The position numbers and the translations under genes are program-made. A stretch of DNA of 64,000 nucleotides from Gallionella sp. (GTDB lineage: Bacteria > Pseudomonadota > Gammaproteobacteria > Burkholderiales > Gallionellaceae): contig JAUXOL010000022.1 of NCBI GenBank assembly GCA_030682375.1, positions 186,001 through 250,000 on the forward strand, given 5' to 3'. The notes below the pieces were generated by a model, which was not told the DNA's origin, did no database searches, and worked only from the letters and a program-made list of their open reading frames with translations. Of this stretch, positions 1-64,000 are shown piece after piece (the stretch's first letter is position 1; every line of letters begins with the position of its first letter).

Positions 1-771
1 CCGGAGGGCATCGCCCGCATGGTGCACGAAGTCGCACCCGACGTGATCGTCAATGCAGCCGCCTATACCGCGGTAGACCGCGCCGAGAGCGAAGCCGAAC
101 TGGCTCGCACCATCAACGCGGCCGCCCCCGGCGTGCTGGCCCGTGAGGCTGCCTCGCTCGGCGCCTGGTTGATCCACTATTCGACCGACTACGTGTTCGA
201 CGGCTGCGGCGACCGACCCTGGCTGGAGACCGATGCAGCGGCCCCGCTGAACATATACGGCGCGACCAAGCTGGAAGGCGAGCAGGCGATCATGCAGTCC
301 GGCTGCAAGCATCTGATCTTCCGCACCAGCTGGGTCTACGGCGCGCGCGGCGGCAACTTCGCCAAGACCATGCTGAAGTTCGCGCAGGAACGCGACAGCC
401 TGCAAGTCATAGCCGACCAGATCGGCGCACCCACCGGCGCAGACCTGCTGGCCGACGTGACTGCCCATGCGATACGTACAGCGAGATTTCAGCCGGAGCT
501 GTCCGGCCTGTATCATCTGACTGCGGGCGGCGAGACCTCATGGCATGGCTATGCCGACTTCGTGATCGGTTTCGCGCGACAGACCGGCATCCCGCTCAAG
601 GTCGGCGCGATCCAGCCGGTGCCTACCGGCGCGTTTTCCACATCGGCCAAACGCCCGCACAACTCGCGATTGGATTGCAGCAAATTGAAGAATGAACTTG
701 ACCTCAATCTGCCTCATTGGCAGGTCGGTGTCGAACGTATGTTGACTGAAATTCTGGATAAACAAGCATGA
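1..771 (+). CDS. rfbD: dTDP-4-dehydrorhamnose reductase (5' truncated by window)
   Basis: Last step of dTDP-L-rhamnose synthesis, NAD(P)H reduction of dTDP-4-keto-L-rhamnose in the cytoplasm. The reading frame is open from base 1 (codons for P-E-G-I-A-R precede the first Met at 19), so the gene starts upstream. About 45 N-terminal residues with the GxxGxxG nucleotide loop are missing. Family motifs are present: [17 protein letters not shown] and the SDR active-site run YGATK, with the conserved FRTSWVYG strand after it. The stop overlaps the rfbA start (ATGA), so the two are translationally coupled. rfbB is not in the window and probably lies upstream. Assignment is confident. Confidence 0.95.
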
Positions 772-1658
772 CAAAACGCAAAGGCATCATCCTCGCCGGC
801 GGCTCCGGCACCCGGCTTCACCCGGTCACGCTGGTCGTATCCAAGCAGTTGCTGCCGATCTACGACAAGCCGATGATCTACTATCCGCTATCGACGCTGA
901 TGCTGGCCGGCATCAGCGACATCCTGATCATCTCCACACCGCAGGACACGCCGCGCTTCCAGCAACTGCTGGGCGACGGCAGCGCCTGGGGCTTGAATTT
1001 CCAGTACGCCACACAACCCTCGCCGGACGGACTGGCGCAGGCCTTCGTCATCGGCCGCGAATTCATCGGCAACGATCCTTCCGCATTGGTGCTGGGCGAC
1101 AACATCTTCTACGGGCATGCCTTCCATCAGCAACTGAAGAGCGCAGCCAGCCGGGATGACGGCGCGACCGTGTTCGCCTATCACGTGCGCAATCCCGAAC
1201 GTTACGGCGTCGTCGAGTTCGATGCCGAAGGTCGTGCGGTCTCGCTGGAAGAAAAACCGCTGCAGCCGAAGTCCAGCCATGCCGTCACCGGCCTGTATTT
1301 CTACGATAACGACGTGCTGGATATCGCAGCCGCACTGAAGCCCTCGCCGCGCGGCGAACTGGAGATCACCGACATCAACCGTATCTATCTGGAACAGGGT
1401 CGGCTGTCGGTCGAGATCATGGGCCGCGGCTACGCCTGGCTGGACACCGGCACGCACGAGTCCATGCTGGACGCGAGCCAGTTCGTGCAGACCATCGAAC
1501 ATCGCCAAGGGCTCAAGATCGCCTGCCCGGAAGAGATCGCCTACCGCAAGGGCTTCATCGACGCCACGCAGCTGGAACGACTTGCCGCACCGCTGCTGAA
1601 GAGCGGCTACGGCGACTATCTGATGCAAGTCCTGAGGGAAGGGAAGTTCCCGTTGTGA
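768..1658 (+). CDS. rfbA: Glucose-1-phosphate thymidylyltransferase
   Basis: Makes dTDP-glucose from dTTP and glucose-1-phosphate, the entry step to dTDP-rhamnose and to dTDP-4-keto-6-deoxyglucose-derived amino sugars. The 296-residue length is normal for RmlA. The nucleotide-binding signature GGSGTRLHP lies at residues 11-19, LGDN at 109-112 and EKP at 162-164. Its start overlaps the rfbD stop by four bases and its stop overlaps the GTG start of rfbC. The product can also feed the WecE aminotransferase encoded about 17 kb downstream, which needs the same 4-keto intermediate. Confidence 0.97.
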
Positions 1659-2200
1659 AGACCATCCGGACGGAAATCCCGGATCTGCTGGTCATCGAAC
1701 CCGAGGTGTTCGGCGACGAGCGCGGATTCTTCTTCGAGAGCTTCAACCGCCGCACTTTTGCCGAGCTGGCCGGGCGCGATATCGACTTCGTGCAGGACAA
1801 CCACTCGCGCTCGGCGCAGCACGTGCTGCGCGGCCTGCATTACCAGATCCGGCATCCTCAAGCGAAGCTGGTGCGCGTCGTGCAGGGGCGCGTGCTCGAC
1901 GTGGCGGTGGATATCCGCCGCGACTCGCCGACCTTCGGCAAATATGTCGCGATGGAACTATCCGCCGAGAACAAGCGCATGCTGTGGATACCGGAAGGTT
2001 TCGCGCATGGTTTCGTCGTGCTCTCCGACATGGCAGAACATCTCTACAAGACGACAGACTACTGGTATCCGGAGCACGAACGCTGCATACGCTGGGACGA
2101 CCCGGCGCTAGCGATAGACTGGCAGCTGCAGGGGCTGCCGGTGCTATCCGGCAAGGACAGCCGGGGCATTCCCCTCGCCGAAGCGGAGCTGTTTCCTTAA
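1655..2200 (+). CDS. rfbC: dTDP-4-dehydrorhamnose 3,5-epimerase
   Basis: Cupin-fold epimerase that converts dTDP-4-keto-6-deoxyglucose to dTDP-4-keto-L-rhamnose. It has 181 residues, the usual RmlC length. The start is GTG at 1655, overlapping the rfbA stop (GTGA). The active-site stretch RGLHYQ is at residues 59-64, with His62 as the expected base. Later conserved runs are AVDIR and IPEGFAHGF. The last four bases overlap the end of the convergent waaA gene. Operon order here is rfbD-rfbA-rfbC. Confidence 0.96.
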
Positions 2201-3459
2201 TCCGGCGACAGGAACGAACGTACGATACGCAGCGCGGTCTCCGTCGCACCGCGATTGGCCGCGACGAATCCGGCGCCACTCCGGCGCATCGCCGACAACG
2301 CATCCGCATCCGCCAGCAAACGCTGCGCTTCCGCAACCAGCCCGACGACATCCTGAACCTGCTGTGCCGCACCGGCGGCCACCGCGAGCCGCGTCGCCTC
2401 GGCGAAGTTAAAGGTATGCGGACCGACCAGCACCGGCGTGCCGACCGCGCAGGCCTCGATCAGGTTCTGCCCGCCACAGGGCAGCAGGCTGCCGCCGATG
2501 AAAGCGAGATCGGCCGCGGCGTAATAGGCGAACATCTCTCCCATGCTGTCGCCCAGCATCACCCGCACGGACGGCTCGACCGCCCTGCCTTCCGACCGGC
2601 GCCGGTATGCGATGCCGCGCTGTTCCAGCAACGCGGCGACCTCGGCGAAACGCTGCGGATGGCGCGGCACGAGCACCAGCAACCAATCCGCTGTCGGTAG
2701 CGCATCGAGCAGCAGCGCCTCCTCGCCCTCGCGGGTGCTGGCGGCGAGGAACACCTGGCGCTCCGCGCCGAACTGCTCCCGCAACTGCTTGCCCAGCGTC
2801 AGCATCGCTTGCGGCGCCACGATGTCGAACTTGAGGTTGCCCATCACCGATACGCTCTTCCCGCCCAATGCCGTCAGGCGCGCCGCGTCGTCTTCGGTTT
2901 GCGCGGCGACCGCGGACAGGCGCACCAGCGCATCGCGCGTCAGCCCGGCGAACCGCGCATAGCCGCGTGCGGACTTCTCCGACATGCGCGCGTTCAGCAG
3001 CAATAGCGGCACGCCTTGCTCATGCGCCGCACGGATCAGGTTGGGCCAGATTTCGGTCTCCATCAGAATGCCGAGCTGCGGGCAAAAGTGGCGCAGGAAT
3101 GCATTTACCGCGAACGGATAATCGTAGGGCAGATAGGCGCGCAGCACCTGATCGCCGTACAGCTGTTCGCCAGCCGCACGCCCGGTAGGCGTGGCGTGGG
3201 TGAGCAATATCCGGTGATCGGGATAAGCGGCGCGCAGCCGCGCGACCAGACTCTGCGTCGCGCGCGTCTCGCCGACCGAGACCGCATGCAGCCAGATCAG
3301 CGGCTTGCCGTCATGCCCGAGATCATCATGCCGGGGATAAAAGCCGAAACGCTCGGCGATATGGGACAGGTATTCCGGCTGTTTGCGCGCGCGCCACAGC
3401 AGGCGCAGCAGGACATACGGCAGCAGCAGCCACAACGCCGCCGTGTAAAGAAGTCTCAT
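2197..3459 (-). CDS. waaA: 3-deoxy-D-manno-octulosonic acid (Kdo) transferase
   Basis: Transfers Kdo from CMP-Kdo to lipid IVA, starting LPS inner core assembly at the cytoplasmic face of the inner membrane. The 420-residue protein begins with a membrane anchor (residues 3-22, LLYTAALWLLLPYVLL), then the family motif WLHAVSVGET at 56-65. Near the C-terminus is the GT30 donor-binding stretch GGSLLPCGGQNLIEA followed by GTPVLVGPHTFNF. It is convergent with rfbC and divergent from waaC. How many Kdo residues it adds cannot be read from sequence. Confidence 0.96.
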   Translation of the reverse strand: MRLLYTAALWLLLPYVLLRLLWRARKQPEYLSHIAERFGFYPRHDDLGHDGKPLIWLHAVSVGETRATQSLVARLRAAYPDHRILLTHATPTGRAAGEQLYGDQVLRAYLPYDYPFAVNAFLRHFCPQLGILMETEIWPNLIRAAHEQGVPLLLLNARMSEKSARGYARFAGLTRDALVRLSAVAAQTEDDAARLTALGGKSVSVMGNLKFDIVAPQAMLTLGKQLREQFGAERQVFLAASTREGEEALLLDALPTADWLLVLVPRHPQRFAEVAALLEQRGIAYRRRSEGRAVEPSVRVMLGDSMGEMFAYYAAADLAFIGGSLLPCGGQNLIEACAVGTPVLVGPHTFNFAEATRLAVAAGAAQQVQDVVGLVAEAQRLLADADALSAMRRSGAGFVAANRGATETALRIVRSFLSPD

Positions 3460-3530
3460 TGAATGTAGTCATGCGCCGGAATCATGCCGCGCATGGTAGT
3501 GGCGTTAGGCATGCCGCTCAAGAAAAACAT

Positions 3531-3559
3531 TTGTTGCCGCCCCATCGGACAACTAGAAT
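3531..3559 (+). promoter_or_regulatory. Likely sigma-70 promoter for the waaC operon
   Basis: A TTGTTG hexamer (3531-3536) and a TAGAAT hexamer (3554-3559) are separated by exactly 17 bases. The pair sits about 40 bases before the waaC start, in the short gap between the divergent waaA and waaC genes. It is the only promoter-like pair in that gap that combines good hexamers with ideal spacing. No transcript data back it. Confidence 0.55.
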
Positions 3560-3598
3560 GCGGCCATTCCAGACTCCGTTCCAGACCAATTCCGCGCA

Positions 3599-4660
3599 AT
3601 GAAAATCCTCGTCGTCAGACTATCCTCGCTGGGCGACATCCTTCACCTGTTCCCGGCGATCAGCGATCTGCGCCGCGTTTATCCGGATGCGGATATCCAC
3701 TGGCTGGTCGAGCCCGCCTTCGCCGAAGTGGCGGGCTGGCATGCGGGAGTGAACAAGGTGATCCCCGTAGCATTGCGGGCGCACAAGAAGACCTGGTGGC
3801 GCATACCGAAGCTGCTGGGCGGGCTGCGCAAACAACTGCGCGCGGAGAACTACAACATCGTGCTCGATGCGCAAGGCCTGCTGAAGAGCGCGCTGCTGGC
3901 GCGGCTCGCCGGTAAGCCGGTCTGGGGGCTATCCGCCGCCAGCGCGCGCGAACCTCTGGCGGCGAAGTTCTACCAACGCACCGCCGCCATCCCCAAGGGG
4001 CTGCATGTCATCGACAAGAACCGCCGACTGGTTGCGCAGCTGTTCGATGCAGATGCATCCGGCCCGGCCGACTATGGACTGGAACTATTCCATAGTCGCT
4101 TGCAGCAGACCGCGTTGCCCGCCGCGCTCGCCGAAACGACCGCGCAGCCTTACCTGGTGCTGCTGCACGGCACGACCTGGAACAGCAAATACTGGCCCGA
4201 GTCCTCCTGGATGGAATTGGTCGCACTGCTGACGAACAATGGCATGCGCTGCCTGCTGCCCTGGGGCAACGAGCAGGAGCGTCTGCGCGCCGAACGCCTG
4301 CAGGCCGCCGGCGGCGCATACGCCTTCGTCCTGCCCCGCATGAAACTGACCGAACTGATGGGCGTGCTGCTGCGCGCGCGCGGCTTCGTCAGCGTCGAAA
4401 GCGGCATAGGCCATCTCGCGGCCGCGCTCGACCTGCCCGGCATCATGCTGCACGGCCCGACCGACCCGGCCTACAGCGGGATACTGGGCAAGGCCTGCAT
4501 CCACCTGACCAGCGGCATGGATTGCTCGCCCTGCTTCCGGCGCGACTGCCCGAAGATCGCTGCGCCGGACGAGATTCCGCCATGCCAGCTGTCGATCACG
4601 CCGCAACAGGTATACCGGCACAGCATGGCATTGCCGGGCACAGGCGAATCGTCTCGATAA
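3599..4660 (+). CDS. waaC: Lipopolysaccharide heptosyltransferase I
   Basis: GT9 enzyme adding the first L-glycero-D-manno-heptose to Kdo of the LPS core. The 353-residue protein has the N-terminal GT9 signature VRLSSLGDILHLFPAISDLR near residues 5-24 and the acceptor-domain start HWLVEPAFAEV. The C-terminal ADP-heptose-binding stretch is SVESGIGHLAAAL followed by HGPTDP. First gene of the plus-strand LPS/O-antigen block, with a likely promoter just upstream. WaaF (heptosyltransferase II) is the main alternative. The SLGD and HWLVE motifs favour WaaC. Confidence 0.92.
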   Translation: MKILVVRLSSLGDILHLFPAISDLRRVYPDADIHWLVEPAFAEVAGWHAGVNKVIPVALRAHKKTWWRIPKLLGGLRKQLRAENYNIVLDAQGLLKSALLARLAGKPVWGLSAASAREPLAAKFYQRTAAIPKGLHVIDKNRRLVAQLFDADASGPADYGLELFHSRLQQTALPAALAETTAQPYLVLLHGTTWNSKYWPESSWMELVALLTNNGMRCLLPWGNEQERLRAERLQAAGGAYAFVLPRMKLTELMGVLLRARGFVSVESGIGHLAAALDLPGIMLHGPTDPAYSGILGKACIHLTSGMDCSPCFRRDCPKIAAPDEIPPCQLSITPQQVYRHSMALPGTGESSR

Positions 4661-4700
4661 ACTGCTAAAATCCGCACCTTCGAATCCACGGTAGAACCGC

Positions 4701-5675
4701 ATGACGCATTACGCTCCGCTGGTCGCCCTGCTGACGACGCTGCTGGCGCTGACGTTGATCCTGACGGTCGGCAAACGCGCCGTCGTTCACGACATCCCCA
4801 ACGAACGCTCACTGCACGACAAGCCCGTGCCGCGGGTCGGCGGCATCGCGCTGCTGGCCGGCGTGTTCGCCGGATGGATGTTGCTGTCGTCGGCATGGAA
4901 CTGGTGGATAGCCCTGCCTGTGCTGGCATTGTTCGCGCTGTCCCTGCTGGACGACCTGCGCAGCCTGTCGGCCCGTACACGTCTGATCGCGCATTTCGTC
5001 GCCGCACTGATCGCGCTGTCCGGGGCGGACATCTCCATGCTGTGGCTGCTCCCGCTGCTGTTGTTCAGCGTATGGATGACCAATCTGTATAACTTCATGG
5101 ACGGCTCGGACGGACTGGCGGGCGGCATGGCGCTGTTCGGCTTCGGCAGCTATGGAATCGGTGCCTGGCTGTCCGGCAACGAGGGTTATGCGCTGCTGAA
5201 TTTCACGATTGCCGCTGCGGCGCTGGGCTTTCTGGCATTCAACTTCCACCCCGCGAAAGTATTCATGGGCGATGCCGGCTCGATACCGCTGGGCTTCCTG
5301 GCCGCGACTCTGGGCATCCACGGCTGGCAAACCGGACTCTGGCCGCTGTGGTTTCCCATACTGGCGTTCTCTCCCTTCATCGTCGACGCGACCTTCACGC
5401 TGCTCCAGCGCCTGCGGCGCGGCGAAAAGCTGTCGCAGGCGCACCGCAGCCACTATTACCAACGCCTGGTGCAGATGGGCTGGGGACACCGCAACACCGC
5501 GCTGGCCGAATATGTGCTGATGATCCTGATGGGAACCGCCGCATTGTCGGCGCTGTCGCTTCCGGCCAGCGGACAATACGCCATGCTCTTGTTGACAGCC
5601 GCCCTTTATCTGGCGATCGCCGCACTGATAGACAAACGCTGGCATACACACCAACAAGGGGCAGCACATGCTTAA
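4701..5675 (+). CDS. Polyprenyl-phosphate sugar-1-phosphate transferase (WbpL/WecA/MraY family)
   Basis: Integral membrane enzyme expected to start a repeat unit by moving an N-acetylhexosamine-1-phosphate from UDP-sugar to undecaprenyl phosphate. The 324-residue protein is mostly hydrophobic helices. Conserved cytoplasmic loops are PNERSLHDKPVPRVGG (33-48), DD at 84-85, NFMDGSDGLAGG (131-142), FMGDAGS (188-194) and the late His/Arg loop QAHRSHYYQRL. Because the WbpM-like dehydratase follows with an eight-base overlap, the initiating sugar is likely an N-acetylated 6-deoxyhexosamine, as for WbpL. That sugar specificity is inference. Confidence 0.88.
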   Translation: MTHYAPLVALLTTLLALTLILTVGKRAVVHDIPNERSLHDKPVPRVGGIALLAGVFAGWMLLSSAWNWWIALPVLALFALSLLDDLRSLSARTRLIAHFVAALIALSGADISMLWLLPLLLFSVWMTNLYNFMDGSDGLAGGMALFGFGSYGIGAWLSGNEGYALLNFTIAAAALGFLAFNFHPAKVFMGDAGSIPLGFLAATLGIHGWQTGLWPLWFPILAFSPFIVDATFTLLQRLRRGEKLSQAHRSHYYQRLVQMGWGHRNTALAEYVLMILMGTAALSALSLPASGQYAMLLLTAALYLAIAALIDKRWHTHQQGAAHA

Positions 5676-7524
5676 ACCTCATATCCGCACCCTGCTTGCA
5701 GTGCTGCACGATGCCGCCGCAGCTATGCTGGCCTGGAGCCTGGCCTATTTGCTGCGCTTCAACTTCGACCTGCCGGAGGACTTCGCCGCCGAGTTGCGCC
5801 ATACCTTGATATGGGTCGTTCCATTGCAGATGCTGGTGTTCTGGCGCTTCGGCCTCTACCGCGGCATCTGGCGCTATGCCAGCACGCCCGATCTGCGCCG
5901 CATCGTGCTGGCGGTCGCGCTCTCGGCCGCCGCGATCCCCTTGCTGTTCTGGATGCTGCGCCTAGGATTGGTCATCCCGCGCACGGTGCTGATCATCAAT
6001 CCCTTATTGCTGATCCTGCTGATGGGCGGCAGCCGTTTCGCCTACCGGATGTGGAAAGAGCAGAACCTGTATGGCGACATCAAGCTGAACGGCGAACCGG
6101 TACTGGTGCTCGGCGCAGGCGATGCGGCAGCGAGTCTGACCCGGGAGCTTGCCAAGAGCAGCGATTGGCGGCTGGTCGGTTTCCTCGACGACGACAGCGC
6201 GCGCCACGGCCGCACGCTGAACGGCATCCGCATCCTCGGCGGACTGGACGACTTGTCGGTCTGGGCCGAACGGCTGGGCGTGACGCAAGCCATCATCGCG
6301 ATGCCTTCCAGTTCGCACCAGCAACGAAAACGGGCGATCCATCTGTGCAACCAGGCCAAGCTGAAGGCGCTGACGGTTCCCGCGTTCGACGACCTGATGA
6401 GCGGCAAGGTATCGGTGTCGCAACTGCGACCGATCGAACTCGACGACTTGCTGGGACGCGACCCGGTGATGCTGGACGATGCCGGATTGCACGGGCTGCT
6501 GACTGGCAGCGTGGTGATGGTTACCGGCGCAGGCGGCTCGATCGGATCGGAACTGTGCCGCCAGATCGCGCACTTCGCCCCGGCGAAGCTGGTGCTGTTC
6601 GAGCTGAGCGAGTTCGCGCTCTATACGCTGGAACAGGAGCTGCAGCAGTCCTTCCCTGCGCTGGACTTCGTCTGCCTGGTCGGCGATGTGCGCGATGCAA
6701 CGCGGGTGAATGAAGCCATTCGGCTGCACATGCCGACGGTACTGTTCCATGCCGCCGCTTACAAGCATGTGCCGATGATGGAACGGCACAACGCATGGCA
6801 GGCGATACGCAACAACGTACTGGGCACCTACACCGTCGCGCAGGCGGCGCAACAAAGTGGCGTCGGCAAGTTCGTGATGATCTCCACCGACAAGGCGGTG
6901 AACCCGACCAACGTGATGGGCGCATCCAAGCGGCTGGCCGAAATGGCCTGTCAGGCGCTGCAACCGTCGGGAACGACGCGCTTCGTCTCGGTGCGATTCG
7001 GCAACGTGCTGGGCTCGTCCGGCAGCGTGATTCCCAAGTTCCGCTCGCAAATCGCGCAAGGCGGGCCAATCACCGTGACTCACCCCGAGATCACCCGCTA
7101 CTTCATGTCGATTCCCGAGGCGGCGCAGCTGGTGCTGCAGGCCGGCCTGATGGGACAGGGCGGCGAGATCTTCGTGCTCGACATGGGCGAGCCGGTGAAG
7201 ATCGTCGATCTGGCGCGCGACCTGATCCGCCTGTCCGGCTATACCGAAGACGAGATCAAGATCGAATTCTCCGGCCTGCGTCCGGGCGAGAAACTGTACG
7301 AGGAGTTGCTAGCCAACGACGAGAACACGCTGCCGACACCGCATCCGAAGCTACGCATCGCACAGGCCAGGCAGCCCGATGCGGCATGGCTGGCGCGGCT
7401 GCTGGAATGGACGGAAACGACTTCGATGGCCGACGAACAAGTGCGCGCCGAACTCACCGAATGGGTGCCGGAATATCAACCCGACTCGTCCGGGCAGACG
7501 ACCCGGCAGGCGGATCGACCTTGA
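5668..7524 (+). CDS. Nucleoside-diphosphate-sugar 4,6-dehydratase, WbpM/FlaA1/CapD family
   Basis: Likely UDP-GlcNAc C4/C6 dehydratase supplying UDP-4-keto-6-deoxy sugars such as precursors of QuiNAc or FucNAc. The 618-residue protein has four N-terminal membrane helices (about residues 8-120). A first Rossmann-like domain follows (VLVLGAGDAAASL from 145), then the catalytic SDR domain with VTGAGGSIGSEL (285-296). In the active site, STDKAVNPTNVMGASK (406-421) has Met417 where most SDRs have the catalytic Tyr. This Met is characteristic of large membrane WbpM-type dehydratases, so it is not a sign of inactivity. Its stop overlaps the TTG start of the next gene. Confidence 0.92.
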   Translation: MLKPHIRTLLAVLHDAAAAMLAWSLAYLLRFNFDLPEDFAAELRHTLIWVVPLQMLVFWRFGLYRGIWRYASTPDLRRIVLAVALSAAAIPLLFWMLRLGLVIPRTVLIINPLLLILLMGGSRFAYRMWKEQNLYGDIKLNGEPVLVLGAGDAAASLTRELAKSSDWRLVGFLDDDSARHGRTLNGIRILGGLDDLSVWAERLGVTQAIIAMPSSSHQQRKRAIHLCNQAKLKALTVPAFDDLMSGKVSVSQLRPIELDDLLGRDPVMLDDAGLHGLLTGSVVMVTGAGGSIGSELCRQIAHFAPAKLVLFELSEFALYTLEQELQQSFPALDFVCLVGDVRDATRVNEAIRLHMPTVLFHAAAYKHVPMMERHNAWQAIRNNVLGTYTVAQAAQQSGVGKFVMISTDKAVNPTNVMGASKRLAEMACQALQPSGTTRFVSVRFGNVLGSSGSVIPKFRSQIAQGGPITVTHPEITRYFMSIPEAAQLVLQAGLMGQGGEIFVLDMGEPVKIVDLARDLIRLSGYTEDEIKIEFSGLRPGEKLYEELLANDENTLPTPHPKLRIAQARQPDAAWLARLLEWTETTSMADEQVRAELTEWVPEYQPDSSGQTTRQADRP

Positions 7525-8762
7525 ACGCGGCCCTCTCCGGGCTGCAACGCCACACGCTTCCGCCGTTGCGCTGGAGCGCGGTACTGATCGGCCTTGCCGT
7601 GCCGATCTCCGTGGCGCTCGACAACCTGCTGCTGGCATTCCTGTTGCTGGGGGCGCTATTCAATGCACGGGCCGCCGGTCAAATCGCCTTGCATCATCCG
7701 GTGGCGCGCGCCGCATGGCTGCTGTTCGCCATGCTCGCCATCGGCACGCTCTACGGCACGACACCGCTGCGCGAAGCGGCTGGCACTCTCGGCAAGTATA
7801 TCGACCTGGCATTCATCCCTCTGTTCATGCTGCTGCTATCCGGCGACTCGGCCCGGCTGAAGGCGCAATACGCATTTCTCGCGGCGATGGGTCTGACGCT
7901 GGCATTGTCTTTTCTGCTCGGCAGCGGCTGGCTACCGGTGCAACACTGGATGTCCAGTTATGCATTGCCGGACAACCCGGTCGTCTTTCACAGTCACATC
8001 GCACAGAACAATATGATGGCGTTCGCCGTGTTCCTCGCACTGCTCAGGCTGCGCGCAGCCGCCTCGCTGCAGGCAAGGGCGGGCTGGGGTTTGTTCGCGC
8101 TGCTGGGTGCGATCAATGTGCTGTTCATGGTGCAGGGACGCACCGGTTACTTGATTCTGCTGGCGCTGCTGGCCTGGTTCGCCTGGAGCACCTTGGCTCG
8201 CGGCAAGAAGCTGGGCTCGCGCCATGCCGCGGCATTGCTGCTGATGATGGCGGGACTGGCCTCCGCCGCCTACCAGTTATCGCCGCGCCTGCATGATCGA
8301 GTAGAGCTGCTCGTTTCCGAATTCCAGGCATGGCAACCCAATCAGGGCAAGGACACCTCCACCGGCCAGCGTCTGGATTTCTACTACAACACTCTGCAGA
8401 TCGTGCAGCAACATTCCCTGTCCGGCGTCGGAACAGGAGGATTCCCCGCCGCCTTCGCACAACAGGTGCAGGGCACCGAAGCCTTGGCTACACACAATCC
8501 GCACAACGAATACCTGATGATCACCGCACAGACCGGCCTCGTCGGGCTCGCGCTACTGCTGTATCTGCTCTACACACTATGGCGAACCGCGCCGCGGCTG
8601 CCCACTGCATTCGAGCAGGACGCGGCGCGCGGGCTGGTGCTGGCTTATCTTTTGAACTGCACATTCAATTCCGCGCTGATGGATCATTCGGACGGATTGT
8701 TCTTCGCGTTCATGACCGCGGTGTTGTTCGCCAATCTCAAACAGGAAGCGAAACGTGACTGA
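7521..8762 (+). CDS. O-antigen ligase/polymerase-like membrane protein (Wzy_C family)
   Basis: Multispanning inner-membrane protein of 413 residues, likely an O-antigen ligase (WaaL) or polymerase acting on lipid-linked glycan in the periplasm. Start is taken as TTG at 7521, overlapping the stop of the preceding gene (TTGA). Hydrophobic coding with the expected product begins right there, while the same open frame extends far upstream as antisense-like noise. There are about 10-12 hydrophobic helices. A large periplasmic loop after about residue 270 leads to a GVGTGGFPAAF motif and the conserved HNPHNEYL motif near residue 325, typical of Wzy_C proteins. Ligase versus polymerase cannot be settled by eye. 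Confidence 0.85.
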   Translation: MNAALSGLQRHTLPPLRWSAVLIGLAVPISVALDNLLLAFLLLGALFNARAAGQIALHHPVARAAWLLFAMLAIGTLYGTTPLREAAGTLGKYIDLAFIPLFMLLLSGDSARLKAQYAFLAAMGLTLALSFLLGSGWLPVQHWMSSYALPDNPVVFHSHIAQNNMMAFAVFLALLRLRAAASLQARAGWGLFALLGAINVLFMVQGRTGYLILLALLAWFAWSTLARGKKLGSRHAAALLLMMAGLASAAYQLSPRLHDRVELLVSEFQAWQPNQGKDTSTGQRLDFYYNTLQIVQQHSLSGVGTGGFPAAFAQQVQGTEALATHNPHNEYLMITAQTGLVGLALLLYLLYTLWRTAPRLPTAFEQDAARGLVLAYLLNCTFNSALMDHSDGLFFAFMTAVLFANLKQEAKRD

Positions 8763-9561
8763 CACCCATACTCCAAGCCGACCAAAGCTCAGCGTATACA
8801 TCATCACCTACAACGAGGCGGACAAGATCGCGGACGCGGTCGCCAGCGTGAGCTGGGCCGACGAGGTGCTGGTGCTGGACTCGAACAGCACGGACGACAC
8901 CGCCAATATCGCCACCGAACTCGGCGCAACGGTGAAACAGATCCCGTTCACGACCTTCGGCAAGCTGCGCAACGACGCGATCGCCTCGTGCAGCCACGAC
9001 TGGGTGTTCAGCCTGGATGCGGACGAACGCTGCACGCCATCCGCGCGCGCCGAGATCGGACGCGTGCTCGCGCAGCCTGATGCCGACGCCTATTACGTGC
9101 CGCGCCGCAACTGGTTCATGGGGCGCTGGATTCGTCACAGCGGCTGGTATCCCGACTACCGCCAGCCGCAACTGTTCCGCAAGACCGCGATGAAGTTCAA
9201 CGACCAGGACGAGGTGCACGAGTCCTATCGCGTTGAAGGCAAAATCGGCTACTTCGAGTCGTCCATCGTGCAGGTACCGTTCCAGAACCTGGAACAACTG
9301 GTGCACAAGATGCAGCGCTATTCCACGCTGGGCGCGCGCAAGCTGGAACGCAAGAACAAGCGCTTCGGCATGGGCACCGCGCTGATCCACGGCCTGTGGG
9401 CGTTCTTCCGCATCTATGTGCTAAAGCGCGGCTTCCTCGACGGCTGGGCCGGCTTCGTGCTGGCGCTGGGCAACTTCGAGGGCACTTTCTACCGCTACGC
9501 CAAGGCGGCGACCGCGAAAACCAACTGGACCCAACCGCCGTCGGACGATGAAGCCAGATAA
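8755..9561 (+). CDS. LPS core GT2 glycosyltransferase, WaaE/KdtX-like
   Basis: GT-A fold glycosyltransferase of 268 residues, resembling WaaE enzymes that add beta-1,4-glucose to core heptose I. GTG start at 8755 overlaps the previous stop by eight bases. Visible motifs are SVYIITYNEADKI at the N-terminus, VLDSNSTDDT, FGKLRNDAI and the DxD-type SLDADE near residue 85. The family run WIRHSGWYPDYRQPQLF, then the DEVHE acid stretch, follow. The amphipathic C-terminal region (FFRIYVLKRGFLDGWAGF) is typical of WaaE. Donor and acceptor are inferred from the family. Confidence 0.87.
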   Translation: MTDTHTPSRPKLSVYIITYNEADKIADAVASVSWADEVLVLDSNSTDDTANIATELGATVKQIPFTTFGKLRNDAIASCSHDWVFSLDADERCTPSARAEIGRVLAQPDADAYYVPRRNWFMGRWIRHSGWYPDYRQPQLFRKTAMKFNDQDEVHESYRVEGKIGYFESSIVQVPFQNLEQLVHKMQRYSTLGARKLERKNKRFGMGTALIHGLWAFFRIYVLKRGFLDGWAGFVLALGNFEGTFYRYAKAATAKTNWTQPPSDDEAR

Positions 9562-10375
9562 TTTTCGCATCGCCGTCATCGTCACCACCTACAACCGGCC
9601 GGACGCGCTGGCGCTGGTGCTGGACGGCTTCCTCGCGCAGAGCGACCGCGACTTCGAACTGCTGGTCGCCGACGACGGCTCGACCGCCGAGACCGCGGAA
9701 CTGGTCCGCGAATATCAATCGCGTGCGCCGTTCAAGCTCACGCATGTCTGGCAGGAAGACGCAGGCTTCCGCGCCGCGGCCGCACGCAACCGCGCGCTGG
9801 CGCAGACCGACGCCGACTACATCGTGTTCACCGACGGCGACTGCGTGCCGCCGACCGGCTTCGTCGCTGCGCAGCGCGAGCTGGCCGAACCCGGCTGGTT
9901 CCTGTCCGGCAACCGCGTGCTGCTGAGCGAGACTTTCACGCAACAGGTCGTGCAAAATAAAACGCCGATCTTCCAGTGGAGCAAGGCGCAGTTGCTGCAC
10001 GCGGTGTTGCGCGGCGACCTCAACCGCTGGCTGCCGCTGCTGCACCTGCCCGACTGGGACTGGCTGCGCAAGCGCACGCCGCAACGCTGGCAGGGCGCAA
10101 AGACTTGCAACCTCGCAGCCTGGCGCGCCGACCTGCAGCGGGTGAACGGGCTGGACGAGTCCTACACCGGCTGGGGGCTGGAGGATTCCGACCTGGTGAT
10201 ACGCTTGCTGCGCGCCGGCGTGCAACACAAGAGCGGACGTTTCGCCGTGCCGGTGTTCCACCTGTGGCACCGCGAGAACGACCGCAGCCGGCTGGAAGAG
10301 AACCAGCGCCAGCTCGATGCGCTGCTGGCGTCGGACCACCTGCGCGCCAAACAGGGACTGGATCAGTACCGATGA
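9548..10375 (+). CDS. GT2 glycosyltransferase with galactosyltransferase-type C-terminal region
   Basis: 275-residue cytoplasmic glycosyltransferase. The N-terminal GT-A domain has VIVTTYNRPDAL, VADDGST and the DxD motif in FTDGDCVPP near residue 97. The C-terminal half has RVNGLDESYTGWGLEDSDL, the GWGxED signature shared with galactosyl and N-acetylgalactosaminyl transferase C-terminal domains (Glyco_transf_7C). It overlaps both neighbours by a few bases, so it belongs to the same operon. Substrate unknown; probably core or O-unit extension. Confidence 0.85.
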   Translation: MKPDNFRIAVIVTTYNRPDALALVLDGFLAQSDRDFELLVADDGSTAETAELVREYQSRAPFKLTHVWQEDAGFRAAAARNRALAQTDADYIVFTDGDCVPPTGFVAAQRELAEPGWFLSGNRVLLSETFTQQVVQNKTPIFQWSKAQLLHAVLRGDLNRWLPLLHLPDWDWLRKRTPQRWQGAKTCNLAAWRADLQRVNGLDESYTGWGLEDSDLVIRLLRAGVQHKSGRFAVPVFHLWHRENDRSRLEENQRQLDALLASDHLRAKQGLDQYR

Positions 10376-11421
10376 AGATATTGCATGTCGCGCGCCGCTA
10401 CGGCCCGGTCGGCGGCATGGAGCGTTATGTGTGGGAAGTGACGCGCGAACTCGCGGCACTCGGCCATCAGGTCGAGGTGGTGTGCGAGCGCTGCTACGCC
10501 GAACCGCCGCCCGGCATCGAAGTACATGAGCTCGGGGAGATCGCCGCGCGTCCGCGCTGGATCGCGCTGCTGCGCTTCGGCAATCGCGTCGCGCGCTGGC
10601 TGCATGACAACCCACGCCCCGGTTCTGTAATCCACAGCCATGAGCGGCTGGATTGCCATCACACGACCACCTTCCACGGCCCGCCGTTCTCGACGGTGCG
10701 CGACAAGCCTTGGTGGAAGAAGCTGTCGTTGCGCATCGCGATGCAGCTGTGGCTGGAGCGGCGCGAGTTGCGGGTCGCTCGCGCCATCGTGCCGAACTCC
10801 GCGATCATTTCAAAGATGCTCGCGCACTACTATCCGGAGTACACGCACAAGCTGACCGCGCCGGTCGAGCCGGGCGTCGCCTCCGGCCCGCTGCGCGCAT
10901 TCCGCGCGGTCGATCCGCAGGGCGGCGTGATCGGTTTCATCGGCAAGGAATGGCAACGCAAAGGCCTGCCGCTGATCGCGGCCATCGTCGCCGAACTGCG
11001 CCGCACTCGCCCGAATCTGGAACTGTGGGTGATCGGCCCCGCACCGGAAGAGGTGCAACACCTGTTCGCCGAATGGCAAGGTGGCTACCGCCTGCTCGGC
11101 TGGCGCAGCGACAACGAGCACCTGAAAGATTTCGACGTGCTGCTGCACCCGGCGCGTGCCGAGCCTTACGGCATGGCGATCGCCGAGGCGATGGCCGCGC
11201 AAGTGCCGGTGGTGGTATCGGACGTATGCGGTGCGGCGGCTTCGGTCGGCGCGGAATCCGGCGCGGTGTTGCCGCTGTCCGCACCACTCAGCGACTGGGC
11301 CGCCGCCGTCGAGACGCAACTGAGGCGCGCGGACGCACCGCCCCGCTTCGACCGCGGCTGGCGTGCCGTCGCGGTCGAGTATGAGACAATCTACAAAAAC
11401 CTGAATGGTGAAAAGCGATGA
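10372..11421 (+). CDS. GT4 family glycosyltransferase
   Basis: 349-residue GT-B glycosyltransferase. Start chosen at ATG 10372, which overlaps the previous stop (ATGA) and opens with the family motif MKILHVARRYGPVGGMERYV, a donor-side glycine loop. The C-terminal domain has IGFIGKEWQRKGLPLI and the retaining-GT EX7E motif region AEPYGMAIAEAMAAQVPVV near residue 270. A signal peptide is absent, as expected for a cytoplasmic enzyme. Likely adds a hexose to LPS core or the O-unit; linkage cannot be assigned. Confidence 0.88.
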   Translation: MKILHVARRYGPVGGMERYVWEVTRELAALGHQVEVVCERCYAEPPPGIEVHELGEIAARPRWIALLRFGNRVARWLHDNPRPGSVIHSHERLDCHHTTTFHGPPFSTVRDKPWWKKLSLRIAMQLWLERRELRVARAIVPNSAIISKMLAHYYPEYTHKLTAPVEPGVASGPLRAFRAVDPQGGVIGFIGKEWQRKGLPLIAAIVAELRRTRPNLELWVIGPAPEEVQHLFAEWQGGYRLLGWRSDNEHLKDFDVLLHPARAEPYGMAIAEAMAAQVPVVVSDVCGAAASVGAESGAVLPLSAPLSDWAAAVETQLRRADAPPRFDRGWRAVAVEYETIYKNLNGEKR

Positions 11422-12269
11422 GTGAAAGATTCATGAAGTCCTGCCCGGTGGGCTGCGACGCCCCGCTGGAAACGACGAACCATGCGCTGCCGGAAGGCGC
11501 ACTGCTGCGCTGCACGAAATGCGGGCAGTTGCTGAGCCAGTGCACCGAGGCGCGCTACTGGCAGTCGATGGAAGAATTCGATGCGCCGCAGGGAACGCTG
11601 CCCAGCGAACGTTCGCTGGCCAGCCGTTTCCGCCGCAGCAAGAAGTTCCTCGACCAGATCGCGCGCCTGCTCGACAAGTCCCCCGGAGAGATCAAGCTGC
11701 TAGACGTCGGCTGCTCCAGCGGTGCCTTCCTCGCCGATGCGGTGAAGATGGGCTTCCGCGCCGAAGGCGTAGAGCCCGCGGCCGCACCGGTGGCGACCGC
11801 ACAGGCCGCGGGTCTGAACGTGCGTCAGGGACTATTGCAGGACATCGGTTATGCCGACGGCCAGTTCGATGCAATCACATTGCTCGAAGTCATCGAACAT
11901 CTGCAGGACCCGCATTCGCTGTTGCAGGAATGTCGCCGCATCCTGCGTCCGGGCGGCATCCTGCTGGTCGGCACCGGCAATGCCGCGAGCTGGACCTTCG
12001 CCGCCGAGGGCGCGCGCTGGGAATACCTGAGCATCGCCGGACACGGCGGTCATGTCAGTTTCTACAATCCGCAATCGCTGGGTACGCTGGCGCAGCGCAG
12101 CGGCTTCTCGGTCGCCGCAGTGCGCACCCGCGGCGTGCGTTTCTGCGAGAAGAGCGATTGCTCCAAGCCGGTGTACCGCCTCGCCAAGATCGCCGGCGAG
12201 TCGCTGAACTTCCTCGCCGCCGCGCTCGACAAGGGCCACGACATGGCGGTGTACCTGAGGCGCGACTGA
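11418..12269 (+). CDS. SAM-dependent methyltransferase with N-terminal Cys cluster
   Basis: 283-residue class I methyltransferase (Methyltransf_23-like). SAM-binding motif I is LLDVGCSSGAFLADA near residue 95. Motif II/IV is FDAITLLEVIEHLQDP and motif VI is ILRPGGILLVGTG. Before it sits a four-cysteine cluster (Cys9, Cys13, Cys32, Cys35) that looks like a zinc ribbon. This arrangement is seen in some sugar or lipid-linked glycan methyltransferases. ATGA overlap with the preceding glycosyltransferase suggests a role in glycan methylation, perhaps O-chain capping. The methylated substrate is unknown. Confidence 0.82.
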   Translation: MSERFMKSCPVGCDAPLETTNHALPEGALLRCTKCGQLLSQCTEARYWQSMEEFDAPQGTLPSERSLASRFRRSKKFLDQIARLLDKSPGEIKLLDVGCSSGAFLADAVKMGFRAEGVEPAAAPVATAQAAGLNVRQGLLQDIGYADGQFDAITLLEVIEHLQDPHSLLQECRRILRPGGILLVGTGNAASWTFAAEGARWEYLSIAGHGGHVSFYNPQSLGTLAQRSGFSVAAVRTRGVRFCEKSDCSKPVYRLAKIAGESLNFLAAALDKGHDMAVYLRRD

Positions 12270-12271
12270 CG

Positions 12272-13204
12272 ATGTCCCGCCCGCACCTCTCCGTCATCAT
12301 CCCGGTCTACAAGGCCGAGAACTGCCTGGACGAACTGTACCGCCGCCTGAGTGCGGCGCTGGGCGGCATAGACGAGAACTTCGAGATCGTCCTGGTCGAG
12401 GATTGCGGCGGCGACAACTCCTGGCAAAAGATAACGGAACTGGCGGCGCGCGACCCGCGCGTGCGCGGCATCCAGTTCAGCCGCAACTTCGGCCAGCACT
12501 ACGGCATCACCGCGGGCATCGACCACTGCACCGGCGACTGGGTGGTGGTGATGGATTGCGATCTGCAGGATCGCCCCGAGGAGATTCCGCGCCTGTATGC
12601 CAAAGCGCAGGAAGGCTACGACGTGGTGCTCGCGCGCCGCGGCGAAAGGCAGGACCCGCCGCTGAAGCGCTTCACCTCCTGGCTGTTCTACAAGGTGTTC
12701 AGCTATCTGGCCGATATCGAATACGACGGGCAGACCGGCAACTTCCGCATCATGTCGCGCAAGGTGGTGGAGAACCTGCGCACTGTGCGCGAACAATTGC
12801 GCTTCTTCGGCGGACTGGTGCAATGGCTGGGTTTTCCCACCGCGAGCATCGAAGTCGAACATGCCGAACGCCATGAGGGTCAATCGACTTACACCTACGC
12901 CAAGCTGTGGAAACTGGCCGCAGAGACCATCATCGCCTATTCGGACAAGCCGCTGCGGCTGGCGGTGCGCTTCGGCTTTCTGATGGCCTTCCTGTCGTTT
13001 TGCTACGGCCTGTACATCCTGATCCGCTCGATGTTCTACAGCGTGCCCATCATGGGCTGGAGCAGCCTGATCGTGTCGCTGTATTTCATCGGCGGCATCA
13101 TCATCTCCATCCTCGGCATCATCGGCATCTATCTGGGCAAGACCTTCGACGAGAGCAAGAAGCGCCCGCTCTACATCGTCAGGCGCGCAACCTTCGATGA
13201 GTGA
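12272..13204 (+). CDS. ArnC/GtrB-like polyprenyl-phosphate glycosyltransferase
   Basis: 310-residue GT2 enzyme of the DPM1/ArnC/GtrB type, predicted to load a sugar onto undecaprenyl phosphate. Start ATG 12272 lies two bases after the previous stop. It opens with PHLSVIIPVYKAENCLDELY. DxD-type VVMDCDLQDRPEE is near residue 95, the SRNFGQHYGITAGI run sits before it, and the TGNFRIMS motif follows. Two C-terminal membrane helices (about 225-250 and 260-290) end in a basic tail, as in ArnC. With the small flippase at 13862 and the GT39 enzyme at 14215 it forms a complete Arn/Gtr-type three-part set. Confidence 0.87.
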   Translation: MSRPHLSVIIPVYKAENCLDELYRRLSAALGGIDENFEIVLVEDCGGDNSWQKITELAARDPRVRGIQFSRNFGQHYGITAGIDHCTGDWVVVMDCDLQDRPEEIPRLYAKAQEGYDVVLARRGERQDPPLKRFTSWLFYKVFSYLADIEYDGQTGNFRIMSRKVVENLRTVREQLRFFGGLVQWLGFPTASIEVEHAERHEGQSTYTYAKLWKLAAETIIAYSDKPLRLAVRFGFLMAFLSFCYGLYILIRSMFYSVPIMGWSSLIVSLYFIGGIIISILGIIGIYLGKTFDESKKRPLYIVRRATFDE

Positions 13205-13865
13205 CCTGCTCAAACCTACTCCATGGGACACGGCGGCCTTCGGCATGCCGACCTGGGAGCTGACCGAATATTCCGCAGCCTCGCTACAACAGGCCGCGCA
13301 GACCGCGGGCCACCACACGATCAAGGTCGATCCGCTCGCCGACAAGCGCATGCTGCACGAGCAAGGCTTCTATTATTGCGACACGCTGATCGAACCGTAT
13401 TGCAACGCGACGCGATTGCGCCCGGCGCTTCATGCGGATGCGACCATAGGCAAGGAGCCGGATGCCGCACAGGCGATGGTCATCTGCCACGGTGCGTTCG
13501 CGCACGGCCGCTTCCACCGCGACTTCAACCTGTCGAAAGAGGCCGCCGACAAACGCTACGACAACTGGCTCGGACAGCTGCTCGACAAGAAACAGGTATA
13601 CGGCCTGTACTGGAAGAACGAGCTGGGCGGTTTCGTCGCCTACGACGGCAACAGCCTGTTGTTGCACGCCGTCGCGGAAAAATATCGCGGCAAGGGCTGT
13701 TCGAAATTCTGGTGGAGCGCGGTGTGCGAGGAATTGCTGGCGGCCGGGCATGACGAGGTGAAGAGCTCGATCTCCGCCGGCAACCTCGCCGTGCTGAACC
13801 TGTATGCCTCGCTCGGCTTCTCCTTCCGCAACCCGCAAGACATCTATCACCGACTGACACCATGA
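13197..13865 (+). CDS. GNAT acetyltransferase, WecD-like
   Basis: 222-residue protein with a C-terminal GNAT fold. The acetyl-CoA loop region is AEKYRGKGCSKFWW (about 158-171), followed by the strand and helix VKSSISAGNLAVLNLYASLGF that ends GNAT domains. The N-terminal part has PWDTAAFG and, mid-protein, RFHRDFNLSKEAADKRYDNW. The latter resembles the region of WecD (dTDP-fucosamine acetyltransferase) where RF...YAQW occurs. With wecE close by, it probably N-acetylates dTDP-4-amino-4,6-dideoxygalactose. The WecD link is my reading of patchy similarity. GNAT membership is firm. Confidence 0.72.
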   Translation: MSDLLKPTPWDTAAFGMPTWELTEYSAASLQQAAQTAGHHTIKVDPLADKRMLHEQGFYYCDTLIEPYCNATRLRPALHADATIGKEPDAAQAMVICHGAFAHGRFHRDFNLSKEAADKRYDNWLGQLLDKKQVYGLYWKNELGGFVAYDGNSLLLHAVAEKYRGKGCSKFWWSAVCEELLAAGHDEVKSSISAGNLAVLNLYASLGFSFRNPQDIYHRLTP

Positions 13866-14224
13866 GCTACTTCTACATCTTCATGACCATCGCGCTGACC
13901 GTGTACGGACAGATCGCGATCAAATGGCAAGTGCTGAAAGTCGGCGCGCTGCCGGAAGCGACGCCGGACAAGATCGTCTTCCTGCTGCACCTGCTGCTGA
14001 ACCCGTGGATCATCAGCGCGCTGCTGGCCGCGTTCCTCGCGTCGGTGTTCTGGATGGCGGCGATGACCAAGCTGCAGCTGAGCCACGCCTATCCCTTCAT
14101 GGGCCTGACCTTCGTCGTGGTGCTGCTGGCCAGCGGCTTCTTCTTCCAGGAACCGGTGACGCCGCTGAAGATGGCGGGCACCGCGTTGATTTTTCTGGGC
14201 CTGGTCGTCGCCAGTCAGGGCTGA
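13862..14224 (+). CDS. Small EamA/DMT-family membrane protein, ArnE/ArnF-like flippase
   Basis: 120-residue protein with four predicted helices (about 4-22, 40-63, 70-92, 100-118), the size and layout of SMR/EamA small transporters. Helix 3 begins in SHAYPFMGLTFVVV and helix 4 ends in ALIFLGLVVASQG, both typical of ArnE/ArnF relatives. ATGA-type overlap with the GNAT gene and nearness to an ArnC-like transferase argue that it flips an undecaprenyl-phosphate-linked sugar across the inner membrane. A drug-efflux SMR role is less likely in this context. Its last bases overlap the convergent GT39 gene. Confidence 0.75.
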   Translation: MSYFYIFMTIALTVYGQIAIKWQVLKVGALPEATPDKIVFLLHLLLNPWIISALLAAFLASVFWMAAMTKLQLSHAYPFMGLTFVVVLLASGFFFQEPVTPLKMAGTALIFLGLVVASQG

Positions 14225-15603
14225 TTGCAGGCCGTGCCGCGGCACAGCATATACAGCCGATCCCCCAGCAGTTTGTATACCTTGTATTCCTTGCCGAGCT
14301 GAGGATCCGCTTCGCGCGCCAGCACGAAGCCGTGCTCCCATTGTGCGGGCGGATGCTGCAGCGCCTGATGCGGATAGCGCTGCTGGTTGATGTAGGCCGT
14401 CACGTTCAGTCCCGGCGCGCTGGAGTCCGTCACGTACAGCGGCCGCTCGCCAGCGATGGCGACGATGTCGGCCGCCGCCAGCGCATAGTTCTCGCCGCGG
14501 AACTTGTGCTGGTAATAGGGAAAGACGAACAGTCCCAGCGCGAAACACAGCACGATAGCCGCCGCCAGCCAGCGCCGCGCGGTGCGCTGCGCGGCCTCGC
14601 CGGCCTGCCAGATCAGCCAGGCGCAGATCAGCGCAAACAGCGGATAGATCGGGATCAGGTAGCGCATCCCGCCATGCGGCGACAGCCAGTACGGCAGCAG
14701 ATTCAGCCCGGCGATCATCAATGCAGTACGAAAGTGGCGCGGATGATTGGTGTCGAACACGACGCGACGGCGCAGCAGGAAATAGATCGCCAGCGCGCCG
14801 GCCGGCAGCAGGCCGGACCAGGCCTCCAGCGGATACAGCACTAGCCGCGTCAGATATTCGCCGACGCCGGGGAAGGCCAGCTTGGCGAGTATCTCGTCGA
14901 ACATGCGTCCGCTCTGGCTGTGGCCCGACGGGATCATGGCGAACCACAATATCGGCGCGGCCAGCATCACCGCATGCGCCGCCAGCGACGGGATGCCCAG
15001 CAGCAGCTTGCGATAGTCGCGATCGAACAGCAGCACGAAGACCGCCGCGCCGTAGAACACATAAGCGGTGAACGCCTTGCTCAGCAGCGCGCAGGTCAGC
15101 GCGACCGCAGCCAGCCACAGCAAGCCGGGACGCGATCCCACGCATCCGGCCCACAGCAGCGCGATAGCACTGAAGATGAAGAAGCCGAACAGCGGATCGA
15201 CGTAGGCCAGCCAGCCGTGGTACATCATCACATCGGAGAAGGTCAGGTGCACCAGCGCGGCGAATGCGGCGAAGCGCCGGTCGCCGAACAGCCGCCAGAC
15301 CAGCCAGGCCAGCATCGCCGCCGTACCCAGCGTGGCCGCGACGGTCAGGCCGCGCGCGACGACCAGCACATTCGCCCAGCCCGCCAGATCGGCCAGCGGA
15401 ATGATCATCCAGTTGAACAGCGGGTTGTGCTGGACATCGTTGCCGTAAAGATACTGCTTCAGCCATACGCCGTGCTGCGCCATCTCCATCGACGAGATCG
15501 GGAAGATCGCCTCCTCGCCGATGTAATACAGGTTCAGCATCGGCAGGAAACTCAGCACCGCGAAGATCAGCAGCAAACGTACGCTCGGGTTGGGCAGGGT
15601 CAT
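14215..15603 (-). CDS. GT39-type (ArnT/PMT-like) membrane glycosyltransferase
   Basis: 462-residue polytopic inner-membrane enzyme that would use a polyprenyl-phosphate sugar donor on the periplasmic side. After helix 1 comes the acidic loop YIGEEAIFPISSMEMAQHG, matching the first-loop acidic motif of GT39/ArnT proteins. HNPLFNWMII and the later loop YHGWLAYVDPLFGF follow, then about ten helices and a soluble C-terminal domain. Last gene of the wecE-MBOAT-SGNH-GT39 minus-strand operon. It meets the ArnC/flippase genes tail to tail with a ten-base overlap, consistent with one pathway. The acceptor (lipid A, core or O-chain) is unknown. Confidence 0.83.
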   Translation of the reverse strand: MTLPNPSVRLLLIFAVLSFLPMLNLYYIGEEAIFPISSMEMAQHGVWLKQYLYGNDVQHNPLFNWMIIPLADLAGWANVLVVARGLTVAATLGTAAMLAWLVWRLFGDRRFAAFAALVHLTFSDVMMYHGWLAYVDPLFGFFIFSAIALLWAGCVGSRPGLLWLAAVALTCALLSKAFTAYVFYGAAVFVLLFDRDYRKLLLGIPSLAAHAVMLAAPILWFAMIPSGHSQSGRMFDEILAKLAFPGVGEYLTRLVLYPLEAWSGLLPAGALAIYFLLRRRVVFDTNHPRHFRTALMIAGLNLLPYWLSPHGGMRYLIPIYPLFALICAWLIWQAGEAAQRTARRWLAAAIVLCFALGLFVFPYYQHKFRGENYALAAADIVAIAGERPLYVTDSSAPGLNVTAYINQQRYPHQALQHPPAQWEHGFVLAREADPQLGKEYKVYKLLGDRLYMLCRGTACNQP

Positions 15604-15613
15604 TTTCAGAATC

Positions 15614-16813
15614 TCACATTAGGCCGCCGTCAGGCAGGTCGATCGTCCCGTCCGGGCGCGAGGCATCGCGCCAGAACGAGCGGAATATTTTCTCATAGCA
15701 GGTCGAAGCCGCGTGGTGCTCGTCGATGAACTCGTCGGCAGCGCAACCGTAGCGCTCCGCCTGTCCGGCGTCCAGTATCGCCACGTTCTGCTCGCGCGAC
15801 CAGGCATCGAGCGAGCGCTTGGTTTCTTGCAAATAAGCAGCGAGCTCCCGGTGGCGCAGGAATTCCGCCTCCATGCCGGGCAACAGCGGCGGCATGAACA
15901 GGATCACTCCGCCACCGTTCGCTCGGGCGCGTTCGGCCAGCGTTGCGAGCCGCTGCAACAGATGCGCGCTCGGGACGCCGCGCGACTCGACCAGATGCCG
16001 GCGATATTGCGAACCGCCGGATACGGAAAGCGGGATGCGCGCCTGCGCATTCGCGACGCGCGAGGAATTCGCGAAGGTCGCGCTGCCGTCGTGACGGAAG
16101 CCGGTGCAAGTGCCGCGATGGACGGTGTCGAAATCTTTCGCGGGCGTGCCGTCCGCGCAGCGGTACTCTCCGCTCCCCGCCTGCGTGAAATAGCCGCGGA
16201 AGGCCACCGCCTTGTCGTCGGCGCGCAGCACAGACTTGAATATCTCGAACAAGGTAGCGACGCGCGGCCAGGACAAGGCGTCGCGCATACGCGCCAGCAG
16301 CGGCGCCTGCTGCGCCGGGGATGCCGCCTGCGCCATTGCAGCCGCGGCGGAGAGGTCGGCATCCTGCACCGGAACCTGCTGGTAGACGAAGCCTGTAGCC
16401 CAGTCCAGGGGGATAACCAGCCACTTCACCTGCGGCGCATGGCGCTGCAAATATTCCGCCTCGCCGATAGAAGCGCTCAGCCCGTGGCCGCTCTGCGCGT
16501 AGTTGTAGATGCGCAGCGTATCCGGGAACGCCTGTTGCGTGATGCCCATCGCAGTGGACGAGCCGAACACCACGGCATTTATCTCCGGCAGCCGGTCGTT
16601 CAGGCGCAGCGTCTTGAACAGGTGCGTATCGCTCAGAGTCGGCGCGTAGGTGACGCCCTGCGTGCGCTGCTGCCACTGGCTCGCCAGCCGCACCTTGCCG
16701 CTGTTGCCCAGCGTGTCGTTCAACAGGATCAGGTTCAGCGCGAACACCGGCAACAGCGTCGCGCCGAAAGCGGCGGCCAGTATCCAGAAGTAGCGTTTGT
16801 GGTCGGCGGCCAT
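15614..16813 (-). CDS. SGNH-like/AlgJ-AlgX-type protein paired with MBOAT
   Basis: 399-residue protein with one N-terminal membrane anchor (about 8-31) and a periplasmic domain. It shows a Ser-type motif VVFGSSTAMGITQQ (Ser85-86 region), as in SGNH/GDSL-like acyl-transfer partners. Near the C-terminus FIDEHHA may hold the Asp/His pair. It starts one base after the upstream MBOAT gene stops. In alginate and other polysaccharide systems such a protein receives acyl groups from the MBOAT protein and puts them on the glycan. This role is inferred from pairing and the motif. Overall similarity to AlgJ/AlgX could not be measured. Confidence 0.72.
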   Translation of the reverse strand: MAADHKRYFWILAAAFGATLLPVFALNLILLNDTLGNSGKVRLASQWQQRTQGVTYAPTLSDTHLFKTLRLNDRLPEINAVVFGSSTAMGITQQAFPDTLRIYNYAQSGHGLSASIGEAEYLQRHAPQVKWLVIPLDWATGFVYQQVPVQDADLSAAAAMAQAASPAQQAPLLARMRDALSWPRVATLFEIFKSVLRADDKAVAFRGYFTQAGSGEYRCADGTPAKDFDTVHRGTCTGFRHDGSATFANSSRVANAQARIPLSVSGGSQYRRHLVESRGVPSAHLLQRLATLAERARANGGGVILFMPPLLPGMEAEFLRHRELAAYLQETKRSLDAWSREQNVAILDAGQAERYGCAADEFIDEHHAASTCYEKIFRSFWRDASRPDGTIDLPDGGLM

Positions 16814-16814
16814 A

Positions 16815-18374
16815 TCAGAACTGGAAGTAGAGGAACACCGACTGCTTGTTCAGGTTGACGATGGCGACGAAGCCGAGCAGCCACACTGCCAGCGCGGCGC
16901 GCGCGGTCGGCTTCCAGCGCAGCCGCGTCGTCGGCGTGTCGGTCGGCATGTCCAGCGCGGGGCGGTGTGCGGCCATGATCTGCTGGGTGTTCGGCGCGAG
17001 CCAGACGATCAGCAGCGAGATCCAGATCCAGTTGATCGCGCCGCCGGGAATCAGGTTATCGGTCGCACCGAACGCCACGCCCTGCGCGGCCAGCCACGCA
17101 CCGAAGCTGCCCCATTTCGCCAGCCAGGCATCCGGCAGCACGATGCCGTTGAGACCGGCCATCGATGCGAGCATGGACAGCGCGCTGTCCAGACTGTCCG
17201 CGCGAAAGAACACCCAAGCCACGGTCACCGCGAGGAAAGTCAGCAGCACCGACAGCGCATGCATGGGTCTGGACAACTTGGCCTTGGGGTTCTGCCCCAG
17301 CGCAATGCGCAGCGATTGCCAGCCGTGGTTGATAACCAGATACAGCCCGTGCAGCCCGCCCCAGATCACGAAGGTCCAGCCCGCGCCGTGCCACAGACCG
17401 CCCAGCAACATCGTGGCCATCAGGTTCAGGTAGCGCTGGAATCTGCCCTTGCGGTTGCCGCCCAGCGGGATGTACAGGTAATCGCGCAGGAAGCGCGACA
17501 GCGTCATGTGCCAGCGCCGCCAGAACTCGATGATGTTCGCGGACTTGTACGGCGAATGGAAGTTCAGCGGCAACACCACGCCGAACATGCGCGACAGGCC
17601 GATGGCCATGTCCGAGTAGCCGGAAAAGTCGAAATACAGCTGCAACGTGTAGCACAGCGCTCCGCCCCAGGCATCGACGAAGCCCAACTCGACGCCGGCC
17701 GCGGGTGCGGCGAATACCGGGCCGACGTAGACCGCGATACCGTCGGCCAGAATAACTTTTTTGAATAACCCGATGAAGAATATCGTCGAGCCGACCGCCA
17801 TGTTCTCGTAGCTGAAACGATACGTAGCCGCATGGCCGAACTGCGGCATCATCTCCTTGTGGTGCAGCACCGGACCCGCGATCAGATGCGGAAAATAGGT
17901 GACGAACAGCGTGTAATGGATGAAGTTGTATTCCTTCACCTCGCCGCGATAGGTGTCCACCAGGAACGCGATCTGGGTGAAGGTGAAGAACGAGATGCCC
18001 AGCGGCAGCACAATCTCGCCCAGCGACCACGACGTGCCTGCGACCTCGTTGAGGTTGCCGACGAAAAAGTTCGCGTACTTGTAATACGCCAGCAGCGCGA
18101 GGTTCGCGGCGATCGCGACGATCAGCAGCCGCTTCTTGCGCGCCTCCTCGTGCCGCACGCCAGCCTTGGCGATCCACATGCCGAACGCGTAATTACAGAC
18201 GATGGAGCCGAGCAGCAGGCCGACGTAAGCCGGATTCCAGTAGCCGTAGAAGAACACCGAGGCCAGCGCCAGCCAGCCTGCGGCGAAGGTGCGGCTGGTG
18301 CGTGCCAGTACGAAGAAACCGATCAGTACGACCGGCAGGTAGAGGAACAGGAAGCCGTAGGAGTTGAACAGCAT
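16815..18374 (-). CDS. MBOAT family O-acyltransferase (AlgI/DltB-like)
   Basis: 519-residue polytopic membrane protein that moves acyl groups, usually acetyl, from the cytoplasm to a periplasmic partner for polysaccharide O-acylation. Signature stretches are FPHLIAGPVLHHKEMMPQF (161-179), FWRRWHMTLSRFLRDYLYIP (284-303) and the catalytic-His region GGLWHGAGW, with His329. LPLNFHSPYKSANIIEF precedes it. All match AlgI. The start overlaps the wecE stop (TGATG) and the SGNH-like partner follows by one base. The natural acceptor may be the glycan built by this locus. Confidence 0.92.
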   Translation of the reverse strand: MLFNSYGFLFLYLPVVLIGFFVLARTSRTFAAGWLALASVFFYGYWNPAYVGLLLGSIVCNYAFGMWIAKAGVRHEEARKKRLLIVAIAANLALLAYYKYANFFVGNLNEVAGTSWSLGEIVLPLGISFFTFTQIAFLVDTYRGEVKEYNFIHYTLFVTYFPHLIAGPVLHHKEMMPQFGHAATYRFSYENMAVGSTIFFIGLFKKVILADGIAVYVGPVFAAPAAGVELGFVDAWGGALCYTLQLYFDFSGYSDMAIGLSRMFGVVLPLNFHSPYKSANIIEFWRRWHMTLSRFLRDYLYIPLGGNRKGRFQRYLNLMATMLLGGLWHGAGWTFVIWGGLHGLYLVINHGWQSLRIALGQNPKAKLSRPMHALSVLLTFLAVTVAWVFFRADSLDSALSMLASMAGLNGIVLPDAWLAKWGSFGAWLAAQGVAFGATDNLIPGGAINWIWISLLIVWLAPNTQQIMAAHRPALDMPTDTPTTRLRWKPTARAALAVWLLGFVAIVNLNKQSVFLYFQF

Positions 18375-19504
18375 CAGGCAGCGAAGAACTGCGCTATCGC
18401 CGCACAGATGCGCGCGACATCCGCGTCATTCATCTCGTAATACAGCGGCAGGCGCAGCAGACGTTCGTTCAGCTCGTCGGTCACCTGCATGCTGCCGCTG
18501 ACGCGTCCGAATTTGCGCCCGGCAGGCGACGAGTGCAGCGGCACATAGTGAAACACCGGATGGATGCCCTGCGCCTTGAGGTGCGCGATCAGCGCGCTGC
18601 GGCTCGCCAGGCTATCGAGCAGCATGTAGAACATATGGCCGTTGCTGTCGGCGTCGAAGTGCGGCAGACGCAGCTTGCCGGCCTGCTCCAGCGGCGCGAG
18701 TTGTTCGGCGTAGGCAGAGCAGATGTGGCAACGTTGCGCGGTGATCTCGTCGGCGCGCTCCAGCTGCGCATAAAGGAAGGCACTGACCAGTTCGCTCGGC
18801 AGGTAAGATGAGCCGATGTCTACCCAAGTATATTTGTCGACTTCGCCGCGAAAGAACTGACTGCGGTTCGTGCCCTTCTCGCGGATGATCTCGGCGCGCT
18901 CGAAAAATCGCTCGTCGTTGATCAGCAGCGCGCCGCCTTCGCCGCTGATGATGTTCTTGGTCTCGTGGAAACTCAGACAGCCGAAATGGCCTATCGTGCC
19001 CAGCGCGCGCCCCTTGTAAGTGGACAGCAGCGCCTGCGCCGCATCCTCGACCACCAGCAGACCATGACGCTGCGCGATGTCCATGATCGTATCCATCTCG
19101 CAGGGCACGCCGGCGTAGTGCACCGGCACGATGGCGCGAGTCTTCGGGGTGATCGCGGCCTCGATCAGCCGTTCGTCGATATTCAGCGTGTCCGGGCGTA
19201 TGTCCACGAATACCGGCACCGCGCCGCGCAGCGCGAAGGCATTGGCCGTGGAGACGAAGGTATAGGAAGGCAGGATGACCTCGTCGCCGGGCTGCAGATC
19301 GCACAGGATCGCGGCCATCTCCAGCGCCGCGGTGCACGAGTGCGTCAGCAACGCCTTGCGGCAATGCAGCGTCTCCTCGAACCAGCGATTGCACAGCTTG
19401 GTGTAATGTCCGTCGCCGGAAATATGGCCGCGCGAAACGGCGTCGGCGATCAGCGCCAGCTCGCGGCCGATGATGAACGGCTTGTTGAAAGGAATGGGTT
19501 TCAT
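18374..19504 (-). CDS. wecE: dTDP-4-amino-4,6-dideoxygalactose transaminase
   Basis: PLP aminotransferase of the DegT/DnrJ/EryC1 family, converting dTDP-4-keto-6-deoxyglucose to dTDP-Fuc4N with glutamate. Start taken at ATG 19504, giving IPFNKPF near the N-terminus and 376 residues, matching E. coli WecE. A GTG three codons earlier is possible. Motifs: LTHSCTAALEMAAIL, LPSYTFVSTANAFALRGA, VVEDAAQALLSTYKG, and the PLP-lysine stretch SFHETKNIISGEGGALL with Lys183. It heads a minus-strand operon with the MBOAT, SGNH and GT39 genes and is divergent from apaH, only about 57 bases away. Confidence 0.9.
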   Translation of the reverse strand: MKPIPFNKPFIIGRELALIADAVSRGHISGDGHYTKLCNRWFEETLHCRKALLTHSCTAALEMAAILCDLQPGDEVILPSYTFVSTANAFALRGAVPVFVDIRPDTLNIDERLIEAAITPKTRAIVPVHYAGVPCEMDTIMDIAQRHGLLVVEDAAQALLSTYKGRALGTIGHFGCLSFHETKNIISGEGGALLINDERFFERAEIIREKGTNRSQFFRGEVDKYTWVDIGSSYLPSELVSAFLYAQLERADEITAQRCHICSAYAEQLAPLEQAGKLRLPHFDADSNGHMFYMLLDSLASRSALIAHLKAQGIHPVFHYVPLHSSPAGRKFGRVSGSMQVTDELNERLLRLPLYYEMNDADVARICAAIAQFFAA

Positions 19505-19561
19505 CGGAACCACTCGAAAATCTGATACGCTATTTTACAGACAAACAGCAAGGGAAACGCG

Positions 19562-20383
19562 ATGGCGATCTACGCGGTAGGCGATATACAAGGCTGCCAC
19601 ACCGAACTGATGCGGACACTGGAGGCGATACGCTTCGATCCGGCGCAGGACAAGCTATGGCTGGTCGGCGACCTGGTCAATCGCGGCCCCGGCTCGCTGG
19701 AGGTGCTGCGGCTGGTGAAGTCGCTGGGCGACAGCGCGATCACGGTACTCGGCAACCACGACCTGCACCTGCTAGCGGTGTCTACCGGCGCTGCGGAGCT
19801 GCACCGCAGCGACACGCTGGACGAACTGCTCGCCGCCCCCGACCGCGACGAACTGCTGCACTGGCTGCGCCACCAGCGCCTGCTGCATGCCGAAGGCGGC
19901 TACGTGCTGGTGCATGCAGGCCTGCTGCCGGGCTGGACGGTAAAACAGGCCGCAAAACTCGCGCGCGAAGTCGAGACCGCGCTACGCGGCGACGACTACG
20001 CCACCTTCTTTGCGCGCATGTACGGCAACAACCCCCACGGCTGGGACGACGGACTCACCGGCTACAAACGTCTGCGCGTGATCACCAATGCGCTGACGCG
20101 CATGCGCATCTGCACCCCGCAGGGCGACATGGAGTTCAAGTTCAAGGGCGAGTTGCACAACATCCCGGAAGGCTATATGCCTTGGTTCGATGTCCCCGAC
20201 CGCGCCAGCCGCGACGCGACCGTGATCTTCGGCCACTGGTCCGCACTGGGCCTGCTGCTCCGCGACGACGCGATCGCCCTCGACACCGGCTGCCTGTGGG
20301 GCGGCCCGATGACCGCGATCCGCCTGAACGACCGCAAGCTGTTCCAGGTGGAATGCAACAACCCGGTGGAGAAGCATTGGTAA
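19562..20383 (+). CDS. apaH: Symmetrical bis(5'-nucleosyl)-tetraphosphatase
   Basis: Hydrolyses Ap4A to two ADP and limits alarmone/NpnN-cap levels. Typical length (273 residues). Calcineurin-type metal motifs are all present: GDIQGCH (7-13), VGDLVNRGPGSLEVLR, GNHDLHLLAV and VHAGLLPGW. The C-terminal ApaH signature FGHWSALG and DTGCLWGG are also there. Starts in a compact divergent region with wecE. Not obviously linked in function to its neighbours. Confidence 0.97.
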   Translation: MAIYAVGDIQGCHTELMRTLEAIRFDPAQDKLWLVGDLVNRGPGSLEVLRLVKSLGDSAITVLGNHDLHLLAVSTGAAELHRSDTLDELLAAPDRDELLHWLRHQRLLHAEGGYVLVHAGLLPGWTVKQAAKLAREVETALRGDDYATFFARMYGNNPHGWDDGLTGYKRLRVITNALTRMRICTPQGDMEFKFKGELHNIPEGYMPWFDVPDRASRDATVIFGHWSALGLLLRDDAIALDTGCLWGGPMTAIRLNDRKLFQVECNNPVEKHW

Positions 20384-20412
20384 TACGCCGGCATTGACCC
20401 GACCGGGCCGCA

Positions 20413-20434
20413 TGTATAGACTCGCGTTTATACA
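20413..20434 (+). promoter_or_regulatory. Palindrome upstream of mazEF-type pair, likely autoregulatory operator
   Basis: TGTATA (20413-20418) and its exact inverse TATACA (20429-20434) are separated by ten bases, 19 bases before the antitoxin start. AbrB-fold antitoxins of MazEF pairs usually repress their own promoter by binding such palindromes. The AT-rich half-sites could also contribute a -10 element. Sequence symmetry is seen; operator function is inferred. Confidence 0.5.
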
Positions 20435-20452
20435 TTCCGTCAGGAGCAAGAC

Positions 20453-20707
20453 ATGTCCGAAGCCGTTCTCGATATCAAGCGATGGGGCAACAGCCTCGGC
20501 GTTCGCCTGCCCGCCGCGGTGGCGCGCAAGGCGCATCTGCATGCCGACCAGCGCGTGCGCATCTCCGTCGAAGGCGATCATCTCATCATCTCCCCGGTGA
20601 CGGACGAACCGCTGACGCTGGAACAGCGACTGGCCGCCTACGATCCGGAACGGCACGGCGGCGAGCAGATGGTCGCGACGCAGACGCTTGGGGCCGAACG
20701 GTGGTAG
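20453..20707 (+). CDS. MazE-like antitoxin, AbrB/SpoVT fold
   Basis: 84-residue swapped-hairpin DNA-binding antitoxin. The MazE signature IKRWGNSLGVRLPAAVARKAHL occupies residues 8-29 as consecutive conserved pieces (KRWGNSLGVRLP, then a helix). VRISVEGDHLIISP follows, then a toxin-binding C-terminal tail. A strong ribosome-binding site (CAGGAG) lies seven bases before the ATG. The toxin gene starts inside its last codons. The antitoxin probably both neutralises MazF and represses the operon. Confidence 0.9.
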   Translation: MSEAVLDIKRWGNSLGVRLPAAVARKAHLHADQRVRISVEGDHLIISPVTDEPLTLEQRLAAYDPERHGGEQMVATQTLGAERW

Positions 20708-21099
20708 CCACCGCGAAACCGTCAAGCACCAAGCGCAAGGCCTGGTCGCCGGATCGTCAGGACATTGTCTGGATCGACTGCAACCCGCAAGTCGGGCGCG
20801 AGATGCGCGATGTCCACCCTTTCCTCGTCCTCTCGCCGCGCGCCTTCAACGAAAAAACCTCGCTGGTGATCGGCCTGCCGATGACCACAGCGGAATACAA
20901 CACCGACAATCCCTTCGCCGTCGCAGTGGGCGTAGCGAAAGGCCGCAAGGCAGGACAGACCAGCTACGTACTGTGCCACCAGCCTAAATCTTTCGACTGG
21001 CGCTTGCGCAAGGCCAAGGCCCATCCGCTGGTCAGGCTGCCGGACGCACTGTTTGTCCAGGTGTGCGAGCGGCTGAATCAAATTATTCAGGTCGGCTGA
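20701..21099 (+). CDS. MazF/PemK-like endoribonuclease toxin
   Basis: 132-residue toxin predicted to cut mRNA and slow growth under stress. Start is taken as GTG 20701, overlapping the antitoxin end by seven bases; the same open frame extends upstream, but translation from there would be out of phase with the antitoxin and lacks family similarity. Core motifs: GQ-type strand VWIDCNPQVGREM, RDVHPFLVLSP, NEKTSLVIGLPMTT and YVLCHQPKSFDWR, equivalent to the MazF catalytic and dimer strands. The N-terminal 20 residues are a basic extension not found in E. coli MazF. Confidence 0.88.
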   Translation: MVATAKPSSTKRKAWSPDRQDIVWIDCNPQVGREMRDVHPFLVLSPRAFNEKTSLVIGLPMTTAEYNTDNPFAVAVGVAKGRKAGQTSYVLCHQPKSFDWRLRKAKAHPLVRLPDALFVQVCERLNQIIQVG

Positions 21100-21129
21100 A
21101 CATCCCCGGGAACATCCTGCACCAATGCA

Positions 21130-21155
21130 AATCGGCGCCCCTGAGGACGCCGATT
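21130..21155. terminator. Hairpin between convergent mazF and infA
   Basis: AATCGGCG (21130-21137) can pair with CGCCGATT (21148-21155) around a ten-base loop, midway between two genes that end towards each other. Neither side has a proper T-run, so termination is plausible but weak. It may simply be a bidirectional stop or an RNA 3'-end stabiliser. Confidence 0.35.
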
Positions 21156-21186
21156 CGTTATTACGCTGCCTGAAACAACCAGCCGA

Positions 21187-21447
21187 TCAGTATCTGCGCC
21201 GTTGTGGAGGAGCGCCCGCCGCACGTCCTTCGATATGACGGAACGTGATGCGTCCCTTGCTCAGATCGTAGGGCGACATCTCCAGCGACACCTTGTCGCC
21301 GGCGATGATGCGGATGTGGTTCTTCTTCATCTTGCCGGCGCTGTAGGCGATCAGCTTATGGCCGTTTTCCAGCGTGACGCGGAAGCGCGAATCGGGCAGC
21401 ACTTCCTCCACCACGCCGTTCATTTCGAGCAGTTCTTCCTTCGCCAT
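21187..21447 (-). CDS. infA: Translation initiation factor IF-1
   Basis: 86-residue OB-fold protein that binds the 30S A-site. Shows [40 protein letters not shown] and [21 protein letters not shown], the full IF-1 core. A basic, Arg-rich tail (PPQRRRY) makes it longer than E. coli IF-1 (72 residues). This is the second IF-1 type common in betaproteobacteria, which also have an infA in the ribosomal operon. It sits just downstream of the csp gene on the same strand, so they may be cotranscribed. Confidence 0.96.
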
Positions 21448-21451
21448 CTAT

Positions 21452-21655
21452 TTAAGCGCCACGAATGTTGGACGCCTGCTGGCCCTTCGGACCAGTGGTG
21501 ATGTCGAAGTTCACGCGCTGGCCTTCGGTCAGCGTCTTGAAACCTTCACTCTGGATCGCGGAAAAATGCGCGAACAGATCGTCGCCGCCACTCTCCGGCG
21601 TGATGAAACCGAAACCCTTGGAATCGTTGAACCACTTTACTGTGCCTAGTGCCAT
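21452..21655 (-). CDS. Cold-shock domain protein (CspA family)
   Basis: 67-residue nucleic-acid chaperone. RNP1 is KGFGFI (13-18) and RNP2 is DLFAHF (26-31), with the usual [10 protein letters not shown] start. Start at 21655 chosen because a strong AGGAG lies nine bases upstream; the same frame is open farther upstream but codes for nothing recognisable. A leader of about 180 bases separates it from the next gene and could hold a thermosensitive 5' UTR as in other csp genes. It ends four bases before infA begins. Confidence 0.96.
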
Positions 21656-21834
21656 GTCTTGTATCTCCTGAAAAACTAAGGGGGATTGCCCCCGAACGAG
21701 GCGATGGTCAAGACGGCAAGGAGATGAAGGGAGAAATACCGCAGATGTGCGGGCACTGAACCAGACAGCAACGAGAGGACTTGAAAATCGCTGGCGCGCA
21801 CTATGCGCCGTATCGGCGGGAATAGCAAATGAAA

Positions 21835-22749
21835 TTATCGCTCTAGCTCTGCCAGCAGCTTCCGCATCGCCTGTTCCGCCTGCCTGGCATAGCTGCCGCC
21901 GAACAGGTTGGCGTGGTTGAGGATGTGATACAGGTTGTACAGTTCCCTGCGCGCCGCATAACCCGTGTCCAGCGGCCAGCTCGCACGGTAGGCGGCGTAG
22001 AAGTCCGCGCCGTAGCCGCCGAACAGCTCGGTCATCGCGAGGTCGCATTCGCGGTCGCCGTAATAAGCGGCGGGGTCGAAGATGACCGGCGTGCCGTCGG
22101 CCAGATAGCCGTGGTTGCCGCCCCACAGGTCGCCGTGCAGCAACGAAGGCTGCGGCGCGTAGCCTTCGAAGAACGCGGGCAGCGCATCCATCAGGCGCTC
22201 GCCCAACGATTGCAATTTGCCGCCGCAGCCATTCTGCGCCGCGAGACGCAACTGGTAGCCCAGCCTCCGTTCGCGCCAGAACGCGACCCAATCGGCTGTC
22301 CAGCCGTTCGATTGCGGTGTCGTGCCGAGGAAATTGTCGCAGGCGAATCCGAATTGTTTGGCAGTGCAGCGGTGCATCGCGGCGAGCTGTTCGCCGAGTT
22401 GCGCAGCGTTCCCGCGGGTTTGCAGATCGAGATATTCCAGCACGAGGAAGGATTGCGCACCGCAGCGTCCATGCACCACCGGCTGCGGCACGCGCACGGC
22501 ATGCGTCGCGACAATCGCCTCCAGCCCGGCAGCTTCTGCCATGAACCCTGTCCTGAGCCAAGTCGAAGGGATCGCATGATGTTTCGAGTCGTTCAGCTTG
22601 ACGAAGAAGTCCCGGCCATCGCGGCCGCCCAGACGATACGCCTGATTGATGCAGCCACCCCCGACAGGCGTTGTGGTGCGCACCTCGAATGGCCGAAGCG
22701 TCGCTTCATGGATGACTGCGGAAAGATGGGAAAGAAGTTCGGGGTTCAC
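21835..22749 (-). CDS. Fructosamine/ketosamine-3-kinase family protein with in-frame repeat insertion
   Basis: Phosphorylates sugar amines on glycated proteins or related metabolites. 304 residues; GTG start overlaps the stop of the VOC gene (GTGA). Kinase-fold motifs: [14 protein letters not shown] (nucleotide loop), catalytic HGDLWGGN (205-212) and [14 protein letters not shown] (225-238). Odd feature: residues 60-68 (IPSTWLRTG) come from a 25-base repeat at 22546-22570 that breaks the normally continuous KLND...AEAAGLEAI region. The extra loop lies between the N-lobe strand and helix C, so it may be tolerated. Confidence 0.9.
22546..22570. repeat. Short interspersed repeat inserted in coding sequence
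   Basis: On the plus strand, CCCTGTCCTGAGCC is followed by AAGTCGAAGGG. This matches a repeat type (consensus-like CCTTCGAC...CTCAGGACAGG) that I recognise from intergenic regions of many proteobacteria. Here it lies inside the fructosamine kinase gene and adds about nine codons without shifting frame. Whether it was inserted recently needs comparison with relatives. Confidence 0.6.
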
Positions 22750-23189
22750 GCCTTGAATCGCAGATCGCCATGCTCGGAAAAATCGAACATCGGCCCCCAG
22801 ACCACTTCCCAGTAGTGCCCGTCCGGGTCGGTGAAATAACCGCTGTAACCGCCCCAGAAAGTTTCCTGCGGCGCCTTGGCGATATGCGCGCCGGCATCGG
22901 CGACGCGGGCGAAGACGCTGACGACCTCTTCCCGGCTACGCGCGTTGTAGGCGAGAGTGAAGCCGCGGAAGGCGTTCGCAGGAAGCGGCACCACCTCCTC
23001 TGCGATATCCTCGACGAGTTTTTCCAGCGGGTAGAGCGAGAGCCACACGCCGGGCAGCGGGATGAAGGTCACGCCGTCATATTGCGTGACGGGCCGGGTG
23101 GAGAATATCTCGCGATAGAACGCGGTGGCCCGCGCGAGATCGGCGACACCCAGGGTGATGACCGTCATGCGCGGGATGGTCGCGTTCAT
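22746..23189 (-). CDS. VOC-superfamily (glyoxalase/bleomycin-resistance-like) protein
   Basis: 147 residues with the paired beta-alpha-beta-beta-beta layout of VOC proteins. The opening strand MTVITLGVADLARATAFYREIF is typical, and the C-terminal strand GYSGYFTDPDGHYWEVVWGP carries the metal-ligand Glu position. A glyoxalase I role is not supported over other VOC activities. Coupled to the fructosamine kinase gene by GTGA overlap, which hints at a shared role in handling glycation or reactive carbonyls, but this is speculative. Confidence 0.85.
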   Translation of the reverse strand: MNATIPRMTVITLGVADLARATAFYREIFSTRPVTQYDGVTFIPLPGVWLSLYPLEKLVEDIAEEVVPLPANAFRGFTLAYNARSREEVVSVFARVADAGAHIAKAPQETFWGGYSGYFTDPDGHYWEVVWGPMFDFSEHGDLRFKA

Positions 23190-23196
23190 CCGGGCC

Positions 23197-23649
23197 TCAC
23201 TTCGTCTTGTCGCCGACGTCCGGCTCGACTCGCGCCGAATCGCCCTTGCGGACGATGCGCACGCGGTCGCCGATCTTGAACGCGTCCGGCTTGCCGGGCT
23301 GCATCACATAGGCGCTCTTGCCGTTCTCGTCCAGCTTGACCCAGATCTCCAGGCCCGGCTTGGTGGCGATGCCGGCCTGGTGGCCGAGCGTGCTGCCGAG
23401 CACGCCGCCCAGTATCGAGCCGACCACGCCTCCGCGCCCGCCGCCGCTGGCTCCGCCAGCCTGCCCGAACACGCCACCGACGTTCGCGCCCGCATAGGAA
23501 CTGTCATCCAGCTCGATGGGCGTGACGGCTTCGATCACGCCCAGCTGGACAACATCCTTGGGCTTGTCGGCGGAACGGCTACCGACACTCTCCGGACTAC
23601 CGGCACAACCGGCCAGCAACAGCGCGATGGCGAGCAGTGCGTTACGCAT
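23197..23649 (-). CDS. Glycine-zipper outer-membrane lipoprotein (SlyB/Pcp-like)
   Basis: 150-residue predicted lipoprotein. A short signal peptide ends in lipobox LLAG with Cys15 as the lipidated residue. A Gly-rich segment (about 60-95, GGVVGSILGGVLGSTLGHQAG) is a glycine-zipper 2TM motif, and a small basic beta domain follows (YVMQPGKPDAFKIGDRVRIVRKGD), as in SlyB/Pcp proteins. Likely an envelope-stability lipoprotein of the outer membrane. Seven bases from the VOC gene and three bases after the kinase gene on the same strand, so possibly one transcription unit. Confidence 0.85.
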   Translation of the reverse strand: MRNALLAIALLLAGCAGSPESVGSRSADKPKDVVQLGVIEAVTPIELDDSSYAGANVGGVFGQAGGASGGGRGGVVGSILGGVLGSTLGHQAGIATKPGLEIWVKLDENGKSAYVMQPGKPDAFKIGDRVRIVRKGDSARVEPDVGDKTK

Positions 23650-23652
23650 GGC

Positions 23653-24591
23653 TTACAACGGCAGCGTAGACCCGAAGTGCTGCTGGAACTGCGCCCTCAA
23701 TTCGTCTTTCGTCGGCGCATGGTTCTGGCCGCCGCGGCTGGCGATCTTGATCGAGCCCAGCAGCGACGCGAGGCGGCCGGTGGTCTCCCAGTCCCAGCCG
23801 CTCTGGATGCCGTACAGCAGGCCGGCGCGATAGGCATCGCCGCAGCCGGTCGGATCGACGATGGAAGCCGGCTTCGGCGTCGGGATCGCGATCTCCTTGC
23901 CGTTCGCGTAGATCATCGAACCGTCGCCGCCCAGCGTGACGATCAGCGCGGTGACTCGCTCGGCGATCTGCTTCAGCGTCTTGCCGGTCTTGTCCTGCAG
24001 CATCTTGGCCTCGTAATCGTTCACGGTGACATAGGTCGCCTGATCGATGAAGCGCAGCAGGTCGTCGCCAGAGAACATCGGCATGCCTTGGCCCGGATCG
24101 AACACGAAAGGAATGCCCGCTTCGACGAACTGCTCGGCGTGTTCCATCATGCCCGCGCGGCCATCCGGCGATACGATGCCGAGACTGACGTCGTTCGCGT
24201 CGCTCACCTTGTTCTGCTCGGAGAACCCCATCGCGCCCGGATGGAACGCGGTGATCTGGTTGTCGTCGAGGTCGGTGGTGATAAAGGCCTGTCCGGTGAA
24301 GCTGTCCGATACATGGCGGATATGTTTCTGCGAGATGCCCAGCTTTTCCAGGCGCTTCGCGTAGGGCATGAAGTCGTCGCCTACCGTCGCCATGATCTGC
24401 GGATTGCCGCCAAGCAGCTTCAGGTTGTAAGCGATGTTGCCTGCGCAGCCGCCGTATTCGCGGCGCATCGTCGGTACCAGAAACGCCACATTCAGGATAT
24501 GCAGCTGCTCGGGCAGGATGTGTTTCTTGAAGTGGTCGGGGAACACCATGATGGTGTCGTAAGCCATGGAGCCGCAGATGAGGGTATTCAT
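23653..24591 (-). CDS. PfkB-family carbohydrate/nucleoside kinase
   Basis: 312-residue ribokinase-fold kinase, resembling adenosine-kinase-like bacterial members. Substrate motif YGGCAGNIAYNLKLLGG (46-62) is the PfkB signature 1 region, and DPTGCGDAYRAG (246-257) is signature 2 with catalytic Asp252. Substrate is not clear from sequence: ribose, adenosine or another sugar are possible. Has a divergent promoter region shared with uspA. Confidence 0.88.
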   Translation of the reverse strand: MNTLICGSMAYDTIMVFPDHFKKHILPEQLHILNVAFLVPTMRREYGGCAGNIAYNLKLLGGNPQIMATVGDDFMPYAKRLEKLGISQKHIRHVSDSFTGQAFITTDLDDNQITAFHPGAMGFSEQNKVSDANDVSLGIVSPDGRAGMMEHAEQFVEAGIPFVFDPGQGMPMFSGDDLLRFIDQATYVTVNDYEAKMLQDKTGKTLKQIAERVTALIVTLGGDGSMIYANGKEIAIPTPKPASIVDPTGCGDAYRAGLLYGIQSGWDWETTGRLASLLGSIKIASRGGQNHAPTKDELRAQFQQHFGSTLPL

Positions 24592-24624
24592 AATCTCTGA
24601 TCAGTGTAGATGACGGGAATGCGG

Positions 24625-24633
24625 ATTATATCA
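24625..24633 (-). promoter_or_regulatory. Extended -10 promoter element for the PfkB-type kinase gene
   Basis: Reading the minus strand, TGATATAAT forms a perfect TGnTATAAT extended -10, about 34 bases upstream of the kinase start. No good -35 hexamer is at the right spacing, which is usual for extended -10 promoters. The start site would fall near 24618. Confidence 0.5.
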
Positions 24634-24738
24634 ATCGCCGACTGTGCCGGTATGCCCTTTCGGATTGGGGTTACAATCCATCGCAGAGAGGCCGCCGGAT
24701 AATCACAAAGCAGGCATTCACGAAACAGGAGCACAGCC

Positions 24739-25626
24739 ATGTCCAGACCGCAGACCATCGTTGCCGCCACCGACTTTTCCGAGAACGCCAGCCGCGCCGT
24801 GCGGCAGGCCGCATATCTGGCGCGCGCATGGGGTGCTTCACTAACGCTGGTGCATGTATTCAACGACAGCGTGTGGGCCAGCCTCAGAGCGGTGTACGAC
24901 CTGCCGGGCTGGGCCGATATTAAGCCCGCCGAGACCGCTCGCACGCGACTGGCCGCACTGGCCGAACAAGTCGCACAGGAATTCGGCGTGACGGCGGACA
25001 CCGAAGTGCGCATCGGTCGCGCGTCACAGCAAATCGGCGGCCTCGTCACGGCACGGCAGGCCGACTTGCTGGTGGTCGGCGAGCACGGCGAGAACTGGAT
25101 CAGCGATGTCGTGCTCGGCGGCACCGCACTCAAGGTGCTGGAAGCCACGCGCATTCCGGTGCTGCTGGTGAGGCAGCCGGTTCCCGCCGTCTATCGCAGC
25201 ACCCTGATCGCCACCGATTTCTCCGCCACGTCGGAACGCGCCGCCTGCCTTGCGATGGAATGCTTCCCGGATGCCCATCATGCGCTGGTCAACGCCTGGC
25301 TGCTGCCTTTCGAGAACAGCATGCGCATGGGGGGGGCGCGCGACGAGGACATCCGGCACTACCGCGACCGCGAGTTCTCTATCGTTTCGACGCGCATGGC
25401 GGAATGCGCGAAAGGTTGCGCGCATCTGTCCGCACATGGCCGACTGGAACGGCTGGCGCTGCACGGCGCACCGGCTGAAGTGGTGCTCGGGCAGGCGCGT
25501 GCCGGCGGCAACGACCTGATCGTCATCGGCAAGCACGGCGGCGAAGTCATCGACGAACTGCTGCTGGGCAGCGTGACGCAGAACATCCTGTATCACGCCG
25601 ATTGCGACGTGCTGCTGAGCGCCTGA
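24739..25626 (+). CDS. Tandem universal stress protein (UspA family)
   Basis: 295 residues made of two Usp domains (about 1-147 and 150-295). Each begins with the VAATDFSE / IATDFSATS strand-loop. Each ends with the ATP-binding G2xG9xG(S/T) motif (GEHGENWISDVVLGGT; GKHGGEVIDELLLGS), so both domains may bind nucleotide. A run of eight G bases at about 25329-25336 lies inside the second domain without breaking the frame. Thirteen bases upstream of the KefB-type antiporter gene, suggesting they are coexpressed. Confidence 0.92.
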   Translation: MSRPQTIVAATDFSENASRAVRQAAYLARAWGASLTLVHVFNDSVWASLRAVYDLPGWADIKPAETARTRLAALAEQVAQEFGVTADTEVRIGRASQQIGGLVTARQADLLVVGEHGENWISDVVLGGTALKVLEATRIPVLLVRQPVPAVYRSTLIATDFSATSERAACLAMECFPDAHHALVNAWLLPFENSMRMGGARDEDIRHYRDREFSIVSTRMAECAKGCAHLSAHGRLERLALHGAPAEVVLGQARAGGNDLIVIGKHGGEVIDELLLGSVTQNILYHADCDVLLSA

Positions 25627-25638
25627 CCCGGAGCGAAA

Positions 25639-27339
25639 ATGGAACATCTGGCGCAGATCATCCTGCTCTTGGGCGTGACAGTCGCCGTCGTGGTCGTATT
25701 CCAGCGCCTGCGCATCCCAACCAGCCTTGGCTACCTGCTGGTCGGCGTGATCCTCGGCCCCCACACCATCGGACCTACGGTGTACGTGCCCGAGTTCAAG
25801 GCGCTCGCCGAGTTCGGCGTGGTGTTCCTGCTGTTCACCATCGGCCTCAACTTCTCGCTACCGCAACTGCATGCACTGCGTCATCAGGTGTTCGGCCTGG
25901 GTACCGGGCAGGTCGTGCTCACCACCGTGGCGGTCGGCATCGTCGTGTGGCTGGCCGGACTCCCGGTTGCCGCCGCCTTCGTGATCGGCGCGGTGTTTGC
26001 CCAATCATCCACCACCATCATCGGTAGCCTGCTGTCCGAACAGGGCGAGGAAAACTCCCGCCATGGCCGACTGGGCCTCGCGCTGTCGGTGTTCCAGGAC
26101 GTCACCGCCGTCCCCTTCCTGGTAATCATTCCCGTGCTGGGTGTCTCGATCGGCGCTGCCGCACTCGGAGGGGAGCTAGGCTGGGCGATGATCAAGGCGG
26201 CGTTCGCATTCGCGCTGGTGTTCTTCGTCGGCCGCTGGCTCCTGCGCCCACTGTTCCATCTGGTCGCCGAACGGCGCTCCGCCGAGGTGTTCACACTCGC
26301 CGTTCTGCTAGTCGCGCTGCTCGCCGCATGGACCACGAACAGCTTCGGACTGTCACTGGCATTCGGCGCATTCCTTGCCGGGATGATGCTGGGCGAGACC
26401 GAGTTCCGCCACCAGGTGGAGTCCAGCATGCGGCCGTTTCGCGACGTGCTGCTGGGCATCTTCTTCATCGGCATCGGCATGCGTTTCGATCCGGCCGCGA
26501 TACCCCCGATCTGGCACTGGACGCTGCTGGGGGCGCTGCTCATCGTGGTCAGCAAGACGCTGATCGTCGCCGCGATGATGCGCAAGGGCGGAGCCGATGC
26601 GCTGCAATCCTGGCGCACCGGATTGCTGCTGTCGGTCGGCGGCGAATTCGGCCTCGCGCTGATCGCCATCGCGCTGGATTCCCGAGTCATCGACGAGGTG
26701 CTGGGCCAAATCGCGATCACCTCGGTGCTGCTGTCCATGATCGTCGGTGCCGCTCTGATCCGCTTCAACCGCGCCATCGCGACATGGATCGTCGGCGAAC
26801 CGCGCGACGAGCTCCAGCCATTGCCAGAAGGGATGCCGGACGCCGGGGAAATACAAGTCGTGATCGGCGGCTACGGCCGCGTCGGCCATACCATCGCCGT
26901 GCTGCTGAAGACCTCCGGCATTCCCTTCGTGGCGGTCGATCACGACGCGAAACGCGTGGCACGCGGCCGCACAGACGGACACCCGGTCCTGTATGGCGAC
27001 ATCTCCGATCCGGAATTGCTGGCGACTATCCATGTGGAACGCGCCGCGCTGGTGGTGATCACGATAGACCAAGCCGAGATGGCATTACGAACCGTGTCCT
27101 TTCTGCGCAAGACCTGCCCCCAGGTTCCGGTCATCGCCCGGGCGCGAGATCTGGAAGCCACCGCTCATCTTCTGGATGCCGGGGCGACCCACGCGTACCC
27201 AGAGGCCATCGAAGCCAGTTTGCGTCTTGGCGCGACCGCGCTGCAGATACTCCGCGTGCCATCCGCGGACATCGACCTGATCATGCAAGGCGTCAGGGAT
27301 TGGGACTATCAGCCGGTAGTCGAAGAGCCACGCAAATAG
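25639..27339 (+). CDS. CPA2-family K+/H+ antiporter with TrkA-N domain (KefB/YbaL-like)
   Basis: 566 residues. The first 380 or so form about 12 membrane helices of the Na_H_exchanger family. They carry the CPA2 unwound-helix acid in SVFQDVTAVPF (Asp154) and AQSSTTIIGSLL. From about residue 405 a cytosolic RCK/TrkA-N domain follows, with GYGRVGHTIA nucleotide loop and later VVITIDQAEMA. Probably a regulated K+ or Na+/H+ antiporter of the inner membrane. No quinone-reductase KefF/G partner gene is present. A good GGAG lies eight bases before the ATG. Confidence 0.9.
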   Translation: MEHLAQIILLLGVTVAVVVVFQRLRIPTSLGYLLVGVILGPHTIGPTVYVPEFKALAEFGVVFLLFTIGLNFSLPQLHALRHQVFGLGTGQVVLTTVAVGIVVWLAGLPVAAAFVIGAVFAQSSTTIIGSLLSEQGEENSRHGRLGLALSVFQDVTAVPFLVIIPVLGVSIGAAALGGELGWAMIKAAFAFALVFFVGRWLLRPLFHLVAERRSAEVFTLAVLLVALLAAWTTNSFGLSLAFGAFLAGMMLGETEFRHQVESSMRPFRDVLLGIFFIGIGMRFDPAAIPPIWHWTLLGALLIVVSKTLIVAAMMRKGGADALQSWRTGLLLSVGGEFGLALIAIALDSRVIDEVLGQIAITSVLLSMIVGAALIRFNRAIATWIVGEPRDELQPLPEGMPDAGEIQVVIGGYGRVGHTIAVLLKTSGIPFVAVDHDAKRVARGRTDGHPVLYGDISDPELLATIHVERAALVVITIDQAEMALRTVSFLRKTCPQVPVIARARDLEATAHLLDAGATHAYPEAIEASLRLGATALQILRVPSADIDLIMQGVRDWDYQPVVEEPRK

Positions 27340-27397
27340 CTGCGCGTCATTCGCACAGGATCGTTGCGTTCGGGGCGCGGCCTGCTGAACGGTGTAG

Positions 27398-27925
27398 CTA
27401 TAGACGCCGCCGCCGACGTCTTGCAAGCAGCACCTTCAAACGCCAGAGCTGACTGACCAGCAGATAAGCCAGCACTCCCATTGCACTGGCCATAATCGCC
27501 AGTCCCAGCAACAGCGGCTTGCCCATCGCTGCGATGCGTTCGATCCAACCGCGCCCATCATCCGCCGCGACGGCTTTTGTCAGTTCGGATTCACGCAGTT
27601 CGCCATCCTCGCCCAGCAGTATCGCGCCGAGACGATAGGCGCCGTAATAGATCGGGACAAAGGTAATGGGATTGGTGATCAGCGTGCTGGCGACAGCGCT
27701 GGGAACGTTGGCGCGCAAGATCACGGCCGAGGCTGCGGACAGCGGGATTTGCGCGATCGGAATCAGCAGGCCGAAGAAGATGCCCAGCGCCACACCGAGC
27801 GCAACACCGCGTCGGCTGAAATGCCACAGATGCGGATGATGCAAAGCCGGCCCGAGCCAACGTAACCAACGATGGTTCTGCACATATGCTGCGTCCGGCA
27901 GCATGCGCTTCAGAAAAATTTTCAT
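27398..27925 (-). CDS. DUF2062 membrane protein
   Basis: 175-residue DUF2062 protein with two or three membrane helices. Family features visible are SRRGVALGVALGIFFGLLIPIAQIPLSA (about 38-65) and ANVPSAVASTLITNPITFVPIYYGAYRLG (73-101). A C-terminal helix and an Arg-rich tail (RRRRRRL) end it. Function unknown in general. Its ATG overlaps the stop of the Na/Pi cotransporter gene, so it is likely cotranslated. Its end lies close to, and convergent with, the KefB-type gene. Confidence 0.85.
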   Translation of the reverse strand: MKIFLKRMLPDAAYVQNHRWLRWLGPALHHPHLWHFSRRGVALGVALGIFFGLLIPIAQIPLSAASAVILRANVPSAVASTLITNPITFVPIYYGAYRLGAILLGEDGELRESELTKAVAADDGRGWIERIAAMGKPLLLGLAIMASAMGVLAYLLVSQLWRLKVLLARRRRRRL

Positions 27926-29544
27926 GCGCGCTGTGCCTCAGGAGCCGCCACAACCCCGTTTACGTCGCCGAGCATGATCGCCGCCTTCACCGCCTGCTCG
28001 ATCGCACGGCGCATCATGCTAACGATGCGCAGGCGAACCTCCATCTCCACCACCGGCAATTCGCCTTGGGCTCCGGCTTCGAGCAGCCGCGCTTTGAGTT
28101 GCTGGTAATGATCCTCCAGCGCATTCAACGCCTGTTCGATTGTCTGACGATCACGCAGTAGGCTCGACGGATCGACGCTGTCTAGCAATGCTTCCGCCTG
28201 TGCGCCGAACTTCGCCGCCTCCGGAGGCGGCATCGTCGTCAGCTCCCGCCGCACCCCGGCCATGTCCAGCGCCAGCTCGGACAGTGTCTCGTAATAGCGC
28301 GCGATGCGCAGAATGCCCGGCAGGCGTTGCGCACTGTCCGCCGACATCGTGGTGCGGCTCAGCTGCATGACGAAATCGGCGATGGCGTAGTTCAGCGCGG
28401 ATACGATCTTCCGGTCTCCCGCCAGTTTGTCCTGACCCGCACCGCCCGACGCCTCGCGCAGCATGCGCAAAGAGATGACACCCATGCGCCGCGATTCCTG
28501 CAACAGCGCGTTCATCGCCAGCGCCGGGATGCCCAGCAGGTTGGCGTCCAGATGGTGCGGACGTGCCTCGTCCTCATCCGCAGTACGGAAGCGATGTTGC
28601 AGGAATGCGCTCAGGCGATTGGCCAGCGGCCACATCAGCGCCACGCCGAGCAGATTGAACACGGTGTGAAACAGCGCGAGGAAAGCAGCGGGAGAGCCGT
28701 CGAGATCGAGCAATTCGCGCAGCACCCCGAGCAGCGCGATCAGCAGCGGCAGCATCAGCAGTGCGACGACACCCGTCAGCACGTTGAACAGAACATGCGC
28801 GCTGGCGGCACGCTTGGCATTCGGCGTCGCGCCTATCGCGGCAATCAGCGCGGTGACCGTGGTGCCGATGTTGGCGCCGATCACTGCTGCGGCGGCACTC
28901 TCTATCGAAATTAATCCGCCCTGAGCCGCCGTCAGCACGATGGTCAGCGAGGCGCTGGACGATTGCATCAACACCGTCATCATGATGCCGGTCAGCACCA
29001 TCAGCAGCAAGCCGAGCACGCCGCCGATCTCGTTCAACGAAAAGCCGGTGGCGAAGCCTGAAAAAGACACCCGCAGCATGTCGATGCCGAGGAACAGTAC
29101 GCCGAAACCGGCCAGCGCCATGCCCAGCGCGCCGCGCCGGGTATTGCCGCCGGACAGCCGCAGCGCCATGCCGATGCCGATCAGCGGCAGTGCCAACGCC
29201 TCGATCTTGAACTTGAGTCCGACTAGCGCCACCAGCCAGCCGGTCATCGTGGTGCCGACATTGGAACCGAACAGCACCCACAGCGACTGCCCCAGCGTCA
29301 GCATCCCGGCATTGACGAAACCGATGGTCGCCACCGTCACCGCGCTGGACGACTGCACCAGCGCGGTGACCAGCGCACCGGCCGCCAAACCGCGCAATCG
29401 CGTCTTGGTCGAGCTGGCGAGGATGCGTTCCAGCGCCGGGCCGGCGGCCAGCTTCAGCCCGTCGGTCATCAGTTCCATGCCGAGCAGGAACAGGCCGATG
29501 CCGCCCAACAGTCCGCCGAAGGCGGCCCAGTCATTCATTTCCAT
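27922..29544 (-). CDS. Na/Pi cotransporter family protein with PhoU-like domain
   Basis: 540 residues. The membrane half has the two inverted-repeat NaPi-II signatures, LVQSSSAVTVATIGFVNAG and LMQSSSASLTIVLTAAQGG. Each is preceded or followed by the GANIGTT-type motif (FGSNVGTTMTG, IGANIGTTVTA). From about residue 340 a helical PhoU-like cytosolic domain extends to the end. Likely Na+-driven phosphate transport. PhoU-bearing forms in bacteria are often regulatory or efflux-linked, so direction is uncertain. Lies between the DUF2062 gene and the diguanylate cyclase, same strand. Confidence 0.92.
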   Translation of the reverse strand: MEMNDWAAFGGLLGGIGLFLLGMELMTDGLKLAAGPALERILASSTKTRLRGLAAGALVTALVQSSSAVTVATIGFVNAGMLTLGQSLWVLFGSNVGTTMTGWLVALVGLKFKIEALALPLIGIGMALRLSGGNTRRGALGMALAGFGVLFLGIDMLRVSFSGFATGFSLNEIGGVLGLLLMVLTGIMMTVLMQSSSASLTIVLTAAQGGLISIESAAAAVIGANIGTTVTALIAAIGATPNAKRAASAHVLFNVLTGVVALLMLPLLIALLGVLRELLDLDGSPAAFLALFHTVFNLLGVALMWPLANRLSAFLQHRFRTADEDEARPHHLDANLLGIPALAMNALLQESRRMGVISLRMLREASGGAGQDKLAGDRKIVSALNYAIADFVMQLSRTTMSADSAQRLPGILRIARYYETLSELALDMAGVRRELTTMPPPEAAKFGAQAEALLDSVDPSSLLRDRQTIEQALNALEDHYQQLKARLLEAGAQGELPVVEMEVRLRIVSMMRRAIEQAVKAAIMLGDVNGVVAAPEAQRA

Positions 29545-29572
29545 CTCCTATCAGTCCGGTTTGCATCATGCG

Positions 29573-30424
29573 CTAAAAGGCGCGCTGCAGGATGCGATCC
29601 CGTCCCCCATTCTTCACTTCGTACATCAGGAAATCGGCCTGCGCCAGCGCAGCATCGAAATCAATGAGTGTAACGCCATAGCTGGCAACGCCGATGCTGA
29701 ACGTTACCGGCCAGCCATGTTCGCCCATCGCCACAAGCAATCTTTGCCGGAGTTCCTCGATGTAGGGCGCGGCGGCTGCCGCATCCATATTCGGCAGTAC
29801 CAGCGCGAACTCGTCTCCGCCGAGCCGACCGGCGACATCGCTCGCGCGCATATGCAAACGCATCACTCCGGCGACCTTCACCAGCAACTGGTCGCCCATC
29901 TCATGCCCCAGTTCGTCATTGACCTGCTTGAATTTGTCGAGGTCGAAGAACACTACCGTGGACGGAGCACCTTGCCGCTGGGCCTGGGCAAACGCGGCGC
30001 GGCCGCGCTCGTGAAATTCCCGGCGGTTTGGCAACTGCGTCAACGCATCCTCGCGCGCCAGCCGAGATTCACGTTGAAGCACGCGCCGCATCTGGTCCAG
30101 CAGCCAGACCCAGCCGACAAAAATCGCCAGGCGCATGCCGATATTGAACAGCAACGGAAACGGATCGGCCTGCTCGCCAGCCAGCAGGCGGTCGGCAACA
30201 AACCACTCTGCGGCAGCCAGCAGGGCCAGCCCATAACCCGCACGGGCACCGACGAACCACGCCGTAATCAATACCGGAAATACAAACAAGACATGGAATT
30301 CGTAGGCCAAGCCGGTCAGCGTGTGCAAATAGCCGACACCCAGCGCGAGTGCCAGCATCGCCGCAACAATGCACTTGCGCGCGCTAGCGCCGGGTTGCCA
30401 GAGCAATGCTTTTCGTATTTGCAT
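29573..30424 (-). CDS. Membrane-anchored diguanylate cyclase (GGDEF)
   Basis: Makes cyclic di-GMP from two GTP. 283 residues: an N-terminal membrane region of about four or five helices (20-110), then a GGDEF domain. GGDEF itself is at 202-206, the metal-binding strand FFDLDKFKQVND is at 159-170, and an inhibitory I-site RASD (193-196) lies exactly five residues upstream. The enzyme should therefore be active and feedback-limited. Its ATG overlaps the stop of a 32-residue upstream ORF (TGATG). It sits within the ion-transport block, between mrp/pha genes and the Na/Pi gene. Signal sensed by the membrane domain is unknown. Confidence 0.93.
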   Translation of the reverse strand: MQIRKALLWQPGASARKCIVAAMLALALGVGYLHTLTGLAYEFHVLFVFPVLITAWFVGARAGYGLALLAAAEWFVADRLLAGEQADPFPLLFNIGMRLAIFVGWVWLLDQMRRVLQRESRLAREDALTQLPNRREFHERGRAAFAQAQRQGAPSTVVFFDLDKFKQVNDELGHEMGDQLLVKVAGVMRLHMRASDVAGRLGGDEFALVLPNMDAAAAAPYIEELRQRLLVAMGEHGWPVTFSIGVASYGVTLIDFDAALAQADFLMYEVKNGGRDRILQRAF

Positions 30425-30522
30425 CAGACACCGTCCTCGTCGCCGCTCAAACCGGAAGCGATGATTCGTTGCACGGAGAATGCCGCATCAACGGCAATGC
30501 CATGCCAGGTACACCGTGTCAT
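30424..30522 (-). CDS. Small ORF (32 aa) coupled to the diguanylate cyclase
   Basis: Thirty-three codons between phaG and the cyclase gene. The ATG at 30522 has a strong GGAGG site seven bases upstream, and the TGA overlaps the cyclase ATG (TGATG). The product starts MTRCTWHGIAVDAAF and ends SGLSGDEDGV. It has no signal peptide or membrane helix; it carries one Cys and one Trp near the start and an acidic C-terminus. It could be a real microprotein partner of the cyclase or a leader that drives translational coupling. I recognise no family. Confidence 0.5.
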   Translation of the reverse strand: MTRCTWHGIAVDAAFSVQRIIASGLSGDEDGV

Positions 30523-30535
30523 GTTTGCCTCCTTC

Positions 30536-30850
30536 TCAATGCGGTTCGTCATCCTTCTTTGCCTTCCGGTGCAGCGCTGCCTTAGCCAGCAGATGCGCTG
30601 ACACCGGCGCGGTGATGAACAGAAACACCATCACCGCGATCTCGTGCAGGCTGAAACCCGGCTGGGTCGCGGTGAAATACACGGACGACGCCAGCGCCAT
30701 CGCGCCCACACCAAGGGTGGTTGCCTTGGTCGGCCCGTGCAACCGAGTGAAGAAATCCGGCAGCCGCGCCAAGCCCACCGAGCCGAGCAGCGCAAACAGG
30801 CTACCGAGCAGGACCAAGGATGTGACAAGGAATTCCACGAGGGGGTTCAT
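30536..30850 (-). CDS. phaG: Mrp/Pha cation:proton antiporter subunit G
   Basis: 104 residues from ATG 30850; overlap with the phaF stop (ATGA) supports this start over a longer one. Three helices, with the MnhG/PhaG signature GSVGLARLPDFFTRLHGPTKATTLG at about 23-47. Small essential subunit of the multi-protein Na+/H+ (or K+/H+) antiporter. Last gene of the mrp/pha operon. Confidence 0.93.
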   Translation of the reverse strand: MNPLVEFLVTSLVLLGSLFALLGSVGLARLPDFFTRLHGPTKATTLGVGAMALASSVYFTATQPGFSLHEIAVMVFLFITAPVSAHLLAKAALHRKAKKDDEPH

Positions 30851-31116
30851 TCGATGATGTCTCCGCGCAACAGGAATTTGCACAGCGCGATGGTCGCGAC
30901 GAAGCCCATCGCCGCGAGGATTAGCGCGGCTTCAAAATAGGCCGTGCTGGCCGCACGGATGCCGAACAGTACCAGCAGCGCGATGGCGTTGATGTTCAGC
31001 GTATCGAGCGCAAGGATGCGATCGGTAATGTCGGGGCCTTTGACCAGCCGCCACAGGTTCAGCAGCATTGCCAGACCAATGAGGACGAAACCAAGTTCAA
31101 TGGCGAAGTTCAGCAT
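30847..31116 (-). CDS. phaF: Mrp/Pha cation:proton antiporter subunit F
   Basis: 89-residue, three-helix subunit. The family stretch RLVKGPDITDRILALDTLNINAIAL is at about 24-48 and the rest is hydrophobic. It overlaps phaG by four bases (ATGA) and phaE by seven bases. Part of the complete phaAB-C-D-E-F-G set. Confidence 0.93.
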   Translation of the reverse strand: MLNFAIELGFVLIGLAMLLNLWRLVKGPDITDRILALDTLNINAIALLVLFGIRAASTAYFEAALILAAMGFVATIALCKFLLRGDIIE

Positions 31117-31604
31117 GAGAATATCTCCCTGATCGGCGCTTCATAGTGTTGCTTGATCTGGCGGATCAAGGCATCCGGGTCGGGCGCGTCCAGCGCATGT
31201 ACCTGCAATACCCAGCGGTCGCGATCCACGTCGATGGACACCGTGCCCGGCGTCAGCGACACGATGCTGCCCAGTACCGTGGCGGCGAACGGGTCGCGCA
31301 GGTCCAGCGGTACATCGACGAAGGCGGGATGCAGTTTCGCCACCGGTCCGACCACGCGCCGCGCCACCGCCCAGTTGGCGAGCAGCATGTCCCAGGCGAT
31401 GTGCGCGGCGAATTTCAGTGCTACGGCCGGACGGGTGAGTCGTGGCGCATCCGGCCAGAACGGCAGCACGGCGAACGGTAGCCCCAGCGCAAGCAGCGCA
31501 CCCAGGATCAAGCTGCCGAGCGATGCCGCATTGGTCAGCGCCGCCCATAACAGGAACAGGGTGAGCGACAGCGCGGGGCGCGGGAGCAGGCGACGCATTC
31601 TCAT
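31110..31604 (-). CDS. phaE: Mrp/Pha cation:proton antiporter subunit E
   Basis: 164 residues from ATG 31604, which overlaps the phaD stop (ATGA). N-terminal helices (about 10-45) are followed by a cytosolic domain with the MnhE signature GSIVSLTPGTVSIDVDRDRWVLQVHALDA (about 110-138). Membrane subunit required for antiport in group-2 Mrp complexes. Confidence 0.93.
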   Translation of the reverse strand: MRMRRLLPRPALSLTLFLLWAALTNAASLGSLILGALLALGLPFAVLPFWPDAPRLTRPAVALKFAAHIAWDMLLANWAVARRVVGPVAKLHPAFVDVPLDLRDPFAATVLGSIVSLTPGTVSIDVDRDRWVLQVHALDAPDPDALIRQIKQHYEAPIREIFSC

Positions 31605-33124
31605 GGCCGGGTCTCCCGTGCGATCTCCTGCTTGCCCAGCACCGCAGCGACATAAGCCTGCGGGTCGTGCAACTGGGCAGCGGCGCGCGCTGCGTAATCC
31701 GATACCGGCCCGGCGAACAAAACGAGCAGCAGCGCGGGCGAGACCAGCAGCGCAACGGCCAGACTGCGGCACCAGCCGGCGGGATGGGTGCTGCCATGCG
31801 GATGGCTGGGGCTGCGCTCCCAGAACAGGCGCCCGCCGCCCTTCGCCAGCACCAGCATCAGCAACAGGCCGGCGAATAACAGCACGGACCAGATCGCTGC
31901 GGCGCTGCTGCTGTCGCGTACAGCGGTCAGCAGCATCAGCTTGCCGAGGAAACCGGCAAACGGCGGCAACCCGACGGCCGAGGCTGCGGTCAGCAGGAAG
32001 GCCAGCCCCAGCCAGGGCGCGTGGATGCGCGGGCCGGGCTGGAAGGCATCGGCCGCCACACCGCGCCGCACGGCAACCCGTTCCGCGATGAGGAACAGCG
32101 CCACTGCAACGAAGGTGGACTGGATCAGGTAATACAGCGCGGCGGCGGTCACGTTCGCCTGCGAGAAGACGGGCGCGACCAGCAGCGTGCCGGCGGAGGC
32201 CAGCACCAGCCAGGCGGTGAGGTCGCGCAGGCGCGGTGCGGCGAGCGCGCCAATGGCGGCGAACAGCACCGTCGCCAATGCCAGCGGCAGCAGCCAGCCG
32301 TCCAGCAGATCGGCCGTGGCGGCGGCAGGGGCGAAGGCGATGGCCTGCACGCGCAGGATGCTCACGATGCCGACCTTGGTCATGATGACGAACAGTGCGG
32401 CGACCGGCGCGCCCGCGGCGGCGTAGGCATGCGGTAGCCAGAACGAAAGCGGCAGCAGCGCCGCCTTCAGCGCGAACACCGCGACCAGCAATATGCAGGC
32501 GAGCCGCGCCGAGGCGACGTCGATTTCAGAAGACTGCAGACGCAGCGCGACATCGGCCAGGTTCAGCGTGCCCAGCGTGCCGTACAGCATACCCAGCGCA
32601 ATCAGGAACAGCGCCGATCCAGCCAAGTTCAGCGCCACGTACGCGAGGCCCGCACGGGTGCGCACCAGCCCGCCGCCGTGCGCCAGCAACACGTAAGAAG
32701 CGAGCAGCATCACCTCGAAGAACACGAACAGATTGAACAGGTCACCGGTGAGGAACGCGCCCTGCAAGCCGACCAGTTGCAACTGGAACAGCGGATGGAA
32801 GTGCCGTCCCTGCGCATCGAACCCGGCACTCGCATACAGCAGCGCTGCGGCAGACAACACTGCGGTGAGTAGCACCATGATGGCCGCCAGTCGGTCCACC
32901 GCCAGCACGATGCCAAACGGTGCTGCCCAGTCGCCCAGCGCATACACCCGCACCATGCCGTCATCAGCCAGCAACACCAGCCAAAGCGTGGCTGCCACAC
33001 CGAGCAATGTGGCGGCGAGGCCGATGGCGCGCTGCGCGGCGATACCGTAGCCCTTCGCCGCCAGTTGCAGCAATGCCGCAACGAACGGGATCAGGATGGG
33101 CAGGATGGCGGCGTGCTGGGTCAT
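31601..33124 (-). CDS. phaD: Mrp/Pha cation:proton antiporter subunit D
   Basis: 507-residue NADH-dehydrogenase ND2/ND4-like (proton_antipo_M) polytopic subunit. Near residue 115 the run GAFLTGDLFNLFVFFEVMLLASYVL holds the conserved helix-5 Glu, and FALKAALLPLSFWLPHAYAAAGAPVAALF holds the helix-7 Lys. Unlike its neighbours, the gene is separated from phaC by about 160 bases that carry a long inverted repeat, and I see no convincing ribosome-binding site before its ATG. Confidence 0.95.
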   Translation of the reverse strand: MTQHAAILPILIPFVAALLQLAAKGYGIAAQRAIGLAATLLGVAATLWLVLLADDGMVRVYALGDWAAPFGIVLAVDRLAAIMVLLTAVLSAAALLYASAGFDAQGRHFHPLFQLQLVGLQGAFLTGDLFNLFVFFEVMLLASYVLLAHGGGLVRTRAGLAYVALNLAGSALFLIALGMLYGTLGTLNLADVALRLQSSEIDVASARLACILLVAVFALKAALLPLSFWLPHAYAAAGAPVAALFVIMTKVGIVSILRVQAIAFAPAAATADLLDGWLLPLALATVLFAAIGALAAPRLRDLTAWLVLASAGTLLVAPVFSQANVTAAALYYLIQSTFVAVALFLIAERVAVRRGVAADAFQPGPRIHAPWLGLAFLLTAASAVGLPPFAGFLGKLMLLTAVRDSSSAAAIWSVLLFAGLLLMLVLAKGGGRLFWERSPSHPHGSTHPAGWCRSLAVALLVSPALLLVLFAGPVSDYAARAAAQLHDPQAYVAAVLGKQEIARETRP

Positions 33125-33142
33125 GATGAAAAACTGTTTTTG

Positions 33143-33277
33143 TGCCCGCAGATTACACAGATTGACGCAGATTCCATGACGACGGGGAATCCTCGCGTCA
33201 TATCGGCACTCGATGAGTGCAAACCGTTTCTGATTGGCAACGTCATCAATCTGTGAAATCTGCGTAATCTGCGGGCA
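33143..33277. repeat. Imperfect inverted repeat inside the mrp/pha operon
   Basis: The left arm 33143-33173 starts TGCCCGCAGATTAC and the right arm 33248-33277 ends GTAATCTGCGGGCA. The outer 20 bases are complementary at 19 positions, and both arms contain iterated CAGATT units. Between the arms lies a second perfect hairpin, GCACTC-GAT-GAGTGC (33206-33220). It occupies the phaC-phaD gap, the only long gap in an operon whose other genes overlap. Similar CAGATTA-type repeats occur between genes in other proteobacteria. Confidence 0.75.
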
Positions 33278-33287
33278 AGGTTTTTAT

Positions 33288-33614
33288 TCACAATTTTTCC
33301 TTCGCATCCACATGGTCGTCGCCGGATTCGCTCAAGGCGCGCAACGACAACATCACCAGATAGGCGGTCATGCCGAAACCGATCACGATGGCGGTCAGCA
33401 CCAGCGCCTGCGGCAGCGGGTCGGTGTAAGCCGCGCCATCGCGGATCAGCGGCGGCGCGTTCATGCGCAGCCTGCCGCTGGCGAACAGGAACAGGTTCAC
33501 CGCATAGGACAGCAGCGTGAGTCCGAGGATCAGCGGGAAGGTGCGCGCGCGCAGCAGCAGGAACACACCGCAGGCGGTGAGCAGGCCGATGGCGATGGCG
33601 AGCAGGGCTTCCAT
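33288..33614 (-). CDS. phaC: Mrp/Pha cation:proton antiporter subunit C
   Basis: 108-residue NuoK-like subunit with three helices (about 2-22, 27-47, 72-95). Family motif RTFPLILGLTLLSYAVNLFLFASG with the conserved NLFLF stretch. The start overlaps the phaAB stop (TGATG). It ends 160 bases before phaD because of the intervening repeat. Confidence 0.93.
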   Translation of the reverse strand: MEALLAIAIGLLTACGVFLLLRARTFPLILGLTLLSYAVNLFLFASGRLRMNAPPLIRDGAAYTDPLPQALVLTAIVIGFGMTAYLVMLSLRALSESGDDHVDAKEKL

Positions 33615-36409
33615 CAGATCTTCTCCTCGTTATGCACGGACAGTTTTCCCAGCTCGGCCAGCACCATCAGCACCACGCTGACCACTACCAGATAGACGCC
33701 GAGGTCGAACACCATCGCGGAGGCCAGTTCGATATCGCCGATCAGGGGCAGGGTGATGTGGCCGTGCGCTGTGGTGAGGAAGGGGAGGCCGAACAGCCAG
33801 CTCGCCGCACCCACGCCAGCGGCCGCGGTCAGGCCAGCGGCAAGAAACAACGGCAGTCGTTGCGGCAGCCGCGCGCTGGCGAAACCGATGCCGCTGGCAA
33901 GGTACTGCAGGATCAGCGCAACGCCAGTCACCAGCCCGGCGACGAAGCCGCCGCCCGGCAGGTTGTGTCCGCGCAGGAAGATGTACACCGACACCATCAG
34001 CGCCAGCGGCAGCAGCGGGCGCATCAGCATCTCCAGGAACAGCGGATGGCGTTCGGTGCTCCAGCGACGCCCCGATTCGTCATGCGCAGGAGCCTTTAGC
34101 ACTAACTGATCCAGCAGCGCGTGCGCGGCCAGGCCGACCATCGCCAGCACGGTGATCTCGCCCAGCGTGTCGAAGCCGCGGAAGTCCACCAGGATGACGT
34201 TCACGACATTGCTGCCGCCGCCGCCCGGCACTGACTGCGCGAGATAGAAACCGGAGATCGTGTCGAACGGCGCAGTCAGCATTGCATAGCTCGCCGCGCC
34301 CAACCCGACACCGGCAGCGACGGCCAGCAGGGCGTCGCGAACGATGCGCGGCGCGCCATCCTCTGCGGGAGACGTCGGCGGCAGGTAATACAGCGCCAAC
34401 AGCAACAGCACGATGGTTACCACCTCGACCGCAAGCTGTGTCAGCGCCAGGTCGGGCGCGGAGAAGCGCACGAAGGTCAGCGCGACGATCAGGCCGATCA
34501 CGCTGGTCATCACGATGGCGACGAGACGACTGCGGTGCAGCCTCACCACGCTGATCGCGGCCACGGCCAGCATGCACAGCGCAACGATGCCGCTGGCATC
34601 TGCGGGCTGGGTTACGACGGGCAGCGCTGAAGCGGGCGCGGACCACCAGGCCCAGCCGCCCAGCGCCAGCACGAAGGCGATGAATAGCGCGAGGTAACGC
34701 TGCAGCGATCCGTTGTCCAGCCATGCAACCAGTGATCGCGCAGCAGCCACCATTTTCTCGTAGACGCGTTCGAACACGATGCTGGCGTGGATTGAGGGCA
34801 AGCGGTCGTGGAAAGCATACAGCGGACGACGCATCGCATACAGCGCGATGCCGCCCGCCAGCGCGACCAGACTCATCATGAACGGCGCATTGAAGCCGTG
34901 CCAGACAGCCAGGTGGAACGGCGGCAGTTCCTGTTGCAGCACCGCACCGGCGGCCACGTGAAGTATCGGCGCGATGCTCCATTGCGGGAAGATGCCGACC
35001 AGCAGGCATAACGCCACCAGCACCTCGACCGGCGCGCGCATCCAGCGCGGCGGCTCGTGCGGCTTGCGCGGCAGGTTGACCGGGTCGCCGTTGAAGAACA
35101 CGTCGTGGATGAAACGCGACGAATAGGCCACTGCAAGGATACCGGCCAGCGTGGCGAAGGCGGGCAGCAGCCAGCTCATCTCGTCGAACACCGGATGTCC
35201 CACCGTTTCGGCGAAGAACATCTCCTTGCTGAGGAAGCCGTTGAGCAGCGGCACGCCCGCCATCGAACCGGCGGCGACGATGGCCAGCGTGGCGGTGATG
35301 GGCATGAACTTGAACAGGCCGTTGACGCGGCGCATGTCGCGCGTGCCGCATTCGTGGTCGACGATGCCGGCCGCCATGAACAGCGACGCCTTGAAGATGG
35401 CGTGGTTGATGATGTGAAACACGGCCGCCACCACCGACAGCGGCGTATCCAGACCGAACAGCAGCGTGATCAGACCGAGATGGCTGATGGTGGAATAAGC
35501 CAGCAGGCCCTTGAAGTCATAGCGGTAGAAAGCGAGATAGGCGGCATATACCAGCGTGACCGCGCCGGTTCCGCTGACCAGCCAGAACCACAGCTCGCTG
35601 CCGGCCAGCACCGGATGCAGGCGCGCCAGCAGGAACACGCCGGCCTTCACCATGGTGGCCGAATGCAGATAGGCCGACACCGGCGTGGGCGCGGCCATCG
35701 CCTGCGGCAGCCAGAAATGGAAGGGAAACTGTGCCGACTTGGTGAACACACCGATCAGCACGAGGATCAGCATGGGCGCGTACAGCGCGTGCGCGCGGAT
35801 CTGCGCGCCCGCCGCCAGAACCACCGACAGCTCGCAACTGCCGACGATATGCCCGAGCAGCAGCACGCCCGCGAACAGCGCCAGCCCGCCACCGCCGGTG
35901 ACCGCCAATGCGATGCGGCCCGCCAGGCGAGATTCGTAGCTTTCCTGCTTGTACGAGATCAGCAGGAAAGAGGCAAGGCTGGTGAGCTCCCAGAACACCA
36001 CCAGCAACAGCAGATTCTCCGACAACACTACGCCCAGCATCGCCGCCATGAACAGCAACAGTAGCGTGTAGAAACGCCCCAGCTTGTCGTGTCCATCCAG
36101 ATAGTAGTAAGCGTACAGCGTGACCAGCATACCGATGCCGAGGATCAGCAAGGAAAACATCAACCCCAGACCATCGAGGCGGAAGGACAGCGTCAGCCCC
36201 CAGTCCGGCAGCCAGGCGATGTGCGCCAACACGGTCTCGCCGTGCATCACCGGCGCGACCAGCGGTACCAGCAATGCGAGGCAGATCGCCATCGCCGATA
36301 CGCTGCCCAGCGCCGCATAGCCGCGCCCATAGCGCTGCAACAGCAGGGGTAACGGACTGGCGACGAGAGCTACGACGACAATTGCGGCAAGCAGGTAAGC
36401 AGAATCCAT
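33614..36409 (-). CDS. phaAB: Fused MrpA-MrpB cation:proton antiporter subunit (PhaAB)
   Basis: 931-residue polytopic protein, the largest Mrp subunit. Residues 1-600 are ND5/NuoL-like, with ELTSLASFLLISYKQ (helix-5 Glu region), FTKSAQFPFHFWLPQAMAAPTPVSAYLHSATMV and HIINHAIFKASLFM. The middle is the MrpA-specific MbhE/DUF4040 part. From about residue 790 an MrpB domain is fused (DRRWS...ILRGHNLPGGGFVAGLVTGVALILQYLASG). The fusion marks a group-2 (Pha-type) six-gene operon. First gene of the operon; acts in Na+ or K+ efflux and pH control. Confidence 0.95.
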   Translation of the reverse strand: MDSAYLLAAIVVVALVASPLPLLLQRYGRGYAALGSVSAMAICLALLVPLVAPVMHGETVLAHIAWLPDWGLTLSFRLDGLGLMFSLLILGIGMLVTLYAYYYLDGHDKLGRFYTLLLLFMAAMLGVVLSENLLLLVVFWELTSLASFLLISYKQESYESRLAGRIALAVTGGGGLALFAGVLLLGHIVGSCELSVVLAAGAQIRAHALYAPMLILVLIGVFTKSAQFPFHFWLPQAMAAPTPVSAYLHSATMVKAGVFLLARLHPVLAGSELWFWLVSGTGAVTLVYAAYLAFYRYDFKGLLAYSTISHLGLITLLFGLDTPLSVVAAVFHIINHAIFKASLFMAAGIVDHECGTRDMRRVNGLFKFMPITATLAIVAAGSMAGVPLLNGFLSKEMFFAETVGHPVFDEMSWLLPAFATLAGILAVAYSSRFIHDVFFNGDPVNLPRKPHEPPRWMRAPVEVLVALCLLVGIFPQWSIAPILHVAAGAVLQQELPPFHLAVWHGFNAPFMMSLVALAGGIALYAMRRPLYAFHDRLPSIHASIVFERVYEKMVAAARSLVAWLDNGSLQRYLALFIAFVLALGGWAWWSAPASALPVVTQPADASGIVALCMLAVAAISVVRLHRSRLVAIVMTSVIGLIVALTFVRFSAPDLALTQLAVEVVTIVLLLLALYYLPPTSPAEDGAPRIVRDALLAVAAGVGLGAASYAMLTAPFDTISGFYLAQSVPGGGGSNVVNVILVDFRGFDTLGEITVLAMVGLAAHALLDQLVLKAPAHDESGRRWSTERHPLFLEMLMRPLLPLALMVSVYIFLRGHNLPGGGFVAGLVTGVALILQYLASGIGFASARLPQRLPLFLAAGLTAAAGVGAASWLFGLPFLTTAHGHITLPLIGDIELASAMVFDLGVYLVVVSVVLMVLAELGKLSVHNEEKI

Positions 36410-36511
36410 GACGGCATCTTACCGGAACATTGCGGATTGGCTAGCGGAAGCGAACCCGCGATATTCGAGTCGCCCCCCGCTCCCGCGCGAGCAGGAACGA
36501 GGCGGGCAGAC

Positions 36512-37927
36512 TCAGAACAAGCTGCTGTTCAACAGCATGTGTACGCCTATGCTGGCGGCGTAGCCGAGCGCGATGGCCGGCGTCCATTTGAGGTGACCGA
36601 AGAAGGTGTACATGCCGCGCGCCTGCCCCATCAGCGCGACCCCTGCGGCCGAGCCTATGGACAACAGCGAGCCGCCGACACCGGCGGTCAGCGTCACCAG
36701 CAGCCATTGGCCAATCGACATGTCCGGCATCATCGACAGCACCGCGAACATCACCGGAATGTTATCGACGATGGCCGAGATGAAGCCGATAGCGATATTG
36801 GCGTTGGTCGCGCCCCAATCGCCGTAGATCACCTGCGAAATCATGCCGAGATAGCCGATGAAGCCCAGTCCGCCGACGCACATCACCACGCCGTAGAAGA
36901 AGAACAGCGTGTCCCATTCGGCGCGCGCCACCTTGCGGAAGATGTCGAATGCCACCGGGCTGCCGATGTTCTCGGCGTCGCCGCCGCGCGCACGCGTCTT
37001 CTCTCCGGTCACTTTCAGGTAATAGGCGAAGAACTGGAGCAAGCTCAGGCCGGTGAGCATGCCGATCACCGGCGGCAGGCCGAGCATGCTATGGAAGGCC
37101 ACAGCCAGTGCGATGGTGGTGAGGAACAGGATCACGATGGTCAGCGCGCCCCGGCTCATCGCGATCATCTCGCCGCCAGCCCCCGGCTTTTCGTTCGGCA
37201 CGGCAAAGTGCATCAGCGCCGCCGGCACCAGCCAGTTGACCAGTGCAGGGATGAACAGCGCGAAGAACACCCAGAAATCGACGATGCCGTTGGTCGCGTG
37301 GATGTTCTTCTGCCAGACCATCAGCGTGGTGATGTCGCCGAACGGGCTGAACGCGCCGCCCGCGTTCGCCGCGACCACGATGTTGATGCAGGCGAGCATG
37401 ACGAATTTCTTGTTGCCGCCGCCGACCGCCATTACCACCGCCGCCATCAGCAGCGCCGTGGTCAGGTTATCGGCAACCGGCGAGATGAAGAACGCCAGCG
37501 CGCCGGTCACCCAGAACAGCGCGCGGTAGCCGAAGCCCTTGCGGATCAGCCAGGAGCGTAGCGCCTCGAACACGTTGCGCTCCTCCATCGCGTTGATGAA
37601 AGTCATCGCCACCAGCAGGAACAGCATCAGCTCTGCATATTCCAGAAGGTTATGGCGCACTGCGATCTCGACCACATGCGGGATGTCGTGCGACTGGTAG
37701 TACCAGGCGATCAGCCCCCAGATGATGCCCGCCGCCAGCATCACCGGCTTGGACTTGCGCAAATGTGTGAATTCCTCCGCCATCACGACAAGATAGGCGA
37801 CAAAGAACAACGCCACCGAGGCGATGCCGACCCAGCTCGCGGTCAGGTCCAGACGGTCGGCTCCCGCAGAAGCGTGTGCCAGCAAAGGCATGAACAACAG
37901 GGCAAGAAAAAGAGTCAGGCGATTCAT
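36512..37927 (-). CDS. nhaD: NhaD-type Na+/H+ antiporter
   Basis: 471 residues from ATG 37927; this start yields a clean signal-like first helix (MNRLTLFLALLFMPLLAHASA), whereas the open frame extends 16 codons up to a TTG. About 12 more helices follow. NhaD/ArsB-family motifs: INAMEERNVFEALRSWLIRKGFG, FFISPVADNLTTALLMAAVVMAVG and NAGGAFSPFGDITTLMVWQ. The SPVADN and GDITT loops carry the polar residues for Na+/Li+ exchange. Lies just downstream of the SulP gene on the same strand, 60 bases away, so they may be cotranscribed. Confidence 0.93.
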   Translation of the reverse strand: MNRLTLFLALLFMPLLAHASAGADRLDLTASWVGIASVALFFVAYLVVMAEEFTHLRKSKPVMLAAGIIWGLIAWYYQSHDIPHVVEIAVRHNLLEYAELMLFLLVAMTFINAMEERNVFEALRSWLIRKGFGYRALFWVTGALAFFISPVADNLTTALLMAAVVMAVGGGNKKFVMLACINIVVAANAGGAFSPFGDITTLMVWQKNIHATNGIVDFWVFFALFIPALVNWLVPAALMHFAVPNEKPGAGGEMIAMSRGALTIVILFLTTIALAVAFHSMLGLPPVIGMLTGLSLLQFFAYYLKVTGEKTRARGGDAENIGSPVAFDIFRKVARAEWDTLFFFYGVVMCVGGLGFIGYLGMISQVIYGDWGATNANIAIGFISAIVDNIPVMFAVLSMMPDMSIGQWLLVTLTAGVGGSLLSIGSAAGVALMGQARGMYTFFGHLKWTPAIALGYAASIGVHMLLNSSLF

Positions 37928-37987
37928 CTGTCGATATCCGAAAAAATTTAGAATGGTTCGTCGGGGAGTATGCAAAAACTGTGCCGT

Positions 37988-39496
37988 TTAGCCTAGCCGA
38001 TTATCGGCGGGATGATACATCGGATCTTCCAGCACGTTCACTTCCACCATGCCCTTAGCCTTGTCCAGCAGCTCCAGACAGTCCGAGCTCAGGTGGCGCA
38101 GGTGCAGTTTCTTGCCCTGTTGCGTGTAGCGCTCGGCCAGCTGGTCGATGGCTTCCAGACCGGAATGATCCTTCACGCGCGCGTTCTTGAAGTCGATCAC
38201 CACCTCGGCAGGATCATCCTTGGGCGTGAACAGGTTGAGGAAATTCTGCGACGAGGCGAAGAACAGCGAGCCGTGCAGGTCGTACACCTTCCAGCCGTGC
38301 TCCTCGGTGCTCACGCGCACTTCCATGCTCTTCGCATGCTCCCAGGCGAAGGCCAGCGCCGAGATGACGATGCCGACGATGACCGCGACGGCGAGGTCGG
38401 TCAGCACGGTCACCACGGCGACGGTGATGCCGACCACGATGTCGGTCTTCGGCACTTTGCCGAACAGGTTGAAGCTGCCCCACTCGAAAGTCTTTTCCGA
38501 CACCACGAACATCAGGCCGATCAACGCAGCGAGCGGGATCATCTCGATCCAGCTCGATGCGAACAAAATGAAGCTCAACAGGAACAGCGCGGCGGCGATG
38601 CCGGACAGGTTCTTCAGCGCGCCGTTGGTGACGTTGATCATGCTCTGGCCGATCATCGCGCAGCCGCCCATGCCGCCGAAGAAGCCGGTGACCACGTTGG
38701 CCACGCCCTGGCCGACGCAGGCGCGATTGGGTTTGCCGCGCGTGTCGGTCATGGTGTCGATCAGGTTCAGCGTCAGCAGCGATTCGATCAAGCCGATGGC
38801 GGCGAGGATCACGCTGTAGGGGAAGATGATTTGCAACGTTTCCCAGTTCAGCGGAATCTCGGGCAGGTGGAAGGACGGCAGGCCGCCCGCGATGGAGGCC
38901 ATGTCGCCCACGGTCTTGGTGTCGATGCCGACGAAGATCACCAGCGCGGAAGTGGCGGCGATGGCGGCCAGCGCGGAGGGGATGACTTTGGTGAGCTTGG
39001 GCAGCAGGTAGATGATCGTCATGGTCAGCGCGATCAGGCCGAGCATGGTGTACAGCGCAGCTCCCTGCACCCATTCCCCGTCCGGCGTTTTGAAGTGTGC
39101 CATCTGTGCGAGGAAGATCACGATGGCCAGGCCGTTGACGAAGCCCAGCATCACCGGATGCGGCACCATGCGGATGAACTTGCCGAACTTCAGCAGCCCG
39201 AAACCGATCTGCAGCACGCCCATCAGCACCACGGTGGCGAACAGGTATTCCACGCCGTGTTGCACCACCAGCGCCACCATCACCACCGCCAGCGCACCGG
39301 TCGCGCCGGAGATCATGCCGGGACGGCCGCCGATCAGCGAGGTGATGAGGCCGACCATGAAGGCGGCATACAGGCCGACCAGCGGATGCACTTGCGCCAC
39401 GAAGGCGAAGGCGATGGCCTCGGGCACGAGGGCGAGCGCGACGGTGAGGCCGCTGAGGATATTGGTTTTGGCTTCGGGGAAATTTTTGATGTTCAT
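37988..39496 (-). CDS. SulP family anion transporter with STAS domain
   Basis: 502 residues: 12 or so membrane helices to about 390, then a cytosolic STAS domain (VIDFKNARVKDHSGLEAIDQL near residue 440). Opening motif LSGLTVALALVPEAIAFAF and SLIGGRPGMISGATGALAVVM are SulP signatures. Substrate may be bicarbonate, sulfate or another anion. The first is attractive because Na+-dependent BicA-type uptake would use the Na+ gradient kept by the adjacent NhaD. That is inference. The leader has a small hairpin (39515-39536, CCTGCCC / GGGCAGG). Confidence 0.9.
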   Translation of the reverse strand: MNIKNFPEAKTNILSGLTVALALVPEAIAFAFVAQVHPLVGLYAAFMVGLITSLIGGRPGMISGATGALAVVMVALVVQHGVEYLFATVVLMGVLQIGFGLLKFGKFIRMVPHPVMLGFVNGLAIVIFLAQMAHFKTPDGEWVQGAALYTMLGLIALTMTIIYLLPKLTKVIPSALAAIAATSALVIFVGIDTKTVGDMASIAGGLPSFHLPEIPLNWETLQIIFPYSVILAAIGLIESLLTLNLIDTMTDTRGKPNRACVGQGVANVVTGFFGGMGGCAMIGQSMINVTNGALKNLSGIAAALFLLSFILFASSWIEMIPLAALIGLMFVVSEKTFEWGSFNLFGKVPKTDIVVGITVAVVTVLTDLAVAVIVGIVISALAFAWEHAKSMEVRVSTEEHGWKVYDLHGSLFFASSQNFLNLFTPKDDPAEVVIDFKNARVKDHSGLEAIDQLAERYTQQGKKLHLRHLSSDCLELLDKAKGMVEVNVLEDPMYHPADNRLG

Positions 39497-39664
39497 GGTT
39501 ACTCCAGATATCAGCCTGCCCCTCGCGCAGGGCAGGTGAAACGCAAATTCGATGACAGGAGAAGCGAATGCCGATGATGCTGTCGGCGATCATTAGAGAT
39601 GAAACGGCAAGAATGGAATTACAGAATTACATCGGTCTGCTCGAACAGTCGATTCGTGCCCGAA

Positions 39665-40903
39665 TTATAACTCGGTCGGCGGCTGCTGCTTGCCCAGCAG
39701 GCAACCGTAGCTTTTCTGTATCGCAGGCAGCGGATAGAGCATCACCAGTAATGCCGTCAGCGTGATACTGACTAGCACCACCATGTAGGTCGTGTCGCGT
39801 ATCACCTCGCCCCCGGCGACGCCGTATTGCAGCGGCAATGTCGCCAGCACCGCGGCGGCCAGTCCCTTGGGGGCGAGCATCGAGGTGAACGCGGTGTCGC
39901 GCAGGCTGTAGCCCTCGCCACGGAACACGATGCGGGTCAGGCCGATGCGCATCGCGAACACCAGCAGCACCATCGCCAGCGCGACGACAGCAAGCTCTAC
40001 CGCGCCGAAGTGGATGGAGATACCGAGATAGACGAAGAAGTAAGTCTTCAGCAGGAACACCGCCTCGCGGTAGAAGGTCAGATCCATATCGTTCAGCGGC
40101 ACGATATTGCGGTCGATGCGATCAAACTTCGTCAGGCCGAATTTCTCGAAGTTGGTCAGCGTAACGCCCAACGCCAGTGCAGAAATCGCGCCGGAAAAAC
40201 CGAGTATCTCGGTCAGCCCGTAGACGATGAACACATAGGCCAGCGTCGAGGAGATCGTGTTCGGAAAATCGCGCACCTTGCCCAGCACCAGCAGCCAGCC
40301 TATGCCGCCCAGCACGCCGATGACCGCCGCGAAGATCAGCGCGGACATCACGCCGCCGACCAGTCGACCCGGCTCGACCCCGCCCTGGGTGTAGACCTGC
40401 AGCAGCGCGAACACGCCGACGATGCACAGCACGTCGGTCAGCGCCGATTCCAGCACCAGCACCGTGGCAGGCTTCTCCGACAACTGCAGCGCGCTCACCA
40501 TGGGGATGACCACGGCGGACGAGGTGCCGCCCAGCGTCACGCCGAGCATCGCGGCGGGAAGCCACGAAAGATCGAGCAGATAAACACCGAGCAACGCCAC
40601 GATGAGTGCGGTCAGGACGAAACACCACAGCGTCAGCACACCGGTGGTCGCCAGCGATTTACCGAGCACGCCCAGGTTCAGCGAGGTGCCGCTCTCAAAC
40701 AGGATCACCACCAGCGCGATGGTCGCGATCAGCGAGCCGATCTTGCCGAAATCCTCAGGCGTGACGATGCCCAGCACCGGGCCGATCGCGATGCCGACCA
40801 GCATCAGCACCAGCACATCGGGGATATTGGTCTTGCGGAACTGCAACGACAGAAAGTGGGCGAAGAACACCATCAGTCCGATGACGAGTATCGTTGTGGA
40901 CAT
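39665..40903 (-). CDS. NhaP-like cation:proton antiporter
   Basis: 412 residues from ATG 40903, chosen because GGAGG lies seven bases upstream; a TTG two codons earlier is less likely. About 12 helices. CPA1/CPA2 features: ESGTSLNLGVLGKS (near 70), GGTSSAVVIPMVSAL (near 128), LESALTDVLCIVGVF with the conserved ExxxxD pair (near 152) and LAPKGLAAAVLATL late in the protein. No cytosolic RCK domain. Likely Na+ or K+/H+ antiport across the inner membrane; third or fourth such system in this stretch. Confidence 0.9.
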   Translation of the reverse strand: MSTTILVIGLMVFFAHFLSLQFRKTNIPDVLVLMLVGIAIGPVLGIVTPEDFGKIGSLIATIALVVILFESGTSLNLGVLGKSLATTGVLTLWCFVLTALIVALLGVYLLDLSWLPAAMLGVTLGGTSSAVVIPMVSALQLSEKPATVLVLESALTDVLCIVGVFALLQVYTQGGVEPGRLVGGVMSALIFAAVIGVLGGIGWLLVLGKVRDFPNTISSTLAYVFIVYGLTEILGFSGAISALALGVTLTNFEKFGLTKFDRIDRNIVPLNDMDLTFYREAVFLLKTYFFVYLGISIHFGAVELAVVALAMVLLVFAMRIGLTRIVFRGEGYSLRDTAFTSMLAPKGLAAAVLATLPLQYGVAGGEVIRDTTYMVVLVSITLTALLVMLYPLPAIQKSYGCLLGKQQPPTEL

Positions 40904-41013
40904 AAGCAACCTCCGATTGGACGAGACCGATTATAGCCGACGCGATTTCGCGGGCATCGCTTCCGGTCATGTGCGCTAGAATCGCACGACTCGATAATAC
41001 GGAAACACCTCTC

Positions 41014-41934
41014 ATGGATGCCCTTCTGGCTGCTCTTCCGAATTACCTGCACATCTCCAAAGACCTGCTGCGCGTCATCGTGATCCTCGCGCTGGCATGG
41101 CTGCTGATGCGGATCAGCCGCAAGCTGATCCGCATGTTCCGCGACTACATGAGCGCACACAGCGCCTCGGCCGATGATACCCGCCGCATCGAGACGCTGG
41201 CGCGCGTGTTCCGCTACATCTCCACCGTGGTGATCTCGCTGGTCGCCGGCATGCTGGCATTGAGCGAACTGGGAATCTCCATCGCCCCCATCCTCGGCGC
41301 GGCGGGTGTGGTGGGTCTTGCGGTGGGCTTCGGCGCGCAGAGCCTGATCAAGGATTTCTTCAACGGCTTCTTCCTGCTGCTGGAGAACCAGATACGTCAG
41401 GGCGACGTGGTCGAGATCGTGGGCAAGACCGGCGCCGTGGAGGACGTTACGCTGCGCTATGTGCGCCTGCGCGATTTCGAAGGCAGCGTGCATTACGTGC
41501 CCAACGGCCTGATCACCACCGTCACCAACAAGTCGCGCGGCTACGCTTACGCGATGGTGGACGTGAGCATCGCCTATCGCGAAAGCATAGACGAGGCTTG
41601 CGAGGTGATGCGCGAAGTGGCCGTCAAGCTGCGCGAGGCGGAAGGTTTCACCGAGAAGATACTGGAGGACATCGATATCGCCGGCGTGCAGGACTGGGGC
41701 GATTCCGCGGTGGTCATACGCTGTCGCTTCAAGACCGTGGCACTGGAGCAATGGGGAGTGCGCCGCGAATACCTGCGACGCCTGAAGGACGCCTTCGATG
41801 CGCGCGGCATCGAGATCCCCTATCCGCACCTGACCGTCTATGCCGGACAGGACAAGCAAGGCAATGCGCCCGCGTTCCGTATCACGGGCAACGATACCCG
41901 CGCAGAGTCCGCCGGCGGCGACAATGGCGCATGA
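41014..41934 (+). CDS. MscS-family mechanosensitive channel
   Basis: 306 residues from ATG 41014. Three N-terminal helices, including the pore helix with the Gly/Ala-rich SIAPILGAAGVVGLAVGFGAQSLIKDFFNGFFLLLENQ (about 92-130), the family signature. It continues to the beta domain (QGDVVEIVGKTGAVEDVTLRYVRLRDFEG...VPNG). Releases solutes on hypo-osmotic shock, fitting the ion-transport neighbourhood. Overlaps dsbB by 11 bases. Confidence 0.93.
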   Translation: MDALLAALPNYLHISKDLLRVIVILALAWLLMRISRKLIRMFRDYMSAHSASADDTRRIETLARVFRYISTVVISLVAGMLALSELGISIAPILGAAGVVGLAVGFGAQSLIKDFFNGFFLLLENQIRQGDVVEIVGKTGAVEDVTLRYVRLRDFEGSVHYVPNGLITTVTNKSRGYAYAMVDVSIAYRESIDEACEVMREVAVKLREAEGFTEKILEDIDIAGVQDWGDSAVVIRCRFKTVALEQWGVRREYLRRLKDAFDARGIEIPYPHLTVYAGQDKQGNAPAFRITGNDTRAESAGGDNGA

Positions 41935-42373
41935 TGTGACGTCGTTCGAACGGAGCGCGGATCGCCGCTGGTCATGGGTCTTCATGGCCTGGCTGGTCGC
42001 AACGGCGTCCACGCTGGGCGCGCTGTTCCTGGGCGAGGTCATGGGCTACACGCCCTGCGTGCTGTGCTGGTACCAACGCATCGCAATGTTCCCGCTGGTG
42101 CTGGTGCTCGCCGTCGGCCTGTTCCCGTTCGATCCGCGCGTGGTGCGCTACGCGCTGCCGCTGGCCGTTGCCGGACTGCTGCTCGCACTATTCCATCTGG
42201 CGCTGGTCGCGGGCTGGATACCGGAGATCATCAAACCCTGCCAGCAGGGCGTGCCCTGTTCCGACGTGCAGATCACATGGTTCGGCTTCGTGACCATTCC
42301 GCTGCTTTCCGTGATCGCGTTCTCCATCATCGCTGGACTATTGCTCGCAACTCGACTCAAAGGTAAAAAATGA
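41924..42373 (+). CDS. dsbB: Disulfide bond formation protein DsbB
   Basis: 149-residue inner-membrane oxidase that passes electrons from DsbA to quinone. Start at ATG 41924 overlaps the mscS stop. Four helices; quinone-proximal CVLC (Cys45, Cys48) in the first periplasmic loop is followed by WYQRIAMFPL. The second pair, Cys105 and Cys112 (PCQQGVPC), lies in a shorter than usual second loop. Overlaps the next thioredoxin-fold gene by four bases (ATGA), so they likely form a dedicated pair. Confidence 0.93.
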   Translation: MAHDVTSFERSADRRWSWVFMAWLVATASTLGALFLGEVMGYTPCVLCWYQRIAMFPLVLVLAVGLFPFDPRVVRYALPLAVAGLLLALFHLALVAGWIPEIIKPCQQGVPCSDVQITWFGFVTIPLLSVIAFSIIAGLLLATRLKGKK

Positions 42374-43026
42374 AACAACAAACCCTGTTCATCGGCTCCG
42401 CCATCGTCCTGCTGCTGGTATTCATCGCAGGGCTGTTCGTTTACAACGGGCAGAAGGAAAAAGAAGCCAATCGACTCGCCGAAGCAAACCGCGAGTCGCT
42501 GCTCCGCATGCATGCGCCTGCGCTGGGCAAACCCGATGCGCCCGTCGTCATCGTCGAGTTCCTCGATCCGGCCTGCGAGACCTGCAGTGCGTTCTACCCG
42601 CGGGTCAAGCAGCTGATGGCGGCGCACCCGGACAAGATACGCCTCGTGCTGCGCTACGCGCCGTTCCACAATGGCTCGGACAAGGTCGTCGCCATCCTCG
42701 AGGCGGCGCGCAAGCAGGACAAGTTCTGGCCCGCGCTCGAAGCGCTGCTGGCGACTCAGGCAAGCTGGGCGCCGCGCCATACGCCGCAAGCGGCATTGGC
42801 GATGAAGCAACTCGACGGACTGGGATTGAACATGGAACAGATGGCCTACGACATCACCGCACCGGAGATCGAGAAACTGATCGCGCAAGACCTCGAAGAC
42901 GCGCGCGTGCTGAACGTGACCAAGACGCCCGAATTCTTCGTCAACGGCAAGCCCTTGCCCCGCTTCGGTTTCGAGCAACTGAGCGCGCTGGTCGAACAGG
43001 AACTGGCGAACGTCCCGGTCCGCTGA
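42370..43026 (+). CDS. Membrane-anchored DsbA/thioredoxin-fold protein
   Basis: 218 residues: one N-terminal membrane anchor (about 6-26) and a periplasmic DsbA-like domain (Thioredoxin_4). The redox motif is CETC (Cys69-Cys72) in VEFLDPACETCSAFYP, and the cis-Pro loop is KTPEFFVNGKP near residue 185. Partner of the overlapping dsbB; together they make an oxidising DsbA/DsbB couple. Anchoring and the CxxC dipeptide differ from classical soluble DsbA (CPHC), so the target range may be narrow. Confidence 0.88.
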   Translation: MKQQTLFIGSAIVLLLVFIAGLFVYNGQKEKEANRLAEANRESLLRMHAPALGKPDAPVVIVEFLDPACETCSAFYPRVKQLMAAHPDKIRLVLRYAPFHNGSDKVVAILEAARKQDKFWPALEALLATQASWAPRHTPQAALAMKQLDGLGLNMEQMAYDITAPEIEKLIAQDLEDARVLNVTKTPEFFVNGKPLPRFGFEQLSALVEQELANVPVR

Positions 43027-43065
43027 GAACCTCAGACGCACATCTGAGAAGGTACGATTTCCGGA

Positions 43066-43074
43066 TGTTACAAT
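43066..43074 (+). promoter_or_regulatory. Extended -10 element before the DapB paralogue
   Basis: TGTTACAAT reads as an extended -10 (TGnTACAAT) about 33 bases before the ATG at 43107. No clear -35 at 17 bases. The gene also has its own AGGAG site. Low-level support only. Confidence 0.4.
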
Positions 43075-43106
43075 CGACCGCTCATTCGTAACGCAGGAGC
43101 TTCATC

Positions 43107-43871
43107 ATGCCGAATAAATTGCGTGTCGGCCTGGTCGGCCACGGCAAGGCGGGCCTAGCCGTCGCCAACGTATTGAGCAACGACCCTCGCTTCGAATTGT
43201 GCTGGATCGCGCGCCGCTCGGTCGCGGGACCATCCTGCAACCACCCCGGCACAGACATCCCCGTCGTCGGTATCGAGCAGCAGCCTTACCCTGAATTATT
43301 CGAGCGTATGCCGGTGGATGCGCTGGTGGATTTCTCGTCGCCGGAGAGTCTCCATGCCTACGGAGAGGAAGTGCGCAGGCGCGGCATCACGCTGGTCAGC
43401 GCGATCTCGGCCTACTCGGAAGACGACCTGGCCTATGCCCGCAGCCTCGGCGCGGATACGCGCGTACTGTGCTCGCCCAACATCACGCTGGGCATCAACT
43501 TCTTGATCGTCGCGGCCAAGCTGCTGCGCAAGATCGCGCCTTTCGCCGACGTGGAGATCGTCGAACAACACTTCAGGGAGAAACCGGAAATCTCCGGCAC
43601 CGCACGAAAGATCGCCGAGACGCTGGAAGTGGACGGCGAACGCATCACCTCGCTGCGGCTGGGCGGCATCGTCGGCCACCACGAAGTGATCTTCGGCTTC
43701 CCGCACCAGACCGTGCGCCTGACCCACGAATCGATCAGGCGCGAGGCATTCGGCACCGGTGCGGCCTTCGCACTGACCCAGCTCGCCGATCGCGCCAACG
43801 GCTTCTACACCTTCGACGATCTGCTGCTGAACCTCATGCGCGCAGAGCTGCTTGGCGCGCCCACTGTCTAG
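43107..43871 (+). CDS. DapB-like dihydrodipicolinate reductase family protein
   Basis: 254 residues with the DapB layout: NAD(P)-binding GLVGHGKAGLAV (8-19), DFSSPES (75-81), SPNITLGINFLI (123-134). The active-site run reads EQHFREKPEISGTARK (153-168). The catalytic His155 and Lys159 match E. coli His159 and Lys163, but the second His of the usual HH pair is Phe156 and the DAPSGTA motif is EISGTA. It may be a functional DapB variant or a paralogue acting on a different imine. A true dapB could lie elsewhere in the genome. Convergent with the P-type ATPase gene, four-base overlap. Confidence 0.8.
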   Translation: MPNKLRVGLVGHGKAGLAVANVLSNDPRFELCWIARRSVAGPSCNHPGTDIPVVGIEQQPYPELFERMPVDALVDFSSPESLHAYGEEVRRRGITLVSAISAYSEDDLAYARSLGADTRVLCSPNITLGINFLIVAAKLLRKIAPFADVEIVEQHFREKPEISGTARKIAETLEVDGERITSLRLGGIVGHHEVIFGFPHQTVRLTHESIRREAFGTGAAFALTQLADRANGFYTFDDLLLNLMRAELLGAPTV

Positions 43872-46570
43872 GCGCTGCGACTCCTGAACAGCCGCTTTTC
43901 GATCTCGATCACGACGAACAGCAGCACGCCGAAGCCCGCAATCAGCCCCCATGCCGCCGCGTCCAGCGCGACCACGCCGAACAGCTTCTGCATGAACGGC
44001 AAATAGGTGAATCCCGCCTGTATGACCAGCAATATCGCCACGCTGAACAGCACGTAGCGGTTGCCGGTGAAGTCCTGCCAGCTGCGCACCGGTGCCAGCA
44101 GGTAACGGCAGTTGAACAGGTAGGCGATCTCGCCCATCACCAGCGCGTTGATCGCCATGGTGCGTGCCGTCTCCAGGCTGTCGCCGCGCGCGATCCCCCA
44201 CAGGAACAGGGAAAGCGCTCCCGCAGCCAGGATCACGGAAACGAAGCCGATGCGCCAAATCATGAAACGCGACAGGATGGGTTCGCGCGCGGCGCGCGGC
44301 GCACGGCGCATCACGTCCGGCTCGGCCTTCTCGAACGACAGCGCCAGCGCCAGCGTGACGGCCGTCACCATGTTCACCCACAGGATCTGCACCGGCGTGA
44401 TCGGTAACGCTATGCCGAAGGCGATCGCGACCAGCACGATACTGGCCTGGCCGCCGTTGGTCGGCATGATGAACACGATGGCCTTCTTGATGTTGTCGTA
44501 CACGGTGCGACCTTCCTGCACCGCGTGCGCGATAGTCGCGAAGTTGTCGTCTGCCAGCACCATCTCGGCCGCCTCCTTGGCGACCTCGGTACCCTTCATG
44601 CCCATCGCCACGCCGATGTCGGCGCGCTTCAGCGCGGGCGCATCGTTCACACCGTCGCCGGTCATCGCCACGATCTCGCCGTTGGCCTGCAAGGCAGTGA
44701 CCAGCCGCAACTTGTGCTCCGGACTGGCACGCGCGAACACGTCGACGTCACGCACCGCCTGACGCAACGCATCGTCGTCCATCGCATCGATCTCGCCGCC
44801 GGTGAGTGCAAGACCGTTGCCTATACCGATCTGCGCGGCGATCGCGCGCGCGGTGTCGGCATGGTCCCCGGTGATCATCTTGACGCGGATGCCTGCGGCT
44901 TTGCAGTCTCGCACCGCAGCGATGGCCTCGTCGCGCGGCGGGTCGCTGATGCCCACCATGCCCAGCAGCGTATAGCCGCCCTGCATGTCGGCGAAATTGA
45001 GTTCGCGCTGTCCGGCATCGACCGCCTTCATCGCCAACGCCAGCACGCGCTGCCCGAGCGCACCGGTCTCGGCCATGCGCTCTTGCCAGTACGGCAGCTC
45101 CAGCGTCGTATCTTCGCCGACCTCGCGTTGCAGATGACACATCGCCAGCACCTGCTCGACCGCGCCTTTCACGAAAACGAAGGCATGTCCGGCATGGTCG
45201 TGGTGCAGCGTCGCCATGAAACGATGTTCCGATTCGAACGGGATATGATCGGTGCGCGGCAATGCGCCCTGCTCGAACTGGATATCCATGCCGGCCTTCA
45301 GCGCCAGCGGGATCAGCGCACCCTCGGTCGGGTCGCCCGCGACATGCCATTGCCCGTCGGTCTGGTGCAGCTCGGCATCGTTGCTCAGCAGCCCGGCGCG
45401 CAACAGGTCCAGCGCATGCGCGTGGTCGGCGATGTTCGCCTCTTTACCATCTATCGAGAATCCGCCGTGCGGCGCATAACCGCTGCCGCTCACCTCGAAC
45501 ACCTGCGTCGCGGTGATCACGCGCTGCACGGTCATCTCGTTCCGGGTCAGCGTGCCGGTCTTGTCGGTGCAGATGGTCGTGACCGAACCCAGCGCCTCGA
45601 CTGCGGGCAAACGGCGCACGATGGCGCTGCGTTTCGCCATACGCTGCACGCCGAGCGCGAGCGTGATGGTCAGCACCGCGGGCAGGCCCTCGGGGATTGC
45701 CGCGACCGCCATGCTGACCGCCGCGAGGAACATATCACCGAGGGCGAAGCTGTGCACCAGCCAACCGAACAGAAAGGTGACCACAGCCAGCGCCATGATG
45801 AAGCCGGACAACCAGCGGCCGAATACTTCCATCTGGCGCAGCAGCGGCGTGGTCATGCTCTGCACCTCTTCCAGCATCGCGCTGATGCGGCCGATCTCGG
45901 TGTCGTCCGCCGTCGCCACCACCACGCCCGCGCCCTGACCGAACACCACCAGCGTGCTGGAGTAGGCCATGCAATAGCGGTCGCCCAGTACCGCCTGCGC
46001 CCCCACCGCGGCGGGGTTCTTCTCGACGGGAGTGGATTCGCCGGTCAGCGCAGCCTCCTCGATGCGCAAGTTCTTCGCGCTCAGCAGTCGCAGGTCGGCG
46101 GGCACCTTGTCGCCGGAGGCCAGCAGCACGATGTCGCCGGGTACCAGCGTCTCGGCGGCGACGACCGTGCGCTTGCCCTCGCGCAACACGGTCGCTTCCG
46201 GCGACAGCATGCGGCGTATCGCTTCCATCGCCTTCTCGGCCTTGCCTTCCTGAATGAAGCCGATGATGGCGTTGATGACCACCACGCCGACGATCACGCT
46301 GGTATCCACCCAGTGCGCAAGCAGCGCGGTGACCGCAGCCGAGGCCAGCAGCACATAGATCAGCACATTGTGGAATTGCAGCAGGAAGCGCAGCAACGGG
46401 CCGCGCCGACTCGCGGGCGTCAGCCGGTTCGGGCCATATCGCTGCAGACGGTTAGCTGCCTCTTCCGCGGACAGGCCGTCAGGCGTCGCATCGAGGGCGG
46501 TCAGCGTTTCTTGCGGAGCCAGACTATGCGAATCTGGGCTTGCGGAAGTTCGGGGGCCGGTGCGCGCCAT
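43868..46570 (-). CDS. Cation-transporting P-type ATPase (Ca2+-ATPase-like, P2 type)
   Basis: 900-residue pump. N-terminal cation-ATPase domain, then ten predicted helices. Actuator motif TGES (176-179), M4 ion site AIPEGLPAVL (291-300), phosphorylation motif CTDKTGTLT with Asp336, hinge TGDGVNDAPALKRADIGVAMG, and C-terminal six-helix Cation_ATPase_C region. PEGLPA in M4 is as in SERCA/PMR1-type Ca2+ or Mn2+ pumps. Na+ or K+ forms share it, so specificity is not settled. Complete and apparently intact. Confidence 0.92.
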   Translation of the reverse strand: MARTGPRTSASPDSHSLAPQETLTALDATPDGLSAEEAANRLQRYGPNRLTPASRRGPLLRFLLQFHNVLIYVLLASAAVTALLAHWVDTSVIVGVVVINAIIGFIQEGKAEKAMEAIRRMLSPEATVLREGKRTVVAAETLVPGDIVLLASGDKVPADLRLLSAKNLRIEEAALTGESTPVEKNPAAVGAQAVLGDRYCMAYSSTLVVFGQGAGVVVATADDTEIGRISAMLEEVQSMTTPLLRQMEVFGRWLSGFIMALAVVTFLFGWLVHSFALGDMFLAAVSMAVAAIPEGLPAVLTITLALGVQRMAKRSAIVRRLPAVEALGSVTTICTDKTGTLTRNEMTVQRVITATQVFEVSGSGYAPHGGFSIDGKEANIADHAHALDLLRAGLLSNDAELHQTDGQWHVAGDPTEGALIPLALKAGMDIQFEQGALPRTDHIPFESEHRFMATLHHDHAGHAFVFVKGAVEQVLAMCHLQREVGEDTTLELPYWQERMAETGALGQRVLALAMKAVDAGQRELNFADMQGGYTLLGMVGISDPPRDEAIAAVRDCKAAGIRVKMITGDHADTARAIAAQIGIGNGLALTGGEIDAMDDDALRQAVRDVDVFARASPEHKLRLVTALQANGEIVAMTGDGVNDAPALKRADIGVAMGMKGTEVAKEAAEMVLADDNFATIAHAVQEGRTVYDNIKKAIVFIMPTNGGQASIVLVAIAFGIALPITPVQILWVNMVTAVTLALALSFEKAEPDVMRRAPRAAREPILSRFMIWRIGFVSVILAAGALSLFLWGIARGDSLETARTMAINALVMGEIAYLFNCRYLLAPVRSWQDFTGNRYVLFSVAILLVIQAGFTYLPFMQKLFGVVALDAAAWGLIAGFGVLLFVVIEIEKRLFRSRSA

Positions 46571-46587
46571 TTCTACACCCTTTCAGG

Positions 46588-46953
46588 TCAGATGAGTACG
46601 AGGCTCCATACTACCACCGCATTGACGATGCTCAGCAGCACCGCCGCGCTGGCGATGTCCTTCGCGCGCTTGGCGAGCGGGTGACGTTCCAGCGAGGTGT
46701 GGTCCACCGCGGCTTCCAGTGCCGAGTTCAGCAGTTCGACGATCAGCACCAGCAGGATGCTGGCGACCAGCATCGTCTTGCCGAGCTTGTCGGCCGGGGA
46801 GAGCAGCGCGACCGGGATGGCGACCAGCGCGACCAGCACTTCCTGGCGAAATGCATCCTCGTGCCGCCAGGCCGATCCGAATCCGGCCAGCGCAGTCTGC
46901 GTAGCGTGCCAGACATGGCTCAGGCCGCGCGGATGCTTGTGGTCGGGTTCCAT
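46588..46953 (-). CDS. dgkA: Diacylglycerol kinase
   Basis: 121-residue, three-helix inner-membrane lipid kinase that recycles diacylglycerol to phosphatidate. ATG 46953 start chosen over a longer open frame. Motifs: AWRHEDAFRQEVLVALVAIPVAL, and VELLNSALEAAVDHTSLERHPLAKRAKD with the catalytic Glu region and family signature ExxNTAIE-like stretch (ELLNSALEAAVD). Small membrane ORF follows upstream on the same strand. Confidence 0.94.
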   Translation of the reverse strand: MEPDHKHPRGLSHVWHATQTALAGFGSAWRHEDAFRQEVLVALVAIPVALLSPADKLGKTMLVASILLVLIVELLNSALEAAVDHTSLERHPLAKRAKDIASAAVLLSIVNAVVVWSLVLI

Positions 46954-46957
46954 ACGC

Positions 46958-47263
46958 TCAGTGCGCCCGTTCCACTTTGAAATGGAACCAGAGGTAATAC
47001 GCACCTATCACCGTCCCGATCGGAAAGGTGAACAGCGACAGCGCCGAGCAGGGCAGGCAGATCCACGACGAATGGCGCAAATTGGCCACCAGCGAGAAAC
47101 CGGCCGCGAGGAAGGTCAGGCTGACCGCCGCGATGCCTGCCGCCTTCATTCCCGACATGTCGCCGAACTTCAGCACCAAGGGCGTCAGGAACAGCGCACC
47201 CATAATGATCCAGCAGATACCGATGATGCGCTTGTGCGTCTTCATGTCTGTCCGCCCATTCAC
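46958..47263 (-). CDS. Small membrane protein of unknown function
   Basis: 101 residues from a GTG at 47263 that overlaps the tpx stop (GTGA), or 95 residues from ATG 47245 (GGACAG lies upstream). Three hydrophobic helices (about 12-32, 40-62, 72-92), with [23 protein letters not shown] and [26 protein letters not shown] do not recognise a family with certainty. Location between tpx and dgkA on the same strand suggests the three are cotranscribed. Confidence 0.7.
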
Positions 47264-47781
47264 TGCAATGCGGCCAGCGCCGCATCGTAGTTCGGCTCGT
47301 GGGTGATGTCGCCCACCAGCTCGGCGTGCAGCACGCGATCCTTCTCGTCCAGCACCAGCACCGCACGGGCGGTGACACCGGCCAGCGGCCCGTCGGCTAT
47401 TTTCACGCCGTAGTTGCGCATGAAGTCGCGGCCGCGCATCAGCGACAGCGCGACGACGTTCTCCAGCCCTTCGGCCACACAGAAGCGGCTCATCGCGAAC
47501 GGCAGGTCGGCGGAAATCACCAGCACTACGGCGTTATCCAGCTTGCCCGCAGCCTCGTTGAACTTGCGCGTCGAAGTCGCGCACACCGCGGTGTCCAGGC
47601 TGGGTACGATGTTCAGCACCTTGCGCTTGCCGGCGAAACTCTGCAGCGTCACGTCCTTCAGATCCTTGTCCACCAGCGCGAATGCCGGGGCAACCTGTCC
47701 GACCGCGGGGAACGCGCCGTACAGGGTGACAGGGGCACCGGCGAGAGTGGTTGCGGGTTTCTTGCTGGTGTCCTTGGCCAT
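47260..47781 (-). CDS. tpx: Thiol peroxidase (2-Cys peroxiredoxin)
   Basis: 173-residue peroxiredoxin, E. coli Tpx type, reducing lipid and hydrogen peroxides with thioredoxin. Peroxidatic Cys67 in [16 protein letters not shown] and resolving Cys101 in [11 protein letters not shown] match the Tpx Cys61/Cys95 pair. The N-terminus is slightly longer (Lys/Thr-rich) than usual. A strong AAGGAG is six bases before the ATG. A palindromic repeat lies just upstream, between tpx and gcvP. Confidence 0.95.
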
Positions 47782-47818
47782 GCCGATCTCCTTGATTCAG
47801 ATGAATGAAACTTAGTTC

Positions 47819-47895
47819 GTAGCCCGGATGGAACGCAGTGAAATCCGGGAGCGGCTCTGAAAACCCGGATTCCGCTTGCGCTGCATCCGGGCTAC
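47819..47895. repeat. REP-like inverted repeat between tpx and gcvP
   Basis: Left arm 47819-47849 begins GTAGCCCGGATG and ends AAATCCGGG. Right arm 47864-47895 begins CCCGGATT and ends CATCCGGGCTAC, so each end of the 31-base arms is self-complementary across a 14-base loop, with some mismatches in the middle. GTAGCCCGGATG palindromes are a known intergenic repeat type in proteobacteria. It may act as a terminator or mRNA 3' end for gcvP. Confidence 0.75.
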
Positions 47896-47902
47896 CTGTT
47901 GC

Positions 47903-50749
47903 TCAAGCGTACGACGAAACCGGCGGGCAAGCGCACACCAGGTTCTTGTCGCCGTACACGTTGTCCACGCGTGCGACGGCGGGCCAGAACTTGTTTTCGC
48001 GCACCCAGGACAACGGGTAGGCGGCCTGTTCGCGCGAATAGGGACGGTTCCACTCGTTCGCCACCACCGCCTTCGCGGTATGCGGCGCGTGCTTGAGGAT
48101 GTTGTCCTTCTTGTCCACCTTGCCGGTGATTACCTCCTCGATCTCGCCGCGGATCGCGATCATCGCCTCGCAGAAACGGTCGAGCTCGGCCTTGGACTCG
48201 CTCTCGGTCGGCTCGACCATCAGCGTGTCCACCACCGGGAAGGAGGTCGTCGGCGCATGGAAGCCGAAGTCCATCAGGCGCTTGGCGATGTCGGACACTT
48301 CCACGCCGTCCTTCTTCCAGTCGCGGCAATCCAGGATCATCTCGTGCGCGCAGCGACCGTTAGAACCGCTGTACAGCGTCGCGTAATGATCCTTCAACGA
48401 TTCCTTGATGTAGTTCGCGTTCAGGATCGCGATCTTCGTCGCTTCGGTCAGCCCTGCTCCGCCCATCATCTTGATGTAGCCGTAGGAGATCAGCAGGATC
48501 AGCGCACTGCCGTAGGGCGCTGCGGACACCGCATGGATGGCCTGCGCGCCGCCGACCTTCACCATGGCGTGACCCGGCAGGAACGGTGTCAGGTGTTCCG
48601 CGACGCCGATAGGGCCGGCACCCGGTCCGCCGCCGCCGTGCGGGATGGCGAAAGTCTTGTGCAGGTTCAGGTGGCACACGTCCGCGCCGATGTTGCCGGG
48701 GCTGGTCAGGCCGACCTGCGCGTTCATGTTCGCGCCGTCCATGTATACCTGGCCGCCGTTCGCGTGGATGATTGCGGTGATGTCGCGGATCGACTCCTCG
48801 TACACGCCGTGCGTACTGGGGTAGGTGACCATCAGGCAAGACAATACGTCCTTGTGCTCTACCGCTTTTGCACGCAGGTCTTCGACATCGATGTTGCCGC
48901 GTGCGTCGCATTTCACCACGACGATATCCATGCCGCACATCGCGGCGCTCGCCGGGTTCGTGCCGTGCGCGGAAGACGGGATCAGCACCACGTTGCGCTG
49001 TGCTTCGCCGCGCGAACGGTGGTAGGCCTGTATCACCAGCAGGCCGGCGTATTCGCCGGACGCACCGCTGTTCGGCTGGAAGCTCATCTGCGCGAAGCCG
49101 GTGATCTCAGACAGTGCCGCATCCAGACCGGAGATCAGTTCCTGATACCCGGCGGCCTGCTCCAGCGGAACGAAGGGATGCAGGTTCGCGAACTCGGGCC
49201 AGGTCAGCGCCAGCATCTCGGAAGCCGCGTTCAGCTTCATCGTGCAGGAACCCAGCGAGATCATCGAATGCGTCAGCGACAGGTCCTTGTTTTCGAGACG
49301 CTTGATGTAACGCATCATCTCGGTCTCGGTGCGATAGCGGTTGAACACCGGGTGGCCCAGGATCGAAGACTGGCGCTGCTTGAACGCCATCGATTGCGCT
49401 TCGACATCGGCTGCGGTCAACACCGGGGCGGCCTTGCCTGCCTTCTGCGCGAACACCGCGAGGATGGCGTTGAGGTCGGCGGTCGTGGTGGTCTCGTCCA
49501 GCGACAGCGTCAGGCCGTCGTTGGCGTAATGGAAATTGATCTGCGCGGCCTCGGCCAACGCATGCACCTTCACGTTGTCGGTGTGCAGCAGCTTCAGCGT
49601 GTCGAAGAACGCACCGCTGGCGACGTTGTAGCCGAGCTTCTTCAGCTCGTTCGCCAGCGCGACCGTGGACAGGTGCACCTTGCGGGCGATGCCGCGCAGG
49701 CCATCCGCGCCGTGATACACCGCGTACATGCCGGCCATGATCGCCAGCAGCGCCTGTGCGGTGCAGATGTTGGAAGTCGCCTTCTCGCGGCGGATATGTT
49801 GCTCGCGCGTTTGCAGCGCCATGCGCAATGCGGGGTTGCCGTCGGCATCCACCGACACGCCGATGATGCGGCCCGGCATCGAGCGCTTGTGCGCGTCGCG
49901 GCAGGCGAAGAATGCGGCATGCGGGCCGCCGTAGCCCATAGGCACGCCGAAGCGCTGTGTGGAACCCAGCACCACGTCCGCGCCCCACTCGCCCGGCGGC
50001 GTCAGCAGCACCAGACTCAGGATGTCCGCTGCGACCGCGACGGTCATGCCGTTCGCCTTGGCGCGCGCGACGAAGTCGGCGTAGTCGTGCACCGTGCCGT
50101 CGGCAGTCGGATATTGCAGCAGCGCGCCGTACAGCTTGTCGTTCAGCGTCACGGTCTTGAAGTCGCCGATTACCAGCTCGATGCCCAGCGGCTTTGCGCG
50201 CGTCTTCAGCAGTTCGATGGTCTGCGGAAAGCATTCGTGCGACACGAAGAAGCTGTTCTTGTCTGCCGCGTCGCGCGGACGCAGGCCGTGCAGCATGGTC
50301 ATCGCCTCGGCAGCGGCGGTCGCCTCGTCCAGCAGCGACGCGTTCGCGATCTCCATGCCGGTCAGATCGACGATCATGGTCTGAAAATTCAGCAGCGCTT
50401 CCAGACGACCCTGAGCGATCTCTGCCTGATAGGGCGTGTAGGCTGTGTACCAGCCCGGGTTCTCCAGCACGTTGCGCTGGATCACCGCAGGCAGCACGGT
50501 GTTGTAATAGCCCTGACCGATATAGCTCTTGTACAACTTGTTCTTCGCCGCGATGCCGCGCAGATGCAGCAGATAGTCGTGCTCGGACACGCCTTCCGGC
50601 AGGTTCAGCGGCTGCTGCAAACGGATGGCCGCCGGGACGGTCTGGTCGATGAGCGCATCCAGCGTGGACGCATTGATCTTCTTCAGCATGGCCTGAACGT
50701 CTGCTGCGTTCGAGCCGTTATGGCGAGTTACAAATTGGTCGGTCTTCAT
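47903..50749 (-). CDS. gcvP: Glycine dehydrogenase (decarboxylating), P-protein
   Basis: 948 residues from ATG 50749, giving the usual P-protein N-terminus ([17 protein letters not shown]). Single-chain homodimeric form. The PLP-lysine region is [20 protein letters not shown] in the C-terminal half, preceded by [18 protein letters not shown]. It decarboxylates glycine and transfers aminomethyl to the lipoyl group of GcvH. Third gene after gcvT and gcvH, under the riboswitch 2 kb upstream. Confidence 0.97.
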
Positions 50750-50780
50750 GGGATCGGGGAGATGTTGGGTAAAAGAAGGA

Positions 50781-50845
50781 GCTTGTAGCCGGTAGCAAAA
50801 CAATGCGCGCTTCGCGCGCGACAACAAAAGCTACCAGCTACAAGC
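50781..50845. repeat. Inverted repeat with inner GC hairpin between gcvH and gcvP
   Basis: GCTTGTAGCCGGTAGC (50781-50796) is nearly complementary (15 of 16) to GCTACCAGCTACAAGC (50830-50845). Inside lies GCGCGC-TTC-GCGCGC (50805-50819), a stable hairpin. Further GCTACCAGCT copies follow up to 50860. It occupies the gap between gcvH and gcvP and could lower gcvP transcription or stabilise gcvH mRNA. Confidence 0.65.
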
Positions 50846-50860
50846 TACGAGCTACCAGCT

Positions 50861-51250
50861 TTAATGCGCTTCGCTATCGACCACTGCCTGATACGCAGCG
50901 GCATCCAGCAGTGCAGCGACATCGGCGGCGCTGTCCGGCTTCATCTTGAACATCCATGCGCCGTAAGGATCGCTGTTGATGTTCTCCGGTGAGCTATCCA
51001 GATCGCCGTTCACCGCAGTCACTTCGCCGGATACCGGCGCATACACGTCGGCAGCGGCCTTCACGGACTCGACTACCGCGCACTCTTCCTTCGCCTTCAA
51101 CTTGCGACCGACGGACGGGGTCTCGACGAAGACCATGTCGCCCAGCAGCTCTTGCGCATGCTGGGTGATGCCGATGGTGATCGTGCCGTCGGCTTCGGTC
51201 TTGACCCACTCGTGGGAGGCGGTGTACTTCAGGTCTGCTGGGATACTCAT
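50861..51250 (-). CDS. gcvH: Glycine cleavage system H protein
   Basis: 129-residue lipoyl carrier. ATG 51250 start chosen over an open frame running 16 codons further; it is preceded by GGAG. HEWV near the N-terminus (13-16), [15 protein letters not shown], and the lipoyl-lysine motif [14 protein letters not shown] with Lys64. Shuttles the aminomethyl group between GcvP and GcvT and interacts with dihydrolipoamide dehydrogenase, which is not in the window. Confidence 0.97.
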
Positions 51251-51284
51251 ATTGTTCTCCGGATAATTAACAGTTAATTCATAG

Positions 51285-51312
51285 GTCGGGTTAGGCACAG
51301 CTGTAACCCGAC
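51285..51312. repeat. Small perfect palindrome upstream of gcvH
   Basis: GTCGGGTTA (51285-51293) and TAACCCGAC (51304-51312) are exact inverses around a ten-base loop. This GTCGGGTTA palindrome is also a recognisable interspersed repeat type, and a related GGTCGGGTTT palindrome occurs at 61328-61348. Lies in the gcvT-gcvH gap; may add an mRNA stem. Confidence 0.6.
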
Positions 51313-51318
51313 GTTGGG

Positions 51319-52407
51319 CTACAGGCTCACAACCGCCTTGCCGTTGCGCGCGAAGGGATACTTTACCACCTTTGCATTCAGCAGCTTGTCGCGAATCTCC
51401 ACCTGCACGGTGTCGCCGATCTGCACGCCGTTCGGCACGCGCGCCAGCGCGATAGACTTCTCAAGCGTCGGAGAGAACGTGCCGCTGGTGATCTCGCCGT
51501 CGCCTTGAGCGGAGACGACCTTCTGGTGTCCGCGCAGCACGCCGCGATCCAGCAGCACCAGCCCGACCAGCTTCTTGCTCGGCGGATTCGCCAGCAATGC
51601 GGCCTTGCCGATGAAGTCACGTTCGCTCTTCAGGTCCACGGTCCATGCCAGGCCGGATTCCAGCGGGCCTACGCTCTCGTCCATATCCTGGCCGTAGAGA
51701 TTCATGCCCGCTTCCAGACGCAACGTATCGCGCGCGCCGAGACCGATGGGCTTCACGCCGACCTTGTTCAAGGCATACCAGAATGCTTCGACGCCTTCTT
51801 TGGGCAGCATCACCTCGAAACCGTCTTCGCCGGTGTAGCCGGTGCGGGCAATAAAGTATTCACCGCAGTCGGCGGCCTGGAAGTTCACCAGACTTTCGGT
51901 CGCGGCCTTGGTCTGCGGCAACACTTCCCACACCTTGGCACACGCGTTCGGACCCTGCACCGCGACCATCGCGAGATCGTCGCGCGAGGTGATCGTCAGA
52001 CCCGGCGCATGCACCGCGGCCTGTTCCTTCATCCATGCGATGTCCTTGTCCGCCGTACCCGCGTTCACGACGATGCGGAACCACTGCTCGGTCATAAAGT
52101 AGATGATCAGGTCGTCGATCACGCCGCCGTTCGGGCGCAGCATCGCGGAGTAGAGCGCCTTGCCCGGCAGCGTGATCTTGTCGGCGTTGTTCGCCAGCAG
52201 ATAGCGCAGGAAGGCGCGCACACCCTCGCCCTTCGCATCTACGACGCGCATGTGGCACACGTCGAACATGCCGCTATCGTTGCGCACCTGATGGTGTTCG
52301 TCGATCTGCGAACCGTAGTTCACCGGCATATCCCAGCCGCCGAAATCCACCATTTTCGCGCCCATCGCGCGGTGGGCTGCATTCAGGGGAGTCGTCTTGA
52401 GAGTCAT
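51319..52407 (-). CDS. gcvT: Aminomethyltransferase, T-protein
   Basis: 362 residues, typical for GcvT. Transfers the one-carbon unit from aminomethyl-lipoyl-GcvH to tetrahydrofolate, releasing ammonia. Motifs: [24 protein letters not shown] near residue 20, [27 protein letters not shown] and the Asp region [16 protein letters not shown]. First structural gene of the operon; ribosome-binding site AAGGA lies nine bases before ATG. Control is by the upstream glycine riboswitch and terminator hairpin. Confidence 0.97.
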
Positions 52408-52420
52408 GTTTAGTTTTCCT

Positions 52421-52460
52421 TAGAAAATAAAAAAGGCGCAGCGCGAAATCGCGCTGCGCC
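52421..52460 (-). terminator. Intrinsic terminator hairpin in the gcvT leader
   Basis: On the minus strand, GGCGCAGCGCGA pairs with TCGCGCTGCGCC (52435-52460, 12 bp of potential pairing) and a T-rich run (CTTTTTTTATTTTC) follows at once. It sits between the second glycine aptamer and the gcvT ribosome-binding site, so it is the likely expression platform. Glycine binding would be expected to prevent it from forming, as in known ON-type gcv riboswitches. Confidence 0.8.
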
Positions 52461-52712
52461 CCATCTGTCCTTGGTACCTGAGAGATTACGATCAACTCAA
52501 CCGTCATTCCGGGCCTGACCCGGAATCCAGCGTTTTAATTCGACTGGATTCCCGCCTGCGCGGGAATGACGACTGCTTTTTCGCGTGCCCCTTCGGTGGC
52601 TGCATTTGCAGCACTCTCCAGATTCGCCTGTTCCGATTGGTTCTTGAGCCTGAGCGGTTACGGGTGTTGCGCCTTCGGCGGCATCCAAGGATGCGCTCTC
52701 CCAGTCGGTTTG
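52460..52712 (-). ncRNA. Tandem glycine riboswitch upstream of gcvT
   Basis: Two glycine aptamers in tandem on the minus strand. Aptamer I, from 52712, has CTGGGAGAG, then GCCGCCGAAGGCGCAA, CGCTCAGGCTCAAGAACC and a P1 closed by CCGA/TCGG. A short linker follows. Aptamer II has ATCTGGAGAG, CACCGAAGGGGCA, ATCTCTCAGGTACCAAGGACAGAT, with P1 closed by ATCTG/CAGAT. The signature pieces GGAGAG, CCGAAGG, CTCAGG and AGGACAG are in order in aptamer II. A repeat pair of 70 bases is inserted in aptamer II between GGGGCA and TCTCTCAGG, the position of the variable P3b arm. Binding to glycine is inferred from the family. Confidence 0.9.
52502..52571. repeat. Pair of CGTCATTCC repeats inside riboswitch aptamer II
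   Basis: Two copies of a known CGTCATTCC...GGAATCCAG palindromic repeat type face each other. One runs 52502-52530 (CGTCATTCCGGGCC / CGGAATCCAG); the other runs 52544-52571 (CTGGATTCCCGCC / GGGAATGACG). They are separated by 13 AT-rich bases. The whole forms a long stem. Its place is the P3b arm of aptamer II, so it may extend that stem rather than break the aptamer. Confidence 0.8.
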
Positions 52713-52724
52713 AACGGCGGGCGG

Positions 52725-52753
52725 ATTATACCGGAGGCGCGGAGAGCGGGAAA
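52725..52753 (-). promoter_or_regulatory. Promoter of the gcvTHP operon
   Basis: On the minus strand a perfect -10 TATAAT (52730 down to 52725) and a weak -35 TTTCCC (52753 down to 52748) are separated by 17 bases. The predicted start near 52718 is just ahead of aptamer I. It lies right after the stop of the preceding DUF3426 gene, so gcvTHP has its own transcript. Confidence 0.65.
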
Positions 52754-52757
52754 CTGG

Positions 52758-53807
52758 CTATTGCGGATAGAACAACGCCAACCGGTACCCCGTCGGCCTG
52801 AGATCGGTAGTGTCCAGCTTCAGTCGGATGTTCAGCTCGCGGTTCGGGCGCAGGCCGGCGGCCTCGCTCTCGGTCGCGGGCAAATAGTCGACGGGCTTGA
52901 ACTGGCGACGCGCCAAGACCTTGTCCTCGGTGTCGTTCAGCGAGAGTTCCAGCACGGGGAAGGCCTGCACATGGGCGGAGCGGTTGCGCAGCAGCGCGAC
53001 CAGCGTGATCTGGTTCGCATGTTCCGGGTCGGCTTCCAGCTCGGAGGATTCGATACTCATCAGGTCGGGGTTCTGCGGCAGCGGTACGCTGCAATCGAGC
53101 AGCTTGCAGTAGCCGACCAGCGCGGGCTTCAGGCCGGGCAGACGCGCGGCGAGTTCTACGCGGAAGAAATAGAGTCCCTGCAAGAGCAGCAGCAACGCGA
53201 ACAACGAGGACGCGACGATCCACGGCCAGCGGCGCTTGGGCGGTACCGGCAGGGCTTCCTCCCCTTCGGCGACTTCCGTATCGCCGCCGGCCAGCGGCAC
53301 AGGCGCGATCACCAGCGGCGGTTTTGCATCGTCGGGTTTGGCCTCGTCGGACGAGGGATCGTTGGCGGCGGGAGGCACAAAATCCAGCGAGGCGTCGTGC
53401 GGGAATTCGGTCGCGGCCGGTTCGGCCTGGACATTCTCTGCCGGGACCGGCTCGGCGACAGTTTCGTCCTTGGCGGGTTCTTGCTCTGCCGGGTTGGCGA
53501 TCGCAGTCGGTTCGACAGGCTCGCCTTTTGCAGACGTCTCCGCGACCGGCTCCGCCTCGGCCTGCGGCACGGCAGGAGGCGCCGCCGGTTCGGCGGATTC
53601 AGGCTGAGGTGCCGCGGGCGGCGCGACCCGCTGATCGACTATCGGCAGTTCCAGTTGCGGATCGGGCTGGTCGGGAATGAAGCCGGGCCGGGCATCGAAA
53701 GCCTGCATGCAGTGGCCGCAGCGCACCATGCCCTGATGCGCATCCAGCTGCGTCCCGGCGATGCGGAAGCGGGTGTTGCAGTGGGGGCAGAGCGTGGTTC
53801 CGTCCAT
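52758..53807 (-). CDS. DUF3426 zinc-ribbon membrane protein
   Basis: 349 residues. The N-terminal MJ0042-type zinc ribbon uses CPHC (Cys7, Cys10) and CGHC (Cys30, Cys33). A long Pro/Ala/Glu-rich low-complexity linker (about 50-185) is followed by one membrane helix (about 193-212). The C-terminal DUF3426 domain, about 150 residues, contains DTEDKVLARRQFKPVDYLPA. Often follows prmA in betaproteobacteria, as here. Function unknown. Confidence 0.88.
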   Translation of the reverse strand: MDGTTLCPHCNTRFRIAGTQLDAHQGMVRCGHCMQAFDARPGFIPDQPDPQLELPIVDQRVAPPAAPQPESAEPAAPPAVPQAEAEPVAETSAKGEPVEPTAIANPAEQEPAKDETVAEPVPAENVQAEPAATEFPHDASLDFVPPAANDPSSDEAKPDDAKPPLVIAPVPLAGGDTEVAEGEEALPVPPKRRWPWIVASSLFALLLLLQGLYFFRVELAARLPGLKPALVGYCKLLDCSVPLPQNPDLMSIESSELEADPEHANQITLVALLRNRSAHVQAFPVLELSLNDTEDKVLARRQFKPVDYLPATESEAAGLRPNRELNIRLKLDTTDLRPTGYRLALFYPQ

Positions 53808-53822
53808 GTTATCGCCGCACGC

Positions 53823-54716
53823 TCAGCGCTTGGTTCCCGACAGGCAGGACCAGCCGTCTTCGAACACCGGCGCGTTCAGGTCGAACCATTGCGCGTAGAT
53901 GTCCATCACGTCCTGCGCCTGCTCTTGCAGGATGCCGGAGAGCACGATGCGCCCGCCCGGCTTGGCCGCATTCGCCAGCAGCGGGGCGAGCATGCGTAGC
54001 GGGTTGGTCAGGATGTTCGCAACGACCACGTCGTAGCTGCCCGTGGGCGCGTTGTTCGGCTGGTAGAACTGCACGTTGCCGACCTCGTTCGCGATGGCGT
54101 TGTCGCGACTGGCGATCACCGCCTGCACATCGACGTCGACGCCGACCGCACTGGCCGCGCCGAACTTGAGCGCGGCAATCGCGAGGATGCCGGAGCCGCA
54201 ACCGTAGTCCAGCACGCTCTCGCCGCCCTTGATGTTGCCGTCCAGCCAACGCAGACACAGCCTGGTCGTGGGATGACTACCGGTGCCGAAGGCAAGGCCG
54301 GGGTCGAGCACGATGTTGATCGCACTCGGGTCGCTGGGCGTATGCCAGGTCGGCACGATCCACAGCCGCGGCGAGATCGGGATGGGTTCGAACTGGGACT
54401 GGGTCAGGCGCACCCAGTCGTTGTCGGCGAGTTCTGCGACGCGATGCTCGGGAAGCTCCTTCAGGCCGACGCGGTCGGCTGCCTGACGCAGAATCGCGGC
54501 CACATCCTTGTCGGCATCGAACAGTGCGCTGACGCGGTTGTGCTGCCATACGCCGGGAGGCGGCTCGCCGGGTTCGCCGAAGATGGCTTGCTCGTCCGGC
54601 GTGTCGGCGTCGGCATCGAGCAGGTCAACCGAGAGTGCGCCGAATTCGAGCAGCGCCTCGCTCAATGCTTCGGCGTGCTCGGCATCGGTATCGACGATCA
54701 GTGTCAGCCAGGCCAT
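53823..54716 (-). CDS. prmA: Ribosomal protein L11 methyltransferase
   Basis: 297-residue enzyme that trimethylates L11 using SAM. N-terminal substrate-recognition domain (about 1-110), then the Rossmann domain with PGLAFGTGSHPTTRLCLRWL, motif I VLDYGCGSGILAIAALKFGA and motif IV VVVANILTNPLRMLAPLL. Immediately downstream of accC on the same strand, the usual gene order. Confidence 0.96.
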   Translation of the reverse strand: MAWLTLIVDTDAEHAEALSEALLEFGALSVDLLDADADTPDEQAIFGEPGEPPPGVWQHNRVSALFDADKDVAAILRQAADRVGLKELPEHRVAELADNDWVRLTQSQFEPIPISPRLWIVPTWHTPSDPSAINIVLDPGLAFGTGSHPTTRLCLRWLDGNIKGGESVLDYGCGSGILAIAALKFGAASAVGVDVDVQAVIASRDNAIANEVGNVQFYQPNNAPTGSYDVVVANILTNPLRMLAPLLANAAKPGGRIVLSGILQEQAQDVMDIYAQWFDLNAPVFEDGWSCLSGTKR

Positions 54717-56072
54717 TTATTTGGCTTTGTTGCGTTCGGCCAGACGCTCTTCCAGGTAATGGATGCTGGTGGCGCCGTTCATGAACGCGGCGTCCTGCAT
54801 CAATTCGCGGTGCAGTGCGATGTTGGTGTCTATGCCCTCGACCGCCATCTCGGACAACGCGGTGCGCATGCGCGCCATCGCCTGTTCGCGGGTGTCGCCG
54901 TAGGCGATCAGCTTGCCGATCATCGAGTCGTAGTGCGGCGGCACGAAGTAGTTCGCGTACACATGCGAATCGACGCGGATGCCGGGGCCGCCCGGCACAT
55001 GCCAGGAGGTGATGCGTCCCGGCGAGGGCGTGAACTTGTAGGGATGCTCGGCATTGATGCGGCACTCGATCGCGTGGCCCTTGAACTGGATGTCGCGCTG
55101 ACGGAACGGCAAGCGCTCACCTGCCGCGATGCGGATCTGCTGCTGCACGATATCGATGCCGGTGATCATCTCGGACACCGGATGCTCGACCTGCACGCGG
55201 GTATTCATCTCGATGAAAAAGAACTCGTCGTTCTCGTACAGGAACTCGAACGTGCCGGCACCGCGATAGCCGATCTTGCGGCAGGCTTCAGCACAGCGCT
55301 CGCCGATCTTGTTGCGCAGGCGGGCGTTCAGATGGGGGGCCGGAGCTTCTTCGATGATCTTCTGGTGGCGGCGCTGCATCGAGCAGTCGCGCTCGCCGAG
55401 GTACACGGCGTTGCCGTGCTGGTCGGCCAGCACCTGGAACTCGATATGGCGCGGGTTCTCCAGGAACTTCTCCATGTACACCATGGGATTGTTAAACGCG
55501 GCCTGAGCCTCGGTCTTGGTCATGGTCACCGCATTCAGCAACGCAGCCTCGGTATGCACCACGCGCATGCCGCGTCCGCCGCCGCCGCCGGAAGCCTTGA
55601 TGATGACCGGATAACCGATGCTGCGGGCGATCTTGACGATCTCGGCCGGATTGTCCGGCAGCGCGCCTTCCACGCCGGGCACGCAAGGCACACCGGCCTT
55701 CTTCATCGCGATCTTCGCGGAGACCTTGTCGCCCATCAGGCGTATGGTCTCGGCGCGCGGGCCGATGAATACGAAGCCGGATTTCTCGCAACGCTCGGAG
55801 AAGTCCGCGTTCTCGGACAGGAAACCGTAGCCGGGATGAATGGCCTGCGCGTCGGTGACTTCCGCCGCGCTGATGATCGCGGGGATGCTCAGATAGCTCT
55901 GGCTAGATGCCGCCGGGCCGATACACACCGACTCGTCGGCCAGCTTGACGTACTTCGCGTCGGCATCTGCCTCGGAGTGGACCACGACGGTCTTGATGCC
56001 CAGTTCACGGCAGGCGCGCTGGATACGGAGAGCGATCTCCCCGCGGTTGGCGATCAGGATTTTTTCAAACAT
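54717..56072 (-). CDS. accC: Acetyl-CoA carboxylase, biotin carboxylase subunit
   Basis: 451-residue ATP-grasp enzyme that carboxylates biotin on AccB, the first committed step of fatty acid synthesis. N-terminal [46 protein letters not shown] glycine loop near residue 155; [36 protein letters not shown] with the Glu/Asn metal ligands and Arg. Follows accB after a repeat-containing gap of about 160 bases. Confidence 0.97.
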
Positions 56073-56100
56073 TTGGATGCTCCAAACTTTGGTTTAGCTA

Positions 56101-56203
56101 GTAGGACGAATGAGCGTAGCGTTATCCGCCGCATGGTGGGTACCGGAAATTGTTCGGCATCGTCCACATCCGGCGGATAACGCCTTCGGCTCATCCGCCC
56201 TAC
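56101..56203. repeat. Inverted repeat between accB and accC
   Basis: Left arm 56101-56135 (GTAGGACGAATGAGC... CCGCCGCATG) and right arm 56167-56203 (CATCCGGCGGATAACGCC... CATCCGCCCTAC) are largely complementary, with GTTATCCGCCG matching in full. Another GTAGG-ended palindromic repeat type. It separates accB from accC, which are otherwise expected to be tightly linked. Confidence 0.7.
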
Positions 56204-56235
56204 GAATAACTGCTGCGCCGAAACGGCGTATGACC

Positions 56236-56691
56236 TTATCCGATCACGAACAGCGGCTGGCCGAATTCGACCGCCTGACCGTTCTCCACCAGGATGGCCT
56301 TGATGACGCCGCCCTGATCCGAGTCGATCTCGTTCAGCAGCTTCATCGCCTCGATGATGCACAGCGTGTCGCCGCTGTTGACCGTCTGGCCGACATCCAC
56401 GAACGCCTTGGCGCCCGGAGAGGCTGCGCGATAGAACGTGCCGACCATAGGCGACTTGACGATATGGCCTTCCTGAACCGCAGGGGCTGCAGGCGCAGCA
56501 ACGGGCGCGGCCGCGACCGGGGCGGGCGCAGCGACGGCGACCTGCTGCGGGGCTGCAGCCGCGACGACATGATGTGCGGCTGCCACGGTGCGGGTGATGC
56601 GGACGCGCTCCTCGCCCTCGCTGATCTCCAGCTCGGCGATGCCGGAGTCTTCGACCAGCTCGATCAGTGTCTTGAGCTTGCGTAAATCCAT
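56236..56691 (-). CDS. accB: Acetyl-CoA carboxylase, biotin carboxyl carrier protein
   Basis: 151 residues. Helical N-terminal segment, an Ala/Pro/Val-rich linker (about 37-72) and the C-terminal biotinyl domain with [11 protein letters not shown]; Lys117 is the biotinylated residue. [19 protein letters not shown] is the usual strand before it. Lies between aroQ and accC on the same strand, a common proteobacterial arrangement. Confidence 0.97.
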
Positions 56692-56708
56692 GGTGTCCTC
56701 CTAATGAG

Positions 56709-57146
56709 TTAGTTTTTGTAGTCGAGTGCGTAACGCACCGCGAATTCGTAGCCCGATGCGCCCAGCCCGCCGATCACGCCGACGGCGAGATCGGAGAAGA
56801 AGGATTCCTTGCGGAACGCTTCGCGGGCATGCACATTGGAAAGATGTACTTCGATAAACGGGATCGCCACCGCCGCCAGCGCGTCGCGCAAGGCTACGCT
56901 GGTATGGGTGTACGCCGCCGGGTTGATGACGATGAACTGGGTGCCATCCTCGCGCGCCTGATGCACGCGATCGACCAGCGCCGATTCGGCATTGCTCTGG
57001 AAATGGTTCAGATTGGCACCGTTCTCAGCGGCCAATGCAGTCAATTTTTCGTTAATTTCGCTTAACGTGACATGACCATACACGCCCGGTTCACGCGTTC
57101 CGAGCAGATTCAGGTTGGGTCCGTGCAGCACCAGAATATTCTTCAT
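56709..57146 (-). CDS. aroQ: 3-dehydroquinate dehydratase, type II
   Basis: 145 residues from ATG 57146. Third step of the shikimate pathway. Active-site lid [15 protein letters not shown] with the catalytic Tyr and Arg; [33 protein letters not shown]; and [22 protein letters not shown] with the catalytic His. Length and motifs match type II enzymes. Next gene downstream is accB, 17 bases away. Confidence 0.96.
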
Positions 57147-57227
57147 GCGCGCAGTTTGCCGCAAATTGGGGGAGTTTGTCTATCTTTTCACCGCAAATAA
57201 GCCCAAGCAAGGCCCGTGCCGCATCGG

Positions 57228-57596
57228 CTAAACGCCCAGGAAAAAATATACAGCCAGTGCGATGCCCAGCAAGGCGACGGCGAGGTTGGTGACGACGCCC
57301 GGGCTGACCCGGTAACCTTCCGGAATCTCGATGGGCTTCAGCGTCTTCAACACTTTGCCGAATTGCAGCGTGGAATAAGCGGCGACCGCCGCGCCCAGTA
57401 CCACGAAGGCAAGCCCCGTCCAGAACGAGATGCCGCGCTGCATGGGCAAACCCTGCTGGGGCATGAGTATGGTCACGAACAGCCCGAAACGCTCAATGAC
57501 GAATCCGAATGCCATCAGCGCGAGACTGGTGCGATTCCACGCCAGCAGCGTCCGTTCCGCGGCGAAAAACACTCTGGGGTCATTGAGGTCAGACAT
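57228..57596 (-). CDS. DUF202/YidH-family membrane protein
   Basis: 122-residue protein with three helices (about 25-44, 55-75, 95-118). The family opening NDPRVFFAAERTLLAWNRTSLALMAFGF (5-32) is distinctive for DUF202. Function unknown. Nine bases downstream of dsbD on the same strand. Confidence 0.88.
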   Translation of the reverse strand: MSDLNDPRVFFAAERTLLAWNRTSLALMAFGFVIERFGLFVTILMPQQGLPMQRGISFWTGLAFVVLGAAVAAYSTLQFGKVLKTLKPIEIPEGYRVSPGVVTNLAVALLGIALAVYFFLGV

Positions 57597-57605
57597 GGCT
57601 TCCTT

Positions 57606-59462
57606 TTATATGGATGAAATTCCGGCCCGCTGAAGCGACTTCGAGAACTGCGCGGCGTCCTGATAGCCGACGACGCGAAAATCGCCCAACTCGCTTCCAT
57701 TTGCATCGAAGAACAAAATACCCGGCGGGCCGTAAAGGCCGAATCGCTTCAGCAGTGCCTTGTCGTCCTCGCTGTTCGCGGTGACGTCGGCCTGCAGCAG
57801 CAAAGTGTCCTTCAGTTGCGCCTGCACCGCCGGATCGCTGAAGGTGAATCGCTCCATCTCCTTGCAGGACACGCACCAGTCGGCGTAGAAATCCAGCATC
57901 ACGGTCTTGCCCTTAGCCTGCGCGATGCGCTCGTTCAGTTCGGCAACGCTGTGGACGCGGGAGAATTGCAGCGTCGCGGGTGCTTCGACGGAGGCGCGAC
58001 CGATGTTGCCCAACGGGCGCAGCAGGTCGCGCGCGCCGGACAGCGCGCCTATCAGGTAGGCCACGCCGAGCAGCAGCGCCAGGATACCGACGCCCTTGAT
58101 CAACTTGCGTGCGCCGCTGGCCTGGGGCGGCAGCGGGTCGAGCGCATGCAGATAGATGCCGGAGAAGATCAGCAACGCTGCCCAGGCGAGCATCTGCGCG
58201 GCGACCGGGATCACCGGCGAGACGATCCAGATCGCCAGCCCCAGCATCATCACGCCGAAGAAACGCTTGACCGACTCCATCCATGCGCCGGCCTTCGGCA
58301 GCAGCGCGCCCGCCGAGCTACCGATCAGCAGCAGCGGCGCGCCCATACCCAGCGCCAGCGCGAACAGCGCGGTCCCGCCCAGCACCGCGTCGTGGGTCTG
58401 TCCTATATATAGCAGCGCGCCCGCCAGGGGAGCCGCGACGCAAGGGCCCATGATGACCGCCGACAGCGCGCCCATCGCGAACACGCCGCCGAGATGGCCG
58501 CCGTGCAGCTTGTTGCTGGTGTCGGTCAGCCTGCTCTGCAGCGCCGACGGCAGTTGCAGCTCGTAGAAGCCGAACATCGACAGCGACAGGATCACGAACA
58601 GCGCGGCGAAACTGCCCAGCACCCAGGGCGTCTGCAACGCATTAGAGATCAGCTCGCCGGAATATCCGGCCGCAACACCGGCCGCCGCATAGGTGATCGC
58701 CATCCCCAGCACGTAAGCCAGCGACAGCAAGAAAGCGTGGGCATGGGTGATCTTGTGGCCGCGCCCGACGATGATGCCGGACAGGATGGGGATCATCGGG
58801 AACACGCAGGGGGTGAGCGCCAGCAGCAGCCCCGCGCCGAAGAAGAACGACACGATCAGCCAGAAGTCGCCGTCTGCGAACAGCCGGGCGATCTGCGAGT
58901 TCTCGTCGCCGCCGGTTGGCAGCGGCTTTAGTTGAGACGGCGGCAACGGCTCGATCTGGGACGGCGGCGGCGCCTCGGTCAGTTCCGGCTCGCGCAGGCC
59001 GGTGCCCGCATCCGGCAGCTCGACCCGCAATGCCTTGGTGATAGGCGGATAGCACAGCCCCTGCTCGCTGCAACCCATGTAGGCCGCATCCAGCTTGATG
59101 CTGGCCGCACCCTTGGTCACGCGCTCCAGCTCGATCTCGGCCTGGAACGAGTTGTGGAACACCTCGACCTTGCCGAACGAGGGATCGTCCTTCATCTCGC
59201 CGCGCGGCAGGTTCACCGCCTTGATCTTCACCGCGCCGTCCTTGCTGGTGAAGGCGATCTTGTCGCGATACAGGTAATAACCCTCGGCCAGACTGAAGTT
59301 CGCCTGCAGCGTATCCGCATCGCGCACCAACACCTGCACGCCGAACGCCTGATCCGGCGGCAAAAAGGTCGGCTGCTTCGCACCGCCCAAGCTATCGAGG
59401 AAACCGGCATGGGCGAGCGGCGCGGCAACGAACAGCAACAAAGAAAGCAAAATGGAACGCAT
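57606..59462 (-). CDS. dsbD: Thiol:disulfide interchange protein DsbD
   Basis: 618 residues. Carries electrons from cytoplasmic thioredoxin to the periplasm for cytochrome maturation and disulfide isomerase repair. Signal peptide 1-19; N-terminal periplasmic domain with the YMGCSEQGLCYPP pair; eight membrane helices with TPCVFPMIPILSGI and MGPCVAAPLAGALLYI holding the central Cys pair; C-terminal thioredoxin domain with DWCVSCKEMERF. Linker is rich in PPPSQIEPLPPSQ. It may also supply reductant to the DsbA-like couple at 42 kb, though that pair is oxidising. Confidence 0.96.
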   Translation of the reverse strand: MRSILLSLLLFVAAPLAHAGFLDSLGGAKQPTFLPPDQAFGVQVLVRDADTLQANFSLAEGYYLYRDKIAFTSKDGAVKIKAVNLPRGEMKDDPSFGKVEVFHNSFQAEIELERVTKGAASIKLDAAYMGCSEQGLCYPPITKALRVELPDAGTGLREPELTEAPPPSQIEPLPPSQLKPLPTGGDENSQIARLFADGDFWLIVSFFFGAGLLLALTPCVFPMIPILSGIIVGRGHKITHAHAFLLSLAYVLGMAITYAAAGVAAGYSGELISNALQTPWVLGSFAALFVILSLSMFGFYELQLPSALQSRLTDTSNKLHGGHLGGVFAMGALSAVIMGPCVAAPLAGALLYIGQTHDAVLGGTALFALALGMGAPLLLIGSSAGALLPKAGAWMESVKRFFGVMMLGLAIWIVSPVIPVAAQMLAWAALLIFSGIYLHALDPLPPQASGARKLIKGVGILALLLGVAYLIGALSGARDLLRPLGNIGRASVEAPATLQFSRVHSVAELNERIAQAKGKTVMLDFYADWCVSCKEMERFTFSDPAVQAQLKDTLLLQADVTANSEDDKALLKRFGLYGPPGILFFDANGSELGDFRVVGYQDAAQFSKSLQRAGISSI

Positions 59463-59465
59463 GGT

Positions 59466-59804
59466 CTATTCCTTGGTTTTTATTTTCAGTGCAGTTTCCT
59501 GCCCGACCCAGTCCAGATAGGCGGGCAGGCCCTGCTCGACCGGGATCGCGACGATCTCGGGAAGTTCGTAGGGGTGCGCTGCGCGTATCACCTGTTCGAG
59601 GCGAGGGTAGGCGGCGCGCGTGGTCTTGATCAGCAACGGCACCTCGGTCGCGGTCTCGACCGCGCCCTGCCAGCGGTAGGTCGAGACGCAGGGCGCGAGC
59701 CGGTTCACGCAGGCCGCGGCGCGCTGCTCGATCAGCTGCCGGGCCAGACTGTCGGCCGATTCGGCGTCCGGCAGATTCGTCAGCACGATCAGCACATCGC
59801 TCAT
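59466..59804 (-). CDS. cutA: Divalent-cation tolerance protein CutA
   Basis: 112 residues from ATG 59804, which overlaps the holA stop (ATGA). The CutA trimer-forming sequence is intact: VLTNLPDAESADSLARQLIEQRAAACVNRL, STYRWQGAVETATEVPLLIKTT and HPYELPEIVAIPVEQGLPAYLDWV. Role in copper tolerance is debated. Followed by dsbD three bases later, as in many proteobacteria. Confidence 0.95.
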   Translation of the reverse strand: MSDVLIVLTNLPDAESADSLARQLIEQRAAACVNRLAPCVSTYRWQGAVETATEVPLLIKTTRAAYPRLEQVIRAAHPYELPEIVAIPVEQGLPAYLDWVGQETALKIKTKE

Positions 59805-60823
59805 CCCGCCGCCCGCCCCTGCTGGCGCGCGAACCTCATGCCCAGTTGCAGCAACTCGTCCCAGACATCGCCCTGCCTCAAGCCCTTGATGGTCTTGTCC
59901 AAGCGCGCGGCCTGCTGCATCCCGCGCTCGACATGCGGAAACTTGAAGCGGCGCGCGGCACTGCCGATCAGGCCCTGACGCGGGCCCCACACCCGCGCCT
60001 CGCGCAATGCGCCGTCGATGCTGCCGCCGCGCTGCACGGCCTGCAGCACACGACCCAGCGTGCGTATGTCCTCGCTGATCGCCCACAGCACCAGCACCGT
60101 CGCGGTGCCTTCGGCGCGCAGCCCTTCGAGGATGCGCGCGAAACGTTCGGCATTACCGCCCAGCATCGCCTCGGAGAGCTTGAAGATATCGTAGCGCGCG
60201 ACGTCCATCACCGCGTCCTTGACCTGCTCGAACGACAACTCGCCCGCCGGAAACAGCAGCGCGAGTTTCTGTATCTCCTGGAACGCGGCCAGCAGGTTGC
60301 CTTCGCAACGGTCGGAAAGGAATTCCAGCGTGTCCTTGTCCGCAGACTGCTCTTGCCGCCGCAGCCGCCCGGCGATCCAGCCCGGCATCGCGTTGCGCGG
60401 GATGTCGTCGGCGGTGACCAGCACGGCCTGCCGCTCCAGCGCGGTGAACCACTGGCTCTTCTGCCCAGTCTTGTCCAGCCGGGGCAGCGTGATCAGCGTG
60501 AGGATGTCCGGGCTCATGTTCGCGACGTATTCCTGCAGCGCCTGCCCGCCCTCGACGCCCGGCTTGCCGGACGGGATGCGCAGGTCGATGACTTTGCGTT
60601 CGGCGAACAGCGACAGGCTCTGCGCACTGTTCCTCAGCTCGGCCCACTTGAAATGCTGTTCGGCAATGAAGGTCTCACGCTCGCTGTAACCGGCGGCGCG
60701 CGCCGCGTTGCGTATGCTGTCCGCCGCTTCGATCGCCAGCAGCAGCGCATCGCCGGTCACCACGTACAGCGGCGCAAGCCCCTTGGCGAGTTGGCGCGGC
60801 AAGTCGTCGCTGGTGATCTGCAT
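59801..60823 (-). CDS. holA: DNA polymerase III subunit delta
   Basis: 340-residue clamp-loader wrench subunit. N-terminal domain with LYVVTGDALLLAIEAADSIRNAA; the beta-clamp-interacting loop is near residue 70 (SLSLFAERKVIDLRIPSGKPG); helical C-terminal collar domain. The three-base gap from lptE and the overlap with cutA fit a leuS-lptE-holA-cutA transcription unit. Confidence 0.95.
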   Translation of the reverse strand: MQITSDDLPRQLAKGLAPLYVVTGDALLLAIEAADSIRNAARAAGYSERETFIAEQHFKWAELRNSAQSLSLFAERKVIDLRIPSGKPGVEGGQALQEYVANMSPDILTLITLPRLDKTGQKSQWFTALERQAVLVTADDIPRNAMPGWIAGRLRRQEQSADKDTLEFLSDRCEGNLLAAFQEIQKLALLFPAGELSFEQVKDAVMDVARYDIFKLSEAMLGGNAERFARILEGLRAEGTATVLVLWAISEDIRTLGRVLQAVQRGGSIDGALREARVWGPRQGLIGSAARRFKFPHVERGMQQAARLDKTIKGLRQGDVWDELLQLGMRFARQQGRAAG

Positions 60824-60826
60824 GAT

Positions 60827-61312
60827 TTATTGCGGCTGGGGTTTGGCGCGGCTCAGGCGACGCAATATCTGCTGCACCATGTCGTCGCGCATGCTCTTGT
60901 ACAGCAGCGTTTCCTCGGCCTCCTTGGCCAGGATCGCGGTGTCGCTATAGGCATAGTCGCGGCGCTGCACCATCTCCTCGGCGGGTATCCAGTCCTGCCG
61001 CTGCTTGTCGTAGGCGCGCAGCGAGACGCGATAGCGCAGCTGGTACTCGTTCACGCGGCCGCTGCCGGCCAGCGACAGGATCTGGCGCTCGGGTATCTCG
61101 GACACGATGTTCAGCACCAGGTCGGCCTGCTCCGCCGTATGCACCAGCTTGACGTTGTTGAGCTCCAGGCTGCGGCGCAGTTCGGCGACGAGCGATGTAT
61201 TGGGCGCGGCCGCATCGATATATAACGTGGCGAACGGCATGCCCGTCTGCCCGCGCAGGTGAAAACCGCATGAGGCGAGCAGCAGGGACATCAACAATAC
61301 AAGAACGCGCAT
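60827..61312 (-). CDS. lptE: LPS-assembly lipoprotein LptE
   Basis: 161-residue outer-membrane lipoprotein that plugs the LptD barrel and helps deliver LPS. Signal peptide ends with LLAS and lipidated Cys15, followed by GFHLRGQTGMPFATLYI, the LptE start motif. Between leuS and holA, the standard position. Two palindromic repeats lie upstream. Confidence 0.95.
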   Translation of the reverse strand: MRVLVLLMSLLLASCGFHLRGQTGMPFATLYIDAAAPNTSLVAELRRSLELNNVKLVHTAEQADLVLNIVSEIPERQILSLAGSGRVNEYQLRYRVSLRAYDKQRQDWIPAEEMVQRRDYAYSDTAILAKEAEETLLYKSMRDDMVQQILRRLSRAKPQPQ

Positions 61313-61327
61313 AACCTTCTCCCGTAG

Positions 61328-61348
61328 GGTCGGGTTTCAAACCCGACC
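61328..61348. repeat. Short perfect palindrome between leuS and lptE
   Basis: GGTCGGGTTT (61328-61337) and AAACCCGACC (61339-61348) are exact inverses around one base. Same core as the GTCGGGTTA palindrome near gcvH. It is directly followed by the longer repeat at 61359. Confidence 0.65.
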
Positions 61349-61358
61349 GATAGTAGCT

Positions 61359-61417
61359 TGTAGGAGCGTACCCTGCACGCGACAGCGCACGGCTCGCGTG
61401 CAGGGCACGCTCCTACA
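61359..61417. repeat. Long GTAGGAGC palindromic repeat between leuS and lptE
   Basis: The 23-base left arm (TGTAGGAGCGTACCCTGC...) and right arm (...GCAGGGCACGCTCCTACA) match at 22 positions around a 13-base loop. GTAGGAGC ends are typical of REP sequences mobilised by RAYT transposases. The stem would be very stable in RNA and could end leuS transcription or decouple it from lptE. Confidence 0.75.
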
Positions 61418-61422
61418 CACAA

Positions 61423-64000
<2,578 letters not shown>

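Follow-up and report, generated by a model that had tools for sequence, protein, structure and literature searches.

A predicted three-component cassette for periplasmic glycan decoration with a dTDP-derived 4-amino-4,6-dideoxy sugar in Gallionella

Background

The closest described relatives of the locus treated here are three-component systems, which combine a polyprenyl-phosphate sugar, a flippase and a GT-C glycosyltransferase. The GtrA-GtrB-GT-C systems carry out O-antigen glucosylation, galactosylation and ribofuranosylation, and the lipid-linked sugars named for known three-component systems are glucose, galactose, ribofuranose and Ara4N (both according to passages of PMC11127046). The ArnC-ArnE/F-ArnT system, which adds L-Ara4N to lipid A, comprises the same three activities, uses a UDP-pentose donor and includes ArnB and ArnA. 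The ECA genes rffG-rffH-rffC(wecD)-wecE, adjacent in E. coli K-12, encode the same nucleotide-sugar enzymes as the present locus; according to annotation, E. coli WecF passes Fuc4NAc to lipid II and WzxE flips lipid III. In the DltB/DltD and AlgI/AlgJ pairs, an MBOAT gene and a gene for an SGNH-like protein stand side by side.

The locus of Gallionella sp. shares with the three-component systems the genes for a polyprenyl-phosphate sugar, a flippase and a GT-C. However, the donor here would be a dTDP-4-amino-4,6-dideoxyhexose rather than a UDP-pentose, and the cassette carries its own WecE/WecD-like pair in place of ArnB and ArnA. We consider it likely that this cassette is a three-component system for periplasmic glycan decoration with dTDP-Fuc4NAc as the sugar source. 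What is new is the donor sugar; the kind of system is already known.

Organization of the locus

The window, meaning the whole stretch of 64,000 nucleotides that was analysed (contig JAUXOL010000022.1, positions 186,001 to 250,000), contains the cassette as two convergent runs of genes. The plus-strand run encodes an ArnC/GtrB-like polyprenyl-phosphate glycosyltransferase of GT2 type (12272..13204; PF00535, with a DCDLQD motif in the sequence), a GNAT with a predicted fold nearest to WecD (13197..13865), and an ArnE/ArnF-like small membrane protein (EamA/ArnF-like; 13862..14224). The minus-strand run encodes a GT-C glycosyltransferase with a predicted fold nearest to ArnT (14215..15603), an SGNH-like protein (15614..16813), an MBOAT acyltransferase of DltB type (16815..18374), and WecE, the dTDP-4-keto-6-deoxyglucose C4 aminotransferase (18374..19504). 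A SAM methyltransferase (11418..12269, plus strand; PF13489), possibly a tailoring enzyme, adjoins the ArnC-like gene; in relatives, methyltransferases of other types fill this slot or slots nearby.

The original prediction grouped the ArnC/GtrB-like, GNAT, ArnE/F-size, WecE and GT-C genes together. All five are intact open reading frames, and since the same genes are found together in tens of other loci, the grouping is not due to chance. The convergent split, which had been called unusual, is present, but it is one layout among several and is not essential: eight other loci (L135, L139, L140, L143, L145, L149, L152 and L160) carry the whole set on a single strand, in the order ArnC-GNAT-ArnF-methyltransferase-WecE-MBOAT-SGNH-GT-C. 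The convergent operons are thus discarded as a functional signal. In four family loci (L061, L064, L065 and L067), WecE lies on the same strand as ArnC and GNAT. The MBOAT/SGNH pair inside the minus-strand operon had been overlooked in the original prediction. A promoter scan found 0 sites versus 1.6 expected, and a terminator scan found 12 versus 6.6 expected.

Supply of the dTDP sugar

RmlA (RfbA), for dTDP-glucose synthesis, is encoded in the window as predicted (768..1658, plus strand; TIGR01207, 525 bits versus a cut-off of 360.65). The rmlD and rmlC genes stand with rmlA, and an rmlB match (G000:C2:184814-185818; 511.7 bits, cut-off 365.1) ends ~180 bp before the window start. Sequence comparison marks the product of 18374-19504 as WecE, well ahead of the alternatives. 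It exceeds the cut-offs of two curated models (NF008687, 620 bits versus 375; TIGR02379, 590 bits versus 434.85), is the only protein of the genome above the TIGR02379 cut-off, and is 60.5% identical to E. coli WecE. Against the PDB, the WecE structures 4piw and 6blg score 493 and 487 bits and any other sugar aminotransferase at most 189 bits, in a comparison that did not include VioA; the concern that this enzyme might belong with those for a different sugar is therefore not borne out. E. coli WecE makes the galacto sugar. The names of the two models disagree on gluco versus galacto, and the galacto configuration at C4 of the product would follow from family membership.

The GNAT was described earlier as WecD-like, and its predicted fold agrees. 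With an AlphaFold2 model (pLDDT 91.5), a Foldseek search of 350,542 PDB chains returns WecD first (2fs5; E 2.1e-12, TM 0.76/0.76), and VIA also ranks WecD highest among the families compared (Z 18.9, rmsd 2.8 over 206 aa; next 14.7). At the sequence level the likeness is weak: the NCBIfam model PRK10975 (WecD) matches at E 1.2e-4 with 22 bits, below its cut-off of 219; blastp against WecD gives 21% identity and E 0.003; profile comparison with WecD gives prob 75 and E 2.6e-5 using an alignment without WecD, and prob 13.5 using a narrower alignment; and a PDB profile search returns no WecD entry at E up to 1. The assignment is thus convincing only by the modelled fold. In two Bacilli, Thr or Val replaces the tyrosine that aligns with WecD Tyr208.

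Proposed transfer to lipid, flipping and periplasmic transfer

The ArnC-like protein is nearest in the PDB to GtrB sll0501 (226 bits), followed by ArnC (159 bits), and is 31.6% identical to E. coli ArnC over 307 aa; it is proposed to act as an undecaprenyl-phosphate Fuc4NAc synthase. The ArnE/F-like protein matches the NCBIfam models for ArnF (E 2.7e-12) and ArnE (E 8.4e-9), both under cut-off, and aligns with E. coli ArnE at 36% over 55 aa. It is a proposed flippase or flippase subunit, and its slot is occupied in some relatives by GtrA (PF04138). A GT2, a small flippase and a GT-C are encoded together, the gene set of a three-component system.

For the GT-C model (pLDDT 90.3), the first Foldseek matches are ArnT (5ezm/5f15; E 5e-10), and VIA gives ArnT a Z of 33.2 (rmsd 3.3 over 418 aa) versus 24.7 for the next of the families compared and 23.1 for Pmt4. 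The GT-C profile matches E. coli ArnT with prob 96.8 and E 2.1e-10, and direct alignment gives 28.5% over 186 aa. A PDB profile search with the GT-C sequence returned no entry, the only Pfam family to reach E 0.01 was PF03901, a weak match, and the ArnT residues given in passages of PMC5377068 yielded no usable residue mapping. The enzyme predicted as "GT39" is not a clear match to that family and is better labelled an ArnT-like GT-C. At 462 aa it is shorter than the ArnT of the Arn system (550 aa), and its modelled fold makes it the proposed periplasmic transferase.

The route would begin with RmlA and RmlB, which would supply dTDP-4-keto-6-deoxyglucose. WecE would aminate this compound to dTDP-Fuc4N, and the WecD-like GNAT would N-acetylate the product to dTDP-Fuc4NAc. 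The ArnC/GtrB-like enzyme may then place Fuc4NAc on undecaprenyl phosphate, the ArnE/F-like protein may flip the resulting lipid, and transfer of Fuc4NAc to a surface glycan by the ArnT-fold GT-C would take place in the periplasm. Judged by gene position, the acceptor would most likely be core LPS, or an O-unit whose synthesis the adjoining genes encode. Sequence, fold or linkage data back the naming of WecE, RmlA and RmlB, the likeness of the modelled folds to WecD and ArnT, and the joint inheritance of the genes; every catalytic step, the step order, the acceptor and acetyl as the N-acyl group are what we infer.

Co-occurrence across genomes

Scanning genomes with only the GNAT alignment as query yielded 149 relatives, from which 80 loci were kept. 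Isolates of Methylobacillus, Duganella and Alteribacillus are among the relatives that carry the cassette. ArnC lies directly upstream of GNAT in 75 of these; WecE (at least 45% identity) is found within 7 kb in 71, and 66 have both. An ArnF-like gene is present in 41 loci and GtrA in a further 19. The other 20 have neither near GNAT by tblastn, and in two of them (L125 and L127) weaker ArnF-like genes are called. Nine loci were scored without WecE: seven (L104, L106, L121, L154, L157, L164 and L170) lie close to a contig end (1.6 kb or less), in L120 the gene is 7.3 kb away, and the contig of L124 is 8.4 kb.

Among 150 family genomes, GNAT is accompanied by ArnC in 26 of 26 cases and by WecE in 25 of 26. 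The 27 genomes with WecE of at least 80% identity contain ArnC in 22, GNAT in 20 and the GT-C in 22, ArnC being tallied from 66% identity upwards (32 of 36 ArnC genomes). Fisher values for this tally take no account of relatedness among the genomes. The original prediction held that genomes with a near-identical wecE should have the other members; indeed, all four with the nearest WecE (G111, G001, G054 and G081; 92-93%) have the ArnC-like gene, GNAT and GT-C. No ArnF was found in these four, and three (L036-L038) have GtrA close by on the opposite strand. ArnC at the 66% threshold is missing from 7 of 37 WecE genomes, and G108 has ArnC and lacks GNAT. For the WecE genomes that lack ArnC or GNAT, WecE is on contigs of 3-6 kb in G034, G148 and G011, near a contig start in G149, and within a few kb of the end of its contig in G124; G141 represents a real gene swap (L050).

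In the Bacilli Alteribacillus iranensis and Salibacterium qingdaonense, RmlA-RmlB-ArnC-GNAT-ArnF-WecE-DUF6044 are encoded in a row. DUF6044 returned no PDB entry at E up to 1 and only prob 0.3 against the GT-C profile; its place and its hydrophobic stretches make it a candidate GT-C.

In other Gallionellaceae, the same GT-C family is present at this site with different sugar genes; the site thus resembles an exchangeable island for glycan decoration. In a tree, the GT-C sequences mostly group according to the accompanying sugar genes (4 label changes versus 13.8 in shuffles); the tree leaves out L091-L121, matches with a stop and matches under ~400 aligned query residues. The tree label "no WecE" is assigned per locus, and L089 and L170 are in that group only for want of sequence (L089 belongs to G108, which has its WecE on a different contig; the L170 contig is 4.3 kb). 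Genome G110 carries one GT-C of each sugar-gene type. In G013, the thresholds applied detect neither WecE nor GNAT, but an ArnC-like gene (71%) is present and the GT-C groups with the WecE-type sequences. Because 14 family genomes have GT-C without WecE and 15 have the reverse, the tie between GT-C and WecE is looser than that between GNAT and ArnC.

Alternative readings

dTDP-Fuc4NAc might instead serve an ordinary O-unit glycosyltransferase in the cytoplasm, WecF-like as in ECA, with the ArnC-like, ArnF-like and GT-C genes serving another sugar. Next to the cassette are genes for cytoplasmic glycosyltransferases (GT2 and GT4) and for Wzy_C, and three loci (L123, L137 and L144) hold GNAT and WecE without ArnC, as such a use would allow. 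However, the WecF family PF07429 has no match in the Gallionella genome (the E. coli control was positive), and E. coli WecF, WzxE and RffM have none at E 1e-6 in 136 sequences (the window plus L036-L170). The linkage of the ArnC-like gene to GNAT, in the 75 loci and in the Bacilli runs, also speaks against it. The ECA type is rejected for lack of WecF, and we regard cytoplasmic use in general as quite improbable. Decoration of lipid A with a cationic free-amine sugar, acting like L-Ara4N against cationic peptides, would fit a GT-C nearest in fold to ArnT, but GNAT is encoded in 20 of the 27 family genomes whose WecE is at least 80% identical, and E. coli ArnD has no match at E 1e-6 in the 136 sequences. 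At the same threshold ArnA has none in the window and weak matches (22-25%) in 6 loci. Since the window contains no match to ArnA, ArnD or WecF, the route is neither that of Ara4N nor that of ECA; the predicted parallel with L-Ara4N addition extends to the machinery but covers neither a formyl/deformyl cycle nor a free amine. The Ara4N pathway proper is rejected, given the lack of an ArnA or ArnD match in the window. A free-amine decoration, which would call for a deacetylase of another family or one encoded elsewhere in the genome, seems most unlikely; the N-acyl group probably stays on, so that the sugar would be neutral Fuc4NAc.

The machinery could also be as described with a different sugar, either the C4 epimer (Qui4N, of viosamine type) or another N-acyl derivative. 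The conflicting names of the WecE models would permit this, GNAT folds accept many acyl donors, and in some loci GNAT is replaced by hexapeptide acyltransferases related to the NeuD/PglB/VioB family (below cut-off). The identity of the enzyme to the galacto-producing E. coli WecE, in the comparison outside which VioA stood, and the WecD-like acetyltransferase fold of the GNAT argue the other way, and we give this variant a small chance. Periplasmic transfer of Fuc4NAc is our preferred reading.

Implications

No paper describing a periplasmic Fuc4NAc donor was recognised in our searches of the open-access PMC literature. If the reading is correct, dTDP-derived 4-amino-4,6-dideoxyhexoses form a new donor class for three-component systems, the GNAT family of 149 genome stretches gains a function and DUF6044 a candidate function, and a marker set becomes available for finding such glycans from genomes. 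A broader proposal, for which we see about even chances, is that undecaprenyl-phosphate Fuc4NAc is a widespread, unrecognised periplasmic donor in Gram-negative and Gram-positive bacteria, with DUF6044 as the Gram-positive transferase, and that the apaH-side site of Gallionellaceae is an island in which genes for sugar synthesis, flipping, methylation and acylation are exchanged around a shared GT-C family, thereby changing the surface antigen type. Such an island could serve antigen variation, and the surface glycans of iron oxidisers may bear on encrustation or phage contact.

The MBOAT/SGNH pair

The MBOAT (PF03062, E 1.3e-30) is nearest in the PDB to DltB (6bug; E 4.2e-29) and scores 190 bits against the DltB model TIGR04091, under the cut-off of 375. 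The adjoining SGNH-like protein has weak DUF1574/GDSL matches, and a PDB profile search gave four unrelated entries (best E 0.21). It contains a Ser and an Asp-x-x-His, as in a DltB-type pair: G84, S86, D364 and H367 are invariant in 20 sequences, in what we take to be a DltD-like residue order. This protein is the proposed periplasmic partner of the MBOAT, and the pair probably adds an acyl group, likely acetyl, in the periplasm to a substrate that we infer to be the glycan. Some Fuc4N cassettes, such as L037 and L038, lack the pair beside them. Unlike the DltB/DltD and AlgI/AlgJ pairs, the pair here has no adjoining carrier gene, and relative L058 has FkbH_N, SDR and ACP genes inserted.

Gene organization and proposed pathway

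The proposed Fuc4NAc cassette lies in a genome of 2.78 Mb (22 contigs, given as 100% complete) and consists of two convergent runs of genes. The plus-strand run contains a methyltransferase (11418-12269), an ArnC/GtrB-like GT2 (ArnC; 12272-13204), a GNAT (13197-13865), and a small ArnE/F-like membrane protein (ArnF; 13862-14224). The minus-strand run begins with WecE (19504-18374), followed by an MBOAT protein (18374-16815), an SGNH-like protein (16813-15614), and finally an ArnT-fold glycosyltransferase (GT-C; 15603-14215). Within both runs, neighboring genes overlap or are separated by a gap within about 10 bases; the runs meet at 14215-14224, where their 3' ends share 10 bases. apaH (19562) follows the WecE end of the minus-strand run. 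Upstream of the cassette are rmlD, rmlA, rmlC, kdtA, and genes for a heptosyltransferase, a WecA-like transferase, a CapD-like dehydratase, a Wzy_C protein, and further glycosyltransferases; the rmlB match stops about 180 bp short of the start of the window.

Building on the observed families, folds, and linkage of the cassette genes, the most economical route giving each linked gene a role would run from RmlA/RmlB through WecE, the GNAT, the ArnC-like protein, and the ArnF-like protein to GT-C; its reactions, their order, and the acceptor are what we infer. The cassette differs from the Ara4N system in that the 64-kb window contains no match to ArnA or ArnD. It also contains none to WecF, and no member of the WecF family was found in the whole genome. 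Consequently, neither of the uses known for these sugars matches the cassette, the sugar probably retains its N-acyl group, and a cationic, Ara4N-like effect is unlikely. As far as searches of the open-access literature show, such machinery, itself of a known kind, has not previously been described with this donor sugar.

Assignment of the cassette enzymes

The naming of WecE in the original prediction holds. The protein exceeds both curated WecE cut-offs (620 bits vs 375, and 590 vs 434.85), and in the PDB it matches WecE with 493 bits, compared with at most 189 bits for any other sugar aminotransferase. Identity is 60.5% with E. coli WecE (375 residues) and 31.8% with ArnB, and no other protein in the genome exceeds the TIGR02379 cut-off. 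Since the names of the two curated models conflict (gluco vs galacto), the galacto configuration at C4 of its product is our assumption, taken from E. coli WecE biochemistry.

The GNAT has a weak likeness to WecD at the sequence level. The top structural match of its AlphaFold2 model (pLDDT 91.5) among 350,542 chains is WecD (2fs5; E 2.1e-12, TM 0.76 both ways), with a Z of 18.9 over 206 residues and a runner-up at 14.7. In the alignment GNAT Tyr203 pairs with WecD Tyr208, the proposed acid; the GNAT tyrosine is kept in all 24 close sequences and is Thr or Val in two Bacilli. Two loci in relatives (L137, L144) pair GNAT with WecE without ArnC, which suggests that the substrate of the GNAT is the nucleotide sugar.

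A glycosyltransferase gene is present where a GT39 enzyme had been predicted, and by modeled fold and profile its product is ArnT-like; membership in GT39 is not clear. ArnT (5ezm) is the top Foldseek match of the GT-C model (pLDDT 90.3; E 5e-10), and VIA-align likewise places ArnT first (5f15; Z 33.2, rmsd 3.3, 418 residues), followed by ALG12 (Z 24.7). The profile match to E. coli ArnT has a probability of 96.8 and aligns Glu31 with the second residue of the ArnT Asp-Glu pair.

The closest relative of the MBOAT protein is DltB, and residues S86, D364, and H367 of the SGNH-like protein are invariant in 20/20 aligned sequences.

Linkage of the genes in relatives

Among 150 sampled Gallionellaceae genomes (E limits: WecE 1e-100, GNAT 1e-20, ArnC 1e-70, GT-C 1e-20), WecE was found in 37, GNAT in 26, ArnC in 36, and GT-C in 36. 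All 26 GNAT genomes have ArnC and 25 have WecE, in counts that ignore kinship; the exception is G014, whose GNAT lies near a contig end. GT-C of at least 50% identity is accompanied by WecE of at least 80% in 22/22 genomes, again ignoring kinship. GT-C occurs without WecE in 14 genomes and WecE without GT-C in 15, and ArnC of at least 66% is missing from 7 of the 37 WecE genomes. G013 (locus L074) has an ArnC-like protein (71%) and GT-C without WecE or GNAT at the thresholds used. Some of these misses fall at contig ends; those in G141 and G108 appear not to.

A genome-collection scan with the GNAT alignment as the only query gave 149 relatives. Within the best 80 of these, ArnC lies directly upstream of GNAT on the same strand in 75, WecE lies within 7 kb in 71, and both are present in 66; ArnF was seen in 41 loci, 19 others have GtrA, and 20 show neither. 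Of the nine loci that lack WecE within this distance, seven lie close to a contig end; in L120 the gene is 7.3 kb away, and the contig of L124 measures 8.4 kb. Many of the records are metagenome bins and may be misnamed, but the relatives also include isolates, such as Duganella, Methylobacillus, Mariprofundus, Alteribacillus, and Salibacterium. The MAGs of L135, L160, and L162 carry the titles Bordetella parapertussis or Chitinophaga pinensis, yet their cassettes, and in the tree the GT-Cs of L135 and L160, resemble those of Betaproteobacteria; these titles or the binning are probably wrong.

Apparent exchange of cassette modules

The slots of the cassette act like modules. GtrA (PF04138) fills the ArnF slot in L059 and others, hexapeptide acyltransferases occupy the GNAT slot in L050, L062, and L070, and methyltransferase genes are variably present. 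A WbqC-like protein (PF08889; L050:13987-14769 and L070:11758-12588) adjoins a PglD-like hexapeptide enzyme in the GNAT slot.

Near apaH, mostly at the site of the window cassette, other Gallionellaceae carry the same GT-C family (39-47% identity) with different sugar genes (L075-L084, L086-L088). One type of alternative set has a different DegT aminotransferase, a hexapeptide enzyme (NeuD/PglB/VioB type, scoring under the cut-off), GtrA, and a diverged ArnC; the other has GT-C with an epimerase-like gene. Of the 52 GT-Cs placed in a tree, 16 come from loci without WecE, and 13 of these group on a single branch whose support (88/90) is not strong. The no-WecE label changes 4 times vs 13.8 in shuffles, and G110 has two GT-Cs, one of each type. 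Thus, GT-C seems to track the sugar donor, except in G013, whose GT-C is of the WecE type despite the absence of WecE and GNAT at the thresholds used. MBOAT fragments beside fuller copies (L050:8053-8298 and L039, the latter also with apaH fragments) look like scars of cassette exchange.

MBOAT and SGNH occur together in 7/13 alternative-sugar loci (L077, L079, L080, L081, L086, L087, L088) and are absent beside some Fuc4N cassettes (L037, L038); the pair may therefore target a component shared by several glycans, for example the acceptor. At L058:4357-7586, genes for an FkbH_N protein, an SDR, and an acyl carrier protein are inserted between SGNH and MBOAT, which hints that in that strain MBOAT uses a carrier-bound acyl group.

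Seven Bacilli loci (L156, L159, L163, L165, L167, L168, L169) have the order RmlA-ArnC-GNAT-ArnF-WecE. In the three checked for it (L156, L159, L167), RmlB separates RmlA from ArnC. The gene after WecE encodes Tlp in L156 and a DUF6044 (PF19510) protein with 8-9 hydrophobic stretches in L159 (12213-13925) and L167 (12196-13911). This multi-TM protein, for which a literature search by name found no report, is a candidate Gram-positive extracytoplasmic transferase.
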